Shown one piece after another: positions 1 through 64,000 of a stretch of DNA of 64,000 nt. The stretch comes from Pseudomonadota bacterium (GTDB taxonomy: Bacteria; Desulfobacterota; Desulfovibrionia; Desulfovibrionales; Desulfovibrionaceae), in contig JAHJLB010000051.1 of NCBI GenBank assembly GCA_018822105.1, positions 62,001 through 126,000 of the forward strand, in the 5' to 3' direction. The translations under genes and the position numbers were made by a program. Positions within the stretch are counted from its first letter, which is position 1. Each line of letters begins with the position of its first letter. The notes beneath the pieces are model-generated. The model saw only the letters and a list, made by a program, of their open reading frames with translations. It was not told the origin of the DNA and made no database searches.

Positions 1-58
1 CAGCGAATCTGCGCGTCCGCTCGCCTGGGGCGCGACGCTCCATCTCACGAAAAAGTCC

Positions 59-715
59 TCAGCGGATGCCCCGGCAGCGCTGCACGATGTCCCAGGCGTT
101 GGCGCCCGCCTGGCGGTATTCCTCAGGCGTGAGCCCCGCGCCATAGGCCACCTTGCGCCTGAGCTCCTCGCTGACGAGGTCGCCGGGGGCATGGGTGTCG
201 TTGTCGATGACGAGCCTGGCCCCGAAGCGCCGGGCCAGGGCCGCCACATTGCCGTTGCAGTAGCTGTGGCCGCGCCTGGTGGTGATCTCCAGGGCCACGC
301 CGCGCTCACTCGCGAGCCTTACCTCGACCTCGGTGATGAGGCCCGGATGGGCCAGCACGTCCACGCCGGCCTCGATGGCCGCAAGATTGGTGCCCTGTGC
401 CACGGGCTCGACAACGGTCTCGCCGTGGCACAGCACGATCTGCGCGCCCGCGTCCCGGGCCATCTTGACGAAGTCGGCCATGAGCGGCGGCGGCACGTGG
501 GTCAGCTCCACCCCGGCCAGCACCTCCATGTCGAAGAAATGGGCGTAGGCGTCGGTGAGGCGGCGAACGTTCTCCAGAATGAGCCGCATGTTGCTGGCGT
601 CGGCATGGTCGGTGATGGCCATGGCCTTGTACCCGGCCACCCGCGCGCGACGGATGAGTTCGGCCGGGATGAGCTCGCCGTCGCTGAAGGTGGTGTGCAT
701 GTGCAGGTCGATCAT
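59..715 (-). CDS. PHP-domain metal-dependent phosphoesterase
   Basis: This 218-residue protein is a PHP-family phosphoesterase, related to histidinol phosphatase and the DNA polymerase PHP domain; its substrate cannot be told from sequence. Metal-binding motifs run in family order: DLHMHTTFSDG at residues 3-13, then ITDHAD, GVELTH, a mid-protein AHPG and a late DNDTHAP. I chose the ATG at 715 because the DLHxH motif normally lies within a few residues of the start; an in-frame extension to 817 would overlap the neighbouring nuclease gene with non-conserved sequence. It lies 7 bp downstream of the bifunctional nuclease gene and is probably cotranscribed with miaB. Confidence 0.85.
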   Translation of the reverse strand: MIDLHMHTTFSDGELIPAELIRRARVAGYKAMAITDHADASNMRLILENVRRLTDAYAHFFDMEVLAGVELTHVPPPLMADFVKMARDAGAQIVLCHGETVVEPVAQGTNLAAIEAGVDVLAHPGLITEVEVRLASERGVALEITTRRGHSYCNGNVAALARRFGARLVIDNDTHAPGDLVSEELRRKVAYGAGLTPEEYRQAGANAWDIVQRCRGIR

Positions 716-722
716 TGCCGCC

Positions 723-1210
723 TCACATTTTGTACTTGGACTCGTCGAGGGAAAAATTCTCCAGCTCCTCTGTCCACTTCTCGCGATCCGAGCCGCCGAA
801 CTCGGCCTGGGCGCCATCGAGCGAGCGCGTGCCGGCCTCGGCCAGCACGGATTCGGCCACGCGGATGGGCACCTCGGCGCGCACGGCCAGGGCGATGGCG
901 TCGGAGGGGCGGCAGTCTATGCGCCGCACATGGCCCTCCTGGGCCACCACCACCTCGGCGTAGAAGGTGCCCTCGCGCAGGGCCACCACCTCCACGCCCG
1001 TCACCTGCCCGCCCAGGGCGTCCACCACGCGCGCAAGCAGGTCGTGGGTCATGGGCCGGGGCGTCTCCACGGCGTTGATGGCCAGCGAAATGGCCATGGC
1101 CTCCACCGGGCCGATCCAGATGGGCAGGGCCAGATCCCGCGCCTCATCCTTGAGGATGAGCACCGGGGACTGGGCCTTTTCGTCCACCGCCAGACCGAAA
1201 ATCTTCATCT

Positions 1211-1217
<7 letters not shown>
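723..1217 (-). CDS. Bifunctional nuclease (BFN/DUF151) domain protein
   Basis: A 164-residue member of the DUF151 family, single-domain proteins described as bifunctional RNase/DNase in plants and found widely in bacteria with an unclear role. The family core is recognisable: an N-terminal VILKDEA segment, then LPIWIGPVEA, the PRPMTHDL segment and a C-terminal DCRPSDAIALAVR motif at about residues 113-125. It overlaps the end of miaB by 7 bp, so translation is probably coupled. The ATG at 1217 has a GGAGAAGG upstream; a second ATG at 1208 is a possible alternative start. Confidence 0.85.
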
Positions 1218-2614
<1,397 letters not shown>

Positions 2615-2676
2615 GGATTCTCCGTCAGGGGTGAGCTACCCCAAGGGCGGGCCAATATGCCCCTTCGGGGGTTTGG

Positions 2677-3366
2677 TCAATGCTGCGCAGCGCCGCCGCT
2701 TTGGCCGGGCCCGGACCGGGGCCAGGCCCTGGGAAGGAACATGGGCACGCGCCGGGCATAGTCCGTCCACACCGGGCCGAGTTCCAGGGCCAGGCGGCGC
2801 TCCTCCAGCAGGGACCCGGCGACCATGTACAGGCAGCCGAAAAGGGCGAACACAAAACGCCCCAGGGTCATCTGCGGCTGAAAGGCCAGGAACAGCATGC
2901 CGCCCAGGTGCATGGGGTGGCGCACCAGGGCGTAGGCACCGCCGCTGCTGAAGTCGCGGGCCAGGTCCGGCTCGTCCGGCTCCCGCGCGCGCAGCAGGCT
3001 CAACAGCTGCGGCAGGCCCAGCATCTTCAGGCCGGGCATGGACACCGCCGCCCAGCCCAGCAGCCCCAGGCCCGCGGCCTGCACGGCGTAGAGCAGCAGC
3101 CCGGCCAGTCCGTCCACGGCCCAGAGAAGCTGCGGCAGGTCCGGCTCCTTCCTGAGCACAACATAAAAGGTCCACAGGCTGATGACGGTGTAGCCCAGGG
3201 GATACAGGGCGTAGCGCGCGGGCCCCAGGGCCAGCGCGCAGGCGGCCTTGAGCCGCCGCGTGGCCAGGACGCTGTGCAGCAGGCCCCAGCCCGTCCACAG
3301 GCCAAAGGCATAGGCCGCACCGGCCAGGGCCTCCGGGGGCAGAGGCACGGGAGCCGGGCCGCTCAC
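2677..3366 (-). CDS. Isoprenylcysteine methyltransferase/NnrU-type membrane protein
   Basis: A polytopic membrane protein of 229 residues with about five hydrophobic segments. Near its C-terminus it has the signature of ICMT-like and NnrU-like families: ALVRHPMHLGGMLF, then a hydrophobic helix and a conserved SLLEERRL. The family includes SAM-dependent membrane methyltransferases, but the bacterial substrate is usually unknown. The start is GTG at 3366, overlapping the stop of the CysC-like kinase gene as GTGA, which fixes the start and implies coupling. It is last in a trio with two phosphotransferase-type genes. Confidence 0.7.
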   Translation of the reverse strand: MSGPAPVPLPPEALAGAAYAFGLWTGWGLLHSVLATRRLKAACALALGPARYALYPLGYTVISLWTFYVVLRKEPDLPQLLWAVDGLAGLLLYAVQAAGLGLLGWAAVSMPGLKMLGLPQLLSLLRAREPDEPDLARDFSSGGAYALVRHPMHLGGMLFLAFQPQMTLGRFVFALFGCLYMVAGSLLEERRLALELGPVWTDYARRVPMFLPRAWPRSGPGQSGGAAQH

Positions 3367-4019
3367 GCCGCTCCGCCCAGGCCGGGGGGCTGGCCGTCAG
3401 GTGGAGCGCCGGCCAGCCAGGCGTCAAGAAACGCCCGCACCCGGGCCACGTTCTCCGGCACAGGCAGCAGGGCGTCCAGGATGCATTCCGCCGCCGGGTC
3501 CTCCTCAAAGGGAACGTCCACGCCCACCACCTCGCCCAGGCCAGGCACGGGCTGGCCCGAACGCCGGCGCATGAGGGCCTTCTGGTACATGCCGGGCATG
3601 GCGGCGTAGCCCCGCTGCAGCCCCCCCACGGACGACTGGGCGGAACGCACGGCCTCGCGGCGCATGGCCTCGGCCAGGGGACAATTGACATAGACCTCGG
3701 CAAAGCGCGGGATCAGGGCGCGGGCCTCCTGGCGCATGCCCAGCCGGTACCCGGTGGCGTCCAGGATGACGTTCCGGCCCTGGGCGGCCAGCTCGGCGGC
3801 CTCGCGGGCGATGAGCTGGTAGGCCACCTGGCGCTCCTCCGCCGTGTAGGCGGGCTTGGGGAAGTAGGTCCTGCGGCGCTCGTCCATGACCAGCAGGGCC
3901 ACGTCGCGCCCCTGGCCCACCAGCTCCGTGTGCACGGCCCGGGCGATGGTGCTCTTGCCGCTGCCGGGCAGCCCCGTGAACCACAGCACCCAGCCGCTTT
4001 CGCTTGACCCGCCGTCCAT
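3363..4019 (-). CDS. CysC-like P-loop kinase
   Basis: A 218-residue P-loop kinase of the adenylylsulfate-kinase (CysC)-like group. The Walker A motif FTGLPGSGKST lies at residues 14-24, followed by a helix like that of CysC, and later NVILDATGYRLG (Walker B region) and VYVNCPLAEAMRRE. The APS-binding segment of true CysC is not conserved: it reads MDERRRTYFPKPAYTAEER here. The substrate is therefore probably not APS. It lies 3 bp after an aminoglycoside-phosphotransferase-fold gene. In other bacteria a similar APH-type kinase and P-loop kinase are fused or adjacent, which suggests a shared small-molecule or nucleotide substrate. Confidence 0.75.
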   Translation of the reverse strand: MDGGSSESGWVLWFTGLPGSGKSTIARAVHTELVGQGRDVALLVMDERRRTYFPKPAYTAEERQVAYQLIAREAAELAAQGRNVILDATGYRLGMRQEARALIPRFAEVYVNCPLAEAMRREAVRSAQSSVGGLQRGYAAMPGMYQKALMRRRSGQPVPGLGEVVGVDVPFEEDPAAECILDALLPVPENVARVRAFLDAWLAGAPPDGQPPGLGGAA

Positions 4020-4022
4020 GCC

Positions 4023-5126
4023 CTACTCCAGATACCGGTTGGGGTGACGCCAGTCGAAGACCTCGTCCTCCAGCACGGAGGTGAGGAAGCGCACCAGCGC
4101 GCGGCGCACGGCTGGGGGGTGGCCAGGATACCACTCCGGCGAGACGATGACCAGGCCCCGGAAGACGAAGAACGGAGCCATGACCCGGAGCATCTCCGCG
4201 TCGCCGGTGGTGTCCAGGTAGACCTCGAAGAGGACGCGCCAGAGTTCCAGGAACGATCCCGCCAGGCGCGCCTCGCCCCCGCCGTGCAGGAGCCCGAAGA
4301 GCAGGTAGTTGGCGGCCAGGGTGGCCACATCCCCCGCCGGCTCGCCCCACTCGCCCCGGCTGCGGTCAAGCACCGAGAAGCCGGCCCGGTCGTCCACAGG
4401 GCCGTCCACCAGGATGTTCCAGGGATGGAAGTCGCCGTGGACCACGGCCAGCCTGTGCGAGAAGGCGCGCAGCTTCCAGCGCCAGTCGATGAGCCGCTTT
4501 TCCAGCGCCACGAAGCCGTCGTCGGGCAGAAAGTCGCAGGGGTGCGGGAAGGCCTCGTCCACCAGGCCCATGATGCATTCGCTGGCGCCCAGAAGATTGC
4601 GGATGTGGCGGTAATAGAGGTCCGGATCGTCCTTCCTGGTGGCGTGGATCTCGGCCAGCCAGCGGGCGAAGACGCGCGCCTGCTCCACATCGGCGGGACG
4701 AAAGTCGCCCTGGCCGATGCGCGCCAGGTCCTGGAAATAGTCGTAGCCGGTGAGCTTCTCGTTGAGGATGAAGAATTCCTGGGGCGCGCGCACAGGGATG
4801 AGGCGGCTCTGGCCGTCCACATAGCCCAGGCCCAGGGGCCGCACATGGCGCGGCAGCAGGCCCGAGGTTTCGAACTGGAACATGAGGATGGCCGCGCGGT
4901 CCCAGTAGAACTGGTGCCCGTACTTGTCGCCGCGCATGACCGAGAGCACGCCCTCGCGCAGCTCGGCCCCCACGCGGAAACGCACCAGCAGCGGCTTGCC
5001 GTAGCCGAAGCGCTTGATGCCCTGCTTGTCCAGGGTGCCTATGGCCCCCAGGTCCAGCAGCTCCGCCTCCGGGCCAAAGGCCTGGCGCAGATAGTCCGCA
5101 ACACTCTCCGGCTTCAGGTCGATCAT
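4023..5126 (-). CDS. APH-fold kinase (aminoglycoside phosphotransferase family)
   Basis: A 367-residue protein with the APH kinase fold. The catalytic Brenner motif VVHGDFHPWNILV lies at about residues 228-240, and the metal-binding segment FSVLDRSRGEWGEPAGD replaces the usual IDWE-type motif, with the conserved Asp kept. The N-terminal lobe carries lysines but no clear nucleotide-anchor motif. It is more likely a metabolite kinase than a drug-resistance enzyme, because it belongs to a chromosomal trio with a CysC-like kinase and a membrane methyltransferase. The ATG at 5126 has a GAGG-type ribosome site just upstream. Confidence 0.75.
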   Translation of the reverse strand: MIDLKPESVADYLRQAFGPEAELLDLGAIGTLDKQGIKRFGYGKPLLVRFRVGAELREGVLSVMRGDKYGHQFYWDRAAILMFQFETSGLLPRHVRPLGLGYVDGQSRLIPVRAPQEFFILNEKLTGYDYFQDLARIGQGDFRPADVEQARVFARWLAEIHATRKDDPDLYYRHIRNLLGASECIMGLVDEAFPHPCDFLPDDGFVALEKRLIDWRWKLRAFSHRLAVVHGDFHPWNILVDGPVDDRAGFSVLDRSRGEWGEPAGDVATLAANYLLFGLLHGGGEARLAGSFLELWRVLFEVYLDTTGDAEMLRVMAPFFVFRGLVIVSPEWYPGHPPAVRRALVRFLTSVLEDEVFDWRHPNRYLE

Positions 5127-5233
5127 GCGCCCTCCTCAAAGGACCGGGCTTGATGAACCAGGGCCGCCAGCGCGGCCAGTTGGGGGCCGACCGTCAAACG
5201 GCGGCAGCCCTGCGGGGCGGGCAAGGCCGCCGA

Positions 5234-6169
5234 CTAGATGCTCCGGCCGAAATGGGCCTTCAGCTGCTCCTTCACCGACGCCAGGGTGTAGCTGTGCTCC
5301 TGGGTGCCCTTGTGCTCCACGCAATAGGCCGCGCACACCGAGCCCAGGGCCGCGGCCTCGGCCAGGGTCTGGCCCAGGGTGAGCCCCTTCAGGAGCCCGG
5401 CGCGGAAGGCGTCGCCCGCGCCCGTGGGATCCAGGGCCTTGTGCACCTTCACTGCGGAAACCCGCACCTCCCGGTCGCCCTCGGCGATGACGGAGCCCTG
5501 GTCGCCCAGGGTCGTCACCAGTGCGCCCGTGCGCGAGAGCAGCTCCGCGCGCGACAGCCCGGTGGCCTTCATGACCATCTCCAGCTCGTAGTCGTTGGTG
5601 CACAGGGCCAGGGAACCGGTGATGGCTGTCGTCATCTGCTCTCCGGTCAAGGCCGTTATCTGCTGGCCGGGATCGAAGATGTACGGGATGCCGGCCTGCT
5701 TGAAGTATTCCGGCAGCTCCACCATGTCGGCGACGTTGCCCGGGGAGATGATGGCCAGGACCTGGCCGTCGTGCGTGGCTGGGAACCGGTAGCCGCAACG
5801 CTCGCGCATGGCGCCTGGGTTGAAGCCGGTGATCTGGTTGTCCGATTGGTCGGTGGTGATGTAGGCCCCGGCGGTGAACTGGTCGTCCACCGTGCGGATG
5901 CCGGCCCGGGACAGGCCCAGGTCGTCCAGGCGCTTGCCGTAGGCCGCGAAATCCTTGCCCGCGCAGCCCAGGATCAGGGGCTTCTCGCCCAGAAGGGCCA
6001 GGTTGTAGGCGATGTTGCCGGCTGTGCCGCCGAAATACTCGCTCATGCCGTCCACCAGGAAGCAGACGTTCAGGATATGGATCTTGTCCGGCAGAATGTG
6101 GTCCGCAAACTTGCCGGGAAAATTCATGATGCGGTCAAGGGCCAGGGAACCGGAAATGTACAGCTGCAT
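5234..6169 (-). CDS. PfkB-family carbohydrate/nucleoside kinase (adenosine kinase-like)
   Basis: A ribokinase/PfkB-family kinase of 311 residues. The N-terminal PfkB signature is FGGTAGNIAYNLALLG (about residues 45-60). The C-terminal signature DPTGAGDAFRAGLLKGL contains the catalytic Asp and the anion hole. The IMNFPGKFADHILPDK segment and family length are typical of deltaproteobacterial adenosine-kinase-like members, but the sugar substrate is not certain. I use the ATG at 6169, with GGAGG six to seven bases upstream, rather than the TTG directly before it. The next gene downstream on this strand lies 107 bp away. Confidence 0.85.
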   Translation of the reverse strand: MQLYISGSLALDRIMNFPGKFADHILPDKIHILNVCFLVDGMSEYFGGTAGNIAYNLALLGEKPLILGCAGKDFAAYGKRLDDLGLSRAGIRTVDDQFTAGAYITTDQSDNQITGFNPGAMRERCGYRFPATHDGQVLAIISPGNVADMVELPEYFKQAGIPYIFDPGQQITALTGEQMTTAITGSLALCTNDYELEMVMKATGLSRAELLSRTGALVTTLGDQGSVIAEGDREVRVSAVKVHKALDPTGAGDAFRAGLLKGLTLGQTLAEAAALGSVCAAYCVEHKGTQEHSYTLASVKEQLKAHFGRSI

Positions 6170-6256
6170 CAAAGGCCTCCAGAAGTGCCGGGACGCTGCC
6201 CGGCGCGGGTGACGGCGAAAGGGTCCGCCGGGAAAGTCGGGCGCAGGCGGCGCGGA

Positions 6257-6586
6257 CTAGCGCAAGTCCAGCGGGCCCGTCTCCTCCTCGATCCATTGCA
6301 GAAATGCGGGGTGGCCGGATTCGATGGGCAGCACCACCACGCAGGGGCAGTCGTAGCTGTGGGCCTCGGCAAGGGTCCGGGTGAGCTCCCCGGCCAGGGC
6401 CTCGGTGGTCTTGAACAGCAGCACGACCTCGTCGGCCTGCTCAAGCTTGCCCCGCCACCAGTACAGCGAGCGCATGGCGGGCAGGATGTTGGCGCAGGCG
6501 GCCAGACGCCGCTCCACTGCCAGCCGGGCCAGGCGCTCCGCCTCGGCCAGGTCGGGAGCGGTGACGTAGACCAGCCGGGCGGACAT
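6257..6586 (-). CDS. cutA: CutA family divalent-cation tolerance protein
   Basis: A 109-residue CutA1-type protein, the usual length for this trimeric family. Diagnostic segments are VYVTAPDLAEAERLA at the N-terminus, RLAACANILPAMRSLYWW, the ADEVVLLFKT strand and HSYDCPCVVVLPI near the C-terminus. The family was first linked to copper tolerance, but the molecular role is unsettled. The ATG at 6586 matches the family N-terminus; longer in-frame extensions run into the cytochrome gene just upstream. It is 17 bp downstream of that cytochrome gene and probably shares its transcript. Confidence 0.93.
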   Translation of the reverse strand: MSARLVYVTAPDLAEAERLARLAVERRLAACANILPAMRSLYWWRGKLEQADEVVLLFKTTEALAGELTRTLAEAHSYDCPCVVVLPIESGHPAFLQWIEEETGPLDLR

Positions 6587-6603
6587 GGCGGCCTCCGCCT
6601 GGA

Positions 6604-6888
6604 CTACTGGCAGAGGGGCTTGGAGCCCGGCTTGGCCGCGCCGAGGACATCGGCCACAGCCACGGCCTCGGACTCCGAGAGCTTCGCGCCGTTTGAAACC
6701 ATGCGCCGCACGGTCTGCTTCCAGACCTCGGCCGAGCGGTTGCCCAGCTTCTCGCAGATGCGCGCCGTGGAGTGGCAGCCCGAGCAGCGCTCGGCGGCCA
6801 GCTTGGCGGCTCCGGCATCGGCAAAGACCAGGGAGGCCAGAAGCAGGCAGCTGTACAGACCGACAACAATAATCATCATTTTTTTCAT
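6604..6888 (-). CDS. Small periplasmic c-type cytochrome
   Basis: A 94-residue protein with a signal peptide (MKKMM n-region, hydrophobic core to about residue 22) and one haem-binding motif CSGCH at residues 35-39. A candidate axial methionine is M63 in WKQTVRRMVSNG, a pattern seen in short class I monohaem cytochromes of sulfate reducers. It most likely acts as a soluble periplasmic electron carrier. The ATG at 6888 follows GAGGAA; longer in-frame starts lack a signal peptide. A divergent promoter region of about 170 bp separates it from nth. Confidence 0.85.
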   Translation of the reverse strand: MKKMMIIVVGLYSCLLLASLVFADAGAAKLAAERCSGCHSTARICEKLGNRSAEVWKQTVRRMVSNGAKLSESEAVAVADVLGAAKPGSKPLCQ

Positions 6889-7057
6889 GATGTTCCTCGA
6901 TTTCAGAAGACCGCGCGAGCCTGCGCGCGCACGGTGCGGGCAGACTTTTGAACCATATATCCGCCCCGCTGGCAACGGAAATCCGCACCCTTGCCTCCCG
7001 GCGCGGCGGATGCTACCCCACGCCTGAAAGCACAACGCCTCCGGGAGCCGACCGACC

Positions 7058-7693
7058 ATGCCCACAGACCGCCACCGCGCCCAGCTCATCTTCACCCGCC
7101 TGGCCGCCCGCTACCCCGACCCCAAGCCCGCCCTGGACCATGCGGACGCCTGGGGCCTGCTGGTGGCCACGGTGCTGGCCGCCCAATGCACCGACGCGCG
7201 CGTGAATCAGGTCACCCCGGCGCTCTTCCAGCGCTGGCCAAAGATAGCGGACCTTGCCGGGGCCCAAGTTGCTGACATCGAGGCAGTGGTGCATTCCACC
7301 GGTTTTTTCCGCAACAAGGCCAAAAACCTCAAGGCCGCGGCGCAGCGCATCATGGCCGTGTACAACGGCGAGGTGCCCCGGGCCATGCACGAACTCGTCA
7401 CCCTGCCCGGCGTGGCCAGAAAAACCGCCAACATCGTCCTCGGAAGCGCCTTCGGCATCAACGAGGGCATCGCCGTGGACACCCACGTGACGCGCCTGGC
7501 CTTCCGCCTGGGCCTGACCGGGAGCGGCGACGCCAAGGTCATCGAGCGCGACCTCATGCCGCTGTTCGACCGCTCCCAGTGGGCGGACATCAACCATTAC
7601 CTCGTGTACTTCGGCCGCGAGGTCTGCGGCGCGCGCAGGCCCAGGTGCGCAGACTGCGGCCTGGCGGACCTCTGCCCGCGCAAAGGACTCTAG
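7058..7693 (+). CDS. nth: Endonuclease III
   Basis: A base-excision repair DNA glycosylase/AP lyase of 211 residues for oxidised pyrimidines. The helix-hairpin-helix LPGVARKTANIVLG carries the catalytic lysine K122, and the catalytic aspartate is D141 in VDTHV. The C-terminal [4Fe-4S] motif has cysteines C190, C197, C200 and C206 with the canonical 6-2-5 spacing. It heads a plus-strand operon: its stop codon is followed immediately, with no gap, by the tgt start. Confidence 0.96.
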   Translation: MPTDRHRAQLIFTRLAARYPDPKPALDHADAWGLLVATVLAAQCTDARVNQVTPALFQRWPKIADLAGAQVADIEAVVHSTGFFRNKAKNLKAAAQRIMAVYNGEVPRAMHELVTLPGVARKTANIVLGSAFGINEGIAVDTHVTRLAFRLGLTGSGDAKVIERDLMPLFDRSQWADINHYLVYFGREVCGARRPRCADCGLADLCPRKGL

Positions 7694-8826
<1,133 letters not shown>

Positions 8827-8830
<4 letters not shown>

Positions 8831-9468
8831 AACGGTTCTGGGCCCTCTTTCTTCAGGCCGTTGGCGCCCTGACCCTTCTCGCCATGGTGCTGGGCGGGGC
8901 GCTGGTGCTCACCGCGGGCTACTGGCTGCGCATGGACGAGCAGCCGAGAAAGGCCGACGCCATCGTCATCCTGGCCGGAAGGCCCCAGAGGGCCATCCAC
9001 GCCGCAGATCTCTACCTCCAGGGGCTGGCCCCGGTGATCCTTCTGGGCCGCCCGGACCCGGGGGACCCGGACGTGCTTTGCTCCCTGGGCTTCGACTGCA
9101 TGCCCCAGGAAGAGCAGATGGCGAAGGTGCTGCGCGCCAAAGGCGTGCCCGAAGGCGTGCTCAAACCATACGGGAAAGGCTTCCTCAGCACCGTGGAGGA
9201 GGCCGAAGGCCTGGCCCGGGAGCTGGGGCCGGAGCCCAAGGTCCTGCTGGTGGTCACCTCAGCCTACCACTGCCGCCGGGCCAAGATGATCCTCTCCAGC
9301 GTCCTGCGCGGTCATGAGATCATCATGTCGCCCACGCCCTATGAGCGCTTTGACCGCCAGTGGTGGAAGCATCAGAACTCGGCGGGGGCCGTGGTGTCGG
9401 AGGTGGCGAAGTTCATGTTCCACTTCCTGGGCACGCCCTTCCGGTCCGCCCCGGCGCCGGCGCATTGA
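8827..9468 (+). CDS. YdcF/DUF218-family membrane-anchored protein
   Basis: A 213-residue protein with one N-terminal membrane helix (about residues 11-35) and a DUF218 (YdcF/SanA-like) domain. Conserved parts include ADAIVILAG after the helix, a mid-domain [10 protein letters not shown], and [13 protein letters not shown]. The family is tied to envelope functions such as vancomycin sensitivity (SanA), but the biochemistry is unknown. The start is TTG at 8827, inside the tgt stop (TTGA), with AGGAG seven bases upstream. The next gene is convergent after only 6 bp. Confidence 0.85.
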
Positions 9469-9474
9469 GGGGCT

Positions 9475-9939
9475 TCAGCCGCTCTTCTGCCGGCAGTCCG
9501 GGCAAGTGCCGTAGAGGTCCATCTTGTGCCGCGCCAGGGCGAAGCCATAGCGCGCGGCCAGCTCCTCCTGCCTGCGCTCGATGATCGGGTCCAAGATCTC
9601 GATGGTGCTCCCGCAGACCTCGCAGATGAGGTGGTCGTGATGGTCCACGCCGAAATAGGGCTCGTAGCGGGTGATGCCGTCGGCGAAGCTCACCGCGGCG
9701 GCCAGGCGGCATTCCGCCAAAAGCTTGAGGGTGCGGTACACGGTTGCCTGGCCGATGGCCGGGTCGCGGCGCTTGATCTTGGCGTAGAGTTCCTCGGAGG
9801 ACACATGCCCCGGCTCGGCCAGGAAGATGTCCAGGATGAGCCGGCGCTGGGGGGTGATCTTCAGGCGGTTGGACGCGAGATAGCCTGCGAAGACCTCATG
9901 CGGCGTGGACCGGGGGGCTGGGGGTGCGGCGGCGCTCAT
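9475..9939 (-). CDS. Fur/PerR-family metalloregulator
   Basis: A 154-residue ferric-uptake-regulator family repressor. The winged-helix half includes LKITPQRRLILDIFL and the recognition segment GQATVYRTLKLL. The metal half contains FGVDHHDHLICEVCG and a second CPDC pair near the C-terminus, so both CxxC motifs of the structural zinc site are present. The His-rich HHDHLIC is shared by Fur and PerR, and I cannot separate the two from sequence alone. It is monocistronic and transcribed divergently from a small membrane-protein gene. Confidence 0.9.
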   Translation of the reverse strand: MSAAAPPAPRSTPHEVFAGYLASNRLKITPQRRLILDIFLAEPGHVSSEELYAKIKRRDPAIGQATVYRTLKLLAECRLAAAVSFADGITRYEPYFGVDHHDHLICEVCGSTIEILDPIIERRQEELAARYGFALARHKMDLYGTCPDCRQKSG

Positions 9940-10020
9940 ACCTGCCTCTTAGGGAATGCCCACGGCCCAGTCAATGCTGGCCCGGTTCGCGGTTTTTGCC
10001 GCCAAGGAGCCTGCTAGCCA

Positions 10021-10049
10021 TTGACAGCGCGCCCGGCCTGGGGTGTAGT
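10021..10049 (+). promoter_or_regulatory. Sigma70-type promoter of the small membrane-protein gene
   Basis: A perfect -35 box TTGACA at 10021-10026 is followed by a 17-bp spacer and TGTAGT at 10044-10049, four of six matches to the -10 consensus. It faces the 56-codon gene starting at 10095, leaving a leader of about 40 bases with GGAGG near 10079. This is one of the clearest housekeeping-type promoters in the window. Confidence 0.65.
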
Positions 10050-10094
10050 GGCCCTTGACGTCCCGGTGACAAACCTGTGGAGGATGCCGGAATC

Positions 10095-10265
10095 ATGGTC
10101 GAACTTTCTCTATGGGTGCTCAGCGCGGTGGTGGTCACGGGGCTCGTGGCCTGCAAGCTGGCGCGCAAGCCCAAGAAAAACCATGACCTTGAGCTCTTGG
10201 ACTTCGACTTCGACAAGACCAAGAACTATGAGAAGGACGGGCGCAAATACCCCTTCTCCTACTGA
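10095..10265 (+). CDS. Small single-helix membrane protein (56 aa)
   Basis: No family is recognised. The 56-residue product has a hydrophobic N-terminal helix (about residues 4-20), a basic stretch KLARKPKKNH and an acidic/aromatic tail with DLELLDFDFDKTKNYEK and a final KYPFSY. That predicts a bitopic protein with a charged cytoplasmic tail. The ATG at 10095 has GGAGG about 11 bases upstream; a GTG at 10077 would add six residues but lies inside the ribosome site region. It is convergent with the yihY-like gene, and the two stops overlap by 7 bp. The strong promoter argues it is a real gene. Confidence 0.65.
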   Translation: MVELSLWVLSAVVVTGLVACKLARKPKKNHDLELLDFDFDKTKNYEKDGRKYPFSY

Positions 10266-11644
10266 CCCCCAGCCTCGGACACCCCCCTTCCAGCCCGCAG
10301 CGACGAGACCTCCCCGCTGACGAACTCCGCCAGGGTCACATTGGCCGCGCTGCCGCGCATGGCCTTGTCGAACTCCGCGAAAAGCGCATCCACGCGGCCG
10401 TCGTCGCTCATGAGCATGCCGCATTCGTCCCCGCCGCCGCACTCCAGCACGGCCTTGGCCACGTCCGCCACCCGGATGAGCTCCGGAGACACCGCCAGGG
10501 TGAAGCTGCGCGCCTCCTCGCTGGCTATCTCCACGGTCAGCCCCACCTCGGCCAGGAGCCCCAGCACATCCTCCAGGACATCCACGGGCAGGCGCAGGGT
10601 CTGGGCGATCTGGGGCAAGGGCTGCGGGGGCAGCCCGGCCTGAAACCGCGTGGTCAGGTGCGCCAGGGCCAGCAGGGCCGACTTCTGGCGCGAGGCCGGG
10701 CTCAGGCCTTCGGACAGCCCCCGGCGCACGTAGGCGTGCAGGTGCTGGGCGGCAAAGGAGATCTCTGCGCCAAGCAGCACCAGCACCCAGCTGATGTACA
10801 GCCAGATCAGGAACAGCGGCAGCTGGGCGAAGCTGCCATAGATGGCGTTGTACTTCGTGAAGCCGATCTGCCAGTGGATGTAGGCCCACTGGGCGGTCTG
10901 CCACATGCTGCCGGCCACAACCCCGCCCACCGCCGCCGCCTTGAGCTTGACGCGCGTGTTCGGAATGAAGGCGTAGGCAAAGGTGAAGCCCATCCAGACC
11001 AGGGCCAGGGACATGCCCTTGAGCAACAGCCGCTCCAGCCACTCCAGGGCCGGGTTGGCCACAAAGGCGTGCACCATGTCGGTCTTCTGCAGGGCCACGG
11101 TGAAGCTGGCGGCCACCAGCACCACCAGCGGGCAGATGACGATGATGGAGAAGAAGTCCGTGAACTTGCGCCAGTTGGTGCGGCCCTTCTTCACCGCCCA
11201 GATGGTGTTGAAGGCGCGCTCCACGTTGCCCACGGTGGTGAACACGGTGAGCAGAAGCGCGCCAACGCCCATCCAGCCCAGGGTCTTGACGTTGGTGTTG
11301 CCGATGTACTGGAGGATCTTGTCCACCACCTCGGTCCGCCCGGCGGAAACGCCCAGGAGAAAGTTGCGGAAGAACTCCGCGTTCTGCAGGCCGAAGCCCT
11401 TGGATATGGAGAAGGCCACGGCCAGGAGCGGCACGATGGCCAGGATGGTGGTGAAGGTCAGCGCCGAGGCCCGGATGATGCAATGGTCGGCCAGAAACCC
11501 GGAGATGACCATGTACACCATGCGCGACAGGGCGTAGGCGCGGTCGCGCCAGCCCGCCAGGCTGCCCAGATCCTTGCTCCAGATGTCCTGCCGAAAATGG
11601 CGCAGGACGTTGCCCTTGACGGTCTTGAGCGTCACCTTGGCCAT
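10259..11644 (-). CDS. YihY/BrkB-family inner-membrane protein
   Basis: A 461-residue polytopic protein of the YihY/BrkB (UPF0761) family, once misnamed RNase BN. It has about six transmembrane segments between residues 45 and 300, including the family features SALTFTTILAIVPLLAV, GRTNWRKF and a late helix FLIWLYISWVLVLLGAEISFA. Beyond residue 320 there is a soluble extension with a winged-helix look (LPQIAQTLRLPVDVLEDVL), found in some family members. The role is unknown; transport has been proposed. It lies 31 bp downstream in coding sense from the adjacent upstream gene boundary, and asmA follows on the same strand. Confidence 0.85.
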   Translation of the reverse strand: MAKVTLKTVKGNVLRHFRQDIWSKDLGSLAGWRDRAYALSRMVYMVISGFLADHCIIRASALTFTTILAIVPLLAVAFSISKGFGLQNAEFFRNFLLGVSAGRTEVVDKILQYIGNTNVKTLGWMGVGALLLTVFTTVGNVERAFNTIWAVKKGRTNWRKFTDFFSIIVICPLVVLVAASFTVALQKTDMVHAFVANPALEWLERLLLKGMSLALVWMGFTFAYAFIPNTRVKLKAAAVGGVVAGSMWQTAQWAYIHWQIGFTKYNAIYGSFAQLPLFLIWLYISWVLVLLGAEISFAAQHLHAYVRRGLSEGLSPASRQKSALLALAHLTTRFQAGLPPQPLPQIAQTLRLPVDVLEDVLGLLAEVGLTVEIASEEARSFTLAVSPELIRVADVAKAVLECGGGDECGMLMSDDGRVDALFAEFDKAMRGSAANVTLAEFVSGEVSSLRAGRGVSEAGGQ

Positions 11645-11675
11645 GAGAATCCCTCCACTCCGTCTGCGCTGCCGG

Positions 11676-14600
11676 CTAAAACAAGAGGTCCTTGAAGAAC
11701 TTTATGGGCTTGAGCGGGATGCCCAGGATCTCTTTGATGGTATTGTTGATGAGCAGCCCCGCAGGGATCTCCATCTCCGGATCCTTGAGCCGTCCAAAGA
11801 CCTTGATGGGCACATCGGGCACTCCGGGCATGTTGGCCGTGAGGCTCACGTTGATGCTGTCCTCGGCCATGGAGAAGCTGCCCCGGCCGGTCACAATATT
11901 GTCCGGCCCCTCCAGGCGGAAGTCGTTGCTCTGGAACACGCCGCCGGCCACCTTCAGCTTGGCGCCAGCCTGCCAGAAGGGCGTGCCGGCATGGCGCGGA
12001 GCGCCGCCCGCCTGGGCCGTCGCGCCGGGACGCCGGGGCGGCGGCGGGGCCTCCGCCGAGCCGGAAAGGGCGTAGGAGCCCTCCAGGATCTTGAAGCCGG
12101 CCATCCCCTCCAGGGTGCGCAGCACCTCCGTGTCCGTGGCGCCCACCCCGCCGACATCCAGGAACAGGTCCGTCTTGCCCGTGACATATTCCTTGCCCGC
12201 CCAGCCAAGCATGAAGCCTCCGGCCTGGAAGTCCTTGGCCGCAAGGGACAGCCGCAGCTGCATATCGTGCTGTCCGGCCTGGGCCACCACCTCGCCCGAG
12301 AGGTCACCCCCATAAAACTCCGCAGCCAGAGGCTTGACCACGAGGGTTCCGCCCTTGGCCGAGACTGTGGCCTTGAGATTTCGCGCGGAGAGCCCGTGGA
12401 GCTTGAACCTGCGGAAGCTCAGGCTGCCGTCCAGCATCAGCTCGCGCAGTTCCTCCACGGGCAGGGGCTCCGGCGCCGGGCGCGGCTCCACCCGGCCGGA
12501 ACGCCTGGACGAGGGCTCCGGCGCCGCAAGATACCGGTCCAGGTCCAGGGCGCCAGCCTGCAGGCTGAAGGACTGCTGCACGGGCGCATCGCCCTGCGCG
12601 GGGAACTGCACGGAGTAGTTGCCGCGCACCGAGGTGTCGTCCATCTGGGCGCTCAGGTTCGTGAGCTGCACGCCCTTGGCGCTCACCGTCAGGTCGGCCT
12701 CGCCCGTGATCCGGGTCAGGGCGCGGCGGTCCGAGGGCTTGAGCGGCCGCATGTCCAGGGCCGCCAGCACGCGTTTGGGGTCGCCGTCCTGGCAGCGCAC
12801 ATGCCCGGCCAGGCTGAACTTCGAGCCCAGTATCTGCTTGCCGCCGAGGCTGCCCGCAAGGTTCAGCCCGCATGTCTGCGCGGACGCTGTGGTGAGGGTC
12901 AAGGTCTGGGCGGCAAAATCCGCGCCGCCCCGGCCGGAGAACACGGCCTCGTTCTCCCGCTTGGGCAGGAACCAGCCCTTGATCCGCCCGGACAGGCTGG
13001 CGTTCGCAAGGGTGAGGCCGCCATGCGGGCCAGGCCGCACCTGGGTTGCAAACTTGCTGTCCAGGTTCAGCAGGGGCCTGGTGCCGACGGCGGAGAGGCT
13101 TCCCTCGGCCTGCACGGCCCAGTCGGCGTCCCCGGCCGGTGCCGAGGAGAGCCGGGCCTGGGCGGCCAAGGAGGAGAAGGACATGCGCTTGGACTGGTCG
13201 GCGGGCTTCCCCGGCGCCGGGGTCTTGCCCTCGCCCCATTCCAGGATGGCCGGGGCGATGCTCAGGGACACGTCGCCCGTGGCCCGGCGCAGCACCTGCG
13301 ACACCTTGGCCGCAGGCGCCTGGGGCGCCTTGGGCACTCCGCCGCGCAGGCGCAGGTCCAGTTTCCCGCTGACACGGCTGGCTGGCCGGTCCAGCCAGGA
13401 CACCTGGCCCGGGTCCAGGCCCTCCAGCCTCAGGCTGCCGGACAGCCCCAGCACCGGGCTTTCAGCCGTTCCGGCAAAGCTTGCGGCCAGCTCCCCGGAG
13501 AACTGTCCGCCCTCGGCCTTGGCAGGCCGGAGGGCCAGCCGGTGCGCACCGCCCGCCGCCTTCCACTCCAGCAGCGCCCCCTGGGCCGAGACGCCCGCCA
13601 GCTTCAGGGTCCCCGCCGTCAGCCGCCCCTGGCCCCCGACCTCGCGCAGGTACGCCAGGGGCAGATCCCTCACCAGCAGGGACGGGGCCGTGGCGTTGGC
13701 GTTCAGCGCCGCCGCGTAGGCGTCCAGATCCAGGCGGTCCGCCGTGAGGTCGTACTCCAGGCCGGGCTTGTCGCCAAAGCCCAGGCGCACCTTCCCCCGG
13801 ACAAGCGCGCCGTCAAGCCTGGCGTCGGAGCTGGTGAAGGTCATCTCCTCCTCGTTGACGAAGAGGTCAACCAGCCCTTCGGCGCTTGACAGCGCACCCT
13901 GGTGGTCGGCGGGAATGGTGTGCGGGAAATAGGCGTTGATGACCGCGCGCGGGCTCAGACGCGATGCGGCGACCCTGCCGCGCATCTCAAAACGGTCCAG
14001 AAAATCCACAAAGGTCAGCTCGCCCGAAAGGTCCGCGCCGAGCACTTTCACGCGCAGGCCGGACAGGCGCAGGTTCCGGTCGCCCTCCTCCACGCTCAGG
14101 TTCGCAGCCACCTCCGCCTTGGGCGAACTCGCCGGCAGGAAGGTCCCGCCCACCCGGCCTTGCGCCACGGTCTCGCTGAACAGGACCCGGCTCGCAGCCG
14201 CATCCCAGCGCAGCTTGCCCGAAATGTCGAGACGGCTGTCCAGACCGGGCCTGGGCCAGTAGAAGTCGCAGGAAAGGGCAAAGGCCAGGGGTTTTCCGCT
14301 TTCGATACGCCCGGTGCTCAGGGTGAGCCCGGAGAGCTCATAGGACTGGTTGCGCTTCTCGTCCACAAGGGAGGCCTTGCCCCCGGCGATGCGCACGCCC
14401 CGGATATTGATCTTGCGGAAATGGGTGTCCTGCGCGCCCAGGGCGTTTTCGCCCTCGCGCAGGCGTGCCACCAGGGCCTCCCAGTTGCCCACGCCCTCGG
14501 CGTTGATGCGCAGGGACACCGTGGCGTCCGTGAATTCCACCATGTCCAGGGAAAGCCGGCGCGCGAAAAGCGGCAGGACACGGATGCGCGCCGAAAGGGA

Positions 14601-14870
14601 GCTGGCAGTGAGCATGGGCTCCGGGCCGAAGCCCTGCGCATTGCCCAGGCGCACGCCGCGGGCGGAAAGCCCAAGCCAGGGGAACACGCTGACGCCCAGC
14701 TCGCCTTCGAGTCCGACCTCCTGGCCGGTGGCCTCCTGCATGAGCCGGGCGAATTCGGCGCGGAACTCCGGGGTGCGCATGTAGTGCGAGACCCACAGCA
14801 CCGCGCCCCCGCCCAAGAGCAGCGATACGGCCAGGCAGCCCAGGAGGATGAGGTACAATTTCCGGCGCAT
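11676..14870 (-). CDS. AsmA-family envelope protein
   Basis: A 1064-residue AsmA-like protein of the group now thought to form periplasmic bridges for lipid traffic or to modulate outer-membrane assembly. It has an N-terminal anchor (about residues 5-27), the conserved AsmA start FPWLGLSARGVRLG and then repeated beta-rich segments. The C-terminal DUF3971/AsmA_2-like end includes LEGMAGFKILEGSYAL, VPDVPIKVFGRLKDP and a final LGIPLKPIKFF. It is longer than E. coli AsmA (about 617 aa). The gene follows lpxI and closes the lipid A/Bam/Lol envelope operon, a context that fits an outer-membrane lipid role. Confidence 0.88.
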   Translation of the reverse strand: MRRKLYLILLGCLAVSLLLGGGAVLWVSHYMRTPEFRAEFARLMQEATGQEVGLEGELGVSVFPWLGLSARGVRLGNAQGFGPEPMLTASSLSARIRVLPLFARRLSLDMVEFTDATVSLRINAEGVGNWEALVARLREGENALGAQDTHFRKINIRGVRIAGGKASLVDEKRNQSYELSGLTLSTGRIESGKPLAFALSCDFYWPRPGLDSRLDISGKLRWDAAASRVLFSETVAQGRVGGTFLPASSPKAEVAANLSVEEGDRNLRLSGLRVKVLGADLSGELTFVDFLDRFEMRGRVAASRLSPRAVINAYFPHTIPADHQGALSSAEGLVDLFVNEEEMTFTSSDARLDGALVRGKVRLGFGDKPGLEYDLTADRLDLDAYAAALNANATAPSLLVRDLPLAYLREVGGQGRLTAGTLKLAGVSAQGALLEWKAAGGAHRLALRPAKAEGGQFSGELAASFAGTAESPVLGLSGSLRLEGLDPGQVSWLDRPASRVSGKLDLRLRGGVPKAPQAPAAKVSQVLRRATGDVSLSIAPAILEWGEGKTPAPGKPADQSKRMSFSSLAAQARLSSAPAGDADWAVQAEGSLSAVGTRPLLNLDSKFATQVRPGPHGGLTLANASLSGRIKGWFLPKRENEAVFSGRGGADFAAQTLTLTTASAQTCGLNLAGSLGGKQILGSKFSLAGHVRCQDGDPKRVLAALDMRPLKPSDRRALTRITGEADLTVSAKGVQLTNLSAQMDDTSVRGNYSVQFPAQGDAPVQQSFSLQAGALDLDRYLAAPEPSSRRSGRVEPRPAPEPLPVEELRELMLDGSLSFRRFKLHGLSARNLKATVSAKGGTLVVKPLAAEFYGGDLSGEVVAQAGQHDMQLRLSLAAKDFQAGGFMLGWAGKEYVTGKTDLFLDVGGVGATDTEVLRTLEGMAGFKILEGSYALSGSAEAPPPPRRPGATAQAGGAPRHAGTPFWQAGAKLKVAGGVFQSNDFRLEGPDNIVTGRGSFSMAEDSINVSLTANMPGVPDVPIKVFGRLKDPEMEIPAGLLINNTIKEILGIPLKPIKFFKDLLF

Positions 14871-14955
14871 GTGCTCCGCCCGTCAGTTCTCGGCTTCGGC
14901 AGCCGGTTGCGGAACCAGAGGTCTGCCGCATCAGGAGCATAGCTGGTTTGCGCCG

Positions 14956-14975
14956 CCCCGGCAAGGACGCCGGGG
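14956..14975 (-). terminator. GC-rich hairpin between lpxI and asmA
   Basis: A perfect 7-bp stem, CCCCGGC with GCCGGGG, encloses a 6-base loop 20 bases beyond the lpxI stop codon on the minus strand. No run of T follows, so it may be a weak or Rho-assisted terminator, or an attenuator that lowers asmA expression, rather than a full stop. Confidence 0.35.
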
Positions 14976-14995
14976 TTTGGGGCGCTAGGCGGGAA

Positions 14996-15817
14996 TCAGG
15001 CCTGGTCCAATCCCACGATGGCGATGCCCGCCTTGTCCGCAACGCTCAGCGTGGCCTCCAGGTCGAAGAACAGGCTTTTGCCCGCCTCCACGCCCAGGCA
15101 GGAGGCCTTGGCCTTGGCCATGAGGCGCACCGTGTCCAGCCCGACGCTGGGCAGGTCCACGCGCTCCTCCTGTCCGGGCTTGACCACCTTGACCACCACG
15201 CACCCGGCGCCGCCCAGTTCGCAGCCCCGCAGGATGGCCGCGTCCGTGCCCTCAAGGGCCTCCACGGCGGCCACGATGCCCTCGCGCAGGACAACGCACT
15301 GGCCGATGTCCAGGCGTCCCAGCTCCCGGGCCATCAGGGCCCCGGCGCGCAGATCGGCCCATTCGCGCTCGTCCGGGGCGCGGCGGGTGAGCACGCCCGG
15401 CGGGGTCAGGAGCCCGGGCGCGTAGCTCTGGGGAGACACCACGGCCATGCCCTCGCCTTCCAGAAGGGTGGTGAAGGCGCGCAGGATGGCGTCATCGCCG
15501 CGTCCCTTGAGGGAGAACAGGAGCTTGACGGCGCGGGCGTCGAGATGCCGGATGTCCATGACGCCCGGCTTGTTGATGGCTCCGGCCATCATGGCCTCCT
15601 GCACCTGATGTTCTCTGAAGAATTCGACGAGCCTGGCCAGTTGGCCGAGCTTCAGCTCGCGGTAGACGTCGGCCAGGGGATAGACTTCCGGGTTGGTGTG
15701 GCCCGAAAAACCGGCCACCACCAGGCGGTGCCCGGCGTCCTTGACTCCGCGCGCCACCATCACCGGGAACTGGCGTCCGCCGGCGATGAGTCCGACGACC
15801 TTGGGGCCTGCGCTCAT
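14996..15817 (-). CDS. lpxI: UDP-2,3-diacylglucosamine pyrophosphatase LpxI
   Basis: LpxI (DUF1009) converts UDP-2,3-diacylglucosamine to lipid X and UMP. It replaces LpxH in many non-enteric bacteria. The 273 residues show the N-terminal domain start KVVGLIAGGRQFP, the family motif AGAINKPGVMDIR (about residues 78-90) and the C-terminal domain with LDIGQCVVL, EALEGTDAAI and a late segment LPSVGLDTV. It sits directly downstream of lpxA, so the early lipid A enzymes LpxA, LpxD and LpxI are made together. No lpxC, lpxB or lpxK is present in this window. Confidence 0.95.
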   Translation of the reverse strand: MSAGPKVVGLIAGGRQFPVMVARGVKDAGHRLVVAGFSGHTNPEVYPLADVYRELKLGQLARLVEFFREHQVQEAMMAGAINKPGVMDIRHLDARAVKLLFSLKGRGDDAILRAFTTLLEGEGMAVVSPQSYAPGLLTPPGVLTRRAPDEREWADLRAGALMARELGRLDIGQCVVLREGIVAAVEALEGTDAAILRGCELGGAGCVVVKVVKPGQEERVDLPSVGLDTVRLMAKAKASCLGVEAGKSLFFDLEATLSVADKAGIAIVGLDQA

Positions 15818-15867
15818 CTCTCCCCCCGTGTGGCTATGGCCTGGAGCAAGGGGCCCTGGCTCCCCGG

Positions 15868-16677
15868 CTAGTCGTCGCCGTTGGAGCTCTTCCCGGCGTC
15901 GCTGCTGATGCCGCGCACCGTGCCGCGCACGAACTCCACCAGGCGCACCACCTCAGGCACGCTTGAAAGCTCTTCCAGGGCCTTGGCCAGGGCCTCCTCG
16001 CGCATCAGCCCCGAGCGGAAGATGATGCGGTAGGCCTTCTTGATGGCCCCGATGGTGGCGCTGGGAAAGCCCTTGCGCTTGAGCCCGATGAGATTCGGGC
16101 CATAGAGCTTGGCTCGGGTGCCCTGGGCCAGCATGTAGGGCGGCACGTCGTTGCTGTAGCCGGAGAGCCCGCCCAGGAAGGCGTATTCGCCGATGCGGGC
16201 GTACTGCTGCACCGCGGCCATGCCGGAGACAATGGCGTGGTCGCCGATGTCCACGTGCCCGGCCATGCTCACGGCGTTGGCCACGATGACGTGGTCGCCG
16301 ATGCGGCAGTCATGGGCCACATGGGCATAGGCCATGAACAGGCAATGCGAGCCGATGGTGGTCACGGCAAGGCCCTGTGGCGTGCCCCGGTGCACGGTGA
16401 CGTACTCGCGGAAATGGTTGTCGCAACCGATGCGCACCCAGGTCTCCTCGCCCTTGAAGCCCAGGTGCTGGGGGGCGTCGCCGATGCAGGCATAGGAGTG
16501 GATGTGGTTGTCCGGCCCCATCTGGGTATAGTTCTTGGCCTGGGAAAACGCGTCAAAAATGCAGCCGTCGCCGATCTCGACCTTTTCCTCGATGACGCAG
16601 TAGGCGCCAATGGTCACGTTCTCACCGAGCTTGGCGCCCGGATGAACCACAGCGGTGGCATGGATGCTCGTGGGCAC
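15868..16677 (-). CDS. lpxA: UDP-N-acetylglucosamine acyltransferase LpxA
   Basis: The first enzyme of lipid A synthesis: it moves a 3-hydroxyacyl chain from acyl carrier protein to UDP-GlcNAc. The 269 residues form a left-handed beta-helix of hexapeptide repeats with the family inserts GDAPQHLGFKGEE and the catalytic histidine H122 in YAHVAHDC; the C-terminal helices begin near residue 190. The start is GTG at 16677, overlapping the fabZ stop by one base (TAGTG), so reinitiation is likely. The C-terminal tail after residue 255 is longer than in E. coli LpxA and poorly conserved. Confidence 0.96.
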   Translation of the reverse strand: MPTSIHATAVVHPGAKLGENVTIGAYCVIEEKVEIGDGCIFDAFSQAKNYTQMGPDNHIHSYACIGDAPQHLGFKGEETWVRIGCDNHFREYVTVHRGTPQGLAVTTIGSHCLFMAYAHVAHDCRIGDHVIVANAVSMAGHVDIGDHAIVSGMAAVQQYARIGEYAFLGGLSGYSNDVPPYMLAQGTRAKLYGPNLIGLKRKGFPSATIGAIKKAYRIIFRSGLMREEALAKALEELSSVPEVVRLVEFVRGTVRGISSDAGKSSNGDD

Positions 16678-17141
16678 TACATTTTCCCCTTGTCCACGAT
16701 GGCCGCGGTGAATACGCCCTCGGCCACCAGCTCTCCGTCCACGGTGGCGCGGCCCTGCATCTTCCAGATGTTCATCTTGCGGCGGATAAGGCTGGCGTCC
16801 AGGTGCAGGCGGTCGCCGGGCACCACGGGACGGCGGAACTTGGCCGCGTCGATGCCCGTGAACAGGAACAGCTTGTCCTGGGCATCGATGCCCATGGACT
16901 TGACCACGAAGATCCCGCCGGCCTGGGCCAGGGCCTCCATGATGAGCACGCCAGGCATGATGGGCACTCCGGGGAAGTGCCCCTGGAAGAAGCCCTCGTT
17001 GATGCTGACGTTCTTATAGGCCTGGATGCTCACGCCGGATTCGAAGGAGACCACGCGGTCCACCAGCAGAAAAGGATACCGGTGCGGCAGCATGTCCATG
17101 ATGCGGCGGATGTCGTCGATGTGCGCGGTGGCGTCACTCAT
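16677..17141 (-). CDS. fabZ: 3-hydroxyacyl-ACP dehydratase FabZ
   Basis: Dehydrates 3-hydroxyacyl-ACP in fatty acid elongation and competes with LpxA and LpxD for that substrate, which explains its place between them. The hot-dog fold protein of 154 residues has LPHRYPFLLVDRV and the active-site region GHFPGVPIMPGVLIMEALAQ, with catalytic H55 and E69. It overlaps lpxD by 8 bp upstream and lpxA by 1 bp downstream, a tightly coupled arrangement common in Gram-negative bacteria. Confidence 0.97.
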   Translation of the reverse strand: MSDATAHIDDIRRIMDMLPHRYPFLLVDRVVSFESGVSIQAYKNVSINEGFFQGHFPGVPIMPGVLIMEALAQAGGIFVVKSMGIDAQDKLFLFTGIDAAKFRRPVVPGDRLHLDASLIRRKMNIWKMQGRATVDGELVAEGVFTAAIVDKGKM

Positions 17142-18168
17142 GGCTGCTCTCCTTGGTCTTGTCCTGCCGTTCCGCCAGGGCCTTCTCCAGCCGGCGCACG
17201 CGGCGCGCCAGTTCCGGCAGCTTCGGAAGCGTCAGCGACATCTTGAGATAGGTTGCTATGTCCATGGCGGGCGAGCCGCCAACCATGGCCCCTGACGGCA
17301 GATCCTGGCCCACGCCGGACTGCGCTGCGACCTGGACGCCGTCGCCCAGGGAAATGTTGTCGCGCAGGGCCGACTGCCCGGCCATCACAACCCCATTGCC
17401 GATCGTCGAGCTGCCCGCAAGGCCAGCCTGGGCGATGATCAGGCAGTGCCTGCCGGTCTGCACATTGTGGGCGATCTGCACGAGGTTGTCGACCTTGGTG
17501 CCGTCGCCCAGGCGGGTGGCGTCCAGGGCGGCGCGGTCAATGGCCGTGTTGGCCCCGATCTCCACCTGGCTGCCGATGACCACATTGCCCACCTGGGGGA
17601 TCTTCACGTGGCCTGACGGCCCCTGGGCATAACCGTACCCGTCGCTGCCGAGCACCGCGCCGGCCTGGACCAGAACGTCCTCGCCCAGGACAGTGGCGGC
17701 CATGAGCACGACATTGGGATACAGGGTGCAGTTGCGCCCGAGCACACAGTCTTCGCCCACGTAGACGCCGGGGAAAAGCGTGCTGCCCTCGCCCAGCTGC
17801 GCCCGCGCGCCCACGAAGGCGAAGGGGTACACGGTGACGTTGGCGCCGAGCATGGCCTCCGGATGGACAAAGGCCTGGGGGCTCACGCCCTGCATGCATC
17901 CCTGGGGCCTGGCGAAAAGCGCCACCACCCGCGCCCAGTCCAGCTTGGGGTTGGGACTTAGGAGGCAGGCCCGCCCCTCCGGAGCGGAGGCCTCCTCGCA
18001 AAGCACCACCCCCGCCGCGCTGGAGGCCAGCTGGGGCAGATAGCTGCGGCTCAGCAGCGGGGCGATCTCCCCCGGTCCGGCCAGGGCCAGGGTATTCACC
18101 CCGGATACCTCAAGGTCGTGGCCGGTGAAGGTCAAACAGACCTTCCCGGCCACTTCGGACAGACGCAT
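17134..18168 (-). CDS. lpxD: UDP-3-O-acylglucosamine N-acyltransferase LpxD
   Basis: The third step of lipid A synthesis, N-acylation of UDP-3-O-acyl-glucosamine. The 344 residues comprise an N-terminal uridine-binding domain (MRLSEVAGKV to about residue 95), a hexapeptide beta-helix with GSDGYGYAQG and VDNLVQIAHNVQTG (the histidine is the catalytic base), and a short C-terminal coiled helix (ARRVRRLEKALAER). The ATG at 18168 gives the usual N-terminus; an open frame runs farther upstream, but it overlaps ompH in another frame and is not LpxD-like. It lies 14 bp after ompH. Confidence 0.95.
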   Translation of the reverse strand: MRLSEVAGKVCLTFTGHDLEVSGVNTLALAGPGEIAPLLSRSYLPQLASSAAGVVLCEEASAPEGRACLLSPNPKLDWARVVALFARPQGCMQGVSPQAFVHPEAMLGANVTVYPFAFVGARAQLGEGSTLFPGVYVGEDCVLGRNCTLYPNVVLMAATVLGEDVLVQAGAVLGSDGYGYAQGPSGHVKIPQVGNVVIGSQVEIGANTAIDRAALDATRLGDGTKVDNLVQIAHNVQTGRHCLIIAQAGLAGSSTIGNGVVMAGQSALRDNISLGDGVQVAAQSGVGQDLPSGAMVGGSPAMDIATYLKMSLTLPKLPELARRVRRLEKALAERQDKTKESSHE

Positions 18169-18182
18169 GTAAAGGCTCCGGA

Positions 18183-18719
18183 CTACTTCTTGGGCCGCTG
18201 GTGCCAAGCCTTGTTCAGCTCCAGGGTCACGGCCTTGGTCACGTCGGTGGAGGGCTCGGCGTAATAGAGAATGCCGGGCAGCCGGGCCATGAGGAAGGTC
18301 ACGCCGTTCTTGGCGCAATAGTCGCGCACGACCTCACCCAGGACGCGCTCAATCTCGGCAAGCTTGCTGCTCTGCTCGCGGTTGGCGGCGTTCTGGAACA
18401 TGCGCACGGCCTCGTTCAGCTCGAACTCCTTGCGGCGGAGCTCACGCTCCTTGTCCTGCCGGGCGTCCGGGGCCAGGGCAAAGGCCTGCTTCTGGAAGTC
18501 TTCCTGCATCTTCATGAAGTCCTTGCCCTGCCTGTCGATCCTGTCGCGCTCCGGCTTCAGCTTGGCCTCAAGCTGCTTGATGGCCTCAGCGCCGGGCTCG
18601 GAATTCTTCAGGGTCTCGGTGGGGTCGAAAACGGCTATCTTCACCGCTACGGGCCCGGCGGCGAGAGCCGCGGACGGGAGCAGGGTCAGCAACAGGGCGA
18701 GTGCCAAAAACTTACGCAT
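18183..18719 (-). CDS. ompH: OmpH/Skp-type periplasmic chaperone
   Basis: A Skp-like chaperone that holds unfolded outer-membrane proteins for delivery to BamA. The 178-residue precursor has a signal peptide ending at about ALAAG (residue 22), then a short beta segment KIAVFDPTETLKNS, a long charged coiled-coil (about residues 45-125, with the expected heptads) and a C-terminal strand region YCAKNGVTFLMA. It follows bamA by 58 bp, and that gap contains a perfect palindrome. The family order bamA-ompH-lpxD is widely conserved. Confidence 0.92.
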   Translation of the reverse strand: MRKFLALALLLTLLPSAALAAGPVAVKIAVFDPTETLKNSEPGAEAIKQLEAKLKPERDRIDRQGKDFMKMQEDFQKQAFALAPDARQDKERELRRKEFELNEAVRMFQNAANREQSSKLAEIERVLGEVVRDYCAKNGVTFLMARLPGILYYAEPSTDVTKAVTLELNKAWHQRPKK

Positions 18720-18754
18720 GTCAGATACTCCTTTCACCAGTTGTTTGATGCAAA

Positions 18755-18768
18755 CCTTATCGATAAGG
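18755..18768. promoter_or_regulatory. 14-bp perfect palindrome between bamA and ompH
   Basis: The palindrome CCTTATCGATAAGG lies in the 58-bp gap between the bamA stop and the ompH start, in an AT-richer stretch than the surrounding genes. It could be a protein-binding dyad or a small RNA hairpin affecting ompH translation. No T-run follows, so it is not a standard terminator. Confidence 0.35.
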
Positions 18769-18777
18769 GACAAGCCG

Positions 18778-21513
18778 CTAGAAGGTCTGGCCCATGCTGA
18801 ACTCAACCTTGTTGCGACTGCTGTCGTAAACCTCGTCCAGACCGTGGCCGAACTCCAGACGCAGCGGCCCCATGGGCGAGAACCAGCGGATGCCGACGCC
18901 CACGCTCTTGTACAGGCCAAGGGGGGGCGCCTCGAACCTGCGGGTGGGATTGCTGAAGAACATCTCCCCCTCTTTCCAGGCATTGCCGGCATCGAAGAAG
19001 AGGGATCCGATGATGCCCGCCTTCTTGCTCAAGGGGTAGAGCAATTCCAGGTTGGCGATGAATTCCTTGTCGCCGCCCACAGCCTGCCCAGTGGTGTCGT
19101 CCAGGGGCGAAATCTTGTGCGCCGAGTAGCCGCGCACGCTGCCCATGCCGCCCAGGCTGAAGCGTTCGCCCAGAGGGATCTTCTCATTACCCCAGTTCTT
19201 GCCGGCCCAGCCCGCGATGCCGTTGGAGTGGAACACCAGGTCGCCGATGACGCTGTTGTACGACTGGAAATTGTACACCGTCTTGATGAAGTTGTCGTTG
19301 CCGCTGAGGATACCGCCGCCATTGGCAAAACTCAAGGAGTTCACCGTGCCCGAGGTGGGGAGGGTGGCTCCCCCGCCGTTCGTTGTATTGCGGGCCACCG
19401 TGACCGAGGCCACGCTGGCGAGGTGCGTGCCCTTGGCGTCGACGATCGCCTGGGCGGCATTGGTGACAACGTCATAAATGGTGTAGCGGTCCAGGCGATA
19501 GTCCCAGATCAGGTCGGTATATTCGCCGATGGGGTAGACGAAATTGACCTTGCCGCCGATGGTGGACCGCTGGTAATCGATAAGATTCTCGTTCCGGTTA
19601 TAGGCCTGCGCGCCCACGCCGAGGTTGCTGTCGTCCCAGCGGGGATTGAACACGGTGAAGGTGTAGTTGGTCTTCTTCTTGCTCCACTGCCCCTGCAGAG
19701 ACGCGCCCCAGCCCTTGCCGAACAGGTTCTGCTCGTCCAGGTTGCCTGCGAAGTACACTCCATCGTAGCTGGAGTAGCCGATGCCGCCGCCGATCTTGCC
19801 GGTATCCTTGTCCTTGACCTTGACCTTCAGGTCCATCTCCTCCGGATTGCCCGTGGGCACCGGTTCAATGTTCACGTCGGCAAAATACCCGATCTTGTCC
19901 AGGCGCTCGGTGGAGCGCTTGAGCTTTTCGCCGCTGAAAAGATCGCCGTCGGCCAGACGCATCTCGCGCAGGATGACGTTGTCGCGGGTCTTGGTGTTGC
20001 CCTCAAGCAGCACACGGCGGATGTGCACCTTCTGCTGCTTGCGCATGACGTAGATCACGTCCACGGTCTTCTCTTCCGGGTGGTCGTTCATGCGCACATT
20101 GGCTTCGGCGTAGGCAAAACCGAAATTATTGTAGTAGTCGGTGAGGGCCTTGAGGTCGTCGCGCACGGCGGAGCGGTCCAGGAAGTCCTTCTTGCCGGAG
20201 GCCAGGCGGACCTTGGTCACCTCCAGCAGCTTCTCGGCGTCGGCGATGAGATCGCCCTCCACGCGCACGCTGTCCACGCGGAAGCGAACGCCCTCCTCGA
20301 CCTTGAAGGTGATGTAGATGCCGTCGTCCTTGATCTGGACATCCGGATTGCCCACCTTGGCGTCGATGAAGCCGCGGTTGTTGTAATAAGCGGCCAACAT
20401 GGCGGTGTCGCGCTCCAGCAGATCCTCTTTGAGGATGCCGCCCTGGCTGAACCAGGAGAACAAACCGCGCTCCTTGATGGCCAGTTCGTCCTTGAGGTCG
20501 CCCTCGGAGACCTGCTTGGCGCCGTCGATGGTGATCTTCTGGATGAAGAGCTTCTTGCCCTCGTCGATGATGAAGTTCAAGCGCGCCTGCCCAGTGCCGG
20601 CAGACTCGATCTCGTGCGTCACCTTGGCGTTGAAATAGCCGCCCTTGCGGTACAACTCGCGGATGGCGTTCAGGTCCTCGGTGAGGACCTTGGGGTTCAG
20701 GATCGCGCCCTTCTTGGAATTGGCGACCTTGATGATGTCCTCTGAAGAAATCTCCTTGGCGCCCTTGACGCCCAAGGCCTGGATGCGCGGTTTCTCCACC
20801 ACCTGGACGATCATCTTCTTGCCGCCGGAGACGTCGCGCAGTACAATTTTAACGTCGTCGAAATACCCGAGATCATACACTGTCTTCAGGTCCGTGTTCA
20901 GGATCTTGGCGTCGAGGACCTCGCCCTTCTTGGTGGCCAGGCGCAGAAGCACAACATCCTTGTCCAGGGCGCTGGTCCCCTCCACGTCGATGTCCATGAT
21001 GCGGTCCAGGCCGAGCAGGTCGCCCTTCATCTTGGAGACCAGGTCGTCCACGGCCGGAAGCAGATTGATCAGGCCCTCGCGCGTGGCGAACACGGGCACT
21101 GGAGGCTTCAGGCCAAAGGGATCAATGACGCGGGCGTCGATGGACAGGGTTTCCCCAAGCTTGCTGAAGCTGCCGGTGACGGCAAAGCCGGCGTTGGTCA
21201 GCAGGCCGATCTCCTTGGCCGCAGCTGGGTCAGACGACAAGAGGCCTTTGGAGGCCAGGGCCTTGTCCACGGTCTCCTTGTCCACCACGGTGAAGCCCGC
21301 CTCGCGCAGGCGATCGGACAAGAGGTCCGGCAGTCCCTGGCGCAGATACTTCAGATCCTCGCCGGCGTTCACCTCAAAGGGCAGGACAACAACAGTCACC
21401 TCGCGGGGCGAGGTGACGGCGGCGTAAAGTTGCCGTGGCGTCGGGCACACAGCCAGAAAGGCCGTCACAAGCGCCATCGCCAGAAAAATCTTTTTGCTGC
21501 TACCCCTGGGCAT
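18778..21513 (-). CDS. bamA: Outer-membrane assembly factor BamA with N-terminal TolB/CsgG-like domain
   Basis: The central beta-barrel insertase of the Bam complex. The 911-residue precursor has a signal peptide (to about residue 31), then an extra domain of about 130 residues before the POTRA repeats. That domain begins REVTVVVLPFEVNAGEDL and includes a later VTGSFSKLGETLSIDARV. It resembles the TolB/CsgG/FlgO-type fold found in lipoproteins. Five POTRA domains follow (to about residue 560), and the Omp85 barrel contains the conserved GERFSLGGMGSVRGY turn. It ends at the aromatic residue F, as expected for a barrel signal. Its start overlaps lolD by 14 bp. Confidence 0.95.
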   Translation of the reverse strand: MPRGSSKKIFLAMALVTAFLAVCPTPRQLYAAVTSPREVTVVVLPFEVNAGEDLKYLRQGLPDLLSDRLREAGFTVVDKETVDKALASKGLLSSDPAAAKEIGLLTNAGFAVTGSFSKLGETLSIDARVIDPFGLKPPVPVFATREGLINLLPAVDDLVSKMKGDLLGLDRIMDIDVEGTSALDKDVVLLRLATKKGEVLDAKILNTDLKTVYDLGYFDDVKIVLRDVSGGKKMIVQVVEKPRIQALGVKGAKEISSEDIIKVANSKKGAILNPKVLTEDLNAIRELYRKGGYFNAKVTHEIESAGTGQARLNFIIDEGKKLFIQKITIDGAKQVSEGDLKDELAIKERGLFSWFSQGGILKEDLLERDTAMLAAYYNNRGFIDAKVGNPDVQIKDDGIYITFKVEEGVRFRVDSVRVEGDLIADAEKLLEVTKVRLASGKKDFLDRSAVRDDLKALTDYYNNFGFAYAEANVRMNDHPEEKTVDVIYVMRKQQKVHIRRVLLEGNTKTRDNVILREMRLADGDLFSGEKLKRSTERLDKIGYFADVNIEPVPTGNPEEMDLKVKVKDKDTGKIGGGIGYSSYDGVYFAGNLDEQNLFGKGWGASLQGQWSKKKTNYTFTVFNPRWDDSNLGVGAQAYNRNENLIDYQRSTIGGKVNFVYPIGEYTDLIWDYRLDRYTIYDVVTNAAQAIVDAKGTHLASVASVTVARNTTNGGGATLPTSGTVNSLSFANGGGILSGNDNFIKTVYNFQSYNSVIGDLVFHSNGIAGWAGKNWGNEKIPLGERFSLGGMGSVRGYSAHKISPLDDTTGQAVGGDKEFIANLELLYPLSKKAGIIGSLFFDAGNAWKEGEMFFSNPTRRFEAPPLGLYKSVGVGIRWFSPMGPLRLEFGHGLDEVYDSSRNKVEFSMGQTF

Positions 21514-22186
21514 AGAGAACTCCCGAACGCAACTCGAACCGCCGTCCCATGACGCCGGCCAGTTCTATGTTATGCGTTACGACCACGAATGTCATCCCCA
21601 AGTCCTTGTTCAAGGACACCAGGAGTTCGCCGACCATCCTGCCCGTCTTCTGGTCCAGGTTTCCGGTGGGCTCGTCGGCCAGAAGCGCCTTCGGGCGGAG
21701 CAGAATGGCCCTTGCGATGGCCGCCCTCTGGCGCTCTCCGCCAGACAGGGTCGTCACCGTATGGTCCATGCGCTGCCGCAAACCCACCATCACCAGGGCC
21801 TCGCGGGCCAGTTCCAGGGCCTCGGCCCTGGGCTTCCCGGCAACGATGCCGGGCATGGCGACGTTCTCCAGGGTCGTGAATTCAGACAACAGGTGGTGGA
21901 ACTGAAAAACAAATCCAATGTCCCTGTTGCGAAGCACGGCCCTGCGCCTGGCGTCCAGGTCCGCGAGATTAACCCCAGAGAAGAAAATATCTCCACTCGT
22001 GGGCGCATCAAGGGTCCCCAGAAGGTGCAGGAGGGTCGTCTTCCCGGAACCCGAGGCGCCTAGGATGGCAATGGATTCACCCGGAGAAACGGTCAGATCG
22101 ATCCCGTCAAGCACCAGCAGGCGCTCCCCTGGCCCAGCAAATTCCTTGCCAACCTTGACAAGGCGGTATAGCGGCTCTTTATTCAT
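21500..22186 (-). CDS. lolD: Lipoprotein-releasing ABC transporter ATPase LolD
   Basis: The ATPase that powers extraction of outer-membrane lipoproteins from the inner membrane. The 228 residues contain Walker A GASGSGKT (43-50), a Q-loop region, the signature LSGGERQRAAIA, Walker B KALLADEPTGNLD and a switch histidine in VVTHN. I start at the ATG at 22186, which overlaps the lolC stop by 8 bp; an upstream in-frame extension would read inside lolC. A MacB-like annotation is possible on sequence alone, but the lolC neighbour settles the assignment. Confidence 0.95.
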   Translation of the reverse strand: MNKEPLYRLVKVGKEFAGPGERLLVLDGIDLTVSPGESIAILGASGSGKTTLLHLLGTLDAPTSGDIFFSGVNLADLDARRRAVLRNRDIGFVFQFHHLLSEFTTLENVAMPGIVAGKPRAEALELAREALVMVGLRQRMDHTVTTLSGGERQRAAIARAILLRPKALLADEPTGNLDQKTGRMVGELLVSLNKDLGMTFVVVTHNIELAGVMGRRFELRSGVLYAQG

Positions 22187-23408
22187 AACGCAAGGCATCC
22201 GAGGGCTTAAGCGCTGAAGCGCGCCGGGCCGGATACAAGGTGGACAGGAAGCACAGGGCGAGGGCCGCAACGCCGATCAGCGTCATGTCCAAAAGTTCAA
22301 GGCGCACAGGCAGATAGTCCACCGGGTAGACATCGCTGGGCAGCTTGATGAACTGGTACTTCTTGAGCAGCAGCGCCACCGGAATGCCGATGCCGTAGCC
22401 CAAGGCCGTGCCCACCGCGCCGATGAAACTGCCCTGATACATGAAGATGCGCCGGATCATGGATTCGTCCGCGCCAATGGACATGAGCACCGCGATGTCC
22501 TTGGTCTTCTGCATGACAAGCATCACCAGCATGGTCACGATGCTGAAGGAGCCCACCAGCACGATCATGGCCAGGATGATGAACATGGCCGACTTCTCAA
22601 GCTCCAACGCGGCGAAAAGATTGGCGTTCATCTCCTGCCAATTGCGCACGTAAACGGGATGGTCGTGCAGCTTGGCGCGAATCTGGTCGCTCACCTTCCC
22701 GGCGCTGTACACATCCGCCAGGCGGACCTCCAGGCCCGAGACTATGTCCCCCTTGAATCCAAGGAGGTTCCTGGCCGCCTCCACGGTGACGTAGCCCAGG
22801 GTGGCGTCGTACTCGAACATGCCGGTCTTGAAGATGCCGGCCACGCGGAACACCCGCACCTTGGGCGTAAATCCTACTGCGCTCTGTGTCCCCGTGGGCG
22901 AGAGCAGGTTCACCGAGGCCCCCAGGCCCAGGCCCAGGCGCTTGGCCATCTCCGCGCCGATGACCACGCCGGGCAGCCCGTCGCGCTCCTCCAAATCTTT
23001 GACGCTGCCGGACACCATGTCCTTGGACAGGCTCAGGACCTGGTCGGCGGTGCTGGGCTCGATGCCGCGCAGGACCACGCCCTTGACCCCGCCGCTGGCC
23101 GACAGCATGACCTCGGAGTACACGAAGGGCGTGACCCCAGTGACCCCAGGGATCTTGCGGCAGATCTCCGCCAGCACCTGGTGGTCGCGGATGCCCCCGG
23201 AAAAGGCGCTCACCAGCACATGGGCGTTGACGCCCAGGATCTTGTCGCGCAGATCCTTGGTGAACCCGTTCATGACCCCGATGACCACGATGAGCGCGGC
23301 CACGCCAAGGGCCACTCCGCACACGGCGAACAGTGAAATGACGGCGATGAAGGACTGTTTGCGCAGCGCGAAGATGTAGCGCAGGGCGATGAACAGTTCG
23401 AAGTTCAT
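22179..23408 (-). CDS. lolC: Lipoprotein-releasing ABC transporter permease LolC/LolE type
   Basis: An FtsX-type permease of 409 residues with a first transmembrane helix at about 20-45, a large periplasmic domain (about 50-265) and three C-terminal helices. The N-terminal MNFELFIALRYIFALRKQSF is typical of LolC/E. Only one permease gene accompanies lolD, so the transporter is probably a LolF-style homodimer, not the LolCE heterodimer of E. coli. The ATG overlaps the lysS stop as ATGA, which gives tight coupling with lysS upstream. Confidence 0.93.
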   Translation of the reverse strand: MNFELFIALRYIFALRKQSFIAVISLFAVCGVALGVAALIVVIGVMNGFTKDLRDKILGVNAHVLVSAFSGGIRDHQVLAEICRKIPGVTGVTPFVYSEVMLSASGGVKGVVLRGIEPSTADQVLSLSKDMVSGSVKDLEERDGLPGVVIGAEMAKRLGLGLGASVNLLSPTGTQSAVGFTPKVRVFRVAGIFKTGMFEYDATLGYVTVEAARNLLGFKGDIVSGLEVRLADVYSAGKVSDQIRAKLHDHPVYVRNWQEMNANLFAALELEKSAMFIILAMIVLVGSFSIVTMLVMLVMQKTKDIAVLMSIGADESMIRRIFMYQGSFIGAVGTALGYGIGIPVALLLKKYQFIKLPSDVYPVDYLPVRLELLDMTLIGVAALALCFLSTLYPARRASALKPSDALRYE

Positions 23409-25036
23409 GTCGCTCCGGTGGCCGGGCCCACGGGCCCGGAAGGCGTTCCGCCGGAGGGGGTCTCCAGCCGGAGCAGCGGGAAGAGGATGACCTCGCGGAT
23501 GGACGGGGAGTCGGTGAGCAGCATGACCAGGCGGTCGATGCCGATGCCCTGCCCGGCCGCCGGGGGCATGCCGTATTCCAGGGCGCGCACGTAGTCCTCA
23601 TCCATGAAGTGCGCCTCGTCGTCGCCCGCGGCCTTCTCCTGCACCTGGTCCTCAAAACGGCCGCGCTGGTCCACGGGATCGTTGAGCTCGCTGAAGGCGT
23701 TGGCCAGCTCGCGTCCGGTCATGAACAGCTCGAAGCGGTCGGTGATGTCCGGGTTCTCTTCGTTCCGGCGCGAAAGCGGCGAGATGTCCGTGGGGTAGTG
23801 GAAAATAAAGTGCGGCTGGATGAGCTTCGGCTCCACGAAGATGTCGAAGAGCTTGGCCTGGAGCTTGCCCAGCTTCTCGCCCTTGACCACCTTCTCCCCG
23901 CTTTTCTTCACCAGCGCCGCGCAGCGGTCGTAGTCAGCGTACTCGGCGGGGTCCACGCCGCCGATCTTCTCCAGGGAGTCGTGGAAGCTCATGCGCGTCC
24001 ACATGCCCGGGGTCAGGTCGATGTCGTGGCCCTGGTAGTGCACGATGGTGCCGCCGCACACGTCGCGGGCCACGGTGGAGATCATGTCCTCGGTGAGGTC
24101 CATGAGGTCGTTGAAGTCGGCATAGGCCCAGTAGAACTCGAGCATGGTGAACTCGGGGTTGTGCCGGGTGCTGATGCCTTCGTTGCGGAAATTGCGGTTG
24201 ATCTCGTAGACCTTTTCGAACCCGCCCACCAGCAGGCGCTTCAGGTACAGCTCCGGGGCGATGCGCATGTAGAGCTTCATGTCCAGGGCGTTGTGGTGCG
24301 TCTCAAAGGGCCGGGCCGTGGCCCCGCCGGGGATGGGCTGCATCATGGGCGTCTCGACCTCGAGGAAGCCCTTGGCGTCAAGGTAGTTGCGGATGCCGCG
24401 CACGATCATGGTGCGCTTGCGGAAGATCTCGCTGGTGCGCGGGGTGACGATGAGGTCCACGTAGCGCTGGCGATAGCGGGTCTCCATGTCCTTCAGGCCG
24501 TGGTACTTCTCCGGCAGGGGCCGCATGGACTTGGTCACCAGGGTGATGGTCCTGGCGCGCACGGTGAGCTCTCCGGTCTTGGTGCGGAACAGGTCGCCGG
24601 TGATGCCCAGGATGTCGCCGATGTCGTATTTCCTGAAGAGCTGGTAGGCCTCAACGCCCAGGTCGTCGCGGGCGACGAAGATCTGCATGGAGCCGCTGGT
24701 GTCCTGCAGCTTGACGAAGGTGACCTTGCCGAAGGAGCGCAGGGTGGTGACGCGGCCGGCCACAGCGAAGAGCCGGCCCACTGCGGCCAGGCCCTCCTCG
24801 TCCAGGTCCGAGTAGCCGGACAGGATCTCGGCCAGGTCGGTGTCCTTGCGGAAGGTGTTGGGATACAGCGCAACGCCCTCATCAAGCAGGGCGCAGGCCT
24901 TGTCGATGCGGCCCTTGAGGACGTCGTTCAGTTCATCGCGCGCAGCCAGGGCATCTGCCAGGGGCTTGAAGCGCGCGACATGCGCTGACCCGGCGTGGCT
25001 GCCAGCCCCGCCGTCGCTTGGTGCGTTGTCGGCCAA
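23405..25036 (-). CDS. lysS: Lysyl-tRNA synthetase (class II)
   Basis: Charges tRNA-Lys. The N-terminal OB-fold anticodon domain (about residues 85-180, with VGRLFAVAGRVTTLRSFGK) is followed by the class II catalytic core: motif 1 around FLEVETPMMQPIPGGATARPF, motif 2 NRNFRNEGISTRHNPEFTMLE, and motif 3 PPAAGQGIGIDRLVML. No ATG fits. The best start is TTG at 25036, with AGGGAG eight bases upstream, giving 543 residues with a low-complexity 45-residue N-terminal extension. It is the first gene of the envelope operon, with its stop overlapping the lolC start, an arrangement that ties lipoprotein export to a translation gene. Confidence 0.95.
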   Translation of the reverse strand: MADNAPSDGGAGSHAGSAHVARFKPLADALAARDELNDVLKGRIDKACALLDEGVALYPNTFRKDTDLAEILSGYSDLDEEGLAAVGRLFAVAGRVTTLRSFGKVTFVKLQDTSGSMQIFVARDDLGVEAYQLFRKYDIGDILGITGDLFRTKTGELTVRARTITLVTKSMRPLPEKYHGLKDMETRYRQRYVDLIVTPRTSEIFRKRTMIVRGIRNYLDAKGFLEVETPMMQPIPGGATARPFETHHNALDMKLYMRIAPELYLKRLLVGGFEKVYEINRNFRNEGISTRHNPEFTMLEFYWAYADFNDLMDLTEDMISTVARDVCGGTIVHYQGHDIDLTPGMWTRMSFHDSLEKIGGVDPAEYADYDRCAALVKKSGEKVVKGEKLGKLQAKLFDIFVEPKLIQPHFIFHYPTDISPLSRRNEENPDITDRFELFMTGRELANAFSELNDPVDQRGRFEDQVQEKAAGDDEAHFMDEDYVRALEYGMPPAAGQGIGIDRLVMLLTDSPSIREVILFPLLRLETPSGGTPSGPVGPATGAT

Positions 25037-25278
25037 ATCGGATATCTCCCTGGGATGTGCGGACTCTAAAAAAAGTCTCAAACATTGCGACTGCGCTGAA
25101 GCCTGCCTAAGCCATCCGCAATTGGCAGTCAAGGCGGAGATACTCCGCAGCGCAGGCGAAGTCAAAGCCAAAAACGGCGGATCCGAAGGGCTGGCGGGCT
25201 GGGCGCGGACAGCGAAAAAAACCTTGACCCTGCGCTGGACTTTTGCTTAAAGAAGCCTCCGCCGCATCACGCGGCAAT

Positions 25279-25354
25279 TCCCCGGTAGCTCAATCGGCAG
25301 AGCGGGTGGCTGTTAACCACTAGGTTCGCGGTTCAAGTCCGTGCCGGGGAGCCA
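25279..25354 (+). tRNA. tRNA-Asn (anticodon GTT)
   Basis: A 76-base tRNA with the CCA end encoded. The acceptor stem pairs TCCCCGG (25279-25285) with CCGGGGA (25344-25350), seven perfect pairs, and the discriminator base is G. The anticodon loop presents GTT at 25312-25314, decoding AAC and AAU. The T-arm includes GGTTCAAGTCC. It is a single-gene transcript: a hairpin terminator follows after ten bases. It is a likely substrate for the Tgt encoded at 7694. Confidence 0.97.
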
Positions 25355-25363
25355 GAGAGCAAG

Positions 25364-25403
25364 AGGCCCGAAAGACCCGCAAGTCTTCCGGGCCTTTCTC
25401 TTT
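25364..25403 (+). terminator. Rho-independent terminator of tRNA-Asn
   Basis: A 13-bp stem (25364-25376 with 25383-25395, one A-C mismatch) with a six-base loop, followed by TTCTCTTT. It begins ten bases after the tRNA CCA end, so it should release a short tRNA precursor. Confidence 0.85.
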
Positions 25404-25532
25404 GCGTCGTGCCCGCCCCGGCGATCCCCCCTTGAGCCGCGCCGCCAAACAGTATATCCTCCCCAGACGCGACTCAGCCGGGCCCTTGTCCCTGCCCCCT
25501 CGCGCCCGAGTCCGCAACGCACGGAGGCCTCC

Positions 25533-25928
25533 ATGGCGCAAATACTCTGGACCGAATCCTTATCCGTCGGCATCCGCGAGATCGACGAGCAGCACAAGGT
25601 GCTCATCGAGATGATCAATGAGCTCTCCACCCTCACCAGCACCGACGAGAAGAACAGCGTCGTGCCGAGCGTGATCTCGCGGCTCGTCAACTACACCAGG
25701 GACCACTTCTCTTTCGAGGAGGGCCTTCTGGGCAAGGTCTCTGACCAGCACGGCCAAAGACACAAGGGCGAGCACGCGGCCTTCATCTCCAAGATCGAGG
25801 ACTATATGGAGGCCTGCGGCAGCGGCTACACGCCCTATGCCGACCTCGTCGAATACCTCCGGGAGTACTGGCTCGTTCAACACATCGAACAAGTGGACAA
25901 GGAACTGGGCAGGCTGCTGAGCGCCTGA
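25533..25928 (+). CDS. Bacteriohemerythrin
   Basis: A 131-residue di-iron oxygen-binding protein of the hemerythrin fold. The ligand set is intact: H21 (DEQHK), H58 with E62 (RDHFSFEEG), H77 and H81 (HGQRHKGEH, with H73 as an extra), H117 and D122 (VQHIEQVDK). Such proteins bind O2 or NO and are common in microaerophiles and sulfate reducers, where oxygen sensing or delivery is suspected. A GGAGG precedes the ATG at 25533. A weak -10-like TATATC lies near 25450. Confidence 0.93.
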   Translation: MAQILWTESLSVGIREIDEQHKVLIEMINELSTLTSTDEKNSVVPSVISRLVNYTRDHFSFEEGLLGKVSDQHGQRHKGEHAAFISKIEDYMEACGSGYTPYADLVEYLREYWLVQHIEQVDKELGRLLSA

Positions 25929-26406
25929 GCGGAGGCCCAGCGCGATACGGACCGGAGCACCACGGCCTCGGGGCCTTGGCTCGCTTCGCCCGACCACACG
26001 TTTCCCGTCAGCGACTCCGCGACCTTCATGGCCGGGATGCAGCGGTTTTCCTCCTTGCCCCGGCGGAAGGCTGGCCGATGCCGCGTGGCCTGCTCCGGCT
26101 GCCCGCACCGCGCCGCTTGCGGCGCGTACGCGCATGTTCTGCGGAGGGAGAACGGCGCGGCCTGGACAGCACGGCCGGCCGCCACGGAACAGCCCAGGGC
26201 CGGGGCGACCGGCAATCGCGGCGCCCCCTTCGCGCCGAACCTCCTGCCCCCACAGCCGCTGCCTGGGGTCAAGGCGCTGCGGAAAGGCCCTCCCCACAGT
26301 GTCCAGCCGCCCAAGCAGGACTGCGCGCCGAGCCAGGCGGCAGTAATTTCCCCCCTCCGCCCTTATTGACTCAGGAGCAACATACTAGAATAAAAGAACA
26401 TCTTGT
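25929..26406. other. Gap without a recognised gene (about 480 bp)
   Basis: No frame in this stretch between the hemerythrin and fliK encodes a protein that I recognise; open frames occur on both strands but look compositional. A short GC hairpin lies at 26109-26126 (7-bp stem CGCGCCG, loop CTTG). The last 50 bases become AT-rich, and the fliK promoter starts at about 26407. A TTGACT at 26366-26371 lacks a well-spaced -10 box. Confidence 0.5.
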
Positions 26407-26422
26407 TGGCACGGGTATTGAA
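26407..26422 (+). promoter_or_regulatory. Sigma54-type promoter upstream of fliK
   Basis: TTGGCACGGGTATTGAA matches the -24/-12 consensus TTGGCACG-N4-TTGCW except that the -12 dinucleotide is GA, not GC. GG at 26408-26409 and G at 26420 have the required ten-base gap. The distance to the ribosome site AAGGAG (26436-26441) and the ATG at 26448 would make a very short leader. Sigma54 control of rod-hook genes is known in related flagellar systems. Confidence 0.5.
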
Positions 26423-26447
26423 TCATGGCGACCCAAAGGAGCACGCC

Positions 26448-28193
26448 ATGCAGGAAATTCCCGCCGTCAAGTCCGCCCCAAGCGACATCTACGACCAGCT
26501 GCGCGCAGCTGCGCTGGTGGACATGTCCTCTCAAACCCGCGCGTTCTCTGATTTTTTGAATCTCCTGTCCCGCCCGGCCACGGACAATGCCGCCTGCGCC
26601 GCCCGCAAGGCCGACATGCTCCTGGCCCTGGACGCACCGCAGCGCCTGGACGAACCGGCTCCCAGGCTGGACGCGGCGGCGCCCCAGGACGCTTCCGGGG
26701 CCGTGCGCCATGCTGCGGAGTCAACGGCCCAGGCCGCGCAGACGGCAGCCCAGACAGCCTCCCAGGCGGGGCAGGCCGCCGCCTCGGCACGCCAGAACGC
26801 CACGGATTCCCGCCTTGCCGCCGCAAAGAATGTTCCGGTCTCGCGAGAGGCCTTTGAAGAGATCCGGCCCGCCCTGGCCCGCCTTGGGCTGTCTGAGAGC
26901 GAGGTCGAGGACCTGCGCGCGCGCAGCCAGGCCGGGCAGCTCACCTGGGGCCAGATGGTGCAGAGCCTGGCCGGCCGCATGACCGGAGCCAAGAAGCCGG
27001 TGGAGCTTTCCGCCAGCCAGAGCCTGGACCTGCAGTCCTTCTTCCAGAAGCTTGGCTTCGCCCCGGATGCGTCCCAGGCCTTGGTGGCCGACGTGGCCAG
27101 GGGCGCAGGCGCAAAGGTGCTCGCCCAGATCCAGAAGAAGCTCTCCACCATGTCCGAGGACCAGACCCTGAGCCTGGACAGCAAGGAAATGGCCACCCTG
27201 CTCAAGGCCCTTCGCCTGCCTGAGGGCTCGGCCAACAAGCTCGCCCAACTCCTTGGGCCGGACACCACCGTGGCCGGGCTCAAGGGCGCGCTGGCCCTGG
27301 CCGGTCAGGAACTGCTGCAGCAACGCGCCCAGGGCGAATCCCAGGACACCGACCTTCTGCGCTCCCTGGCCAAGATCATGCAGAAGGACGTGGACAAGAC
27401 CCGCCGCGAGGCCGGCCTGCCCACGGACAAGGCCGGGCAGCAGCCAGGCAAGGACGCCGAGCAGCCGCACATCAGCGTGGAGGTGAAGGGCCCGGACCGC
27501 AACGACACCAAGTGGTTCGACAAGCACGACCAGCAGAAGCGCGCGGGCGGCGAGGAAGCCTCCTGGCGCGAGTTTCTGGCCCGGGTGCGCGTTGAAGACG
27601 GCGCCGGCCAGCCACGCCAGCCCGCGCAGTCCGGCAAGGACGCCCTCGACGCCCTGCTCGGAAAGGCCGGGCTTGCGCCCGGGAGCCAGCAGACCAAGGC
27701 CGAAAACGCGCAGCAGGCCAAGACCTGGGAAAAAATTGCCACCCCGAAGCTTCTCGCCCAGGTCCAGGAGGCCATGCTCAAGGATCTGGGCCAGGGCCGC
27801 AAGCAGATGACCCTGAACCTGGACCCGGAGAGCCTGGGCAAGATGCAGATCATGCTGCAGGTCAAGGGCAAGGAGGTGAACGCGGTGCTGCGCGCCGAGG
27901 ACTCCGAGACCGCGAAGCTCCTCACCTCCCAGCTTGAGACCATCCGCAAGACCCTGGAGGATCAGGGGCTTAAGGTCCAGAACCTGGAGGTGCAGACCGG
28001 CCTGGCCTCGCGCCAGGACCAGCAGCTCTTCAGCACGGACCAGCACAACCAGGCCCAGGAGCGCCAGGAGCTCTCGAACATGTTTTCGCGGCTCAGGCTG
28101 CTCCGCTCCGACGGCGAAGGTCTGGCCCAGGATATGCAAAATGCTGGCATGCAGGCAATTCTTTCCGACCAGGGCCTGCACATCATCGCCTAA
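26448..28193 (+). CDS. fliK: Flagellar hook-length control protein FliK
   Basis: A 581-residue secreted ruler for hook length. The long N-terminal region is rich in Ala, Gln and Lys, as usual for FliK. The C-terminal Flg_hook domain is clear: KQMTLNLDPESLGKMQIML, then VNAVLRAEDSETAKLL and the following helices up to about residue 530. I start at the ATG at 26448, with AAGGAG six bases upstream; a TTG at 26403 overlaps the promoter. It heads fliK-flgD-flgE, spaced 14 and 62 bp. Confidence 0.9.
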   Translation: MQEIPAVKSAPSDIYDQLRAAALVDMSSQTRAFSDFLNLLSRPATDNAACAARKADMLLALDAPQRLDEPAPRLDAAAPQDASGAVRHAAESTAQAAQTAAQTASQAGQAAASARQNATDSRLAAAKNVPVSREAFEEIRPALARLGLSESEVEDLRARSQAGQLTWGQMVQSLAGRMTGAKKPVELSASQSLDLQSFFQKLGFAPDASQALVADVARGAGAKVLAQIQKKLSTMSEDQTLSLDSKEMATLLKALRLPEGSANKLAQLLGPDTTVAGLKGALALAGQELLQQRAQGESQDTDLLRSLAKIMQKDVDKTRREAGLPTDKAGQQPGKDAEQPHISVEVKGPDRNDTKWFDKHDQQKRAGGEEASWREFLARVRVEDGAGQPRQPAQSGKDALDALLGKAGLAPGSQQTKAENAQQAKTWEKIATPKLLAQVQEAMLKDLGQGRKQMTLNLDPESLGKMQIMLQVKGKEVNAVLRAEDSETAKLLTSQLETIRKTLEDQGLKVQNLEVQTGLASRQDQQLFSTDQHNQAQERQELSNMFSRLRLLRSDGEGLAQDMQNAGMQAILSDQGLHIIA

Positions 28194-28207
28194 TACGGAG
28201 GCTAGTC

Positions 28208-28921
28208 ATGAGCGTCGTCGCGAATTCCGGGATACTCGGCCAGTATGAGGCGCAAAAGGCCTCAACAACGGCCGCGCACAAGACCAACATGGACCAGAAC
28301 GATTTTCTGAAGATCCTTGTGGCCCAGTTGAACCACCAGGATCCGCTGAACCCCATGGACGACAAGGACATGACCGGCCAGCTGGCGCAGTTCTCCAGCC
28401 TTGAGCAGCTTACCAACATCAAGACCGGCATCCAGTCCCTGGTGGACTCCCAGAACAAGGGCAGCATGCTCTCCGCCGTGGGCTTCATCGGCAAGGGCGT
28501 CAAGGCCGACGGCTACAGCCTGAGCAAGTCCGGCAACTCCACCAGCACGGTGTACTACAGCCTGGGCGAGAGCGTGGCCAACATGCAGGTGAACATCTAC
28601 GCCCAGGACGGAACCCTGGTGCGCACGGACGTCATCGGCGCCAAGCAGGCGGGCGAGTTCCAGTACAACTGGGACGGCAAGGACACCAGCGGCACCTCCC
28701 TGGCCGACGGCAACTACGGCGTGGCCATCATCGCCGAGGACTCCGCGGGCAAGCCCGTGCTCGTCCAGTCCAAGATCAGCGGAGAAGTCTCCGGGGTGGT
28801 CACCCAGAACGGCATCACCATGCTCCAGCTCAAGGACGGCCGCAGCGTGGCCCTCTCAAGCGTCAGCGAAGTGGTGGCCAGCGCGGCCTCGTCCAACACG
28901 TCAACCACGACGACCCAGTAA
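28208..28921 (+). CDS. flgD: Flagellar hook-capping protein FlgD
   Basis: The scaffold cap for hook polymerisation. The conserved N-terminal segment NDFLKILVAQLNHQDPLNPMDDKD (about residues 31-54) and the FlgD Ig-like domain with YNWDGKDTSGTSLADGNY are present. The length of 237 residues is typical. GGAG precedes the ATG. It lies between fliK and flgE, the usual gene order, and its product works with both. Confidence 0.95.
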   Translation: MSVVANSGILGQYEAQKASTTAAHKTNMDQNDFLKILVAQLNHQDPLNPMDDKDMTGQLAQFSSLEQLTNIKTGIQSLVDSQNKGSMLSAVGFIGKGVKADGYSLSKSGNSTSTVYYSLGESVANMQVNIYAQDGTLVRTDVIGAKQAGEFQYNWDGKDTSGTSLADGNYGVAIIAEDSAGKPVLVQSKISGEVSGVVTQNGITMLQLKDGRSVALSSVSEVVASAASSNTSTTTTQ

Positions 28922-28983
28922 TTCGGTCAGGGTCTGTCGTCACCATAGCCTGAAAAATTTCTTGAAGGGATAGGAGGTTCACA

Positions 28984-30642
28984 ATGTCGCTTTCATCCTC
29001 GCTGTACCAGGGGATCACCGGCCTGCAGGCCCACAGTGAAAAGATCTCCGTCATCGGCAACAACCTGGCCAACGTCAGCACCGTGGGTTTCAAGGGCGCA
29101 AACATCCTCTTCGAGGACGTCATGAGCCAGGACACCTACACCTCCGCCGGCGTGGCCCAGGTGGGACGCGGCGTGCGCGTCGCGGCCATCTACTCCGACT
29201 TCGCCCAGGGCTCCTTTGAGACCACCACGGAGGCCACGGACATGGCCATCGGCGGCAGCGGCTTCTTCACCGTGAAGCCGAAGAGCACGGACAACCAGTA
29301 CTACACCCGGGCGGGAGACTTCCGCTTCGACAAGGACGGCTACCTCACCGACCCGCACGGCTACGTCGTGCAGGGCTGGGCCATGCAGAAGGCCAGCACG
29401 GCCGCAGCCACCGGCAGCTCGACCAGCTCCAGCACCGATTCCTTCTCCATCACCGGCAGCCCCGCGGACATCCGCATCAACAATTTCCAGTCCCCGCCCG
29501 AGGCCACCAGCAAGGTCAGCGTCATCACCAATCTTGACCCGAACAACCTGAGCAAGTCCAACTCCAGCACGAACCCGTATTTCGCCATGTTCAACAACTG
29601 GAACGGCACCAATTCCACGCCCATCAGCGGCTCCTCCTACGGGTACAGCTCCACCCTCAAGGTCTATGACGAGGTCGGGGCCTCCCACAACCTGACCACC
29701 TATTACGACCAGGTGACCCTCTCCAACGCCGGCGGCAACACCGTGTGGGAATTCATGGTCACCTGCTCGCCCAGCGAGGACGGGCGGACCCTCTCCGGCG
29801 CCGGCGGCGCGGTGAGCATGAACGCCACCTCCGGAGCGGGCGTGCTCATGATCGGCACCCTGACCTTCCGCGCCGGCCAGCTGGTGGGCGAAAGCGCCTA
29901 CACCCTGAAGAGCGGCGCCGGCGGCGCGGTGAAAGACCTGAGCGCCTGGAAGCTGGCGGACTTCTCCACCGGCGGCTACCCCCTCATCACCCCGAACTTC
30001 ATCCAGGCCTCGGGCGCATCCCTGGCCACCAGCACCACGGCCTTGCCCATTGAGATCAACTTCGGCATCCGCGCCACGGACCTCACCAGCAATGGCGCAG
30101 GCGTCATGGGCTGGTCCCAGGCCAAGGGCACCATCTCCACCGATGCCTCCGCCGTGGGCAACAAGATCAGCAACGTCGGCTGGGTGCCCAGCATGAAGAA
30201 CCCCAGCATCGACGCCATGACCACCCAGTCCTACGACACCGGTGGCTCCTCCACCCTGTTCCAGAGCCAGAACGGCTACACCGCGGGCTTCCTGCAGAGC
30301 ATCTCCGTCTCCCGCGACGGCGTGCTCACCGGCCGCTACTCCAACGGCCAGGTGCTGGACCTGTACTCGCTGACGCTGACGAGCTTCACCAACCAGTGGG
30401 GCATGCGGCGCGAGGGCGGCAACCTGTTCAGCGAAACCCGCGAATCCGGCCCGGCCCTGACCGGCCAGGCCAACTCCCCGGGCAAGGGCACAATCGCCTC
30501 CAACACCCTGGAGCAGTCCAACGTCGACATGGGCAGCGAGTTCGTGAAGATGATCACCGCACAGCGCGGCTTCCAGGCCAACACCAAGGTCATCACCACG
30601 GCGGACAGCATGCTCGGCGAAATCATCGCCATGAAGCGCTAA
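28984..30642 (+). CDS. flgE: Flagellar hook protein FlgE
   Basis: The structural subunit of the flagellar hook, 552 residues. The N-terminal rod-hook signature is SLYQGITGLQAHSEKISVIGNNLANVSTVGFKG, shown here only in part: GNNLANVSTVGFKGA. The middle contains D1/D2 domains and repeated Ser/Thr/Gly-rich segments. The C-terminus carries the matching SNVDMGSEFVKMITAQRG helix and TADSMLGE. A GGAGG lies upstream. A strong terminator follows 28 bp after the stop. Confidence 0.96.
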   Translation: MSLSSSLYQGITGLQAHSEKISVIGNNLANVSTVGFKGANILFEDVMSQDTYTSAGVAQVGRGVRVAAIYSDFAQGSFETTTEATDMAIGGSGFFTVKPKSTDNQYYTRAGDFRFDKDGYLTDPHGYVVQGWAMQKASTAAATGSSTSSSTDSFSITGSPADIRINNFQSPPEATSKVSVITNLDPNNLSKSNSSTNPYFAMFNNWNGTNSTPISGSSYGYSSTLKVYDEVGASHNLTTYYDQVTLSNAGGNTVWEFMVTCSPSEDGRTLSGAGGAVSMNATSGAGVLMIGTLTFRAGQLVGESAYTLKSGAGGAVKDLSAWKLADFSTGGYPLITPNFIQASGASLATSTTALPIEINFGIRATDLTSNGAGVMGWSQAKGTISTDASAVGNKISNVGWVPSMKNPSIDAMTTQSYDTGGSSTLFQSQNGYTAGFLQSISVSRDGVLTGRYSNGQVLDLYSLTLTSFTNQWGMRREGGNLFSETRESGPALTGQANSPGKGTIASNTLEQSNVDMGSEFVKMITAQRGFQANTKVITTADSMLGEIIAMKR

Positions 30643-30670
30643 GCCTAGGCGACGCCTCCATCCCCAAGAT

Positions 30671-30712
30671 GACCCCGCCCGGCTTGACCGACCGGGCGGG
30701 GTCTCTTTGTCT
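30671..30712 (+). terminator. Rho-independent terminator after flgE
   Basis: A perfect 12-bp GC-rich stem, GACCCCGCCCGG with CCGGGCGGGGTC, closes a nine-base loop and is followed by TCTTTGTCT. It begins 28 bases after the flgE stop and separates the flagellar operon from the convergent glycosyltransferase genes. Confidence 0.85.
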
Positions 30713-30784
30713 GCACAGGCGAAGACCGGCAGAATATTCCTCTTGTCCTGGACGCGGGCGGCAGCCCCCTGTGGGGCACGTTGC

Positions 30785-32206
30785 TCAGAGGATGGCCGCG
30801 AGGGCCTCCAGATGCTCCAGGCAGCGGCGGGTGGACGCACTCGTGGCGTCCTCGTTCTGCAGCACCACCTCCAGATACCCGGCCACGGGCCGCCAGAAGG
30901 GCGGCGCCGAAGCCAGCAGCCCGCGCGGGCCGAAGCCTTGCGCAGCCCACCGCGCCACGTTCCGGCCCAGGGCGGGCGGAAAGCCCCGCAAGCGCGCGGC
31001 CAGACGCGGATACGCGGCGGAAAGCGCCGCCCAGGCCGCACGCGCCGGCTCTGCATCGGCCCCGGACAGGCGCCAGAGGAAGAAGGCGCGCCAGAACGTC
31101 CCGGCCAGCTCCTCCGCGCCAGGCGATGGCGCAGCGCCAGGCAGACCCAGGCGGCGCAGGCCGAACAGCCCCTCCTCCGTGCGTTCCGTGCCGAAGAGGC
31201 TCAGGCCCGGCATGTGCAGGCGCTCCAGGCGCTCGCATGGACCGCGCAGGACGGTTGCGGCCAGGGCGGCCACCCGGCGCGGGGTCATCCCCAGGCGGCA
31301 CAGGGCGCTCTTCTGGCCGCAGGCCCAGCAGCCGTGGGCGCAGGAGGCGCCCGAGCGCAGCACCAGGTGCCCCGGCTGGTACGGCCCGGTCTCCCAGGGA
31401 TTCACGTTGCCTACGGAGAGGTTCAGGGTCTTGAGCCCGGTCCAGGCGGCCACATGCATGGGACCGGTGTCCGGGGTGATGAGCAGGCTCAGGCTGGCGC
31501 CCGCGGCCACCAGCTCGGCCAGGGTGAGCTTGCCCACGAGGTCGAGGGCCGGGTGGTCGAACAGGGCGCGGACTTCCGCCGCCACGGGCACGTCGCCGGG
31601 CCCGCCCAGAAGCACGGGCCGAAGCCCGCGGTCCAGCAGCTCGCGCAGCAGCCCGGCATAGAAGGCCGCATCCGGCCGCTTGCCCGGCTCGCTGGCCCCC
31701 ACGAAGACGCCCACGGACCTGGCGTTGTGCTCCTGGGGCTCCCGCGGCAGGGCGAAATGGGTGTTCTGCGTGGCCGAAAAGGGCACGATGTCCAGGGCGT
31801 TCAGATCCGCCCAGTGCAGACGGTTGTGCCGGTTGTTCTGCACCAGGCTGGCGCGGTAGAGCTGCCAGGCGCCGCGCACCCGCAGCGCGCCGTCGGCCCC
31901 CAGCACCGGCCCCAGCACCCCGTCCGCGGACAAACGCCCGGCCAGCCGGGCCGCCTCACGGCGGATGCTCAGGTTGACCACCAGGCGGTAATGCTGGCCG
32001 TCCAGGGCGCCGGAGGCCGCGTCGGACCAGGAGACGTAGGCGGCTGGCGGGCTCACGGGCAAAAGCGGCGAGGAAAACGATTCCTCGGCCACCACATGCA
32101 GGGGGTGGCCGGGATAACAGCGCGAGAGCCAGAGCAGCAGCGGGAAGGTGAGCACCAGATCGCCCATGCGCTGCATCTGCAGCACCAGGATCGGACCGCC
32201 GGACAT
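30785..32206 (-). CDS. Family 9 glycosyltransferase (heptosyltransferase-like)
   Basis: A 473-residue GT9-fold enzyme. It has the ADP-heptose-transferase-like N-terminus LQMQRMGDLVLTFPLLLWL, and a C-terminal nucleotide-sugar domain with GVFVGASEPGKR and the signature LLITPDTGPMHVAAWTGLKTL. A cysteine cluster (C289, C293, C296, C303) follows the GT9 core. Probable roles are LPS core assembly or glycosylation of flagellin; location next to flagellar genes and a CgeB-type enzyme favours the latter. The acceptor cannot be inferred. It lies 12 bp after the next gene upstream. Confidence 0.82.
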   Translation of the reverse strand: MSGGPILVLQMQRMGDLVLTFPLLLWLSRCYPGHPLHVVAEESFSSPLLPVSPPAAYVSWSDAASGALDGQHYRLVVNLSIRREAARLAGRLSADGVLGPVLGADGALRVRGAWQLYRASLVQNNRHNRLHWADLNALDIVPFSATQNTHFALPREPQEHNARSVGVFVGASEPGKRPDAAFYAGLLRELLDRGLRPVLLGGPGDVPVAAEVRALFDHPALDLVGKLTLAELVAAGASLSLLITPDTGPMHVAAWTGLKTLNLSVGNVNPWETGPYQPGHLVLRSGASCAHGCWACGQKSALCRLGMTPRRVAALAATVLRGPCERLERLHMPGLSLFGTERTEEGLFGLRRLGLPGAAPSPGAEELAGTFWRAFFLWRLSGADAEPARAAWAALSAAYPRLAARLRGFPPALGRNVARWAAQGFGPRGLLASAPPFWRPVAGYLEVVLQNEDATSASTRRCLEHLEALAAIL

Positions 32207-32218
32207 GCCCCGCCCGCC

Positions 32219-33430
32219 CTAGCGAACCCGTCCGGGGAAGGACTGGTGGAAGGCCGCCAGGAGCGCGCTCAGGCGGTGTTCATAGGTATGCTCGGCCAGC
32301 ACCCTGGCCCGCCCGGCCGCGGCCAGGCGCTCGCGGGCCTCAGGGTCGGCCAGGAAGCGGGCCATGAGCGGAGCGATCTCTTCCTGGTTGCGGTACAGGG
32401 CGATCTCGACATCGGGCTCGAAGAGGCGTTCGATCTGGCTGCGGTGGTCCGTGAGCAGAAACGCGCCCGAGGCGGGCACGTCGAAGACGCGCTGGTTCAC
32501 CGCGCCCTTCATCTGCAGGCTGGTGCAGTTGAAGTTCACCTCGCTCAGCGGGTAGAATCCGGGCAGATCCTCATAATAGTTCAGCTCCGGGTGCAGCCTG
32601 TGGCCCAGGGCCCCGCCCAGCAGTTGGGACCAGCCTGGATCCCCGACGATGAGCGGGCCAAAGGGCAGGGCCTTGGCCACGCAGCCCAGGCGGTATTCCA
32701 GGGTAGAGCGCCAGACCACGGCGGTTTCAAAGGCCGTGCGGCGCCAGCGGGGCAGGGCCTCCAGTTCCGGCAGCAGTTCCGGCCGGCTTGCCGCCACAAA
32801 GGCCGGCACAGAGCGCTCGCCGGACTCCCCGAAGCCCAAAGCCAGGTCCGCGAAGGCCGCCAGCAGGGCAGGACCGGGCGCACCGGCCTTCAGCCGGCTG
32901 GCGGTCTTGGAAACCATGGAATTGCCCACGAAGGACACGCGCGAACGCCACTCGGGCCGCCCCTGGCGCCCGGGCCGGAAGCGCTCCGGGTCCGCCCCCA
33001 GGGGCAGCCAGAAGACATTGGTGAAGCCGAAGCCGCGCACCCCGTCCAGGCTGTCCGCATCCCAGGTCAGGATGAGCGTGTTCTGCGGGTCGGGCTTGGG
33101 GTACAGCGGCAGAATGAACTCCGGGTTGTCCACGAACCAGGACACCAGCGGCAGGCCCAGTTCCCCGGCCAGGGCGTAGAGCACGCCCTCATGGTCCACG
33201 CCCAGATGGTTCACCGTGAGGATGGCGTCGGGCCGGAAGCCGGCTGCGGCCTCGCGGATGGTGCGCACGAACAGGTCGCGGTCCACGCTGCGCGAGGCAA
33301 AGTCCACCAGGAGGTGCGGCACGTCCAGGCGCTGGCAGGCGGCCTTGAGCTCACCCAGCAGAAAGTAGGCCGAGGTGAGCAGGAGCAGGCGCGGAGCGCG
33401 GCCCTGGTGGCGCAGAGATAAGGCGTCCAT
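32219..33430 (-). CDS. CgeB-family glycosyltransferase
   Basis: A 403-residue protein with the CgeB/GT1-like architecture. The N-terminal part has LLLLTSAYFLLGELK, PDAILTVNHLGVDHEG and SWFVDNPEFIL. The C-terminal part contains GAVNQRVFDVPASGAFLLTDHRSQ, the segment that typically binds the nucleotide sugar, and a final AEHTYEHRLSALL. In Desulfovibrio-type genomes related genes cluster with flagellar and Maf genes and are thought to glycosylate flagellin. The ATG at 33430 has no strong ribosome site. Divergently transcribed from the EAL gene. Confidence 0.8.
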   Translation of the reverse strand: MDALSLRHQGRAPRLLLLTSAYFLLGELKAACQRLDVPHLLVDFASRSVDRDLFVRTIREAAAGFRPDAILTVNHLGVDHEGVLYALAGELGLPLVSWFVDNPEFILPLYPKPDPQNTLILTWDADSLDGVRGFGFTNVFWLPLGADPERFRPGRQGRPEWRSRVSFVGNSMVSKTASRLKAGAPGPALLAAFADLALGFGESGERSVPAFVAASRPELLPELEALPRWRRTAFETAVVWRSTLEYRLGCVAKALPFGPLIVGDPGWSQLLGGALGHRLHPELNYYEDLPGFYPLSEVNFNCTSLQMKGAVNQRVFDVPASGAFLLTDHRSQIERLFEPDVEIALYRNQEEIAPLMARFLADPEARERLAAAGRARVLAEHTYEHRLSALLAAFHQSFPGRVR

Positions 33431-33477
33431 AGGGAAACATCCTAGCCGGGTGAAGAAGCGCTGTAAAGCATTCCAGG

Positions 33478-33494
33478 TACCTGTAAGACAGGTA
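33478..33494. promoter_or_regulatory. Inverted repeat in a divergent AT-rich promoter region
   Basis: TACCTGT (33478-33484) and ACAGGTA (33488-33494) form a perfect 7-bp dyad around AAG, in the 126-bp divergent space between the CgeB-type and EAL genes. The right flank (33501-33540) is far more AT-rich than the genome. The element fits an operator for either gene; the regulator is unknown. Confidence 0.4.
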
Positions 33495-33556
33495 TCCTGA
33501 ATAAAATCCTTTTTTATTATTCATAAGCATAAACCAAAAATCGATTCCGACCGAAT

Positions 33557-35290
33557 ATGCACTGTACCAAGAATGCATCACCCAAAGGACATGGCCTGAA
33601 CATGTGCGATATACACACACTCGTCGCCGAAACGGCGCACCACTGGGAACTCCTGGAGAGCCTGGACGGGACAGTGGTGTACTCGTCGCCCTCGTCCCTT
33701 GATCTCACCGGCTTTGCCCCGGAGCACTTCAAGGGGCGCGCAGACGCCCTGCTGCGCGTGGCCCACGCCACCTGCCGCGCCAAGGCCGAGGATTTCGTGC
33801 GCGAGATGCGCCAGGCCGAGCCCCACACCAGGCGCAGCATGGAGCTGCGCATTGAGACCGGCAACGGCGCCGTCCGCTGGGTCAGCTGCAATTCCTGCGT
33901 CATTCCCGGAAACAACGGCTCGCCCTTTCTGCGCTCCACCCTGCGCGACATAAGCAGCCGCAAGGCCCTGGACCTGGAGATGGAGCACGCCCGGCTCACG
34001 GACCCCCTGACCCGGCTGTACAACCGGAACTACTGCCTGCAGACCATCAAGCAGCTGCTCGACCAGGGCCCCCTGGGCAAGGACTATGCCGTGGTGGCCC
34101 TGGACATCGACCGCCTGAAGAAGGTCAACGAGACCCTGGGCCCGACCTTCGGCGACGACCTGGTGTGCATCGCCGCAGAACGCATCGCCTCCACGGTGGC
34201 CCGGCCGGATGTGGCCTGCCGCCTTTCCGGCGACGGTTTCGCCGTGATCCTGCAGGACAAGTCCCCACGCGAGGTCATGCGCTACGTCCGCGGCGTGCAG
34301 GCCATGCTGGACGAGCCCTTCAACCTGCGCGGGCACGAGGTCAACGTCACGCCCAGCGCCGGGGTGCTCATGAGCCCGGCCCTGTATGAAAACCCCGAGG
34401 AGCTCCTGCGCAACGTCAGCATCGCCCTGCGCCGCGCCCGCGAAAGCCGCCGCAACCGCTGCAAGGTGTTCCACTCGCGCCTCTTCGTGGACGCCTCGCG
34501 CCAGCACGAGATCGAAGTCGATCTGCACGCGGGCCTGCGCAATGGCGAATTCTTTCTCGTCTACCAGCCCATCATCGACCTGGAGAGCAACACCGTCACC
34601 AGCATCGAGGCCCTGCTGCGCTGGAACCATCCGCGCCACGGGCTCATGAGCCCCGACGAATTCCTGCCTGTGGCCGAGGCCACGGACTTCATCGTGCCCC
34701 TGGGCGAATGGGTGCTGTTCCAGGCCTGCCAGGACATGGTGGGCACCCTGGCCCAGCGCGGCGACATGGGCCGCGTGACCATGAGCGTGAACATCTCCGC
34801 CCGGCAGCTGGCCCACCACAGCATCTGCAACACCGTGGCCCGGGCCCTGCGGCAGACGGGCCTGGCCCCGCAGAGCCTGAAGCTCGAAATCACCGAAACC
34901 ATCGCCATGGAGAACCCGGTGCTCACGGCCCAGCGCCTGCACGCCATCAAGGCCCTGGGGGTGAGGATCAGCATCGACGACTTCGGCACCGGGTACTCGT
35001 CGCTGTCCTCGCTCATGAATTTCCCCATCGACACGCTCAAGGTCGACAAGAGCTTCGTGGGGCTCATGGACTCCAACACCGAGCAGCGCAAGATCGTGCG
35101 CACCATCATCGCCCTGGCCCACAGCCTGAACCTGGAGGTGGTGGCCGAAGGCATCGAACAGCACGAGCAGTGGTCCATGCTCAAGATGCTCGACTGCCAG
35201 AGCGGCCAGGGGTTCCTGTTCTCGCACCCCGTCGATGTGGGGACGCTGCGCGCATTCATCTGCAAGGAAAGGCCGTCGCTCAGGCAGTAG
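33557..35290 (+). CDS. PAS-degenerate GGDEF-EAL c-di-GMP phosphodiesterase
   Basis: A 577-residue cytoplasmic protein: a PAS-like domain (about residues 30-135), a GGDEF-fold domain (145-305) with the motif SGDGF at 224-228 in place of GGDEF, and an EAL domain (about 315-570). Phosphodiesterase residues are present: EALLRW 351-356, the MSVNISARQL asparagine, LEITE, IDDFGTGYSSL, LKVDKSF and EGIEQ. The cyclase half is therefore likely an inactive or regulatory domain, and the net activity c-di-GMP hydrolysis. The start is uncertain: ATG at 33557, or 33602 behind an AAAGGA. The gene ends 11 bp inside the convergent diguanylate-cyclase gene. Confidence 0.9.
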   Translation: MHCTKNASPKGHGLNMCDIHTLVAETAHHWELLESLDGTVVYSSPSSLDLTGFAPEHFKGRADALLRVAHATCRAKAEDFVREMRQAEPHTRRSMELRIETGNGAVRWVSCNSCVIPGNNGSPFLRSTLRDISSRKALDLEMEHARLTDPLTRLYNRNYCLQTIKQLLDQGPLGKDYAVVALDIDRLKKVNETLGPTFGDDLVCIAAERIASTVARPDVACRLSGDGFAVILQDKSPREVMRYVRGVQAMLDEPFNLRGHEVNVTPSAGVLMSPALYENPEELLRNVSIALRRARESRRNRCKVFHSRLFVDASRQHEIEVDLHAGLRNGEFFLVYQPIIDLESNTVTSIEALLRWNHPRHGLMSPDEFLPVAEATDFIVPLGEWVLFQACQDMVGTLAQRGDMGRVTMSVNISARQLAHHSICNTVARALRQTGLAPQSLKLEITETIAMENPVLTAQRLHAIKALGVRISIDDFGTGYSSLSSLMNFPIDTLKVDKSFVGLMDSNTEQRKIVRTIIALAHSLNLEVVAEGIEQHEQWSMLKMLDCQSGQGFLFSHPVDVGTLRAFICKERPSLRQ

Positions 35291-37271
35291 GACTCGCTCC
35301 GGCGCAGCGGAAGGCGTTGCCGCCAAGGCGCTTGGCCGCATACATGGCCGCATCGGCCCGGCTGAGCAGGGCGTCCTGGTCCGTGCCGTGCTCCGGGTAG
35401 CAGGCCAGCCCCACGGAAGCCCCGACAAACATCGTCCCCCCGGCCACTTCCGGCTGGTAGAGCGCCTCCAGAATCTGTTTGGCCACGGCATGGGCCGCCT
35501 CAGTCCTGGCCAGATCAGAGAGCACCACCACGAACTCGTCGCCCCCCATGCGGGCCACGGTGTCGGAGTCGCGCACACAGGCGCGCAGCCGCAGTGCCGT
35601 CTCCACAAGCACCCGGTCGCCGTGGGCATGCCCGTAGGCGTCGTTGAGCTTCTTGAAGCCGTCCAGGTCCACGTACAATAGCCCGACGATGCTGCCCGTG
35701 CGCCGTGCCAGGCGCAGGGCCTGCTCCAAACGGTCGGCGAACAGCTGACGGTTGGGCAGGCCGGTGAGCGGGTCGTGCAGGGCCATGTGCCGCACCTGCT
35801 CCTCGCTGGCCTTGAGAGCGCTCACATCCTGGGCGTTGAGGACCATGCGGTCGCCCGGCATGCGCGAGACCCGCATACGGCACCAGCACTGCCTGCCGTC
35901 GCGGTGCTGGAAAGTGAACACCCGCTCCGGGGGGCTTTCCTGCGCCATGTCGCCCATGAGGTTGAGCACAAAGGCCTGACGCTCCTCCTGGGTAACGAAG
36001 ATGCGCTCCGCCAGGGCCGCCAGGGTGGGCGCCTCCTCCACGGAATAGCCGAACAGGCGCCGCAGGCCAGGGTTGCCGTAGATCAGGGCGCCGTCATGGC
36101 CGGCAAGAGCGATGCCGTCAAAGGAGTTCTGCAGCACGGCCCCGCGCTCCCGCCCCTCCATCTCCAGGCGTGCGTAGAGATCAGAGAGCTGGGCGGTCAT
36201 GGCGTTGAAGGCCTTGGCCAGGTTGCCGAGCTCGTCCCGGGTCATGACGGGGGCGCGCGCGGAAAGGTCGCCCCCGGCCACGGCCTCGGCGGCCCTGGTC
36301 ACGGCCAGGATGGGGCGGGCCACGCGCCGGGAGAGCATGTGCACCCCGAGGCCCAGGCACACCGCAGCCACCAGTCCGACCAGCACGATGACCAGGGCCA
36401 GCCGCCCTGCCGAGGCAAAGGCCTCGGCCTGGGACATCTCGGCCAGCAGGGCCATCTGGTAGGTGGGCAGCCAGCGGTACACCCCCACCACAGGCACCCC
36501 GGCGTCGTTCAGGTATAAGCCATGGCCGCTGGCCCCGCCCAGGGCGCGCTGGATGCCTTCGGTATGCGCCTGCCGCCCCACGCCCTGCCCCTCTCCAGGG
36601 CGCGAGGTCACCAGGATGTTCGCGGTGTCCACCAGGTAGGTCTCGCCCGTCTCGCCCAGACCCGCGCGGGAGCGGATGATCCGGTCGATGGGCTCCAGCC
36701 CCAGATGCACGGCCAGCACGGCCAAAAGCGCGCCCGAGGGATCCTTCACCGGCATGCTCATGGTCAGCACAGGCCGCAGGGTGTCCGGCGAAGGGTACAC
36801 GCTCTGCACCGTGGGCCCCTCGCGCCCCTGCGTGTAATAATTGTAGGAGGCCCGGTAGCCCCCGACATGGGACGGCTCCGTGGAGGCCAGCACCCGCCCG
36901 CCCGAAGGGGCCAGCAGCAGCACCTCGCGCACATCCGGCTGCGCGGCCTTGATGTCCTGCAGGTGCCTGTTCACCCGCGCCTGGCTGGGCCTCCCAGGAC
37001 CGCCCGCCTCCGCCGTCTTCTCGCTCCAGCCTTCGCTGAGCACCATGGCGCCGACATACTGCATGTCGCGCAGGCGCTCCTCCACCCACAAGGCCAGGTC
37101 CGTCTCCTTCTGGCGGCTGGACGTCTCCAGGCGGTCCACCGCCGCCTGGCGCAGAAAGGACCTCCCCACCAGGTAGGTGGCCACGCCCACGCTGGCCGTG
37201 GCCAGGAGGGAGCACACCAGATAGGTGCTCACCAGCCGGGCCACGAGGCTTTTCTGAATCATGGACGTCAT
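35280..37271 (-). CDS. Membrane diguanylate cyclase, Cache-HAMP-PAS-GGDEF
   Basis: A 663-residue receptor cyclase. Transmembrane helices lie at about 9-31 and 290-312 and flank a double Cache sensor domain of about 250 residues. HAMP (313-365), PAS (375-490) and GGDEF follow. The active-site GGDEF is at 576-580 and an inhibitory RxxD site (RDSD 567-570) lies five residues before it, so product feedback is likely. The ATG at 37271 follows AGGAG; 37262 is an alternative. It closes an operon with two substrate-binding lipoproteins, 19 bp downstream of the second. Confidence 0.92.
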   Translation of the reverse strand: MTSMIQKSLVARLVSTYLVCSLLATASVGVATYLVGRSFLRQAAVDRLETSSRQKETDLALWVEERLRDMQYVGAMVLSEGWSEKTAEAGGPGRPSQARVNRHLQDIKAAQPDVREVLLLAPSGGRVLASTEPSHVGGYRASYNYYTQGREGPTVQSVYPSPDTLRPVLTMSMPVKDPSGALLAVLAVHLGLEPIDRIIRSRAGLGETGETYLVDTANILVTSRPGEGQGVGRQAHTEGIQRALGGASGHGLYLNDAGVPVVGVYRWLPTYQMALLAEMSQAEAFASAGRLALVIVLVGLVAAVCLGLGVHMLSRRVARPILAVTRAAEAVAGGDLSARAPVMTRDELGNLAKAFNAMTAQLSDLYARLEMEGRERGAVLQNSFDGIALAGHDGALIYGNPGLRRLFGYSVEEAPTLAALAERIFVTQEERQAFVLNLMGDMAQESPPERVFTFQHRDGRQCWCRMRVSRMPGDRMVLNAQDVSALKASEEQVRHMALHDPLTGLPNRQLFADRLEQALRLARRTGSIVGLLYVDLDGFKKLNDAYGHAHGDRVLVETALRLRACVRDSDTVARMGGDEFVVVLSDLARTEAAHAVAKQILEALYQPEVAGGTMFVGASVGLACYPEHGTDQDALLSRADAAMYAAKRLGGNAFRCAGASPTA

Positions 37272-37290
37272 GGGCACCTGCTCCTGCGGA

Positions 37291-38457
37291 TCAATGCTGC
37301 GGGGCGAGCACGCCAACGCAGCGCCATTTCCCATCCTCGATGGCCAGGGCATAGGCGCCGCGCACCGCATCGCCCCCCCCGGCAAAGGACACCTGCCCGG
37401 AAAATCCCTCGAACCCGCGAAGGGCGGCTATCCCCGCGCGCAGCGCCACGGGATCCACGCTGCCCGCGGCCCTGGCCGCGGCCAGGACCACGCCCAGGGC
37501 GTCCAGCAGCATGGCGCCGTTGGTGTCCTGGGGGACCTCCGCGCCGGTCCAGAACCAGACCGCCTCGCTGCGCCCGCAGGCGCCCGTGCGGTCCGGAGGA
37601 TAGTTTGCGGTAAAGAACGCGCCCTGGGCCTGGGGCAGTTTCCGCAGCACAACGTCCTCCTCCCAGGAATCCCCGCCCAGGAACAGGCCGCCGAACCCCG
37701 CCTCCCTGGCCTGGACCATCTGCCGCACCACGTCCCGTGTGAAGTTTGGCAGAAGCAGCGCCTGGGCTCCGAAGGAACGGATGCGCCCGAGGTGGCCGGA
37801 ATAGTCCTCCAGGCCAGCGGGATAGCCCTCCAGCCGGACCGTCCCGCCGAGGCGCGCAAAGGCCTCGGCGAAGTAGCGGGCCAGCTCCCGGCAGTACTCG
37901 TCGGATTCGTCAAAGAGCACGCCCACGCGCCGCAACCCGTGGTCCTGGAAGCAGAGCCGGGCCAAAAGCCGCCCCTGCAGCGGATCCCCAAGGCCGACGC
38001 GGAAGGCGAACCTGCGGCCCTGAGTCACCAGGGGATTGCTGGCCGAGGGGGTGACCATGGGAACCTGCGCCTGCTCGGCCATCCTGGCCACGAGGATGGC
38101 CTGGCGGCTGAAGAACGGCCCCACCAGGACCGAAACCCTCTCCTGCCGGATGAGCCGGGCGGCGGCGCTCAGGGCCAGCTCCACCTGCATTCCGGTGTCC
38201 TCCATCAACAGCCGCACCCTGACCTTGCGGCCGCCCACGAGCAAACCGCCCTCGGCGTTGAGCCGGTCCACCAGCTTCTCGGCCCGCAGATGCCCGGTGT
38301 ACGGCTGCACCGTTCCGGTCAGGGGCGCCAAAAGGCCGATGCGGAGCTCCTCCTGCGCCTCGCCAGCCCTTGAGCAGGCGGCCTGCAGCCCCAGCAGGAA
38401 GAACACCAGGGAACAGGCGAGCGCCCTGAGCGGTGGGATGCGGCCCCTGTCCCTCAC
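37291..38457 (-). CDS. Periplasmic-binding lipoprotein, Leu/Ile/Val type (second)
   Basis: A 388-residue lipoprotein of the type 1 periplasmic-binding fold (ABC branched-chain amino-acid class). The signal has basic residues, a hydrophobic core and the lipobox LQAAC with acylated cysteine C28; Ser is at +2. After it comes RIGLLAPLTGTVQPYTGH and later PMVTPSASNPLVTQG and VLFDESDEYCRELA. The start is GTG at 38457, preceded by GGAGG and overlapping the stop of the previous gene (GTGA). No ABC permease or ATPase is nearby, so a sensory role with the adjacent Cache diguanylate cyclase is more likely than uptake. Confidence 0.85.
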   Translation of the reverse strand: MRDRGRIPPLRALACSLVFFLLGLQAACSRAGEAQEELRIGLLAPLTGTVQPYTGHLRAEKLVDRLNAEGGLLVGGRKVRVRLLMEDTGMQVELALSAAARLIRQERVSVLVGPFFSRQAILVARMAEQAQVPMVTPSASNPLVTQGRRFAFRVGLGDPLQGRLLARLCFQDHGLRRVGVLFDESDEYCRELARYFAEAFARLGGTVRLEGYPAGLEDYSGHLGRIRSFGAQALLLPNFTRDVVRQMVQAREAGFGGLFLGGDSWEEDVVLRKLPQAQGAFFTANYPPDRTGACGRSEAVWFWTGAEVPQDTNGAMLLDALGVVLAAARAAGSVDPVALRAGIAALRGFEGFSGQVSFAGGGDAVRGAYALAIEDGKWRCVGVLAPQH

Positions 38458-39647
38458 GGCCTGCCCTCCCCTGCGTTCTGTATGATGCCGAGGTGCAGGA
38501 TGCCCTGGGAAGTCATCTGCAGGACATGGGCGTCCCTCGCGGGCATGCCCCCTGAAAAGCGCACGACGCCGGCCACGCCAGAATACTCCGTCACCTCGCG
38601 CAGGGCCGCCGCGAGGGTTTGCGGGCCCAAGCCCAGGGCGCGCCCGGCGGCCTGGAACAGCAGGCCGAATGCGTCGTAGACCAGGGCCGCGATGGCGCTT
38701 GGACGCCGCCCGAACGACGCTGTGTAGCGCTCCCAGAAGCCCTGCTGGCCCGCCGTCTGGTCCCCGCCAGGACACCAGGGCGCGAGAAAATGCGCACCGA
38801 TCATGTCCATGACCTCCGCATCCTGCGCCAACTCCCAGTCCGCCAGCCCCGCGAAATCGCCTGGGAAGCCCTGGGCCCTGGACAGGCGCACCAGATGGGC
38901 GGCCTTGCCGTGGCTGACCGACAGCAGCAGGTACTGGGGGCGAGAACGCAGGAGCCTGCGCAACTGGACCTCGCTGTCCCGCCTGTCGCCCTTGAAGCTG
39001 GCCAGGACGGGAGGATGGCCGCCCAGGGCCGAGAACTCCTTCTGGAACTCCAAGGCCTGGGCGCTGGAAGAGACTTTGGCCTGTTCGTAGAGCACCGCCG
39101 CGCGGGTCGCCCCCCTGGTGCGGCCCAGACGCGCCAGGGCCTGGCCCTGGGAACTATCGGGGGACGAAATGCCGAAGACGTATTGGCGGGCTGCGGTGAG
39201 GCAAGGAGCGGTGGCGCCGGGGCTGATGAAAGGGATGCCCCTTTCCTCCGCCAGGGCGGCCATTGGCAGCGCCTGGGTCGAGGTGGTCCCGCCGATGACC
39301 GCCGCCGCCCCGGAAGCCAGGGCCCGGCGCATGGCGCGCAGCGCATCCTCCACGCCCGGCCCGTGGGTGAACACCTCCACCTTGAGGGCCGCGCGTCCCC
39401 GTGGCGTCGGGATGCCGCCATGGCGCGACACATCGCGGCGGACGAGCTCCGCGGCGCGGCGGTACTCCGCGTCCTGGCCCGCGGCATCGCCGCCCTCGGC
39501 CACCAAAAAGGCCACAAAGAGCTCTTCCTGGGCGCTCCTGGGCACGGGGTCGCACGCCAGGAGGCAGAAGGCCGCGCCCAGGGCCAGCAGCAGCGCGGCC
39601 AACCTCCTTGGCGCAAAGGGAATATGTGTGCGTCCGCTCCGCTGCAT
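38454..39647 (-). CDS. Periplasmic-binding lipoprotein, Leu/Ile/Val type (first)
   Basis: A 397-residue lipoprotein paralogous in fold to the next gene. The lipobox is LLAC with cysteine C32 and Asp at +2, which in E. coli is a signal for retention in the inner membrane. The binding fold starts FVAFLVAEGG and contains AVIGGTTSTQALPMAALAEE, IPFISPGATAPCL and AVLYEQAKVSSSAQAL. The ATG at 39647 follows a GGGGTGGAG site. It heads the operon with the second lipoprotein and the diguanylate cyclase. The ligand is unknown; neither sequence shows the classic amino-acid binding signature clearly enough to name one. Confidence 0.85.
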   Translation of the reverse strand: MQRSGRTHIPFAPRRLAALLLALGAAFCLLACDPVPRSAQEELFVAFLVAEGGDAAGQDAEYRRAAELVRRDVSRHGGIPTPRGRAALKVEVFTHGPGVEDALRAMRRALASGAAAVIGGTTSTQALPMAALAEERGIPFISPGATAPCLTAARQYVFGISSPDSSQGQALARLGRTRGATRAAVLYEQAKVSSSAQALEFQKEFSALGGHPPVLASFKGDRRDSEVQLRRLLRSRPQYLLLSVSHGKAAHLVRLSRAQGFPGDFAGLADWELAQDAEVMDMIGAHFLAPWCPGGDQTAGQQGFWERYTASFGRRPSAIAALVYDAFGLLFQAAGRALGLGPQTLAAALREVTEYSGVAGVVRFSGGMPARDAHVLQMTSQGILHLGIIQNAGEGRP

Positions 39648-39702
39648 CTCCACCCCCCAGTCAAGGAATGGCGCAATCTGCAGAAACCTTACACACAACT
39701 AG

Positions 39703-39743
39703 CGCATATTTCCACCTTTTGGCAAGGAAGGTGGAAATGTGCG
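39703..39743 (-). promoter_or_regulatory. Long near-perfect hairpin between murJ and the lipoprotein operon
   Basis: Sixteen paired positions (39703-39718 with 39728-39743, one G-T wobble) around a nine-base loop lie between the murJ stop and the first lipoprotein gene. The stem is only about half GC, and no T-run follows on the minus strand, so it may be an RNA structure controlling expression of the lipoprotein-cyclase operon, or a dyad bound by protein. Confidence 0.5.
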
Positions 39744-39755
39744 GCGTAAATAGGC

Positions 39756-41291
39756 TCAGCCCGCGCGGCGGCGGAGACGGCGGAGCAAGGCGTCCGTAAG
39801 CATGCGCGCCTCGTCCAGGCCCAGGCGGCGGGCCAGCAGGAAGTACAGGACGGCCCACACCGGGATGAGCGCGAGCCAGAGGTGGGAGGTCCCCGCAGAT
39901 GCCCAGGCCAGCAGCCCGATGACCAGGCTGGGGCCGGAGATCTTGAGCCAAGGCCCGAGACGCATGGGCCAGACCCCCAGGCGGCGGCGCAGGAGCCAGG
40001 ACAGCAGGGCCACATTGGTGGCGCTGGCCACGGACACGGCCAGGGCCAGCCCGGCGTGGGCCAGGTAGGGCATGAGCGCCCAGCCGAGCAGGATGTTCAC
40101 CGCCACGCAGAAGGTGGCCACAAGCACCGGGGTGCGCGTGTCCTCCAGGGCGTAGAAGGCCCCCACCAGGGGCCGCACCAGGGCGATGGCCGGCAGGCCC
40201 AGGCCGTAGGCCACCAGGGCCCGGGCCGTGGAGCTGACGGCCTCCGGCCCGAAGGCCCCGCGCCCGAACAGGAGGCCGATGAGGGGCGTGGCCAGGGCGA
40301 TGAGCCCCGCCATGGCCGGCAGGCTGATGCACAGCGACAGACGCAGGGATGAGCGGATGACGGACATGAACTCGTCCATCTTGCCCTCGGCGCAGAGGCG
40401 CGAGAGGCTGGGCAGGGCCGCTGTGCTCACGGCCAGGCCGAACACCCCCACCGGGAACTGGACCAGCCGGTCGGCGTAGTAGAGGTAGGAGATGCTGCCC
40501 ACAGGCAGGAAGGAAGCCAAAAGGGTGCTCAGCAAGAGGTTGAGCTGGTACACGGCGGAGCCGAAGACCGAGGGCAGCATGAGCCTGCCCATGCGCAGCA
40601 CGGCGGGGTCGAACCAGCGCCACGGCCCGCGCCAGGAGAAGCCCAGCCGGGCCAGATAGGGCTGCTGGAACAGCCACTGCCCCAGGCCCGAGGCCAGCAC
40701 GCCCCAGGCCAGGGCATAGGCCACATTGTAGCCGAGATGCCACCCGCCGAGGGCGAAGCTGATGAACCCGATGTTCAGGATGCAGGGGGCGAAGGCCGGG
40801 GCGAAGAAATGGTCCATGGCGTTCAGGATGCCCATGCACAGGCCCACGGCGGAAATGAAGATGATGAACGGGAAGCAGATGCGCAAAAGGCTGGCCGTGG
40901 TGGCCAGGAGCTCCGGGTTCCTGGTGAATCCCGGCGCGATGAGCGCGGTGAGCTCCGGGGCGAAGAGCATGGCCAGGAGGGTGATGGCCGTGAGGATCGC
41001 CACCAGCCAGGCCAGCACGGCTCTCGCCATCTCCCGGGCCCGCTCCTCGCCTTCCTCGGCCCGCACGCGGGAAAAGGCCGGGATGAAGGCCAGGGTCAGC
41101 GAGCCCTCGGCAAACAGGCTGCGCAGCAGGTTGGGGATGCGGAAGGCCACGAAGAAGGCGTCGGCGAAGAGCCCGGCGCCCAGGGTGAAGGCGGTGATGA
41201 GGTCGCGCACGAAGCCGAGGATGCGGGAGATGAGCGTGGCCCCGCCCACGGTGGCGGCCCGGCGGGCGATGTGGCGTGATTCGGCGTTCAT
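39756..41291 (-). CDS. murJ: Lipid II flippase MurJ
   Basis: Moves lipid II across the inner membrane for peptidoglycan synthesis. The 511-residue protein has about fourteen transmembrane helices. Family features include ISRILGFVRDLITAFTLGAG near the N-terminus, FVAFRIPNLLRSLFAEGSLTLAFIPAFS, and the interior GFTRNPELLATT. I start at ATG 41291; a TTG at 41309 is equally possible, and neither has a strong ribosome site. It is downstream of the arsenic operon with about 125 bp between, including a compound hairpin. Confidence 0.93.
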   Translation of the reverse strand: MNAESRHIARRAATVGGATLISRILGFVRDLITAFTLGAGLFADAFFVAFRIPNLLRSLFAEGSLTLAFIPAFSRVRAEEGEERAREMARAVLAWLVAILTAITLLAMLFAPELTALIAPGFTRNPELLATTASLLRICFPFIIFISAVGLCMGILNAMDHFFAPAFAPCILNIGFISFALGGWHLGYNVAYALAWGVLASGLGQWLFQQPYLARLGFSWRGPWRWFDPAVLRMGRLMLPSVFGSAVYQLNLLLSTLLASFLPVGSISYLYYADRLVQFPVGVFGLAVSTAALPSLSRLCAEGKMDEFMSVIRSSLRLSLCISLPAMAGLIALATPLIGLLFGRGAFGPEAVSSTARALVAYGLGLPAIALVRPLVGAFYALEDTRTPVLVATFCVAVNILLGWALMPYLAHAGLALAVSVASATNVALLSWLLRRRLGVWPMRLGPWLKISGPSLVIGLLAWASAGTSHLWLALIPVWAVLYFLLARRLGLDEARMLTDALLRRLRRRAG

Positions 41292-41368
41292 CGGGGCATG
41301 ATAGACCAAGGGGGGCGCGCTGTCATCCCGCGCCTTGGCGCGCTCCGCCCTCCGCCTCCCCCAGGCCC

Positions 41369-41401
41369 CCTCCGCAAGGAGGCCAGGGGCAGCGCCCCTG
41401 G
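41369..41401 (-). terminator. Compound hairpin (REP-like) downstream of acr3
   Basis: Two adjacent perfect hairpins, CCTCC/GGAGG (41369-41382, loop GCAA) and CCAGGGGC/GCCCCTGG (41383-41401, loop AGC), sit 17 bases after the acr3 stop. Similar compound GC hairpins are scattered in related genomes, from memory; here it probably ends the arsenic transcript before murJ. No T-run follows. Confidence 0.45.
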
Positions 41402-41417
41402 AAAAATGGACAACGCC

Positions 41418-42509
41418 CTACGGCCGGCAGTCCACGTGGCAGACGCCGGCCAGCACCGCGGGGTCGCTGGGGAACCAGCGCTTCTTCAGCCACAAGGCCA
41501 CGTTCACCAGGCCGATGAGCACCGGCACCTCCACCAGCGGCCCGATGACCGCGGCAAAGGCCTGGCCCGAATCCAGCCCGAACACGGCCACGGCCACGGC
41601 AATGGCCAGCTCGAAATTGTTGCTTGCTGCGGTGAAGCTCAGGGTGGCCGACTGGGCGTAATTGGCCCCGGCCTTCATGGACAGCCAGAAGGAGGCCAGG
41701 AACATGACCAGGAAGTACACGAGCATGGGCGCGGCCACGCGCAGCACGTCGAAAGGCAGGGCCACCATGACCTCGCCCTTGAGCGAGAACATGACCAGAA
41801 TGGTGAACAGGAGCGCGACGAGGGTCATGGGGCCGATCCTGGGCGCGAACACCGTGTCGTACCATTCCCGGCCCTTGAGCTTGAGCCCGATGACCCGCGA
41901 GGCCAGGCCCGCCAGAAACGGTATGCCCAGGTAGATGAACACGCTCTCGGCGATCTGGCCCATGGAGATGTCCACCACCGCGCCTTCAAGCCCGAGCCAG
42001 CCGGGCAGCACGGTCAGGAACACCCAGGCATAGAGCGGGAAGAACAGCACCTGGAACACGGAGTTGAAGGCCACCAGCCCGGCGCAGTATTCGCGGTCGC
42101 CCCCGGCCAGGTCGTTCCAGACGATGACCATGGCGATGCAGCGCGCCAGGCCGATGAGGATGAGCCCGGTCATGTAGGCGTGGTGCCCGGAGAGGAAGGC
42201 CACGGCCAGGCCGAACATCAGCAGCGGGCCGATGACCCAGTTCTGGACCAGGGACAGGGCCAGCACGCGCACGTTCTTGAAGACCTGACCCATGAGCTCG
42301 TAGCGCACCTTGGCCAGGGGCGGGTACATCATGAGGATCAGGCCCAGGGCGATGGGCAGGTTGGTGGTGCCGCTGCGCATGCCGCCCACCGCCTGCCTGA
42401 GGCCGGGGAACAGATACCCTGCGCCGATGCCCGCGAACATGGCCGCGAAGATCCACAGGGTCAGCCAGCGGTCGAGGAAAGAAAGCTTGCCGGTGACGGA
42501 TTCGGACAT
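41418..42509 (-). CDS. acr3: Arsenite efflux permease Acr3
   Basis: A 363-residue arsenite carrier of the ACR3 family (BART superfamily, ten helices). The conserved cysteine C124 in [19 protein letters not shown], essential in characterised Acr3, is present. So are the helix-break [17 protein letters not shown] and the conserved glutamate region [13 protein letters not shown]. It extrudes As(III) produced by the ArsC of the same operon. It is the last gene; the C-terminal CHVDC pair might add a metal-binding feature and is not part of the core family. Confidence 0.95.
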
Positions 42510-42521
42510 AACACGCCTCCT

Positions 42522-43268
42522 TTACGGTGCAAGGAAAGGACGAATGATGAAATACGCGCCAAGCCCGCCCACGAGGACACCCGCCGCGCGGCGCACTGGC
42601 GCGTTGCCCCCGGCGAAGCGTTCCGCCAGGCTGCGGGCCAGGGCCGCGGAGCTGCCCGCCAGAATGATGGGCAGGCAATGGCCCAGCGCAAAGGCCAGGA
42701 TGAGCAGCGCGCCGTCCAGCGCCCGCCCCTGCACGGCGGCCACGGCCAGAAGCGGAGCCAGGAAGCCGAAGGTACAGGAACCGGACAAAAGCCCGTAGCC
42801 CAGCCCCAGCGCCAGTGCGCCGGGCAGGCCGCGCAGGGTGAAACGCGAGAGCAGCCCGCCCGTGAGGGAGCATTTGACCAGGCCCAGCATGTCCAGCGCC
42901 ACCCAGAGGAGCACCACGCCCAGGCCCACGGTCCAGTACGGGCCAACATCGCCCATCATGCGCCCCAGGAGCGTGCAGGCCACGCCCACCAGGGCGATGG
43001 TGGTGAAGAGCCCGAAGGTGAAGGCCACGGCATAGCGCGCCGCCTCGCGGCCCTGCACCAGCCTGCCCTGCCCGGCCACGTACCCCACCATGAGCGGGAT
43101 GGAGGCCAGGTGGCAGGGACTGAAGAGCACACTGACGAGCCCCCAGAGGAAGGCCCCGGCCAGGGCCAGAAACGACACCAGCGCTGGCGTGCCGGGGTCT
43201 CCCGCCAGCTGCGCCCCGGACATCCAGGTGTTCACTGTGAGCAGGAACTGGTCGAAAAGGGCGGTCAT
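42522..43268 (-). CDS. ccdA: CcdA-type transmembrane thiol reductase
   Basis: A 248-residue six-helix protein of the CcdA/DsbD transmembrane family, which passes electrons from cytoplasmic thioredoxin to periplasmic thiol proteins. The two membrane cysteines are C52 in LFSPCHLASIPLMVGY and C165 in LSGSCTFGFLAPLL. It lies between acr3 and a secreted thioredoxin in the arsenic operon, so the two probably form an electron relay across the membrane. The ATG at 43268 is preceded by no strong site; the N-terminal MTALFDQFLL is plausible. Confidence 0.85.
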   Translation of the reverse strand: MTALFDQFLLTVNTWMSGAQLAGDPGTPALVSFLALAGAFLWGLVSVLFSPCHLASIPLMVGYVAGQGRLVQGREAARYAVAFTFGLFTTIALVGVACTLLGRMMGDVGPYWTVGLGVVLLWVALDMLGLVKCSLTGGLLSRFTLRGLPGALALGLGYGLLSGSCTFGFLAPLLAVAAVQGRALDGALLILAFALGHCLPIILAGSSAALARSLAERFAGGNAPVRRAAGVLVGGLGAYFIIRPFLAP

Positions 43269-43278
43269 GCCGGCTCCG

Positions 43279-43641
43279 TTACTGCGCCAACAACTTGTCC
43301 AGCTGGTCGGCCAGGGGCTTCCTGTCCATGAAGCCCTCGTGGCGCCCCACTTCGCGGCCCTTCTTGTCGTAGAATATCTGGGTCGGGATGGAGCGGATGC
43401 CAAACCGCTTCGCCGCACCGGAGTCCTGGAGCACGTCAATGAACACGACGGCGGCCTTGCCCTGGTATGCCTTCTCCAGCTCTTCCAGAATGGGCGCCAT
43501 CATCCTGCAGGGAATACAGGATTTGGCTCCCAGGTCGACCAGCGTGACCATGCCCCTGACGGGAATGCCCCCCGGCGCGGCCAGGGCCGTGGTCGCGGCC
43601 AGGCACGTCAGGACGGCGCCCAGCAGCAGGCGGCGCATCAT
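43279..43641 (-). CDS. Secreted thioredoxin-like protein
   Basis: A 120-residue thioredoxin-fold protein with a signal peptide (MMRRLLLGAVLTCLAATTALA, mature region from about residue 22) and the active site C42-I-P-C45 in AKSCIPCRMM. A cis-proline segment SIPTQIFYD and a C-terminal helix are present. It overlaps the preceding small redox gene as ATGATGA. Its periplasmic location fits reduction by the neighbouring CcdA. Confidence 0.88.
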   Translation of the reverse strand: MMRRLLLGAVLTCLAATTALAAPGGIPVRGMVTLVDLGAKSCIPCRMMAPILEELEKAYQGKAAVVFIDVLQDSGAAKRFGIRSIPTQIFYDKKGREVGRHEGFMDRKPLADQLDKLLAQ

Positions 43642-43871
43642 CGGCCGATCCAGCCCAGGATGTCCCCCTTGGACGGCACCCGGCCCGAACACCGCACGAC
43701 CCCGTCGACGACCACGGCCGGGGTGGCGAACACGCCGAGCATGGCCATCTCCTGGAAGTCGCCGACCTTGACGACCTCCGCCGCAACCCCGGCCTCGGCC
43801 ACGGCCTCGCGCACCAGCCTCTCCGCCTCATGGCACTTGGGGCAGCCCGGCCCCAGCACTTTTATCAGCAT
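43638..43871 (-). CDS. Small thioredoxin-family redox protein (CPKC)
   Basis: A 77-residue protein of the redox-active disulfide protein 2 class, close to glutaredoxin size. Active-site C10-P-K-C13 opens the sequence and FATPAVVVDG carries the cis-proline. A C38-like third cysteine is absent, but C61 in VRCSGR is nearby. There is no signal peptide, so it acts in the cytosol. Such proteins sit beside arsenic permeases in many anaerobes and may supply thiols to ArsC or the permease. Confidence 0.85.
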   Translation of the reverse strand: MLIKVLGPGCPKCHEAERLVREAVAEAGVAAEVVKVGDFQEMAMLGVFATPAVVVDGVVRCSGRVPSKGDILGWIGR

Positions 43872-43888
43872 GGCTTCCTCCTCTGGCG

Positions 43889-44482
43889 CTACTTCTTCAG
43901 TTCGGCAACGATGCCCGCGAGCGGACGCCCGTCCGGGGTCTTGGCGCCCGGGTTGACCTCAATGAGCCGGCCCCAGGCGCTGGCGGCCCCGGCCTTGTCG
44001 CCGGTGTCGTGCAGCAGCACCACGCCCTTGTTGTACAGGGCGTTCTCGTGGCGCGCATTGAGCTTCAGAGCAGCCTCGAAGCTCTGCAGGGCCTTCTTCT
44101 GCAGCCCCGCCTCGCGCTGCATGATGCCCAGGTCGGTCCAGACGTCCGGGCTTGCCGCGCCCAGGGCGATGGCCTTTTCGTAGGCCCCGATGGCCTTGTT
44201 CGCCTGGTGGGTGTCGAAGTACAGGTTGGCCAGCTCCACCCACGCGCCCTGGTCGCCGGGCTTGGCGGCCGTGGCGATCTCGAGCTGGCTGATGTGCGCC
44301 AGCTCGGCCTCGTGCTCGTGCCCGTCGCCCGGGGCGGAAGCCGCCGCCCCGGCCTGGGCCGGCATGGCCGCGGGCTGGCGCAGCTCCATGACCACCGTTC
44401 CGGCGAAGAATCCCGCAGCCAGGGCTATGACCACCGCAGCCATGAGCTCACCCCTGCCAAAAGTCCGTTTCGTCTCCGGCAT
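43889..44482 (-). CDS. Membrane-anchored TPR protein of the arsenic operon
   Basis: A 197-residue protein with one N-terminal membrane helix (about residues 14-32) and at least three tetratricopeptide repeats after residue 70, for example AIGAYEKAIALGAASPDVWTDLG and a following QSFEAALKLNARHENAL. It is probably a periplasmic or membrane-tethered scaffold. It lies between the redox genes and the DUF2703 gene of the same operon. A specific role in arsenic handling is unproven. Confidence 0.75.
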   Translation of the reverse strand: MPETKRTFGRGELMAAVVIALAAGFFAGTVVMELRQPAAMPAQAGAAASAPGDGHEHEAELAHISQLEIATAAKPGDQGAWVELANLYFDTHQANKAIGAYEKAIALGAASPDVWTDLGIMQREAGLQKKALQSFEAALKLNARHENALYNKGVVLLHDTGDKAGAASAWGRLIEVNPGAKTPDGRPLAGIVAELKK

Positions 44483-44526
44483 CTGCCGTTCTCCTTTGCG
44501 CCGCCACGCAGTGTGGCGGGGTTGCG

Positions 44527-44916
44527 CTATTCCAGGCGCTGTGCCGCGAGGCGCCCGGCGTTCTTGATCATCTCCTCGGGCAGGGCCTCAAACTCGCGGC
44601 CATCGACCATGAGCGTGCGGCAGTCCGTCTGCCGGCCCAGCAGCTCGCAGCAGGACTGGCAACGGTTCATGCCGACCTCCGCGCCCACGAGCTCCTCCAG
44701 CGCCGCTCCATTGAAAAAGACCCGGTTGGATTCCGCCACGGCGAAGGGCGGCAGCACCTTTTCGGTCAACACGACCTCAATGTCCAGCGGGGCCAGCTCC
44801 CGGCGCAGCGCATCCGCTGCCCGGCGGACGCTTGCACCGGTGTCGCCGCAGCGCTCGCAGGTCTCGGCGCCAACTGTCACCCGCTGCCACAGGATGTCGA
44901 GCTTTTTCTGAGCCAT
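44527..44916 (-). CDS. DUF2703 cysteine-rich protein
   Basis: A 129-residue protein with the family signatures ETCERCGDTGASVRRA, FFNGAALEELVGAEVGMNRCQSCC and TDCRTLMV. Cysteines are at 20, 23, 86, 89, 90 and 99. The family is common in arsenic and organoarsenical loci of anaerobes; a metalloid or thiol role is likely, but the biochemistry is unknown. I start at ATG 44916; the longer frame upstream would overlap the permease. It lies 23 bp after that permease. Confidence 0.8.
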   Translation of the reverse strand: MAQKKLDILWQRVTVGAETCERCGDTGASVRRAADALRRELAPLDIEVVLTEKVLPPFAVAESNRVFFNGAALEELVGAEVGMNRCQSCCELLGRQTDCRTLMVDGREFEALPEEMIKNAGRLAAQRLE

Positions 44917-44939
44917 TGGGCCAGCCTCCCCATGCAATG

Positions 44940-46064
44940 CTACAATATCACGTTGAACAGGAACCCGACCAGCAGGATGCCCAGCCCCACCACGCCGGCG
45001 AACACGCCGATGAGCCTGGGCTTGAGCACCCTGCGCAGGATGACCATCTCCGGCAGGGAAAGGGCGATGACGCTCATCATGAAGGCCAGCACGGTGCCCA
45101 GGGCCGCGCCCTTTTCCAGCAGGGCGTGCACCACGGGCACGATGCCCGCCGCGTTGGAGTACATGGGGATGCCGATGACCACGGCGGCAGGCACGCTCCA
45201 CCACGCCCCCCGGCCCATGACGGAGGCCAGGACGCCCTCGGGCACGTAGCCGTGGATGCCCGCGCCCACGGCTATGCCCGCCACCACCCAGGGCCAGACC
45301 TTGCCCACGATGTCGCGCACGGCCATGGCCCCGGCCTCCAGGCGGCCGGCCCAGGAAGGCTCTGGCGCCTCTTCGCCGCCATTGGTGGCGCGGATGTTCA
45401 GCACCCAGTCCTCGACGTGCCGCTCCATGCCCAGCTTGCCGATGACGAAGCCCGAGGCCATGGCCACGGCCAGGCCGGTGCCCATGTAGATGGCCGCCAC
45501 CTTCCAGCCCAGCAGGCCGTAGAGCAGCACCACCGCGATCTCGTTGACCATGGGCGCGGAGATGAGGAAGGAGAAGGTCACGCCCAGGGGCACCCCGGCC
45601 CCGAGGAAGCCGATGAACAGCGGCACCGCCGAGCAGGAGCAGAAGGGTGTGACGATGCCCAAAAGCGCGGCCAGCACGTTGCCGAAGGCCTCGCTCCTGC
45701 CCGCCAGCACGCGCCGGGTGCGCTCCGGGGTGAAGAAGCTGCGCAGGACGCCCACGCCAAAGACCACCAGGGCCAGGAGCAGCAGCACCTTGGGCGTGTC
45801 GTAGAGAAAGAACTCCACGCTGGCGGCCAGGTGCGCGCCCTGGGCAAGCCCCAAAACCGAGTAGGTGGCGAAATGCGCCAGCCCGGCCAGGCTCTGGTAG
45901 AGGAACCACCACGCGACCAGCAGCAGGACGCCGAGGCCGACCCTGCGGACCAGAACGCCCCGGTCCTCCAGGACCGTCGGCTGGGGCTCCTGCCCCGCTT
46001 GAACCCGCTGGCAGGCGCAGGGAGCGCCGAGGTCAAGCGGCTGCAAGGGCTTCAATTCGCTCAT
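44940..46064 (-). CDS. ArsP-type permease (DUF318)
   Basis: A 374-residue permease with about eight or more helices and the DUF318 core segment GIVTPFCSCSAVPLFIGFLGAG, where C142 and C144 (CSC) form the pair typical of ArsP-like proteins that export trivalent organoarsenicals. A second core motif, VVIGIPMYSNAAGIVPV, is the paired copy. The N-terminus adds CAC (C16, C18), which may be a metal site. The start overlaps the arsC stop as ATGA. With Acr3 the operon then has two efflux proteins; the substrate difference is inferred from family. Confidence 0.85.
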   Translation of the reverse strand: MSELKPLQPLDLGAPCACQRVQAGQEPQPTVLEDRGVLVRRVGLGVLLLVAWWFLYQSLAGLAHFATYSVLGLAQGAHLAASVEFFLYDTPKVLLLLALVVFGVGVLRSFFTPERTRRVLAGRSEAFGNVLAALLGIVTPFCSCSAVPLFIGFLGAGVPLGVTFSFLISAPMVNEIAVVLLYGLLGWKVAAIYMGTGLAVAMASGFVIGKLGMERHVEDWVLNIRATNGGEEAPEPSWAGRLEAGAMAVRDIVGKVWPWVVAGIAVGAGIHGYVPEGVLASVMGRGAWWSVPAAVVIGIPMYSNAAGIVPVVHALLEKGAALGTVLAFMMSVIALSLPEMVILRRVLKPRLIGVFAGVVGLGILLVGFLFNVIL

Positions 46065-46528
46065 GCCTTCTCCCCGGCGCTCTTCCGCGCCTCGACCCAG
46101 GCCAGGATCGCCTTCTCGATGTCGTCGCGCACGGCGCGCACCCGCGCCAGCTTGTCTTCCCGGCTGACGCCCCCCTCAACCAGGATGGCGCCGGGATCGT
46201 CGAAGCTCCAGCGCTCGGTCGCCCGCACGCCGGGCACAAGGGGGCACACCCCGGCGGCCTTGTCGCACACGGTGACGACCACGTCGAAGGTCTGGCCCTT
46301 GGCCGCCAGACCGGCCACGGCCTCGGCCACGAGCTTGGTGCGCTTGCGCGAGATGTCGATGCCGCGCTCGGCCATGACGGCCACGGCGAGTTCGTTGATG
46401 GGCGCTGGCTCAATGCCTGCGCTGCAGGCCTCATAGTCATCGGGGGCCAGATGGGCGAGGAGGGCCTCGGCCATCTGGCTGCGGGCGGAGTTCTGGCCGC
46501 AGACGAACAGCACACGGGTCTTTTGCAT
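46061..46528 (-). CDS. arsC: Arsenate reductase ArsC (LMW-PTP type)
   Basis: A 155-residue thioredoxin-coupled arsenate reductase. The nucleophile is C10 in the CX5R motif CGQNSAR, with the resolving pair C88 and C95 in VCDKAAGVC, and the acid aspartate is in FDDPGA. The disulfide must be reduced by thioredoxin, which matches the redox genes next door. It overlaps the permease gene. The ATG at 46528 follows a GGAAGA site. Confidence 0.95.
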   Translation of the reverse strand: MQKTRVLFVCGQNSARSQMAEALLAHLAPDDYEACSAGIEPAPINELAVAVMAERGIDISRKRTKLVAEAVAGLAAKGQTFDVVVTVCDKAAGVCPLVPGVRATERWSFDDPGAILVEGGVSREDKLARVRAVRDDIEKAILAWVEARKSAGEKA

Positions 46529-46555
46529 GGGGTGTCTTCCTTGGGGTGAACCGGG

Positions 46556-46927
46556 CTAAGGGTTGGCCGGGGCCGGGCCGCAGCAGGAGGGCTGCGCGGA
46601 GCTGCCGAGGGGGACGAGCCGCCCGGCCGTCTGGCGCATGGCCAATATTTCGGGGTCCGCCTCCAGCCAGCCCGGCAGGGCGGCCAGCATGGCCTGGGCG
46701 TAAATCGAGGCCGGGGCCAGGCGGTAATGCACCCAGGAGCCCACTTTGCGGCCCTTGATGAGCCCGGCGTCCACCAGCACCTTGAGGTGCCTGGACACCG
46801 TGGGCTGGGCCAGACCGAGCAGGCCTATGATTTCACAGGCGCACATCTCGCGCGCCTCCAGCATCTTGAGCACCTTCACCCGTCCGGGATCGGAAAGGGC
46901 CTTCATGACCTTCACCAGTTCGCGCAT
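46556..46927 (-). CDS. arsR: ArsR-family metalloid-sensing repressor
   Basis: A 123-residue ArsR/SmtB repressor that releases DNA on binding arsenite. The DNA-binding helix LAQPTVSRHLKVLVDAGLI is clear. The metalloid site is MCACEII with C29 and C31 at the start of helix alpha-3, as in type I ArsR (ELCVCDL). An additional C-terminal CC pair at SAQPSCCGP is unusual. It is first in the arsenic operon, with a matching promoter-operator upstream. Confidence 0.93.
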   Translation of the reverse strand: MRELVKVMKALSDPGRVKVLKMLEAREMCACEIIGLLGLAQPTVSRHLKVLVDAGLIKGRKVGSWVHYRLAPASIYAQAMLAALPGWLEADPEILAMRQTAGRLVPLGSSAQPSCCGPAPANP

Positions 46928-46962
46928 GCTTCCCTCCCCATCCGCATTCTTCGACCTTGAGA

Positions 46963-46995
46963 CATAGCTATATGGCGATATGACCATCATGTCAA
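46963..46995 (-). promoter_or_regulatory. Promoter and overlapping ArsR operator of the arsenic operon
   Basis: On the minus strand TTGACA (46995-46990), a 17-bp spacer and TATAGC (46972-46967) form a strong sigma70-type promoter. An imperfect dyad of about 20 bp at 46963-46982, with outer arms CATA and TATG, covers the -10 box and the 3' part of the spacer. Repressor binding there would block polymerase. This is the usual logic for ArsR autoregulation. Confidence 0.7.
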
Positions 46996-47160
46996 CCACG
47001 GACCACGCCTTTAAGCGGACTGTCCCACGGCTCGGGCAAGGAGGAGGCCCGCCGTCCACGCAGGGGCGAAGCAGCCGGCCTGGGCGGAGGGGGGGGCGGC
47101 GGGGGCGGGGGCAGAGCGCTTTCAGGTCCAGGGTGGAGCCGCAGGGCTGCGCAGGTTCGA

Positions 47161-47529
47161 TTATCCACAAATGCCCCTCCGGGCCTCCGGCGCAGATGGC
47201 GGCCTTTGGCAGGGCCGCCCCCCCTCGGCGTCGCAGTCCAGGACGAGGGCCTTGTCGCGGGAGAGGCTGCGGGGCATGGCGGAAAGCCGTCCGATGCCCC
47301 GCGCGATGCGCTCCCCGGTGCCGTCCCAGTGCATGGCGTCGGCCCATTTCCCGGAGGGGCGGTGGACGTCGGGATGCAGACAGGGGTAGTCCGGGCTCAT
47401 TGCCCCTAGCTCACAGAACCGCAGCCAATCCAGGGCAATGTCCTAGCCTTCCGGGGGAAAGCCAGGCACCTCGCCCATCCGCCCCGAGGCCCTGCTGGCC
47501 GCGGTGATGTGCGCGCAGGCCCCTGGCAT
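47161..47529 (-). pseudogene. Decayed zinc-dependent phospholipase-C-like gene
   Basis: Read in one frame from an ATG at 47529 (AGGGAGG just upstream), the product begins MPGACAHITAAS, ends its first part at an in-frame TAG at 47443-47445, then resumes with ALDWLRFCELGAMSPDYP, KWADAMHWDGTGERI and about 50 more residues. The pattern, an N-terminal MPGxxxHI, an ELGAxSPDYP motif and a WADxMHW motif, is what I recall for the zinc-dependent phospholipase C family, whose members are over 300 residues long. The stop and the missing C-terminal two-thirds mark it as a remnant. The rest of the gap between arsR and wrbA (46996-47160 and 47530-47742) shows no gene. Confidence 0.6.
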
Positions 47530-47742
47530 GCCCCCTCCCTGGCTTCGATGGTCCCGCTGCGGCATGCCTGCTAGCGAACGCATACGAGACGATGGACGAC
47601 CAGAAAGCTGATGCCCACGGGACGGGGAACACCTCGCCGCCTGCGCACGGGCACTGGACAAGGGCTGGAAATCGTCCTAAAGAATTAGAATAGGAATCAT
47701 CCGCAGGTGCCCGCCACCCTGTAACCGTCTGTCGGAGGCCTC

Positions 47743-48354
47743 ATGAAATTCGCCATCGTCTTCTACTCCATGTATGGCCATATTTACGCCATGGCCAAGG
47801 CTGCGGCCGAGGCCGCCCGCGAGGTGCCCGGCACCGACGCCGTCCTGTACCGCGTGCCGGAGACCCTGCCCGAAGAGGTGCTGGGGAAAATGGGCGCGCA
47901 GGACGCGGCAAAGGCCATGTCCGGCATCCCCCTGGCCACCCCGGAGGTGCTGGCTGAGGCCGACGCCATCCTCTTCGGCACGCCCACGCGCTTTGGCAAC
48001 ATGTGCGGGCAGATGCGCCAGTTCCTGGACTCCACCGGCGGCCTGTGGATGAAGGGAGCCCTCGTCGGCAAGCCCGGCGGCGTGTTCGCCAGTTCGGCCA
48101 CGCAGCACGGCGGCCAGGAGTCCACCATCCTGACCTTCCTGCCCACCCTGCTGCACCAGGGCATGGTGGTGGTGGGCCTGCCCTACTCCTTCCAAGGCCA
48201 GATGGGCGTGGACGAAGTCATGGGCAACTCGCCGTACGGGGCCAGCACCATCGCCGGAGGCGACGGCTCGCGCATGCCGAGCCAGCGCGACCTGGACGGG
48301 GTGCGCTTCCAGGCCAGGCACCTGGCCGGCATCGCCCACAAGCTCATGGCTTAA
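47743..48354 (+). CDS. wrbA: NAD(P)H:quinone oxidoreductase WrbA
   Basis: A flavodoxin-fold FMN enzyme that makes two-electron quinone reduction. The 203 residues show the FMN phosphate region [12 protein letters not shown], the segment [30 protein letters not shown] and [14 protein letters not shown], all WrbA signatures. A ribosome site GGAGG precedes the ATG. It starts a plus-strand group with a cytochrome c and a haem-type membrane protein, 43 bp before the cytochrome. An upstream AT-rich TAAAGAATTAGAAT segment is a candidate promoter. Confidence 0.95.
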
Positions 48355-48397
48355 GGCCACAATATTTCCTGAAACCCGCACAACACGGAGGCAGCCC

Positions 48398-48709
48398 ATG
48401 AAAACCAACCTTCTCCTCGCCCTGACCCTGTCATTCGCCCTTTGCGCCACGGCTCTGGCCGCCGGCCCCGCAGTGGACGGCGCGGCCCTGTACAAGGCCA
48501 AGTGCGCCAGCTGCCACGGCGCGGACGGCAGCAAGACGATCCTGAGCAAGCCGGTCAAGGGCCTGTCCGCCGCCGACACCGCCAAGAAGATGGAGGGCTA
48601 CAAGGCCAAGACCTACGGCGGCACCAAGAAGGCCACCATGGAGAACCTCTCCAGCAATCTCTCCGAGGCCGACATCAAGGCCCTGGCGGCCTTCATCGCC
48701 AAGCTGTAG
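48398..48709 (+). CDS. Class I c-type cytochrome
   Basis: A 103-residue periplasmic monohaem cytochrome with a signal peptide (to ALAAG, about residue 22) and haem motif CASCH at 36-40. M81 in KKATMENL is the likely sixth ligand. Size and order match cytochrome c553-like proteins of sulfate reducers. GGAGG precedes the ATG. A long hairpin follows before the next gene. Confidence 0.9.
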   Translation: MKTNLLLALTLSFALCATALAAGPAVDGAALYKAKCASCHGADGSKTILSKPVKGLSAADTAKKMEGYKAKTYGGTKKATMENLSSNLSEADIKALAAFIAKL

Positions 48710-48727
48710 CAGCCGCGGGCGCGGAGG

Positions 48728-48769
48728 CCCGGCGCCATCTCCCGGAGGACTCCGGGGGAGGGCGCCGGG
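48728..48769 (+). repeat. Long hairpin between cytochrome c and membrane-protein genes
   Basis: A perfect 9-bp outer stem, CCCGGCGCC (48728-48736) with GGCGCCGGG (48761-48769), encloses a second stem (CTCCCGGA with TCCGGGGGAG, two bulged bases). No T-run follows. It may partly terminate or stabilise the cytochrome message. Confidence 0.45.
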
Positions 48770-48803
48770 ACACGCGGCCTAAACGTCTTTCAGGGAGCCG
48801 CCC

Positions 48804-49235
48804 GTGGTCCTGTGGATCCATCCTGTGATGCAGGCCCTGGCCGTATGCCTGTCGATCTACGTGCTGCATCTTGGCTGGGTGCGCTTCCGCTTTGCCCACC
48901 TGGGGCGCAAGGACGCGGCGTTCCCCTGGAGACGGCACGTGCGGCTGGGCGCAGCGGTGCTGGCCACCTGGGCCCTGGCCTTTGCCCTGGGCCTGGGCGC
49001 GGTCTGGTGGGCCTGGCGGAGCGTCTTCGTCACGGGAAGACACGTCCAGGTGGCGCTGGCCATGCTGCCGCTCATCGCCTTCGGGCTGGGGTCCGGGATG
49101 GTCATGGACCGGGTGAAGGCCAGGCGCACGCTTTTGCCCCTGGCCCACGGCCTCGGCAACGCCGTGCTGGTGCTCCTGGCGCTGCTGCAGCTCTACACGG
49201 GCGGCATCGTGCTGTGGAACATGGCTTTCGGCTAG
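48804..49235 (+). CDS. DUF4079-like cytochrome b561-type membrane protein
   Basis: A 143-residue protein with about four transmembrane helices and histidines near helix ends, for example IHPVMQALAVCLSIYVLHLGW and LLPLAHGLGNAVLVLLALLQLYTG. The pattern resembles DUF4079/cytochrome b561-type haem proteins. It may exchange electrons with the preceding cytochrome c or with quinones. The start is GTG at 48804, with AGGGAG six bases upstream. I am unsure of the exact family. Confidence 0.6.
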   Translation: MVLWIHPVMQALAVCLSIYVLHLGWVRFRFAHLGRKDAAFPWRRHVRLGAAVLATWALAFALGLGAVWWAWRSVFVTGRHVQVALAMLPLIAFGLGSGMVMDRVKARRTLLPLAHGLGNAVLVLLALLQLYTGGIVLWNMAFG

Positions 49236-49325
49236 GCCGGAAGCCACGTCGCTGACCGGATGCTGCGCGGACATCGCGCCGGAACCCCCTCGCAGGGATC
49301 CGAGCGCTCTCCCTGAAGGCCTTTT

Positions 49326-49347
49326 CGGGCGCAAGCCCGTTGTTCTT
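49326..49347 (+). terminator. Putative Rho-independent terminator after the wrbA group
   Basis: CGGGC/GCCCG with a GCAA tetraloop (49326-49339), followed by TTGTTCTT. The stem is short, but the GNRA-type loop and the T-rich tail fit a terminator. The remaining stretch to 49455 has no gene. Confidence 0.5.
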
Positions 49348-49455
49348 CACACCCCGTCCATGCTACGGTACGGGAAAGCGCCTGGGGCTGAAGCGCAGGC
49401 TGCCCAGAGGCCCCGAGGTCCCCAACACCCGCTTCTGGCTGGGAGGAGCAAGCGT

Positions 49456-50418
49456 TTGGCTGCACGCGGAGCACGATCCCGTCCGGCACCATCAAGCCGG
49501 TTGTCCCTGGCCGCGGCCCTGTGCGCCCTGCTGCTGCTCGGCGCAGGCTGCTCCCCCGCTGCGGACGACGAGCCGGCCCTGCGCGTGGACCTGTCCAAGC
49601 GCCAGGAGACAGTGGCCCCGGCCCCGGCTGCGGGCGTCACCTACGCCTACCTGCCCCAGTATTCGCACACCACCTCCCACAAGCGCCACCACCTGCTGGT
49701 GGAGTATCTGTCCAAGGCCACGGGCCTGCCCATGCGCCAGGTCTTTCCAGACACCTTTGACGAGCACGTGAAGATGGTGGCCCTGGGCCAGATCGACATC
49801 TCCTTCACCAACCCCTTCGTCTCCATCAAGCTGGCCCGGCAGGGGGCCAAAACCTTCGCCCGCACCGTCAAGGCCTCGGGCAAGGCCGACTTCCGCTGCG
49901 AGATCATCTGCCGCAGCGACAACCGCGAGCTCAAGACCTTGGCCGACTGCCGTGGCAAGCGCTGGATCGCCGTGGACCCGCTCTCGGCGGGCGGGTACCT
50001 GTTCGCCCTGGGGCATTTCCTCGACCTGGGCATGGCCCGGCAGGACTTCGCGGAGATCGCCTTTGCGCCGGGCCCCGGAGGCAAGCAGGAGAACGTGGTG
50101 CTGGCCGTGCTGGCCGGCAAGTACGACTTCGGCACCATCCGCGAGGGCACCCTCGACGTGCTCAAGGGCCGCGTGGACCTGGACCAGATCCGCGTCCTGG
50201 GCCGCACCAAGGCCTATCCGGAGTGGCTCTTCGCCGCGCGCAAGGGCCTGGACCAGGGACTCGTGGACAGGATCGCCGCAGCCATGTTCGCCCTTGATCC
50301 AGCCAACCCCGAGCACGCGGCCATCCTGGAGGCCGCCGGCCTCAAGGCCATCATCCCGGCCCAGGACCAGGACCTCGACCCGGTGCGCGAGCTGGCCCGC
50401 AAGCTCGGGCTGGACTAG
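49456..50418 (+). CDS. PhnD-like substrate-binding lipoprotein
   Basis: A 320-residue lipoprotein with lipobox LLGAGC (C32). The binding fold belongs to the phosphate/phosphonate (PhnD) and type 2 class: VTYAYLPQYSHTTSHKRHHLLVEYLSKATG, shown here in part as VEYLSKATG, then IDISFTNPFVSIKL, KRWIAVDPLSAGGY and NVVLAVLAGKYDFGTIREGT. No permease or ATPase follows; a histidine kinase gene starts 14 bp downstream, so it is probably the ligand sensor for that kinase. The start is TTG at 49456 with GGAGG nine bases upstream, and it gives a standard lipoprotein signal. Confidence 0.8.
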   Translation: MAARGARSRPAPSSRLSLAAALCALLLLGAGCSPAADDEPALRVDLSKRQETVAPAPAAGVTYAYLPQYSHTTSHKRHHLLVEYLSKATGLPMRQVFPDTFDEHVKMVALGQIDISFTNPFVSIKLARQGAKTFARTVKASGKADFRCEIICRSDNRELKTLADCRGKRWIAVDPLSAGGYLFALGHFLDLGMARQDFAEIAFAPGPGGKQENVVLAVLAGKYDFGTIREGTLDVLKGRVDLDQIRVLGRTKAYPEWLFAARKGLDQGLVDRIAAAMFALDPANPEHAAILEAAGLKAIIPAQDQDLDPVRELARKLGLD

Positions 50419-50432
50419 GGGAGGCCGGGGAC

Positions 50433-52460
50433 ATGCGGCTCATCTCCCGGCTCAATTTCCAGACCAAGATCGTGCTGGGCATCTTCCTCATCGTGGTGGC
50501 CGTGGCGCTCATGACCGCCATCCCGGTGAGCCGCATGGCCTCCCGGGCCATCCTCGCCGAGTCGCGGGGCCGCGGCCTGGTGCTGGCCGAGAACCTCTCC
50601 CTGCGCCTGGCCGACGCCATGCTGACCCAGGACTTCCTGCGCATGAAGAACATGGTCGATGAGCTCACTGGCGTGGGGGAGGACATCCTCTACGCCTTCG
50701 TGCTCGACGAGGCCGGGGACGTGCTGGCGCACACCTTCCAGAAGGGCTTCCCCGTTGGGCTCAAGGCCGCCAACGCCCCCGGCCCCCAGGGCGCGCGGAC
50801 CCAGCTGCTGGATACCGGCTCTGGCCTGGTCGATGATTTCGCCGTGCCCGTGGTCATCTCCGGCAAGCGTTTCGGCACGGCGCGCCTGGGCCTTTCGCGG
50901 GCCCGCGCCGAGGCCGAGGTGCGCCGCCTGATGCTGACCTTCGCCGGGCTTTCCGTGGCCGCCCTGGCGGCGGCCCTGGCCCTGAGCTCCGTGTTCGCCC
51001 GCCGGGTCGCCCGGCGCATCAACGCCCTCAAGGAGTATGCCCAGGAGGTGGTGCGGGGGAACCTGGACATCGAGACGGCCTCCACCCTGAAGAAGAACTG
51101 CTGGGAGATCATGGACTGCGGGCGCACCCAGTGCCCGGCCTTCGGCATGCCCCGCCACCGCTGCTGGCACATGCAGGGCACCCTCTGCCCGGACTGCGCC
51201 CCGGCCGACAGCCAGGGCCGCAAGGCCTGCGCGCGCTGCCCGGTGTTCCGTGAGAATGCCGGTGACGAGATCCAGGATCTGGCCGAGACCTTCGGCATCA
51301 TGGCCATGACGCTCAAGCGGCAGATCGGCAAGCTGGGCCAGCAGGAGCAGCTCATGCGGACCATCCTGGACGCCACGCCGGACCTTGTCTGCCTCCTCGA
51401 CGCGGGGCACCGCTACCTGGCCGTGAACCGGGCCTTTGCCGCGTTCCTGGGCGTCGGCGAGGCCGAGATCATCGGCCGCACCGAGGCGGACTTCTTCCCG
51501 CCGGACGAGGCCGAGGAACGCCTGGCCAAGACCCGGGCCATCCTCGACTCCGGCCAGGGCGGCCAGGCCGAGGCCCGCGTCCGGACCGCGCGCGGAGAGC
51601 AGTGGTTCCACGAGGTCAACGTGCCTGTGCGCGACGCCTCCGGCCGGGTCCTGGGCGTGCTGAAGACCGCCCGCGACGTCACCGAGGTCAAGAGCATCGA
51701 GGAGAAGCTCCTGCAGGCGCAAAAGATGGAGTCCCTGGGCAAGCTGGCGGGCGGCGTGGCGCACGAGATCAACACCCCCCTGGGCATCATCCTGGGCTAT
51801 GCCCAGCTCCTGCAGGACGATGTGCAAAGGGACGGCCAGGTCTGGGAGGATCTGCGGATCATCGAGCGCCAGGCCAAGGTCTGCCGCACCATCGTGGCCG
51901 ACCTGCTCGGCTTCTCCCGCCAGCACGAGTCGCGCATGGGCGAGCTGGACCTGAACGAGTCGGTGCGCGACGTGGTCTCCCTGGTGCGGCACACCTTCGG
52001 CCTGGAAAAGGTCGGCATCGAACTGGACCTGGACGAGGCGCTGCCGCCCATCACCGGCGACAGCGAGAAAATGGGCCAGGTCTGGATGAACCTGCTGAAC
52101 AACGCCCGCGACGCCATGCCCGGCGGCGGGGCAATCCGCATCCGCACCCGGCGGGACGGGCCGGAGGGCAGGCTCGTGGTGTCCGTGGCCGACAACGGCA
52201 CGGGCATCAGCCCGGAGCACCTGGGCAAGGTGTTCGACCCCTTCTTCAGCACCAAGGGCGTGGGCAAGGGCACGGGCCTGGGCCTGTCCGTGTCCTTCGG
52301 CATCGTGCAGAACCACGGCGGCACCATCGAAGCCGAGAGCCCGGCCCCGGAGGGATGCAGGCCCCAGGACGCGGGCGGCCCGGGCACGGTCTTCCGCGTG
52401 CTGCTGCCGCTGCGCCCTCCGGCGCAGGCCCCTGCCGCGCCCCCGACCTCCCCTGTCTAA
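50433..52460 (+). CDS. Membrane histidine kinase with two-CW domain in HAMP, PAS
   Basis: A 675-residue sensor kinase. Transmembrane helices at about 12-31 and 167-190 flank a periplasmic sensor domain of about 135 residues. HAMP AS1 (about 190-212) is followed by an inserted cysteine-rich segment, residues 223-271, beginning CWEIMDCG and containing nine cysteines, then HAMP AS2 (about 278-298). PAS (306-425), HisKA with the phosphoacceptor H444 (GVAHEINTPL) and the catalytic ATPase with NLLNNARDA, DNGTGIS and GKGTGLGLS follow. It lies between the PhnD lipoprotein and a receiver gene. Confidence 0.9.
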   Translation: MRLISRLNFQTKIVLGIFLIVVAVALMTAIPVSRMASRAILAESRGRGLVLAENLSLRLADAMLTQDFLRMKNMVDELTGVGEDILYAFVLDEAGDVLAHTFQKGFPVGLKAANAPGPQGARTQLLDTGSGLVDDFAVPVVISGKRFGTARLGLSRARAEAEVRRLMLTFAGLSVAALAAALALSSVFARRVARRINALKEYAQEVVRGNLDIETASTLKKNCWEIMDCGRTQCPAFGMPRHRCWHMQGTLCPDCAPADSQGRKACARCPVFRENAGDEIQDLAETFGIMAMTLKRQIGKLGQQEQLMRTILDATPDLVCLLDAGHRYLAVNRAFAAFLGVGEAEIIGRTEADFFPPDEAEERLAKTRAILDSGQGGQAEARVRTARGEQWFHEVNVPVRDASGRVLGVLKTARDVTEVKSIEEKLLQAQKMESLGKLAGGVAHEINTPLGIILGYAQLLQDDVQRDGQVWEDLRIIERQAKVCRTIVADLLGFSRQHESRMGELDLNESVRDVVSLVRHTFGLEKVGIELDLDEALPPITGDSEKMGQVWMNLLNNARDAMPGGGAIRIRTRRDGPEGRLVVSVADNGTGISPEHLGKVFDPFFSTKGVGKGTGLGLSVSFGIVQNHGGTIEAESPAPEGCRPQDAGGPGTVFRVLLPLRPPAQAPAAPPTSPV

Positions 52461-52476
52461 CCCAAGGAGCGAACGC

Positions 52477-52836
52477 ATGGCCTCCATCATCGTCCTCGAC
52501 GACGTCGCCGACGCGGCCATCATGATCAAGCGCATCCTGTCCCGGCAGGGCCATGCGGTGGAGGCCTTCACCGAGGAGCAGCAGGCCATGGACTTCGTGC
52601 GCCAGAACCCGGTGGACCTGGCCATTCTGGACATCAAGCTGCTCAAGATGACCGGGGTCGAAGTGCTGGAGGAGATGCGCAAGATCTCCCCGGACACGAA
52701 GGCCATCATGCTCACGGGCTACCCGACCCTGGAGACGGCCAGGCAGGCCCTGGAGCTTGGGGCCAAGGCCTACTGCGTCAAGCCCATCGACAAGGACGAG
52801 CTGGAGGCCACGGTGGCCGCAGTGCTCAAGGCCTGA
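52477..52836 (+). CDS. Stand-alone CheY-like response regulator
   Basis: A 119-residue receiver with no output domain. D8 and D9 form the metal site, D52 (AILDIKLL) accepts the phosphate, T80 (IMLTGYP) and K102 (CVKPID) complete it. It is 16 bp downstream of the kinase and presumably its partner. With no output domain, it likely acts by binding another protein; the adjacent dikinase-like or phosphatase gene product is a candidate. The next gene starts 10 bp after its stop. Confidence 0.93.
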   Translation: MASIIVLDDVADAAIMIKRILSRQGHAVEAFTEEQQAMDFVRQNPVDLAILDIKLLKMTGVEVLEEMRKISPDTKAIMLTGYPTLETARQALELGAKAYCVKPIDKDELEATVAAVLKA

Positions 52837-52846
52837 GGAGGCGCGC

Positions 52847-55384
52847 ATGGGTCAGCTGGCGCAGACGCTCGCGCGCTGGGGGCAGGCGCTCTTCGCCCCG
52901 GAGCAGCGCCTGCGCTCCCGCCACGACGCCTTCCAGGCCCTGCTGGCGGCGGACGAGAAAAGCCTGCTCCTCGTGGCCGAGCTGGAGGAGATCTTCGCCG
53001 GGGCGCGCCAGGTCGATCCGGCCCGGACGCGCTGGCTCTGCGGCCAGTTGTCCGAGGCCGTGGGAGAGGTGGCGGCGCGGCTTCTGGCCATGCGTCCGGG
53101 CGGCCATGCGGGCCTGGCCCAGGCCCTCGAAAGGATCCGCGCCGGGCTCGCGCTGCTGCTGCAGGACCCTGCCCTCCCCAGCGGCGGACCGTTCGTGGTG
53201 CCCCTTGCGCAGGCCCTGGGCAGACCGGAGCTGGCCGGGGGCAAGGCTGCCAACCTGGCCGCCGTGCAGCGGGCCGGGCTGCGTGTGCCGCCAGGCCTGG
53301 TCGTCGGCACGGACGCCTTTGAGCATTTCCTCTCGTCCGGCAAGCTGCGCCCGCGCCTGGACCGCCTGCTGCGCCAGGTGGACCTTGCGCGGCCGGAGCG
53401 CCTGGGGCCGCTGTGCGCCGGGATGCAGGCATTGGTGCTCGGCGCATGCATGCCGCAGGACCTGGCCCAGGCCCTGCGCGAGGCCGCGGCCAGCCCCGTG
53501 CTGCGCGGCGGGCCGCTGGCCGTGCGCAGCTCCGCCGTGGCCGAGGATGGGGTGTTCTCCTTCGCCGGGCAATATGCCAGCGAGCTCAACGTCCCCCCGG
53601 ACGGCATTGTGGACGCCTACCGCCGCGTCGTGGCCGCCAAGTACCGGCCCAGGGCCGTGGCGTATCGCGTACGCTGCGGCCTGCCCGACCAGCGCGCGCC
53701 CATGGCCGCGCTGCTCATGCCCATGATCGACGCGGCCGGCTCCGGGGTGCTGCACACCTGCGACAGCCGGCCGGACAAGGCCGGAAGCTGCATGTCCGTC
53801 TACGCACTGTCCGGTCTGGGCGACGCGCTGGTGTCGGGCCGGGCCGAACCCCGCGTGCTGCGCCTGTCGCGCTGGCTGCCTGCGCAGCTCCTGGAGGACT
53901 CGGGTGCGGGGGACCTGGACCCCGGCCAGGCCGTTCTGCCGCATCCCCTGTTGTCCGAGCTCGTGCTTGCCGGCCTGGTGCTGCAGTCCGTGTTCGGCAG
54001 GCCGCAGGAGGTGGAGTGGGCCGTGGACGGCGAAGGCCGGCTCTTCGTCCTGCAATCGCGCACCTACAGCGCCATGCCGGAGCCGCAGGCCGACCCGGAG
54101 ATTGTCCGGCCGGACCGCGCCGACGGGACCGGCGGCCCCGGCGAGCGGCCCCTGGCCCAGGACCTGAGCCCTGTCGCTCCGGGCATGGGCTGCGGGCCGG
54201 TCTTTCATCTGGATGCCGGGGCCGGCATCGACAGCGTGCCGGCCGGATGCGTGCTGACGGTGGACAGTCTGACCCCGGACCTGGCCCGCTGCGTCCACCA
54301 GGTGGCGGCGGTGGCGGCGAGCATCGGCTGCCGGGCCAGCCATTTCGCCTCCGTGGCACGGGAATGCGGGGTGCCCGTGGTCTCCGGGCTTGCGGAGCGC
54401 CGCGCGAGCCTGCCCGAGGGCCTGCTCGTCACCGTGGATGCGGCTGCCGGCCGGATTTACGCCGGCTGCGCGGAGACCCTGCTGGAGGCTCCCAAGCGCC
54501 GCCGAGCCGAGGAGCGCGAGGGCCTTGCGCAACGCTTCGCGGCCCTGGCCCGGCAGACCTGCCGCCTGACGCTCACGGACCCCGAGGCCCCGGAGTTCGC
54601 CCCCGAGGGCTGCACCTCCCTGCACGATCTGGTGCGCTTCTGCCACGAGATGGCCGTGGCCGAAATGTTCGGCCTGACCGGCTCCTCCGGGGATTCCGAG
54701 ACCTTGGGCCGGGGCATGGGCAAGGCGAAAATGCTGCGCTCGGACCTGCCCCTGTCGCTGTTCCTGCTGGACCTAGGCGGCGGGCTCGGCCCCGCAGCCG
54801 CGCGCAATGAGGTCTTGCCCGAAGACATGCTCAGCGCGCCCATGCTGGCCCTTTGGCAGGGGCTGGCCCGCTCCGGCGAGACCTGGAGCGACACGGGCTT
54901 CTGCTGCGACTGGCAGGAGTTCGACCGCGTCAGCGCCGGCATCTTCCGCAAGGACTCGCGGCTCCTGGCCAGCCATGCGCTTCTTTCCGCGGACTACCTG
55001 CACCTCCTGGTGCGCTTCGGCTACCACTTTGCCGTGCTGGACAGCCTCTGCGGCCAGAGGGCCGAGGCCAACTACATCAACTTCCGCTTCAAGGGCGGCG
55101 GCGGGCTGCCGGAGCAGCGGCGGCTGCGCCTCGCGTTCATCGCCAGGGTGCTGACGGGCTGCGGCTTTGCGGTGCGGGTCCGGGGCGACATGCTCGACGC
55201 CCGGCTGGCGCGGCTTGAGGAGCTGACCCTGCGCCGCGCCCTGGTCCTGCTGGGCCGCCTGCTGGTGCGCACGCAGCGGATGGACCTGGGGCTCAGGAGC
55301 GAGGCCCAGGCCGGGGGCCTGGCCGAAGACTTCCTGTCCGCCTGCGGCGCCGGGCCAGAGGCCAGGGACGGACATGGCCGGTGA
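52847..55384 (+). CDS. Dikinase-type phosphotransferase without PEP/pyruvate barrel
   Basis: An 845-residue protein related to PEP synthase and pyruvate phosphate dikinase, but incomplete. The ATP-grasp domain is at about 105-410 with GGKAANL 131-137, VRSSAVAEDG 226-235, FAGQYAS 239-245 and EWAVDGEGRLFVLQSRT. A swivelling phosphohistidine domain at about 440-545 has SHFASVARECGVPVVSG with H499. There is no TIM-barrel domain with the active-site cysteine; instead about 295 residues (550-845) match nothing I know. The ATG at 52847 follows GAGGAGG. It overlaps the phosphatase gene by 11 bp. Confidence 0.8.
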   Translation: MGQLAQTLARWGQALFAPEQRLRSRHDAFQALLAADEKSLLLVAELEEIFAGARQVDPARTRWLCGQLSEAVGEVAARLLAMRPGGHAGLAQALERIRAGLALLLQDPALPSGGPFVVPLAQALGRPELAGGKAANLAAVQRAGLRVPPGLVVGTDAFEHFLSSGKLRPRLDRLLRQVDLARPERLGPLCAGMQALVLGACMPQDLAQALREAAASPVLRGGPLAVRSSAVAEDGVFSFAGQYASELNVPPDGIVDAYRRVVAAKYRPRAVAYRVRCGLPDQRAPMAALLMPMIDAAGSGVLHTCDSRPDKAGSCMSVYALSGLGDALVSGRAEPRVLRLSRWLPAQLLEDSGAGDLDPGQAVLPHPLLSELVLAGLVLQSVFGRPQEVEWAVDGEGRLFVLQSRTYSAMPEPQADPEIVRPDRADGTGGPGERPLAQDLSPVAPGMGCGPVFHLDAGAGIDSVPAGCVLTVDSLTPDLARCVHQVAAVAASIGCRASHFASVARECGVPVVSGLAERRASLPEGLLVTVDAAAGRIYAGCAETLLEAPKRRRAEEREGLAQRFAALARQTCRLTLTDPEAPEFAPEGCTSLHDLVRFCHEMAVAEMFGLTGSSGDSETLGRGMGKAKMLRSDLPLSLFLLDLGGGLGPAAARNEVLPEDMLSAPMLALWQGLARSGETWSDTGFCCDWQEFDRVSAGIFRKDSRLLASHALLSADYLHLLVRFGYHFAVLDSLCGQRAEANYINFRFKGGGGLPEQRRLRLAFIARVLTGCGFAVRVRGDMLDARLARLEELTLRRALVLLGRLLVRTQRMDLGLRSEAQAGGLAEDFLSACGAGPEARDGHGR

Positions 55385-56369
55385 GCGGCAGAGGCACCCC
55401 GTGACCTGGATCACGGACCACCTGGCCGTGGGGCCTGCGCCCATGTCCTACGCCGCCCTGGACGACCTGCGCAGCCAGGGGGTGGGGGGCATCCTGAACC
55501 TCTGCGCGGAGTTTACGGACCTGCACCGCATCGAGGCCGGGCAGGGCTTCGAGGTCTACCACCTGCCCATCGAGGATGAGGAGGCGCCGGAGCTGGCGGA
55601 GCTGGAAAAGGCCCTGGACTGGCTGGACGAGGCCATCTACCTGGGCAAGAAGGTCTTCATCCACTGCCGCCACGGCATCGGCCGCACGGGCACGGTGCTC
55701 AACGCCTACATCCTGCGCCGGGGGCTGGGCCACCGCAGGGCCTGGCTCCGCTTGCGCACCCTGCGCGCGAAGCCGGCCAATTTCCGCCAGTGGCGCATGG
55801 TGCGGCGCTATGGCAAGGGCGCCGTGCCGCTCACCCTGCGTCCGCCCACCCTGGAGCACAAAAGCTTCCTGAACCTGGAGCCGTTCTTCGCCGACTACCA
55901 GAGGCTCGTGCTCCAGGTGGAGGACGCCTGCGACGCCCAGCCCGCCTTGTTGGATCGCTGCGGGCTGACCCACGCGCGCTGCTGCGCAGAGGCCTTTGAC
56001 CTGCCCCTGGTGGAGGCCGTGCACTTGAACGCAGGCGTCAACGCCAGCCTTTCCAGGGTCCACAGGCAGGAGGCCATCGAGCGTTCGGCGGACGCCTCCA
56101 AAGGCTGCCCGCTGCTCCGGGACGGAGCCTGCCTGGCCTTTACCCAACGGCCCTTGCGCTGCCGCCTCCAGGACCTGCCCCAGGCGGAGGCCGCGCGTCT
56201 GGAGGCGGAGCTCGCCCCGGCCCTGGCCAAGGTCTCGCGGGAGATCTACCAGGCGCTCACCGGCCAGTTCCTGCCCGAGGGCTTCCCGCGCTTCAGCGTG
56301 GCCGAGGCCGTGTCCGGCCGCTACGTGCAGGTCTTCTTCAACTGGCAGCGTAAGCGGCCCCAGGGCTGA
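55374..56369 (+). CDS. Dual-specificity phosphatase fused to a YkgJ-like cysteine-cluster domain
   Basis: A 331-residue protein: a dual-specificity phosphatase domain (about residues 8-150) with the CX5R active site at C98-R104 in FIHCRHGIGRTGT and a candidate general acid D68, and a C-terminal YkgJ-like domain with C196, C203, C204, C245, C253 and C263 in CPLLRDGACLAFTQRPLRCR. The combination is unusual. It ends the five-gene PhnD/kinase/receiver/dikinase cluster and overlaps the previous gene by 11 bp, so it is probably part of the same pathway. The next gene is convergent. Confidence 0.85.
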   Translation: MAGERQRHPVTWITDHLAVGPAPMSYAALDDLRSQGVGGILNLCAEFTDLHRIEAGQGFEVYHLPIEDEEAPELAELEKALDWLDEAIYLGKKVFIHCRHGIGRTGTVLNAYILRRGLGHRRAWLRLRTLRAKPANFRQWRMVRRYGKGAVPLTLRPPTLEHKSFLNLEPFFADYQRLVLQVEDACDAQPALLDRCGLTHARCCAEAFDLPLVEAVHLNAGVNASLSRVHRQEAIERSADASKGCPLLRDGACLAFTQRPLRCRLQDLPQAEAARLEAELAPALAKVSREIYQALTGQFLPEGFPRFSVAEAVSGRYVQVFFNWQRKRPQG

Positions 56370-56382
56370 CCCGGCAAGGCGC

Positions 56383-57150
56383 TCAGGGCGCCAGCGCCAC
56401 CCGCAGCCCTGTGCTGGCGTTCTTGCAGCGGTCGGACAGATAGCAGCGGAACGAGCAGCGCGCACAGTCCGCGCCGCCGCCCCAGTAGCCGCCGCGCGCC
56501 ACGCGCCCCCAGCCCGCGGTGTGCAGCGGGTTGCTGCGGGCGTGGTGGGCGTAGGCCGTCTTCTCGTACACGTCCTCGGTCCACTGGAACACGTTGCCGC
56601 TCATGTCGTACAGGCCCAGGCCGTTGGGGGCCTTCTGGCCCACGGGATGCGCCCCGCCGCCGCTGTTGTCCCTGAACCACCCCAGGCGGTCCAGGTCCGC
56701 GCCGCCGGCGAACATCTCGGCCTGGCCGCCGCTGCGGCAGGCATACTCCCACTCCGCCTCCGTGGGCAGGCGATAGCGGCCGCCCTCCTTGCCCTGGGCG
56801 TTCAGCCGGGCCACAAAGGCCTTGGCCTCCTGCCAGGTCACGTTGTCCACGGGCGCGTCGCCACCCTCCTGGCCCCTGGACGGGTTGGCACCCATGACCT
56901 GGGCCCACTGCCTCTGCGTGACGCTGTACCTGCCCAGCCAGAACCCGTCCAGGCAGACCTCGTGCACGGGCTTCTCGTCCGAGTCGCGGCCGCCGAAGGT
57001 GTCGCCCATCTGGAAACACCCCTTGGGCACCCACACGAACTCCATCCCGGTGGCCGGATCCTTCCACTCCTTGCCGGGGGTGGCCGCAAGAACGGGACTG
57101 CACAGCGCCAGCAGCGCCACGACACACAGGGAAACACGCATTGACCTCAT
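56383..57150 (-). CDS. Secreted FGE-sulfatase (SUMF1)-like protein
   Basis: A 255-residue protein with a signal peptide (about residues 1-22) and the formylglycine-generating-enzyme/SUMF1 fold: GMEFVWVPKGCFQMGD, APVDNVTWQEAKAFVARLN, LPTEAEWEYACRSG, GLYDMSGNVFQWTED and a final RCKNASTGLRVAL. Many bacterial members bind calcium or metals and lack true FGE activity. I use the ATG at 57150; 57141 is an alternative. It ends an operon with the rhodanese-type reductase and the universal stress protein, after a 69-bp gap. Confidence 0.82.
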   Translation of the reverse strand: MRSMRVSLCVVALLALCSPVLAATPGKEWKDPATGMEFVWVPKGCFQMGDTFGGRDSDEKPVHEVCLDGFWLGRYSVTQRQWAQVMGANPSRGQEGGDAPVDNVTWQEAKAFVARLNAQGKEGGRYRLPTEAEWEYACRSGGQAEMFAGGADLDRLGWFRDNSGGGAHPVGQKAPNGLGLYDMSGNVFQWTEDVYEKTAYAHHARSNPLHTAGWGRVARGGYWGGGADCARCSFRCYLSDRCKNASTGLRVALAP

Positions 57151-57219
57151 GCCCTCGCCCTCCTGCCGTTTCTGTTGCCTGACCAAACTCAGGCAGCCGC
57201 GCCCGAAGCGCCCGCCGCC

Positions 57220-58932
57220 CTAGATGTCCAACCCGGCCGCGAGCACGGCGGTCATGCCGCCCTCCACGCTGACCACGTCCTGAAACCCGGCATGGGCCAG
57301 GGTGACGAAGGCCTCGTAGGAGCGCGCCCCGGTGTTGCAGATGAGCACGATGCCCTGATGGCGGGGGATTTCGGCCAGCCGCCCGCGCAGCTCGCCCTGG
57401 GGGATGTTGTGCCAGTGCTCCGGGTGGGCCTGAAGCAGCGTCTCGGCGTTGGCGCGCTCGCGGCAGTCCAGCAGGTAGGGTCCCTGGCCGTTGCGCCCGG
57501 CCCAGAGGGCTGAAAACTCATCCACCTGGATGCCCCGGTTGCGGCCGCAGAGGATGTTCTCCGCCGCGTTGCCCAGCACGTTCAGGATGTCCAGGGCCGC
57601 GGCGAAGGGCGGCGAATAGGCCATCTCCAGGCCGCCCAGGTCCTCCGCCGTGGGGCCGGAGGGCAAAAGCGCCGCCAGCACGTCCACCCGGCCCACCAGG
57701 GCGTCTCCGCCCACGCCCAGGCCCTGCATGCCCAGCACCCGGCCCGTGCCGCGCTGCACCACCAGCTCCAGGCTCATGAGCCCCTTGTCCGGGTGGAAAT
57801 GCGCTCGGTCCAACTGGCTTACGTGCACGCACAGGGCGTCGAACCCGGCCGCCCGGGCCGCCGCGAGGGTCAGCCCCGTGCCGGCGGCGGAAAGGTCGAA
57901 GAGCTTGACGCACCAGGAGCCCACAGCGCCCGGAAACCGCGCCCGCCCGCCGGCCAGGTTGGTGCCGATGACGCGGCCCTGGCGGTTGGCCAGGGAGCCC
58001 AGGGGCAGGTAGGCCGGACTGCCGGTGATGAGGTGCCGGAGCTCCACGCAGTCGCCCCCGGCGAAGATGCGCGCATCCGAGGTGCGCAGGAACTCGTCCA
58101 CCCGGATGCCCCCGCGCTCGGAGACATTGAGCCCGGCCGCGCGGGCGAGCTCCGAGTTGGGCTTCACGCCCACGGCCACGATGACCAGCTCGGCCTCCAG
58201 CGCCGCGTTGTCCGTGACCACCCGGGCCACCCGGCCCCCGGCGCCTCCTTCAAAGGCCCGCACCTGCTCGTTCAGGCGGAACACCACGCCCTTTTCTTCC
58301 ATGTGCCGTTGCGCCATGCGCGCCAGATTGCCGCCGACGACGCCGGGCAGGATCTGGTCGCGGAACTCGACCACCGTGGTCTGGACATCCCACATGTCGG
58401 CCAGGGCCACGGCCATCTCCAGGCCGATGAAGCCCGCGCCCACCACCACGGCGCGCGACACTCCGCCGGCGGAGACCAGCTCGCGGATGCGCTGGGCGGC
58501 CTCCAGGCCGTTCACCGCGTGGATGCCCCGGAGTCCCGCTCCCGGCACGGACAGGGAGCTGGGCCTGCTGCCCGTGGCCAGCACCAGCTTGTCGTAAGGC
58601 AGAACCTCCTCGCGGCCCGTGGGCAGATGCCGCAGGGTCACGGTCCTGGCCGCGCGGTCGATGCGAAGCGCCTCGGTCTCGGTGCGCACGTCCACGTCCT
58701 TGGTGGTGCGGAAGAACCCCTCGTCGCGCAGCATGTGGAAGGCCGTGGTCTGGAGCTCCGAAGCGTCGCTCACGTCGCCGGAGACGTAGTAGGGAATGCC
58801 GCAGCCCCCGTAGGAGATGAGCCTGCCCCGGTCGACCATGGTCACGCGGCTGTCCGGCTCCAGGCGCTTGAAGCGCGCGGCGGCCTTTGGGCCCAGGGCC
58901 ACGGCCCCGATGATGACGACGTGCTGTGGCAT
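57220..58932 (-). CDS. CoA-disulfide-reductase/NADH-oxidase with C-terminal rhodanese domain
   Basis: A 570-residue flavoprotein. The FAD-binding domain begins VVIIGAVALGPKAAARF, close to the usual GGVAAG motif but altered at the second glycine. The redox-active cysteine is C44 in YGGCGIPYYVSG. NAD binding is by AVVVGAGFIGLEMA. The C-terminal rhodanese domain carries C532 in ICNTGARS. Fusions of this type are CoA-disulfide reductases or polysulfide reductases (Npsr/CoADR-Rhd). A role in sulfane-sulfur or thiol metabolism is likely. It is 6 bp after the universal stress protein. Confidence 0.9.
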   Translation of the reverse strand: MPQHVVIIGAVALGPKAAARFKRLEPDSRVTMVDRGRLISYGGCGIPYYVSGDVSDASELQTTAFHMLRDEGFFRTTKDVDVRTETEALRIDRAARTVTLRHLPTGREEVLPYDKLVLATGSRPSSLSVPGAGLRGIHAVNGLEAAQRIRELVSAGGVSRAVVVGAGFIGLEMAVALADMWDVQTTVVEFRDQILPGVVGGNLARMAQRHMEEKGVVFRLNEQVRAFEGGAGGRVARVVTDNAALEAELVIVAVGVKPNSELARAAGLNVSERGGIRVDEFLRTSDARIFAGGDCVELRHLITGSPAYLPLGSLANRQGRVIGTNLAGGRARFPGAVGSWCVKLFDLSAAGTGLTLAAARAAGFDALCVHVSQLDRAHFHPDKGLMSLELVVQRGTGRVLGMQGLGVGGDALVGRVDVLAALLPSGPTAEDLGGLEMAYSPPFAAALDILNVLGNAAENILCGRNRGIQVDEFSALWAGRNGQGPYLLDCRERANAETLLQAHPEHWHNIPQGELRGRLAEIPRHQGIVLICNTGARSYEAFVTLAHAGFQDVVSVEGGMTAVLAAGLDI

Positions 58933-58938
58933 GTCTGG

Positions 58939-59850
58939 TTATCCTCTCATTGCGAGTGCCGGGTTCTGCTGCCGGGCGGCAAGGGCGCCGGGGCCGAGGA
59001 GCAGCGCGGGGCAGCGCGCGCCTTCCAGCACGCGGTCCAGGGTTTCGTCCTGGGCCCCTTTCTGGGGGGACGCATGGTGGACGACGAGCAGATCGGCCTT
59101 GCGCTCTCTGGCGTGCTTGAGAAGCTCCACGCCGGCAGCGCCCTCGCTCACGATGAAGCCGATCCGGTCCGCCCCGGGCAGGCCCTTGCAAAGATACGTC
59201 ATGCGGTCGCGGGCGATGGCGATGCGGCGGACCATCTCATCGTGGCCGGGCGTGGGCTCTCCCGGCGGGAGCCGCAGGGCATGCAGCACGAGCAGCTCCG
59301 CGCCTTCGCGCGCGGCGAGGCGCGCGGCAAAGTCGAGCTGCTGCATCAGCCGCCCGGTGTCCCCGGAGAGGTCCACGGCCATGAGCACGCGCTCAAAGGG
59401 GCCGCACGCCGTGTCCGCGGCGGAAGGCACCACCAGCACCGGGCAGGGTGCGCCGTCGGCCACGAGAACCGCCGCGCTGCCCTGCGAGGCCGAGAGCTCC
59501 CGGCGGCAGCGCTCGGTCTCGTCCAGGCCGCCCAGGACCAGGAGGTCCGGCTCAAGGATGCGCGCGGTCTTGAGGATTTCCAAATGGGCGAAGCCCGCGC
59601 CCAGCATGACGTCCGCCGTGAGCCCGGGAGGCATGACCTCGCGGAGCAGGGCTTCGACCTCCGCGCGGCGTGCGGCGAGGTCCGCCTCGCCGGGAAGTTG
59701 CAGCACGCAGCCGCCCTCCTGCCCGACCGGGGCGCTGACATGCTGCACCGCGAATCCGGCCCCGTGCCGGGCGGCAAGGGCGCCGGCCACTTGTGCGGCG
59801 GCCCTGCCGTCTGCCTTGTCCGCCAAGGCCAGAAGCACCAGCTTGAACAT
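58939..59850 (-). CDS. Double universal stress protein
   Basis: A 303-residue protein with two UspA domains: the first (about 1-142) begins MFKLVLLALADKADGR and contains ILEPDLLVLGGLD, and the second (about 150-290) begins FERVLMAVDLSGDTGRL. Tandem Usp proteins are common in anaerobes, where they bind nucleotides and protect against stress. A GGAGG-type ribosome site precedes the ATG at 59850. Longer in-frame starts overlap the glycine-rich gene. Cotranscribed with the reductase. Confidence 0.9.
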   Translation of the reverse strand: MFKLVLLALADKADGRAAAQVAGALAARHGAGFAVQHVSAPVGQEGGCVLQLPGEADLAARRAEVEALLREVMPPGLTADVMLGAGFAHLEILKTARILEPDLLVLGGLDETERCRRELSASQGSAAVLVADGAPCPVLVVPSAADTACGPFERVLMAVDLSGDTGRLMQQLDFAARLAAREGAELLVLHALRLPPGEPTPGHDEMVRRIAIARDRMTYLCKGLPGADRIGFIVSEGAAGVELLKHARERKADLLVVHHASPQKGAQDETLDRVLEGARCPALLLGPGALAARQQNPALAMRG

Positions 59851-59879
59851 ATCCACCTCCAAAGCCTTTGGTGAAAACG

Positions 59880-60065
59880 CTACGCGGGGTTGTCGACCTT
59901 GGCCGGCTGCGCGCCGGAGGCTTGGCCCTGGCGGTTGCGGTTGCGCTGGCCGCCCTGGCCTCCCTGGCCGCACGGTCCGCCCTGGCCTCCCTGGCCGCAC
60001 GGTCCGCGGCCCTTGCCTTGGCCTCTGCCCTGGCCCCTGGGGCCTGTTCCGTCCTGATTCGGCAT
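59880..60065 (-). CDS. Small glycine-rich DUF5320-like protein
   Basis: A 61-residue protein starting MPNQDGTGPRGQGRGQG and rich in Gly, Gln, Arg and Cys. The start motif MPxxDGTGPxGxG is that of DUF5320-type proteins found next to dinitrogenase iron-molybdenum cofactor (NifX/NafY)-like and ORP proteins. It contains a perfect 27-bp tandem duplication giving GQGGQGGPC repeats. It is the first gene of the minus-strand operon with the double Usp gene and lies 198 bp from the divergent ORP regulator gene, which supports a link to the ORP system. Confidence 0.7.
   Translation of the reverse strand: MPNQDGTGPRGQGRGQGKGRGPCGQGGQGGPCGQGGQGGQRNRNRQGQASGAQPAKVDNPA
59951..60004. repeat. Perfect 27-bp tandem duplication in the glycine-rich gene
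   Basis: The unit at 59951-59977 is repeated exactly at 59978-60004, nine codons in frame. On the minus strand the sequence encodes Gly-, Gln- and Cys-containing repeats. Zero mismatches suggest recent slippage. Confidence 0.9.
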
Positions 60066-60154
60066 GATGTCTGTCTCCTTCGCCGCTTGCGCGGCCTTTG
60101 CCCAGGAAAAGCATCATCTGTGCCGCCAGGAAATGCCCTGACAATTCAGTGCTG

Positions 60155-60182
60155 TTGACATTCCTGGCCGGCGGAGTAGAAC
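60155..60182 (+). promoter_or_regulatory. Sigma70-type promoter of the ORP regulator gene
   Basis: TTGACA (60155-60160), a 16-bp spacer and TAGAAC (60177-60182) face the regulator gene at 60264. The regulator is probably made constitutively by housekeeping polymerase, unlike its sigma54 target. The leader carries an AGGATGAGGAG-like site just before the start. Confidence 0.6.
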
Positions 60183-60263
60183 AGGACAAGGGCGCATTTC
60201 ACGCCCACATAGCGTTGCATGGCGCATTACGCGTCCAGCATTTGCAAAGGATGAGGAGTCAGC

Positions 60264-61598
<1,335 letters not shown>

Positions 61599-61640
61599 CC
61601 TCACCCTCCCCGCACCGGCCCACCAGCACCGGCCAGCCGG

Positions 61641-61661
61641 CCGGGCGCAAAACGCGCCCGG
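61641..61661 (+). terminator. GC hairpin downstream of the activator gene
   Basis: A perfect 8-bp stem CCGGGCGC/GCGCCCGG with loop AAAAC begins 43 bases after the stop. No T-run follows, so termination may be incomplete. The 198-bp gap to the next gene also holds the repeats and the sigma54 promoter. Confidence 0.45.
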
Positions 61662-61677
61662 ATCCCGTTCTCCCGCA

Positions 61678-61713
61678 CACAGCGTTCCTCGAACACACTA
61701 AAAGCACAGCGTT
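61678..61713 (+). repeat. Two CACAGCGTT direct repeats, candidate activator-binding sites
   Basis: CACAGCGTT occurs at 61678-61686 and 61705-61713, start-to-start 27 bp. They lie about 10-45 bases upstream of the sigma54 -24 element. Enhancer sites usually lie farther upstream, but binding by the adjacent activator is the simplest explanation. Confidence 0.45.
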
Positions 61714-61721
61714 TTTCCCCC

Positions 61722-61737
61722 TGGCACGCTTCCTGCG
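61722..61737 (+). promoter_or_regulatory. Sigma54 promoter of the ORP operon
   Basis: TGGCACGCTTCCTGCG has the -24 GG (61723-61724), the ten-base gap and the -12 GC (61735-61736), matching the consensus TGGCACG-N4-TTGC with one change. Transcription would begin near 61748, giving a 50-base leader with GGAGGAAC before the ATG at 61797. The nearby regulator gene makes the promoter assignment strong. Confidence 0.85.
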
Positions 61738-61796
61738 TTTTGGATGGCAGGCTGTGCTGGTGCGCGCCCTGCGCCAACCCCCTGGAGGAACGTCCC

Positions 61797-62621
61797 ATGC
61801 TTGTCTGCGTTGCCTGCTACGGCGACCGCGTGGCGGCGCTGCTGGAAACCGCCTCTGAACTGCGCTTCTATTCGCAGGGCAGGCCCGGTGTGGCTGGTCC
61901 AGGCAGGGTCCGCCCAGGCGTCAGGGAGCACAGTTCGGTGACCCTGCCCGCTCCCGTGCAGCAGCTGGGCTTGAGCGGGCTCATCGGGCTCCTTGAGGCC
62001 TCCGGGGCGGCAGTGCTCCTGTGCGGCGGGCTCACCTGCTGCGCGCTGGAGGCCCTGCGCAACTCCGGGGTGCATGTGGTGCCCTGGATCGGCGGCGCGC
62101 CGGCCAAGGTGGCCCAGGCCTGGTGGTCGGACAATATCCAAACGGTAAAAATGCCAGGCTGCCTGGGCTGCGGCGGAAAACGCCGGCGCCGCGGCGGCCA
62201 GGGCAGGAGAAGGGAGATGACGGACATGCAACAGGGAATCATCGCCGTGACCAGCGAAGGCCCGAAATTGACGGACATGGTGGACCCGCGCTTCGGCCGG
62301 GCCGCCGGGTTCGTGGTGGTCGACCTGGCGACAATGGGAACCAGCTACGTGGGCAATGGCGGCTCCCAGGCCATGGCCCAGGGCGCCGGCATCCAGGCGG
62401 CGGAAAACGTGGCCAGGGCGGGCGCGCAGACGGTGCTGAGCGGCTTCGTCGGCCCCAAGGCCTTCATGGCCCTGCAGGCCGGAGGCATCCAGGTCATCCA
62501 GAACGTTGAGGGCATGACCGTGGGCCAGGCCGTGGACAAGTTCAAGCGCGGCGAGCTGGCCCCGGCCGACGCCCCCAACGCACCCTCCGGAGGACATCCG
62601 GGGGGCGGGCACAAGGGCTAG
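61797..62621 (+). CDS. Fused ORP-type protein (two dinitrogenase Fe-Mo cofactor domains) with internal start
   Basis: A 274-residue protein made of a degenerate N-terminal NifX/NifB-like domain (about 1-135: MLVCVACYGDRVAALLE, later LLCGGLTCCALEALR) and a C-terminal canonical dinitrogenase iron-molybdenum cofactor domain (about 145-240: IIAVTSEGPKLTDMVDPRFGRA). In D. vulgaris the orange protein itself, which carries a Mo-Cu cluster, has the second type of domain. The linker holds a Lys/Arg-rich run and an in-frame ATG at 62217 preceded by GGAGAAGGGAG. A shorter ORP-size product is therefore possible. The tail is His- and Gly-rich. Confidence 0.88.
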   Translation: MLVCVACYGDRVAALLETASELRFYSQGRPGVAGPGRVRPGVREHSSVTLPAPVQQLGLSGLIGLLEASGAAVLLCGGLTCCALEALRNSGVHVVPWIGGAPAKVAQAWWSDNIQTVKMPGCLGCGGKRRRRGGQGRRREMTDMQQGIIAVTSEGPKLTDMVDPRFGRAAGFVVVDLATMGTSYVGNGGSQAMAQGAGIQAAENVARAGAQTVLSGFVGPKAFMALQAGGIQVIQNVEGMTVGQAVDKFKRGELAPADAPNAPSGGHPGGGHKG

Positions 62622-62626
62622 GGCAC

Positions 62627-63547
62627 GTGATTTACGCCATCGCCAGCGGCAAGGGCGGCACGGGCAAGACCACGGTGACGGCCTCCCTGGCCGCCCTGTG
62701 GGACCGGCCCGTCATGGCCGTGGACCTGGACGTGGAGGAGCCGAACCTGCACCTGTTCCTGCACCCGGAGCTGACGGGCGGGGAGACCGCGCTCATGGAG
62801 GTCCCGGTGGTGGACGCCGCGCGCTGCACCCTCTGCGGCCAATGCGCGGCCTTCTGCCAGTTCAAGGCGCTCTCGGTCATGGGCAAGACCCTGCTCGCGT
62901 TCCCGGAGATGTGCCACGGCTGCGGCGGCTGCCTGCTCCTGTGCCCGGAAAAGGCGCTTGCGCCAGGCGGGCGCGAGCTGGGGCAGGTGGTCTCCGGACA
63001 TTTCCGGGCCGGGCGCTCGGAGGACGCGGGCTTTCTCATGGGCCGCCTGCGCGTGGGCGAGGCCATGAGCCCGCCGCTCATGCGCCAGGTCAAGGCCCGG
63101 CTGCCCGAGTCCGGCGCGGCCGACATCCTCATCGACTCCCCGCCCGGGGTGAGCTGCCCGGCCGTGAACGCCGTCATGGACGCGGACGTCATCGTGCTCG
63201 TCACCGAGCCCACGCCCTTCGGCCTGCACGACTTCCGGCTGGCCGTGGAGGCCTTCAGGCCCCTGGGCAAGCCCTTGGGCGCGGTGGTCAACCGTTCGGA
63301 CATCAACCGTTCGGGCGACAGCCGGGGCGCGGGCATGGGGGACAGCGGCGTGCAGAATTTTTGCCGCGCGGAGGGCATCCCGGTCTGGGCGGAGATCCCT
63401 TTCAGCCGCGCCGTGGCCGAGGCCTACTCGCGCGGGGAGGTGGCGGCCCGCGCCGTGCCGGAGATGCACGCCGTGGTCCTGGCGCTCATGGCGCGCATGC
63501 AGGGCGCGGCCGCCTCCCAAACGACCGGGGAGGCCCTCCATGCGTGA
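62627..63547 (+). CDS. Ferredoxin-containing MinD/Mrp-type ATPase (first)
   Basis: A 306-residue P-loop ATPase of the MinD/ParA group with an inserted ferredoxin domain. The deviant Walker A is SGKGGTGKTT near residue 7. Two [4Fe-4S] motifs, CTLCGQCAAFC and CHGCGGCLLLC, lie at about 66-110. The switch II segment DILIDSPPGVSCPAVNAV and TEPTPFGLHD follow. Such paired ATPases are part of the ORP complex, linked in D. vulgaris to cell-division septum placement. The start is GTG at 62627, 5 bp after the ORP stop. It overlaps the next gene by 8 bp. Confidence 0.92.
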   Translation: MIYAIASGKGGTGKTTVTASLAALWDRPVMAVDLDVEEPNLHLFLHPELTGGETALMEVPVVDAARCTLCGQCAAFCQFKALSVMGKTLLAFPEMCHGCGGCLLLCPEKALAPGGRELGQVVSGHFRAGRSEDAGFLMGRLRVGEAMSPPLMRQVKARLPESGAADILIDSPPGVSCPAVNAVMDADVIVLVTEPTPFGLHDFRLAVEAFRPLGKPLGAVVNRSDINRSGDSRGAGMGDSGVQNFCRAEGIPVWAEIPFSRAVAEAYSRGEVAARAVPEMHAVVLALMARMQGAAASQTTGEALHA

Positions 63548-64000
63548 ACTCGTCGTCATCAGCGGCAAGGGCGGCACGGGCAAGACCAGCATCACCGCAG
63601 CCTTTGCCCACTTGGCCCAGAACTCCATGCTCTGCGACCTGGATGTGGACGCCCCGGACCTGCATCTGCTGCTGGCCCCCAAGCGCTTTGAGGAGCACGC
63701 GTTCCGCTCCGGATTTGTGGCCGCCATCGACCCGGAGGCCTGCGTGGCCTGCGGAACCTGCGTGGACCTCTGCCGTTTCGGCGCGGTGCGCAAGCCCACC
63801 TGGGACGACCCCACGGGCTACAGCATCAATCCTCTGCGCTGCGAGGGCTGCAAGGTCTGCGTGCAGTTCTGCCCGGCCGGGGCCATCGGCTTCACGGAGA
63901 AGCACTGCGGCCAGCGGTACGCCTCGAGCACGCGCTTCGGGCCCATGGTCCACGCCCAGCTCTTCCCGGGCGAGGAGAACTCCGGGCGGCTGGTGGCGCT
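63540..64000 (+). CDS. Ferredoxin-containing MinD/Mrp-type ATPase (second, partial)
   Basis: Partial gene cut by the end of the window; about 153 codons are visible. The product starts MRELVVISGKGGTGKTSI with the deviant Walker A, then LDVDAPDLHLLL, and ferredoxin motifs CVACGTCVDLC and CEGCKVCVQFCPAGAIG. It is a paralogue of the previous gene, and the two overlap by 8 bp. It should continue with a switch II region and the rest of the ATPase fold. Together they match the pair of ferredoxin ATPases of the ORP complex. Confidence 0.92.
   Translation, partial: MRELVVISGKGGTGKTSITAAFAHLAQNSMLCDLDVDAPDLHLLLAPKRFEEHAFRSGFVAAIDPEACVACGTCVDLCRFGAVRKPTWDDPTGYSINPLRCEGCKVCVQFCPAGAIGFTEKHCGQRYASSTRFGPMVHAQLFPGEENSGRLVA

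Follow-up and report, generated by a model that had tools for sequence, protein, structure and literature searches.

The window analyzed here is a 64,000-nt stretch from the genome of a sulfate reducer of the Desulfovibrionaceae (GenBank assembly GCA_018822105.1, contig JAHJLB010000051.1, positions 62,001 to 126,000). Between its positions 49456 and 56369, five genes follow one another on the forward strand. They encode a PhnD-like periplasmic binding lipoprotein (49456..50418, 320 aa from a TTG start), a membrane histidine kinase (50433..52460), a single-domain receiver (52477..52836), a barrel-less dikinase (52847..55384, 845 aa from an ATG start), and a DSP-type phosphatase with a Cys-rich C-terminal part (55374..56369). 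The initial annotation had described five contiguous genes with gaps of 10-16 bp and one 11-bp overlap, and this layout was confirmed, as the open reading frames of all five genes were found at these coordinates, with intergenic gaps of 14, 16, and 10 bp and then an 11-bp overlap between the dikinase and phosphatase genes. A pattern scan returned no promoter-like site and one terminator-like site, located upstream (49326-49339), and neither result was above that of shuffled sequences; thus, the case for co-transcription is made by spacing and synteny alone. No tRNA was found nearby. Genes for WrbA, cytochrome c, and a DUF4079-like membrane protein (47743-49235) lie upstream of the module on the same strand; they were considered as module members and rejected, being unmatched in 75 related loci.

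The lipoprotein is assigned by its match to Phosphonate-bd (Pfam PF12974, 1.6e-57), and a lipobox (LGAGC) was spotted by eye; besides the TTG at 49456, an in-frame ATG at 49360 is likewise open. The match to TIGR01098 (4.8e-26) is under the family cut-off, and that to the TtrS model NF040750 (6.5e-07, residues 76-203) is weak. In the kinase, Pfam recognizes sCache_3_2, HAMP (3.6e-6), PAS, HisKA, and HATPase_c domains, and H444 is conserved in 52/52 sequences. Equally conserved (52/52) are six cysteines, C223, C229, C234, C244, C266, and C269, located between HAMP and PAS (about residues 223-269; window 51099-51239). They may form an intracellular metal or redox site, which would provide a second input. 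A Cys-motif pattern that was too strict to be informative gave no match in the kinases of other loci. The receiver (119 aa) has Response_reg (PF00072) as its sole Pfam family and no output domain, with D8, D9, D52, T80, and K102 conserved in 63/63 sequences. No DNA-binding domain was found by Pfam in any of the five module proteins.

The dikinase is composed of an N-terminal helical part, an ATP-grasp domain (residues 128-414), a phosphohistidine domain (residues 465-535), and a conserved C-terminal domain (residues 545-845; 54479..55381). Pfam matches were obtained to PPDK_N (1.3e-50) and PEP-utilizers (1e-12) and to no other family at E≤0.01, including any PEP/pyruvate barrel family at the C terminus. 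Residues R227, E390, Q403, R405, and H499 are kept in all 16 aligned rows, and His499 (codon 54341..54343, in the segment SHFASVARE) is the expected phosphoryl carrier, judged by membership in the PPDK/PpsA family. In an AlphaFold2 model (pLDDT 78.7), residues 111-540 match Rph, PpsA, and PPDK structures (best Z 32.8, 400 aligned, rmsd 4.2), the nearest folds being those of Rph, and the NCBIfam matches of these shared domains include Rph, RedH, and PigC. The C-terminal domain has no Pfam match. When it was compared alone against PDB using Foldseek, the best E was 0.07, with nothing under 0.001, and a known fold was rejected, since the best VIA match (Z 7.4) was to ferredoxin-like designs, a score within the usual background. 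Such background-level matches are not evidence of a new fold. The domain carries the signature HDxxRxxHE ... GYHF, and its H593, D594, R597, H600, and H727 are invariant both in the 16/16 rows and in 22/22 further sequences, 20 of which are paralogs. This invariant polar set resembles a binding site or an active site.

The phosphatase matches DSP phosphatase families (best 3.3e-18, Pfam), and C98 and R104 of its CX5R motif are conserved in 64/64 sequences. Within its C-terminal part, C196, C203, C204, C245, C253, and C263 are invariant in 11/11 rows. The comparison with Pfam CxxCxxCC, for which an approximate fragment served as the query, stayed below the cut-off (E=0.012), and the YkgJ label is weak. 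The 3' part of the gene (residues 247-330) recurs on contig C4 of the window's genome with 81% identity, and the neighboring FGE-sulfatase-like gene also recurs there with 79% identity (window 56020-57186 versus G000:C4:57331-58425, corresponding to L127 7335-8426). As both are found a second time on C4, a segment of ~1 kb has been duplicated.

Across 149 sampled Desulfovibrionaceae genomes, a window-type dikinase is present in 71. The type was defined by a score of at least 464 bits (71 matches), and matches of 436 bits and less were counted as paralogs because one genome (G023) carries both types. A phosphatase ortholog is found in all 71 dikinase genomes, directly downstream in 63; this count takes 74 of 80 genomes with a match, excludes six of one genus (matches of 112-146 residues), and includes among the 71 two fragments at contig ends. 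When the surroundings of the dikinase were compared at 73 unique loci, window included (L108, L109, and L112 having been removed as duplicates), the full order of lipoprotein, kinase, receiver, dikinase, and phosphatase was observed at 50. Taken singly, the phosphatase is in place at 63 of these loci, the receiver at 62, the kinase at 54, and the lipoprotein at 50. Among the 23 loci lacking the full order, some have only a dikinase-phosphatase pair, some have a receiver-dikinase pair and a phosphatase at another place, and some are cut off by a contig end. The order conserved at 50/73 loci and the adjacent phosphatase in 63/71 genomes left unrefuted the earlier view of the five genes as a single operon-like unit, and they support its reading of the module, in which a dikinase and a phosphatase are coupled to a periplasmic sensor protein, a membrane kinase, and a receiver that stands alone.

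Of the 73 dikinase stretches, 44 encode both a permease of the TauE/SafE type and a small membrane protein, termed c6 below, mostly just upstream, and TauE lies within the fetched stretch at 39 of the 50 loci having all five genes. PhsA-like and PhsB-like genes were found in 23 and 26 of the 73 stretches, respectively. The nearest NCBIfam family of the PhsA-like protein is thiosulfate reductase, with 499.7 bits against a PhsA cut-off of 694, and the nearest PDB entry is 2vpw, both below equivalence; the PhsAB-like reductase product has no obvious export signal. In the window's genome, PhsA, PhsB, TauE, and c6 are located on another contig (C55) and not upstream of the module, which is why these partners were missed by the initial annotation. 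These four genes also occur in a congener (L088), where they begin 94 bp past the phosphatase and TauE is 87% identical. Among the family genomes, c6 is present in 86 of 149, that is, in 70/71 with the dikinase versus 16/78 without (P = 1.8e-25, Fisher's exact test, kinship ignored), and at least two of these 16 (G038 and G112) show dikinase fragments. Because c6 lies within 10 kb of the module in only 43/70 genomes, the tie between c6 and the dikinase is more than linkage. In the phylum, c6 occurs in 74/395 genomes and, counted by eye, in 11/12 of those whose dikinase scores at least 900 bits. At 40 c6 loci (40 of 75 places), TauE adjoins c6 in 39, and a PhsA-like gene over 400 bits is present in 19.

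The arrangement around the permease pair varies. At L202 and L211, a dikinase-receiver-kinase-lipoprotein series lies divergently beside TauE-c6. Smaller sets are found at L115 (Desulforhopalus), where the stretch has no module members other than TauE, c6, and, directly after them, the dikinase; at L116 (Desulfopila), where the same three genes are preceded at 0.6 kb by a hybrid kinase gene; and at L121, which has TauE, c6, receiver, dikinase, and phosphatase. The permease pair is thus the constant companion of the dikinase, whereas receiver, sensor, and phosphatase vary.

In 24 genomes, 87 PPDK_N genes are not full-length PPDKs, and at least 46 of these have a TauE gene no more than 9 kb away, compared with 0/21 full-length PPDKs among the matches listed; with uniform placement assumed, 3.96 such neighbors were expected, with a maximum of 13 (of 5000). 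Here, the TauE genes are the best 150 of 172, full-length PPDK denotes a match length over 1200 bp together with a frame of 1190 aa or more, and the 87 include seven high-scoring genes, probably PEP synthases as judged by score only, none of which is near TauE among the matches listed. Members of the dikinase family, defined by a match to the window-type profile at E≤1e-150, are present in 142 of 395 sampled phylum genomes, and the family is annotated after PEP synthase. The dikinase-TauE tie thus recurs in paralogs, and it recurs in a locus of an Acidobacteria MAG (L120). There, a 707-residue frame (7028-9151) lies beside a dikinase and two receivers; its residues 414-690 are TauE, whereas the N-terminal part of about 400 residues matches no Pfam family.

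Some family members are degenerate. On contig C49 of the window's genome (L126 6110-11391), receiver genes, a TauE gene (421 aa), and a gene for a 241-aa membrane protein form an operon with a shortened dikinase gene, for which no match to the His segment was obtained; this second version of the set of TauE, membrane protein, and dikinase is apparently catalytically dead. At L140 (G102:C7), a kinase, a receiver, and two dikinases share one stretch; one dikinase is intact, and the second copy is degenerate. The latter has lost K133, S228, S229, E390, Q403, and H499 and has kept H593, D594, R597, H600, E601, and H727. The retention of the C-terminal set in degenerate copies points to a role of this domain beyond phosphotransfer.

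What is observed directly is which genes are present and in what order, that their catalytic residues are conserved, and that synteny and co-occurrence tie the module to TauE-c6. For the function, we consider it an even chance that the module is an oxyanion-sensing pathway, the output of which is a dikinase/phosphatase pair instead of a transcription factor and controls anion uptake via TauE-c6. The PhnD-like lipoprotein would bind the anion, probably a sulfur oxyanion and, among these, most likely thiosulfate, and would signal via the sCache kinase, which in turn would phosphorylate D52 of the receiver. The receiver would then switch the barrel-less dikinase by a presumed contact, and the dikinase would use an ATP phosphate via His499 to bring a putative target into an altered state, an effect that the phosphatase would reverse. 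The end effect would be that anion uptake is permitted through the TauE/SafE-type permease and c6, with the signs of the steps and the direction of transport as we infer them. Fusions of PhnD to kinase or of receiver to dikinase, which might have served as proof of contact, were rejected, since the long ORFs resolved into separate frames. Observations against this pathway-to-uptake reading include the c6-TauE pair of the many genomes (16/78) that have no window-type dikinase, the mutant phenotypes of DVU0245, DVU0250, and DVU0248 (see below), and the 23/73 loci without the full order.

Direct phosphorylation of TauE or c6 by the dikinase appears rather unlikely. The c6 sequences contain no conserved residue specific to dikinase-bearing stretches (49 vs. 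30 sequences), and in TauE (49 vs. 29) the only such residues are hydrophobic, Ala, or Pro; the comparison groups merely have no dikinase in the fetched stretch, which makes this a weak test. A dedicated phosphorylation site is thus not favored in either protein, and no convincing conserved residue was found as a candidate. The simple permease-phosphorylation model is disfavored by this result, by the degenerate dikinases beside TauE, and by the conflicting phenotypes of phosphatase and kinase mutants. The reading of pathway-controlled uptake can be extended, as a tentative and somewhat doubtful generalization, to barrel-less dikinases as a large, mostly unrecognized family of switches for TauE/SafE-type anion permeases, in which the dikinase, set by a receiver or some other input, gates the permease and is reset by a dedicated phosphatase. 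If true, the dikinase could gate via its phosphohistidine or simply by its conserved C-terminal domain, and the module would be a two-component system in which a PEP-synthase-like enzyme directly controls an anion channel or carrier. The wider dikinase-TauE tie provides a functional lead for the barrel-less dikinase family.

The dikinase could instead be a small-molecule phosphotransferase or ligase, comparable to rifampin phosphotransferase and the prodigiosin synthases, with His499 phosphorylating a substrate bound by the C-terminal domain, perhaps an imported compound or a second messenger; the receiver would gate the reaction and the phosphatase would undo or use its product. Such an enzyme could explain the invariant C-terminal polar set, the Rph/RedH/PigC NCBIfam matches, and Rph as the closest fold, and the C-terminal set would have a role of its own, being kept in degenerate copies (the second copy of L140 and G000:C49) that have lost ATP-grasp and His residues. 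However, these dikinases are tied to membrane permeases and not to biosynthetic genes, their domain order is unlike that of Rph, and the degenerate copies cannot be phosphotransferases, yet remain next to a TauE gene. On balance, we regard this alternative as improbable.

Another alternative places the output in gene expression, the dikinase branch finally modifying an unlinked regulator that governs TauE, c6, and phs expression. At L180, the same types of lipoprotein (499 bits) and kinase (687 bits) are followed by a sigma-54 activator response regulator and then by TauE-c6, and sigma-54 activators are present at 4/4 TauE-c6 loci tested, the three besides L180 having a different kinase front. 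The transporter is thus transcriptionally controlled in some genomes; also in favor of this alternative, 27/70 genomes do not have c6 within 10 kb of the module. Nevertheless, the five proteins have no DNA-binding domain, and the dikinase of L115 stands straight after TauE-c6 in a stretch from which a regulator is absent, and this alternative is considered quite unlikely. It is very improbable that the neighborhood is an accident of genome organization and the nitrate phenotype an indirect one, e.g., arising from the energy or redox status, as for rex, whose mutants are likewise nitrate-resistant (PMC4001038), for although the co-occurrence statistic ignores common descent, the co-occurrence persists for unlinked genes, and paralogs and L120 show the tie of dikinase to TauE again.

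Several known systems resemble parts of the module. Anti-phage defense was rejected, as PADLOC gave no meaningful match and only weak ones to the shared kinase and receiver domains. With Rph, PEP synthase, and PPDK, the module dikinase shares ATP-grasp and phosphohistidine domains in which the catalytic residues are kept. PEP synthase and PPDK have a PEP barrel, whereas the module dikinase is without one and has a C-terminal domain of ~300 residues instead. Rph has the order ATP-grasp, substrate domain, and His domain; in the module dikinase, the order is ATP-grasp, His domain, and C-terminal domain, the His domain coming directly after ATP-grasp, unlike in Rph.

ThsS and TtrS, two PhnD-like kinases, are sensors of thiosulfate and tetrathionate, respectively, and ThsSR adjoins PhsAB (Daeffler et al. 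2017, PMC5408782). ThsSR and TtrSR resemble the module in that a PhnD-like sensor feeds a histidine kinase. In those systems, however, the sensor is fused to the kinase and the response regulator is DNA binding, whereas the module has a separate lipoprotein, a kinase with its own sCache domain, and a receiver with Response_reg only.

The statement of the initial annotation that it knew of no system described to have these genes has to be corrected, since Korte et al. 2014 (PMC4001038) reported them in the same order under the name of nitrate cluster (DVU0251-DVU0245 / Dde_0597-Dde_0605), for which the available text of that paper gives mutant phenotypes and no mechanism. The order there is TauE, conserved hypothetical, PhnD-like protein, kinase, receiver, dikinase, and phosphatase. 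The module matches by order and domains, the receiver gene is 360 bp in both, and loci such as L104 and L113 display the whole series. The nitrate cluster has TauE and the DVU0250-like gene directly upstream, whereas the window's genome has both on C55 instead. Thus, the set itself is already known, and what is new here is the TauE-c6 tie, the family-wide dikinase-TauE link, and the output swap at L180.

Nitrate resistance results from loss of several cluster genes (PMC4001038): mutants with insertions in DVU0251 (TauE), DVU0250 (the gene at the c6 position), DVU0247 (receiver), or DVU0246 (dikinase) grow just as well in 100 mM nitrate as in its absence. In DvH, nitrate inhibits mutants of DVU0245 (phosphatase), whereas the mutant of the G20 homolog is resistant; DVU0250 scored -5.82 in the pool, yet gave resistance when alone; and DVU0248 (kinase) is an annotated pseudogene in DvH, its mutant having little or no advantage in preliminary data. 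The G20 homologs show positive fitness for all, and G20 mutants are mildly sick on thiosulfate by unpublished data quoted there; a leaky thiosulfate transporter was suggested by the authors (PMC4001038). No further account of the nitrate cluster, or of a dikinase as a two-component output, was found in open-licence PMC texts, and the available portions of PMC6454106 and PMC3431258 add none of the module. Oil fields are dosed with nitrate to stop sulfide production by such bacteria (PMC4001038). For a cluster unexplained since 2014, the tie to TauE-c6 and PhsAB-like genes offers a testable account, in which the pathway would open an oxyanion entry route that is abused by nitrate.
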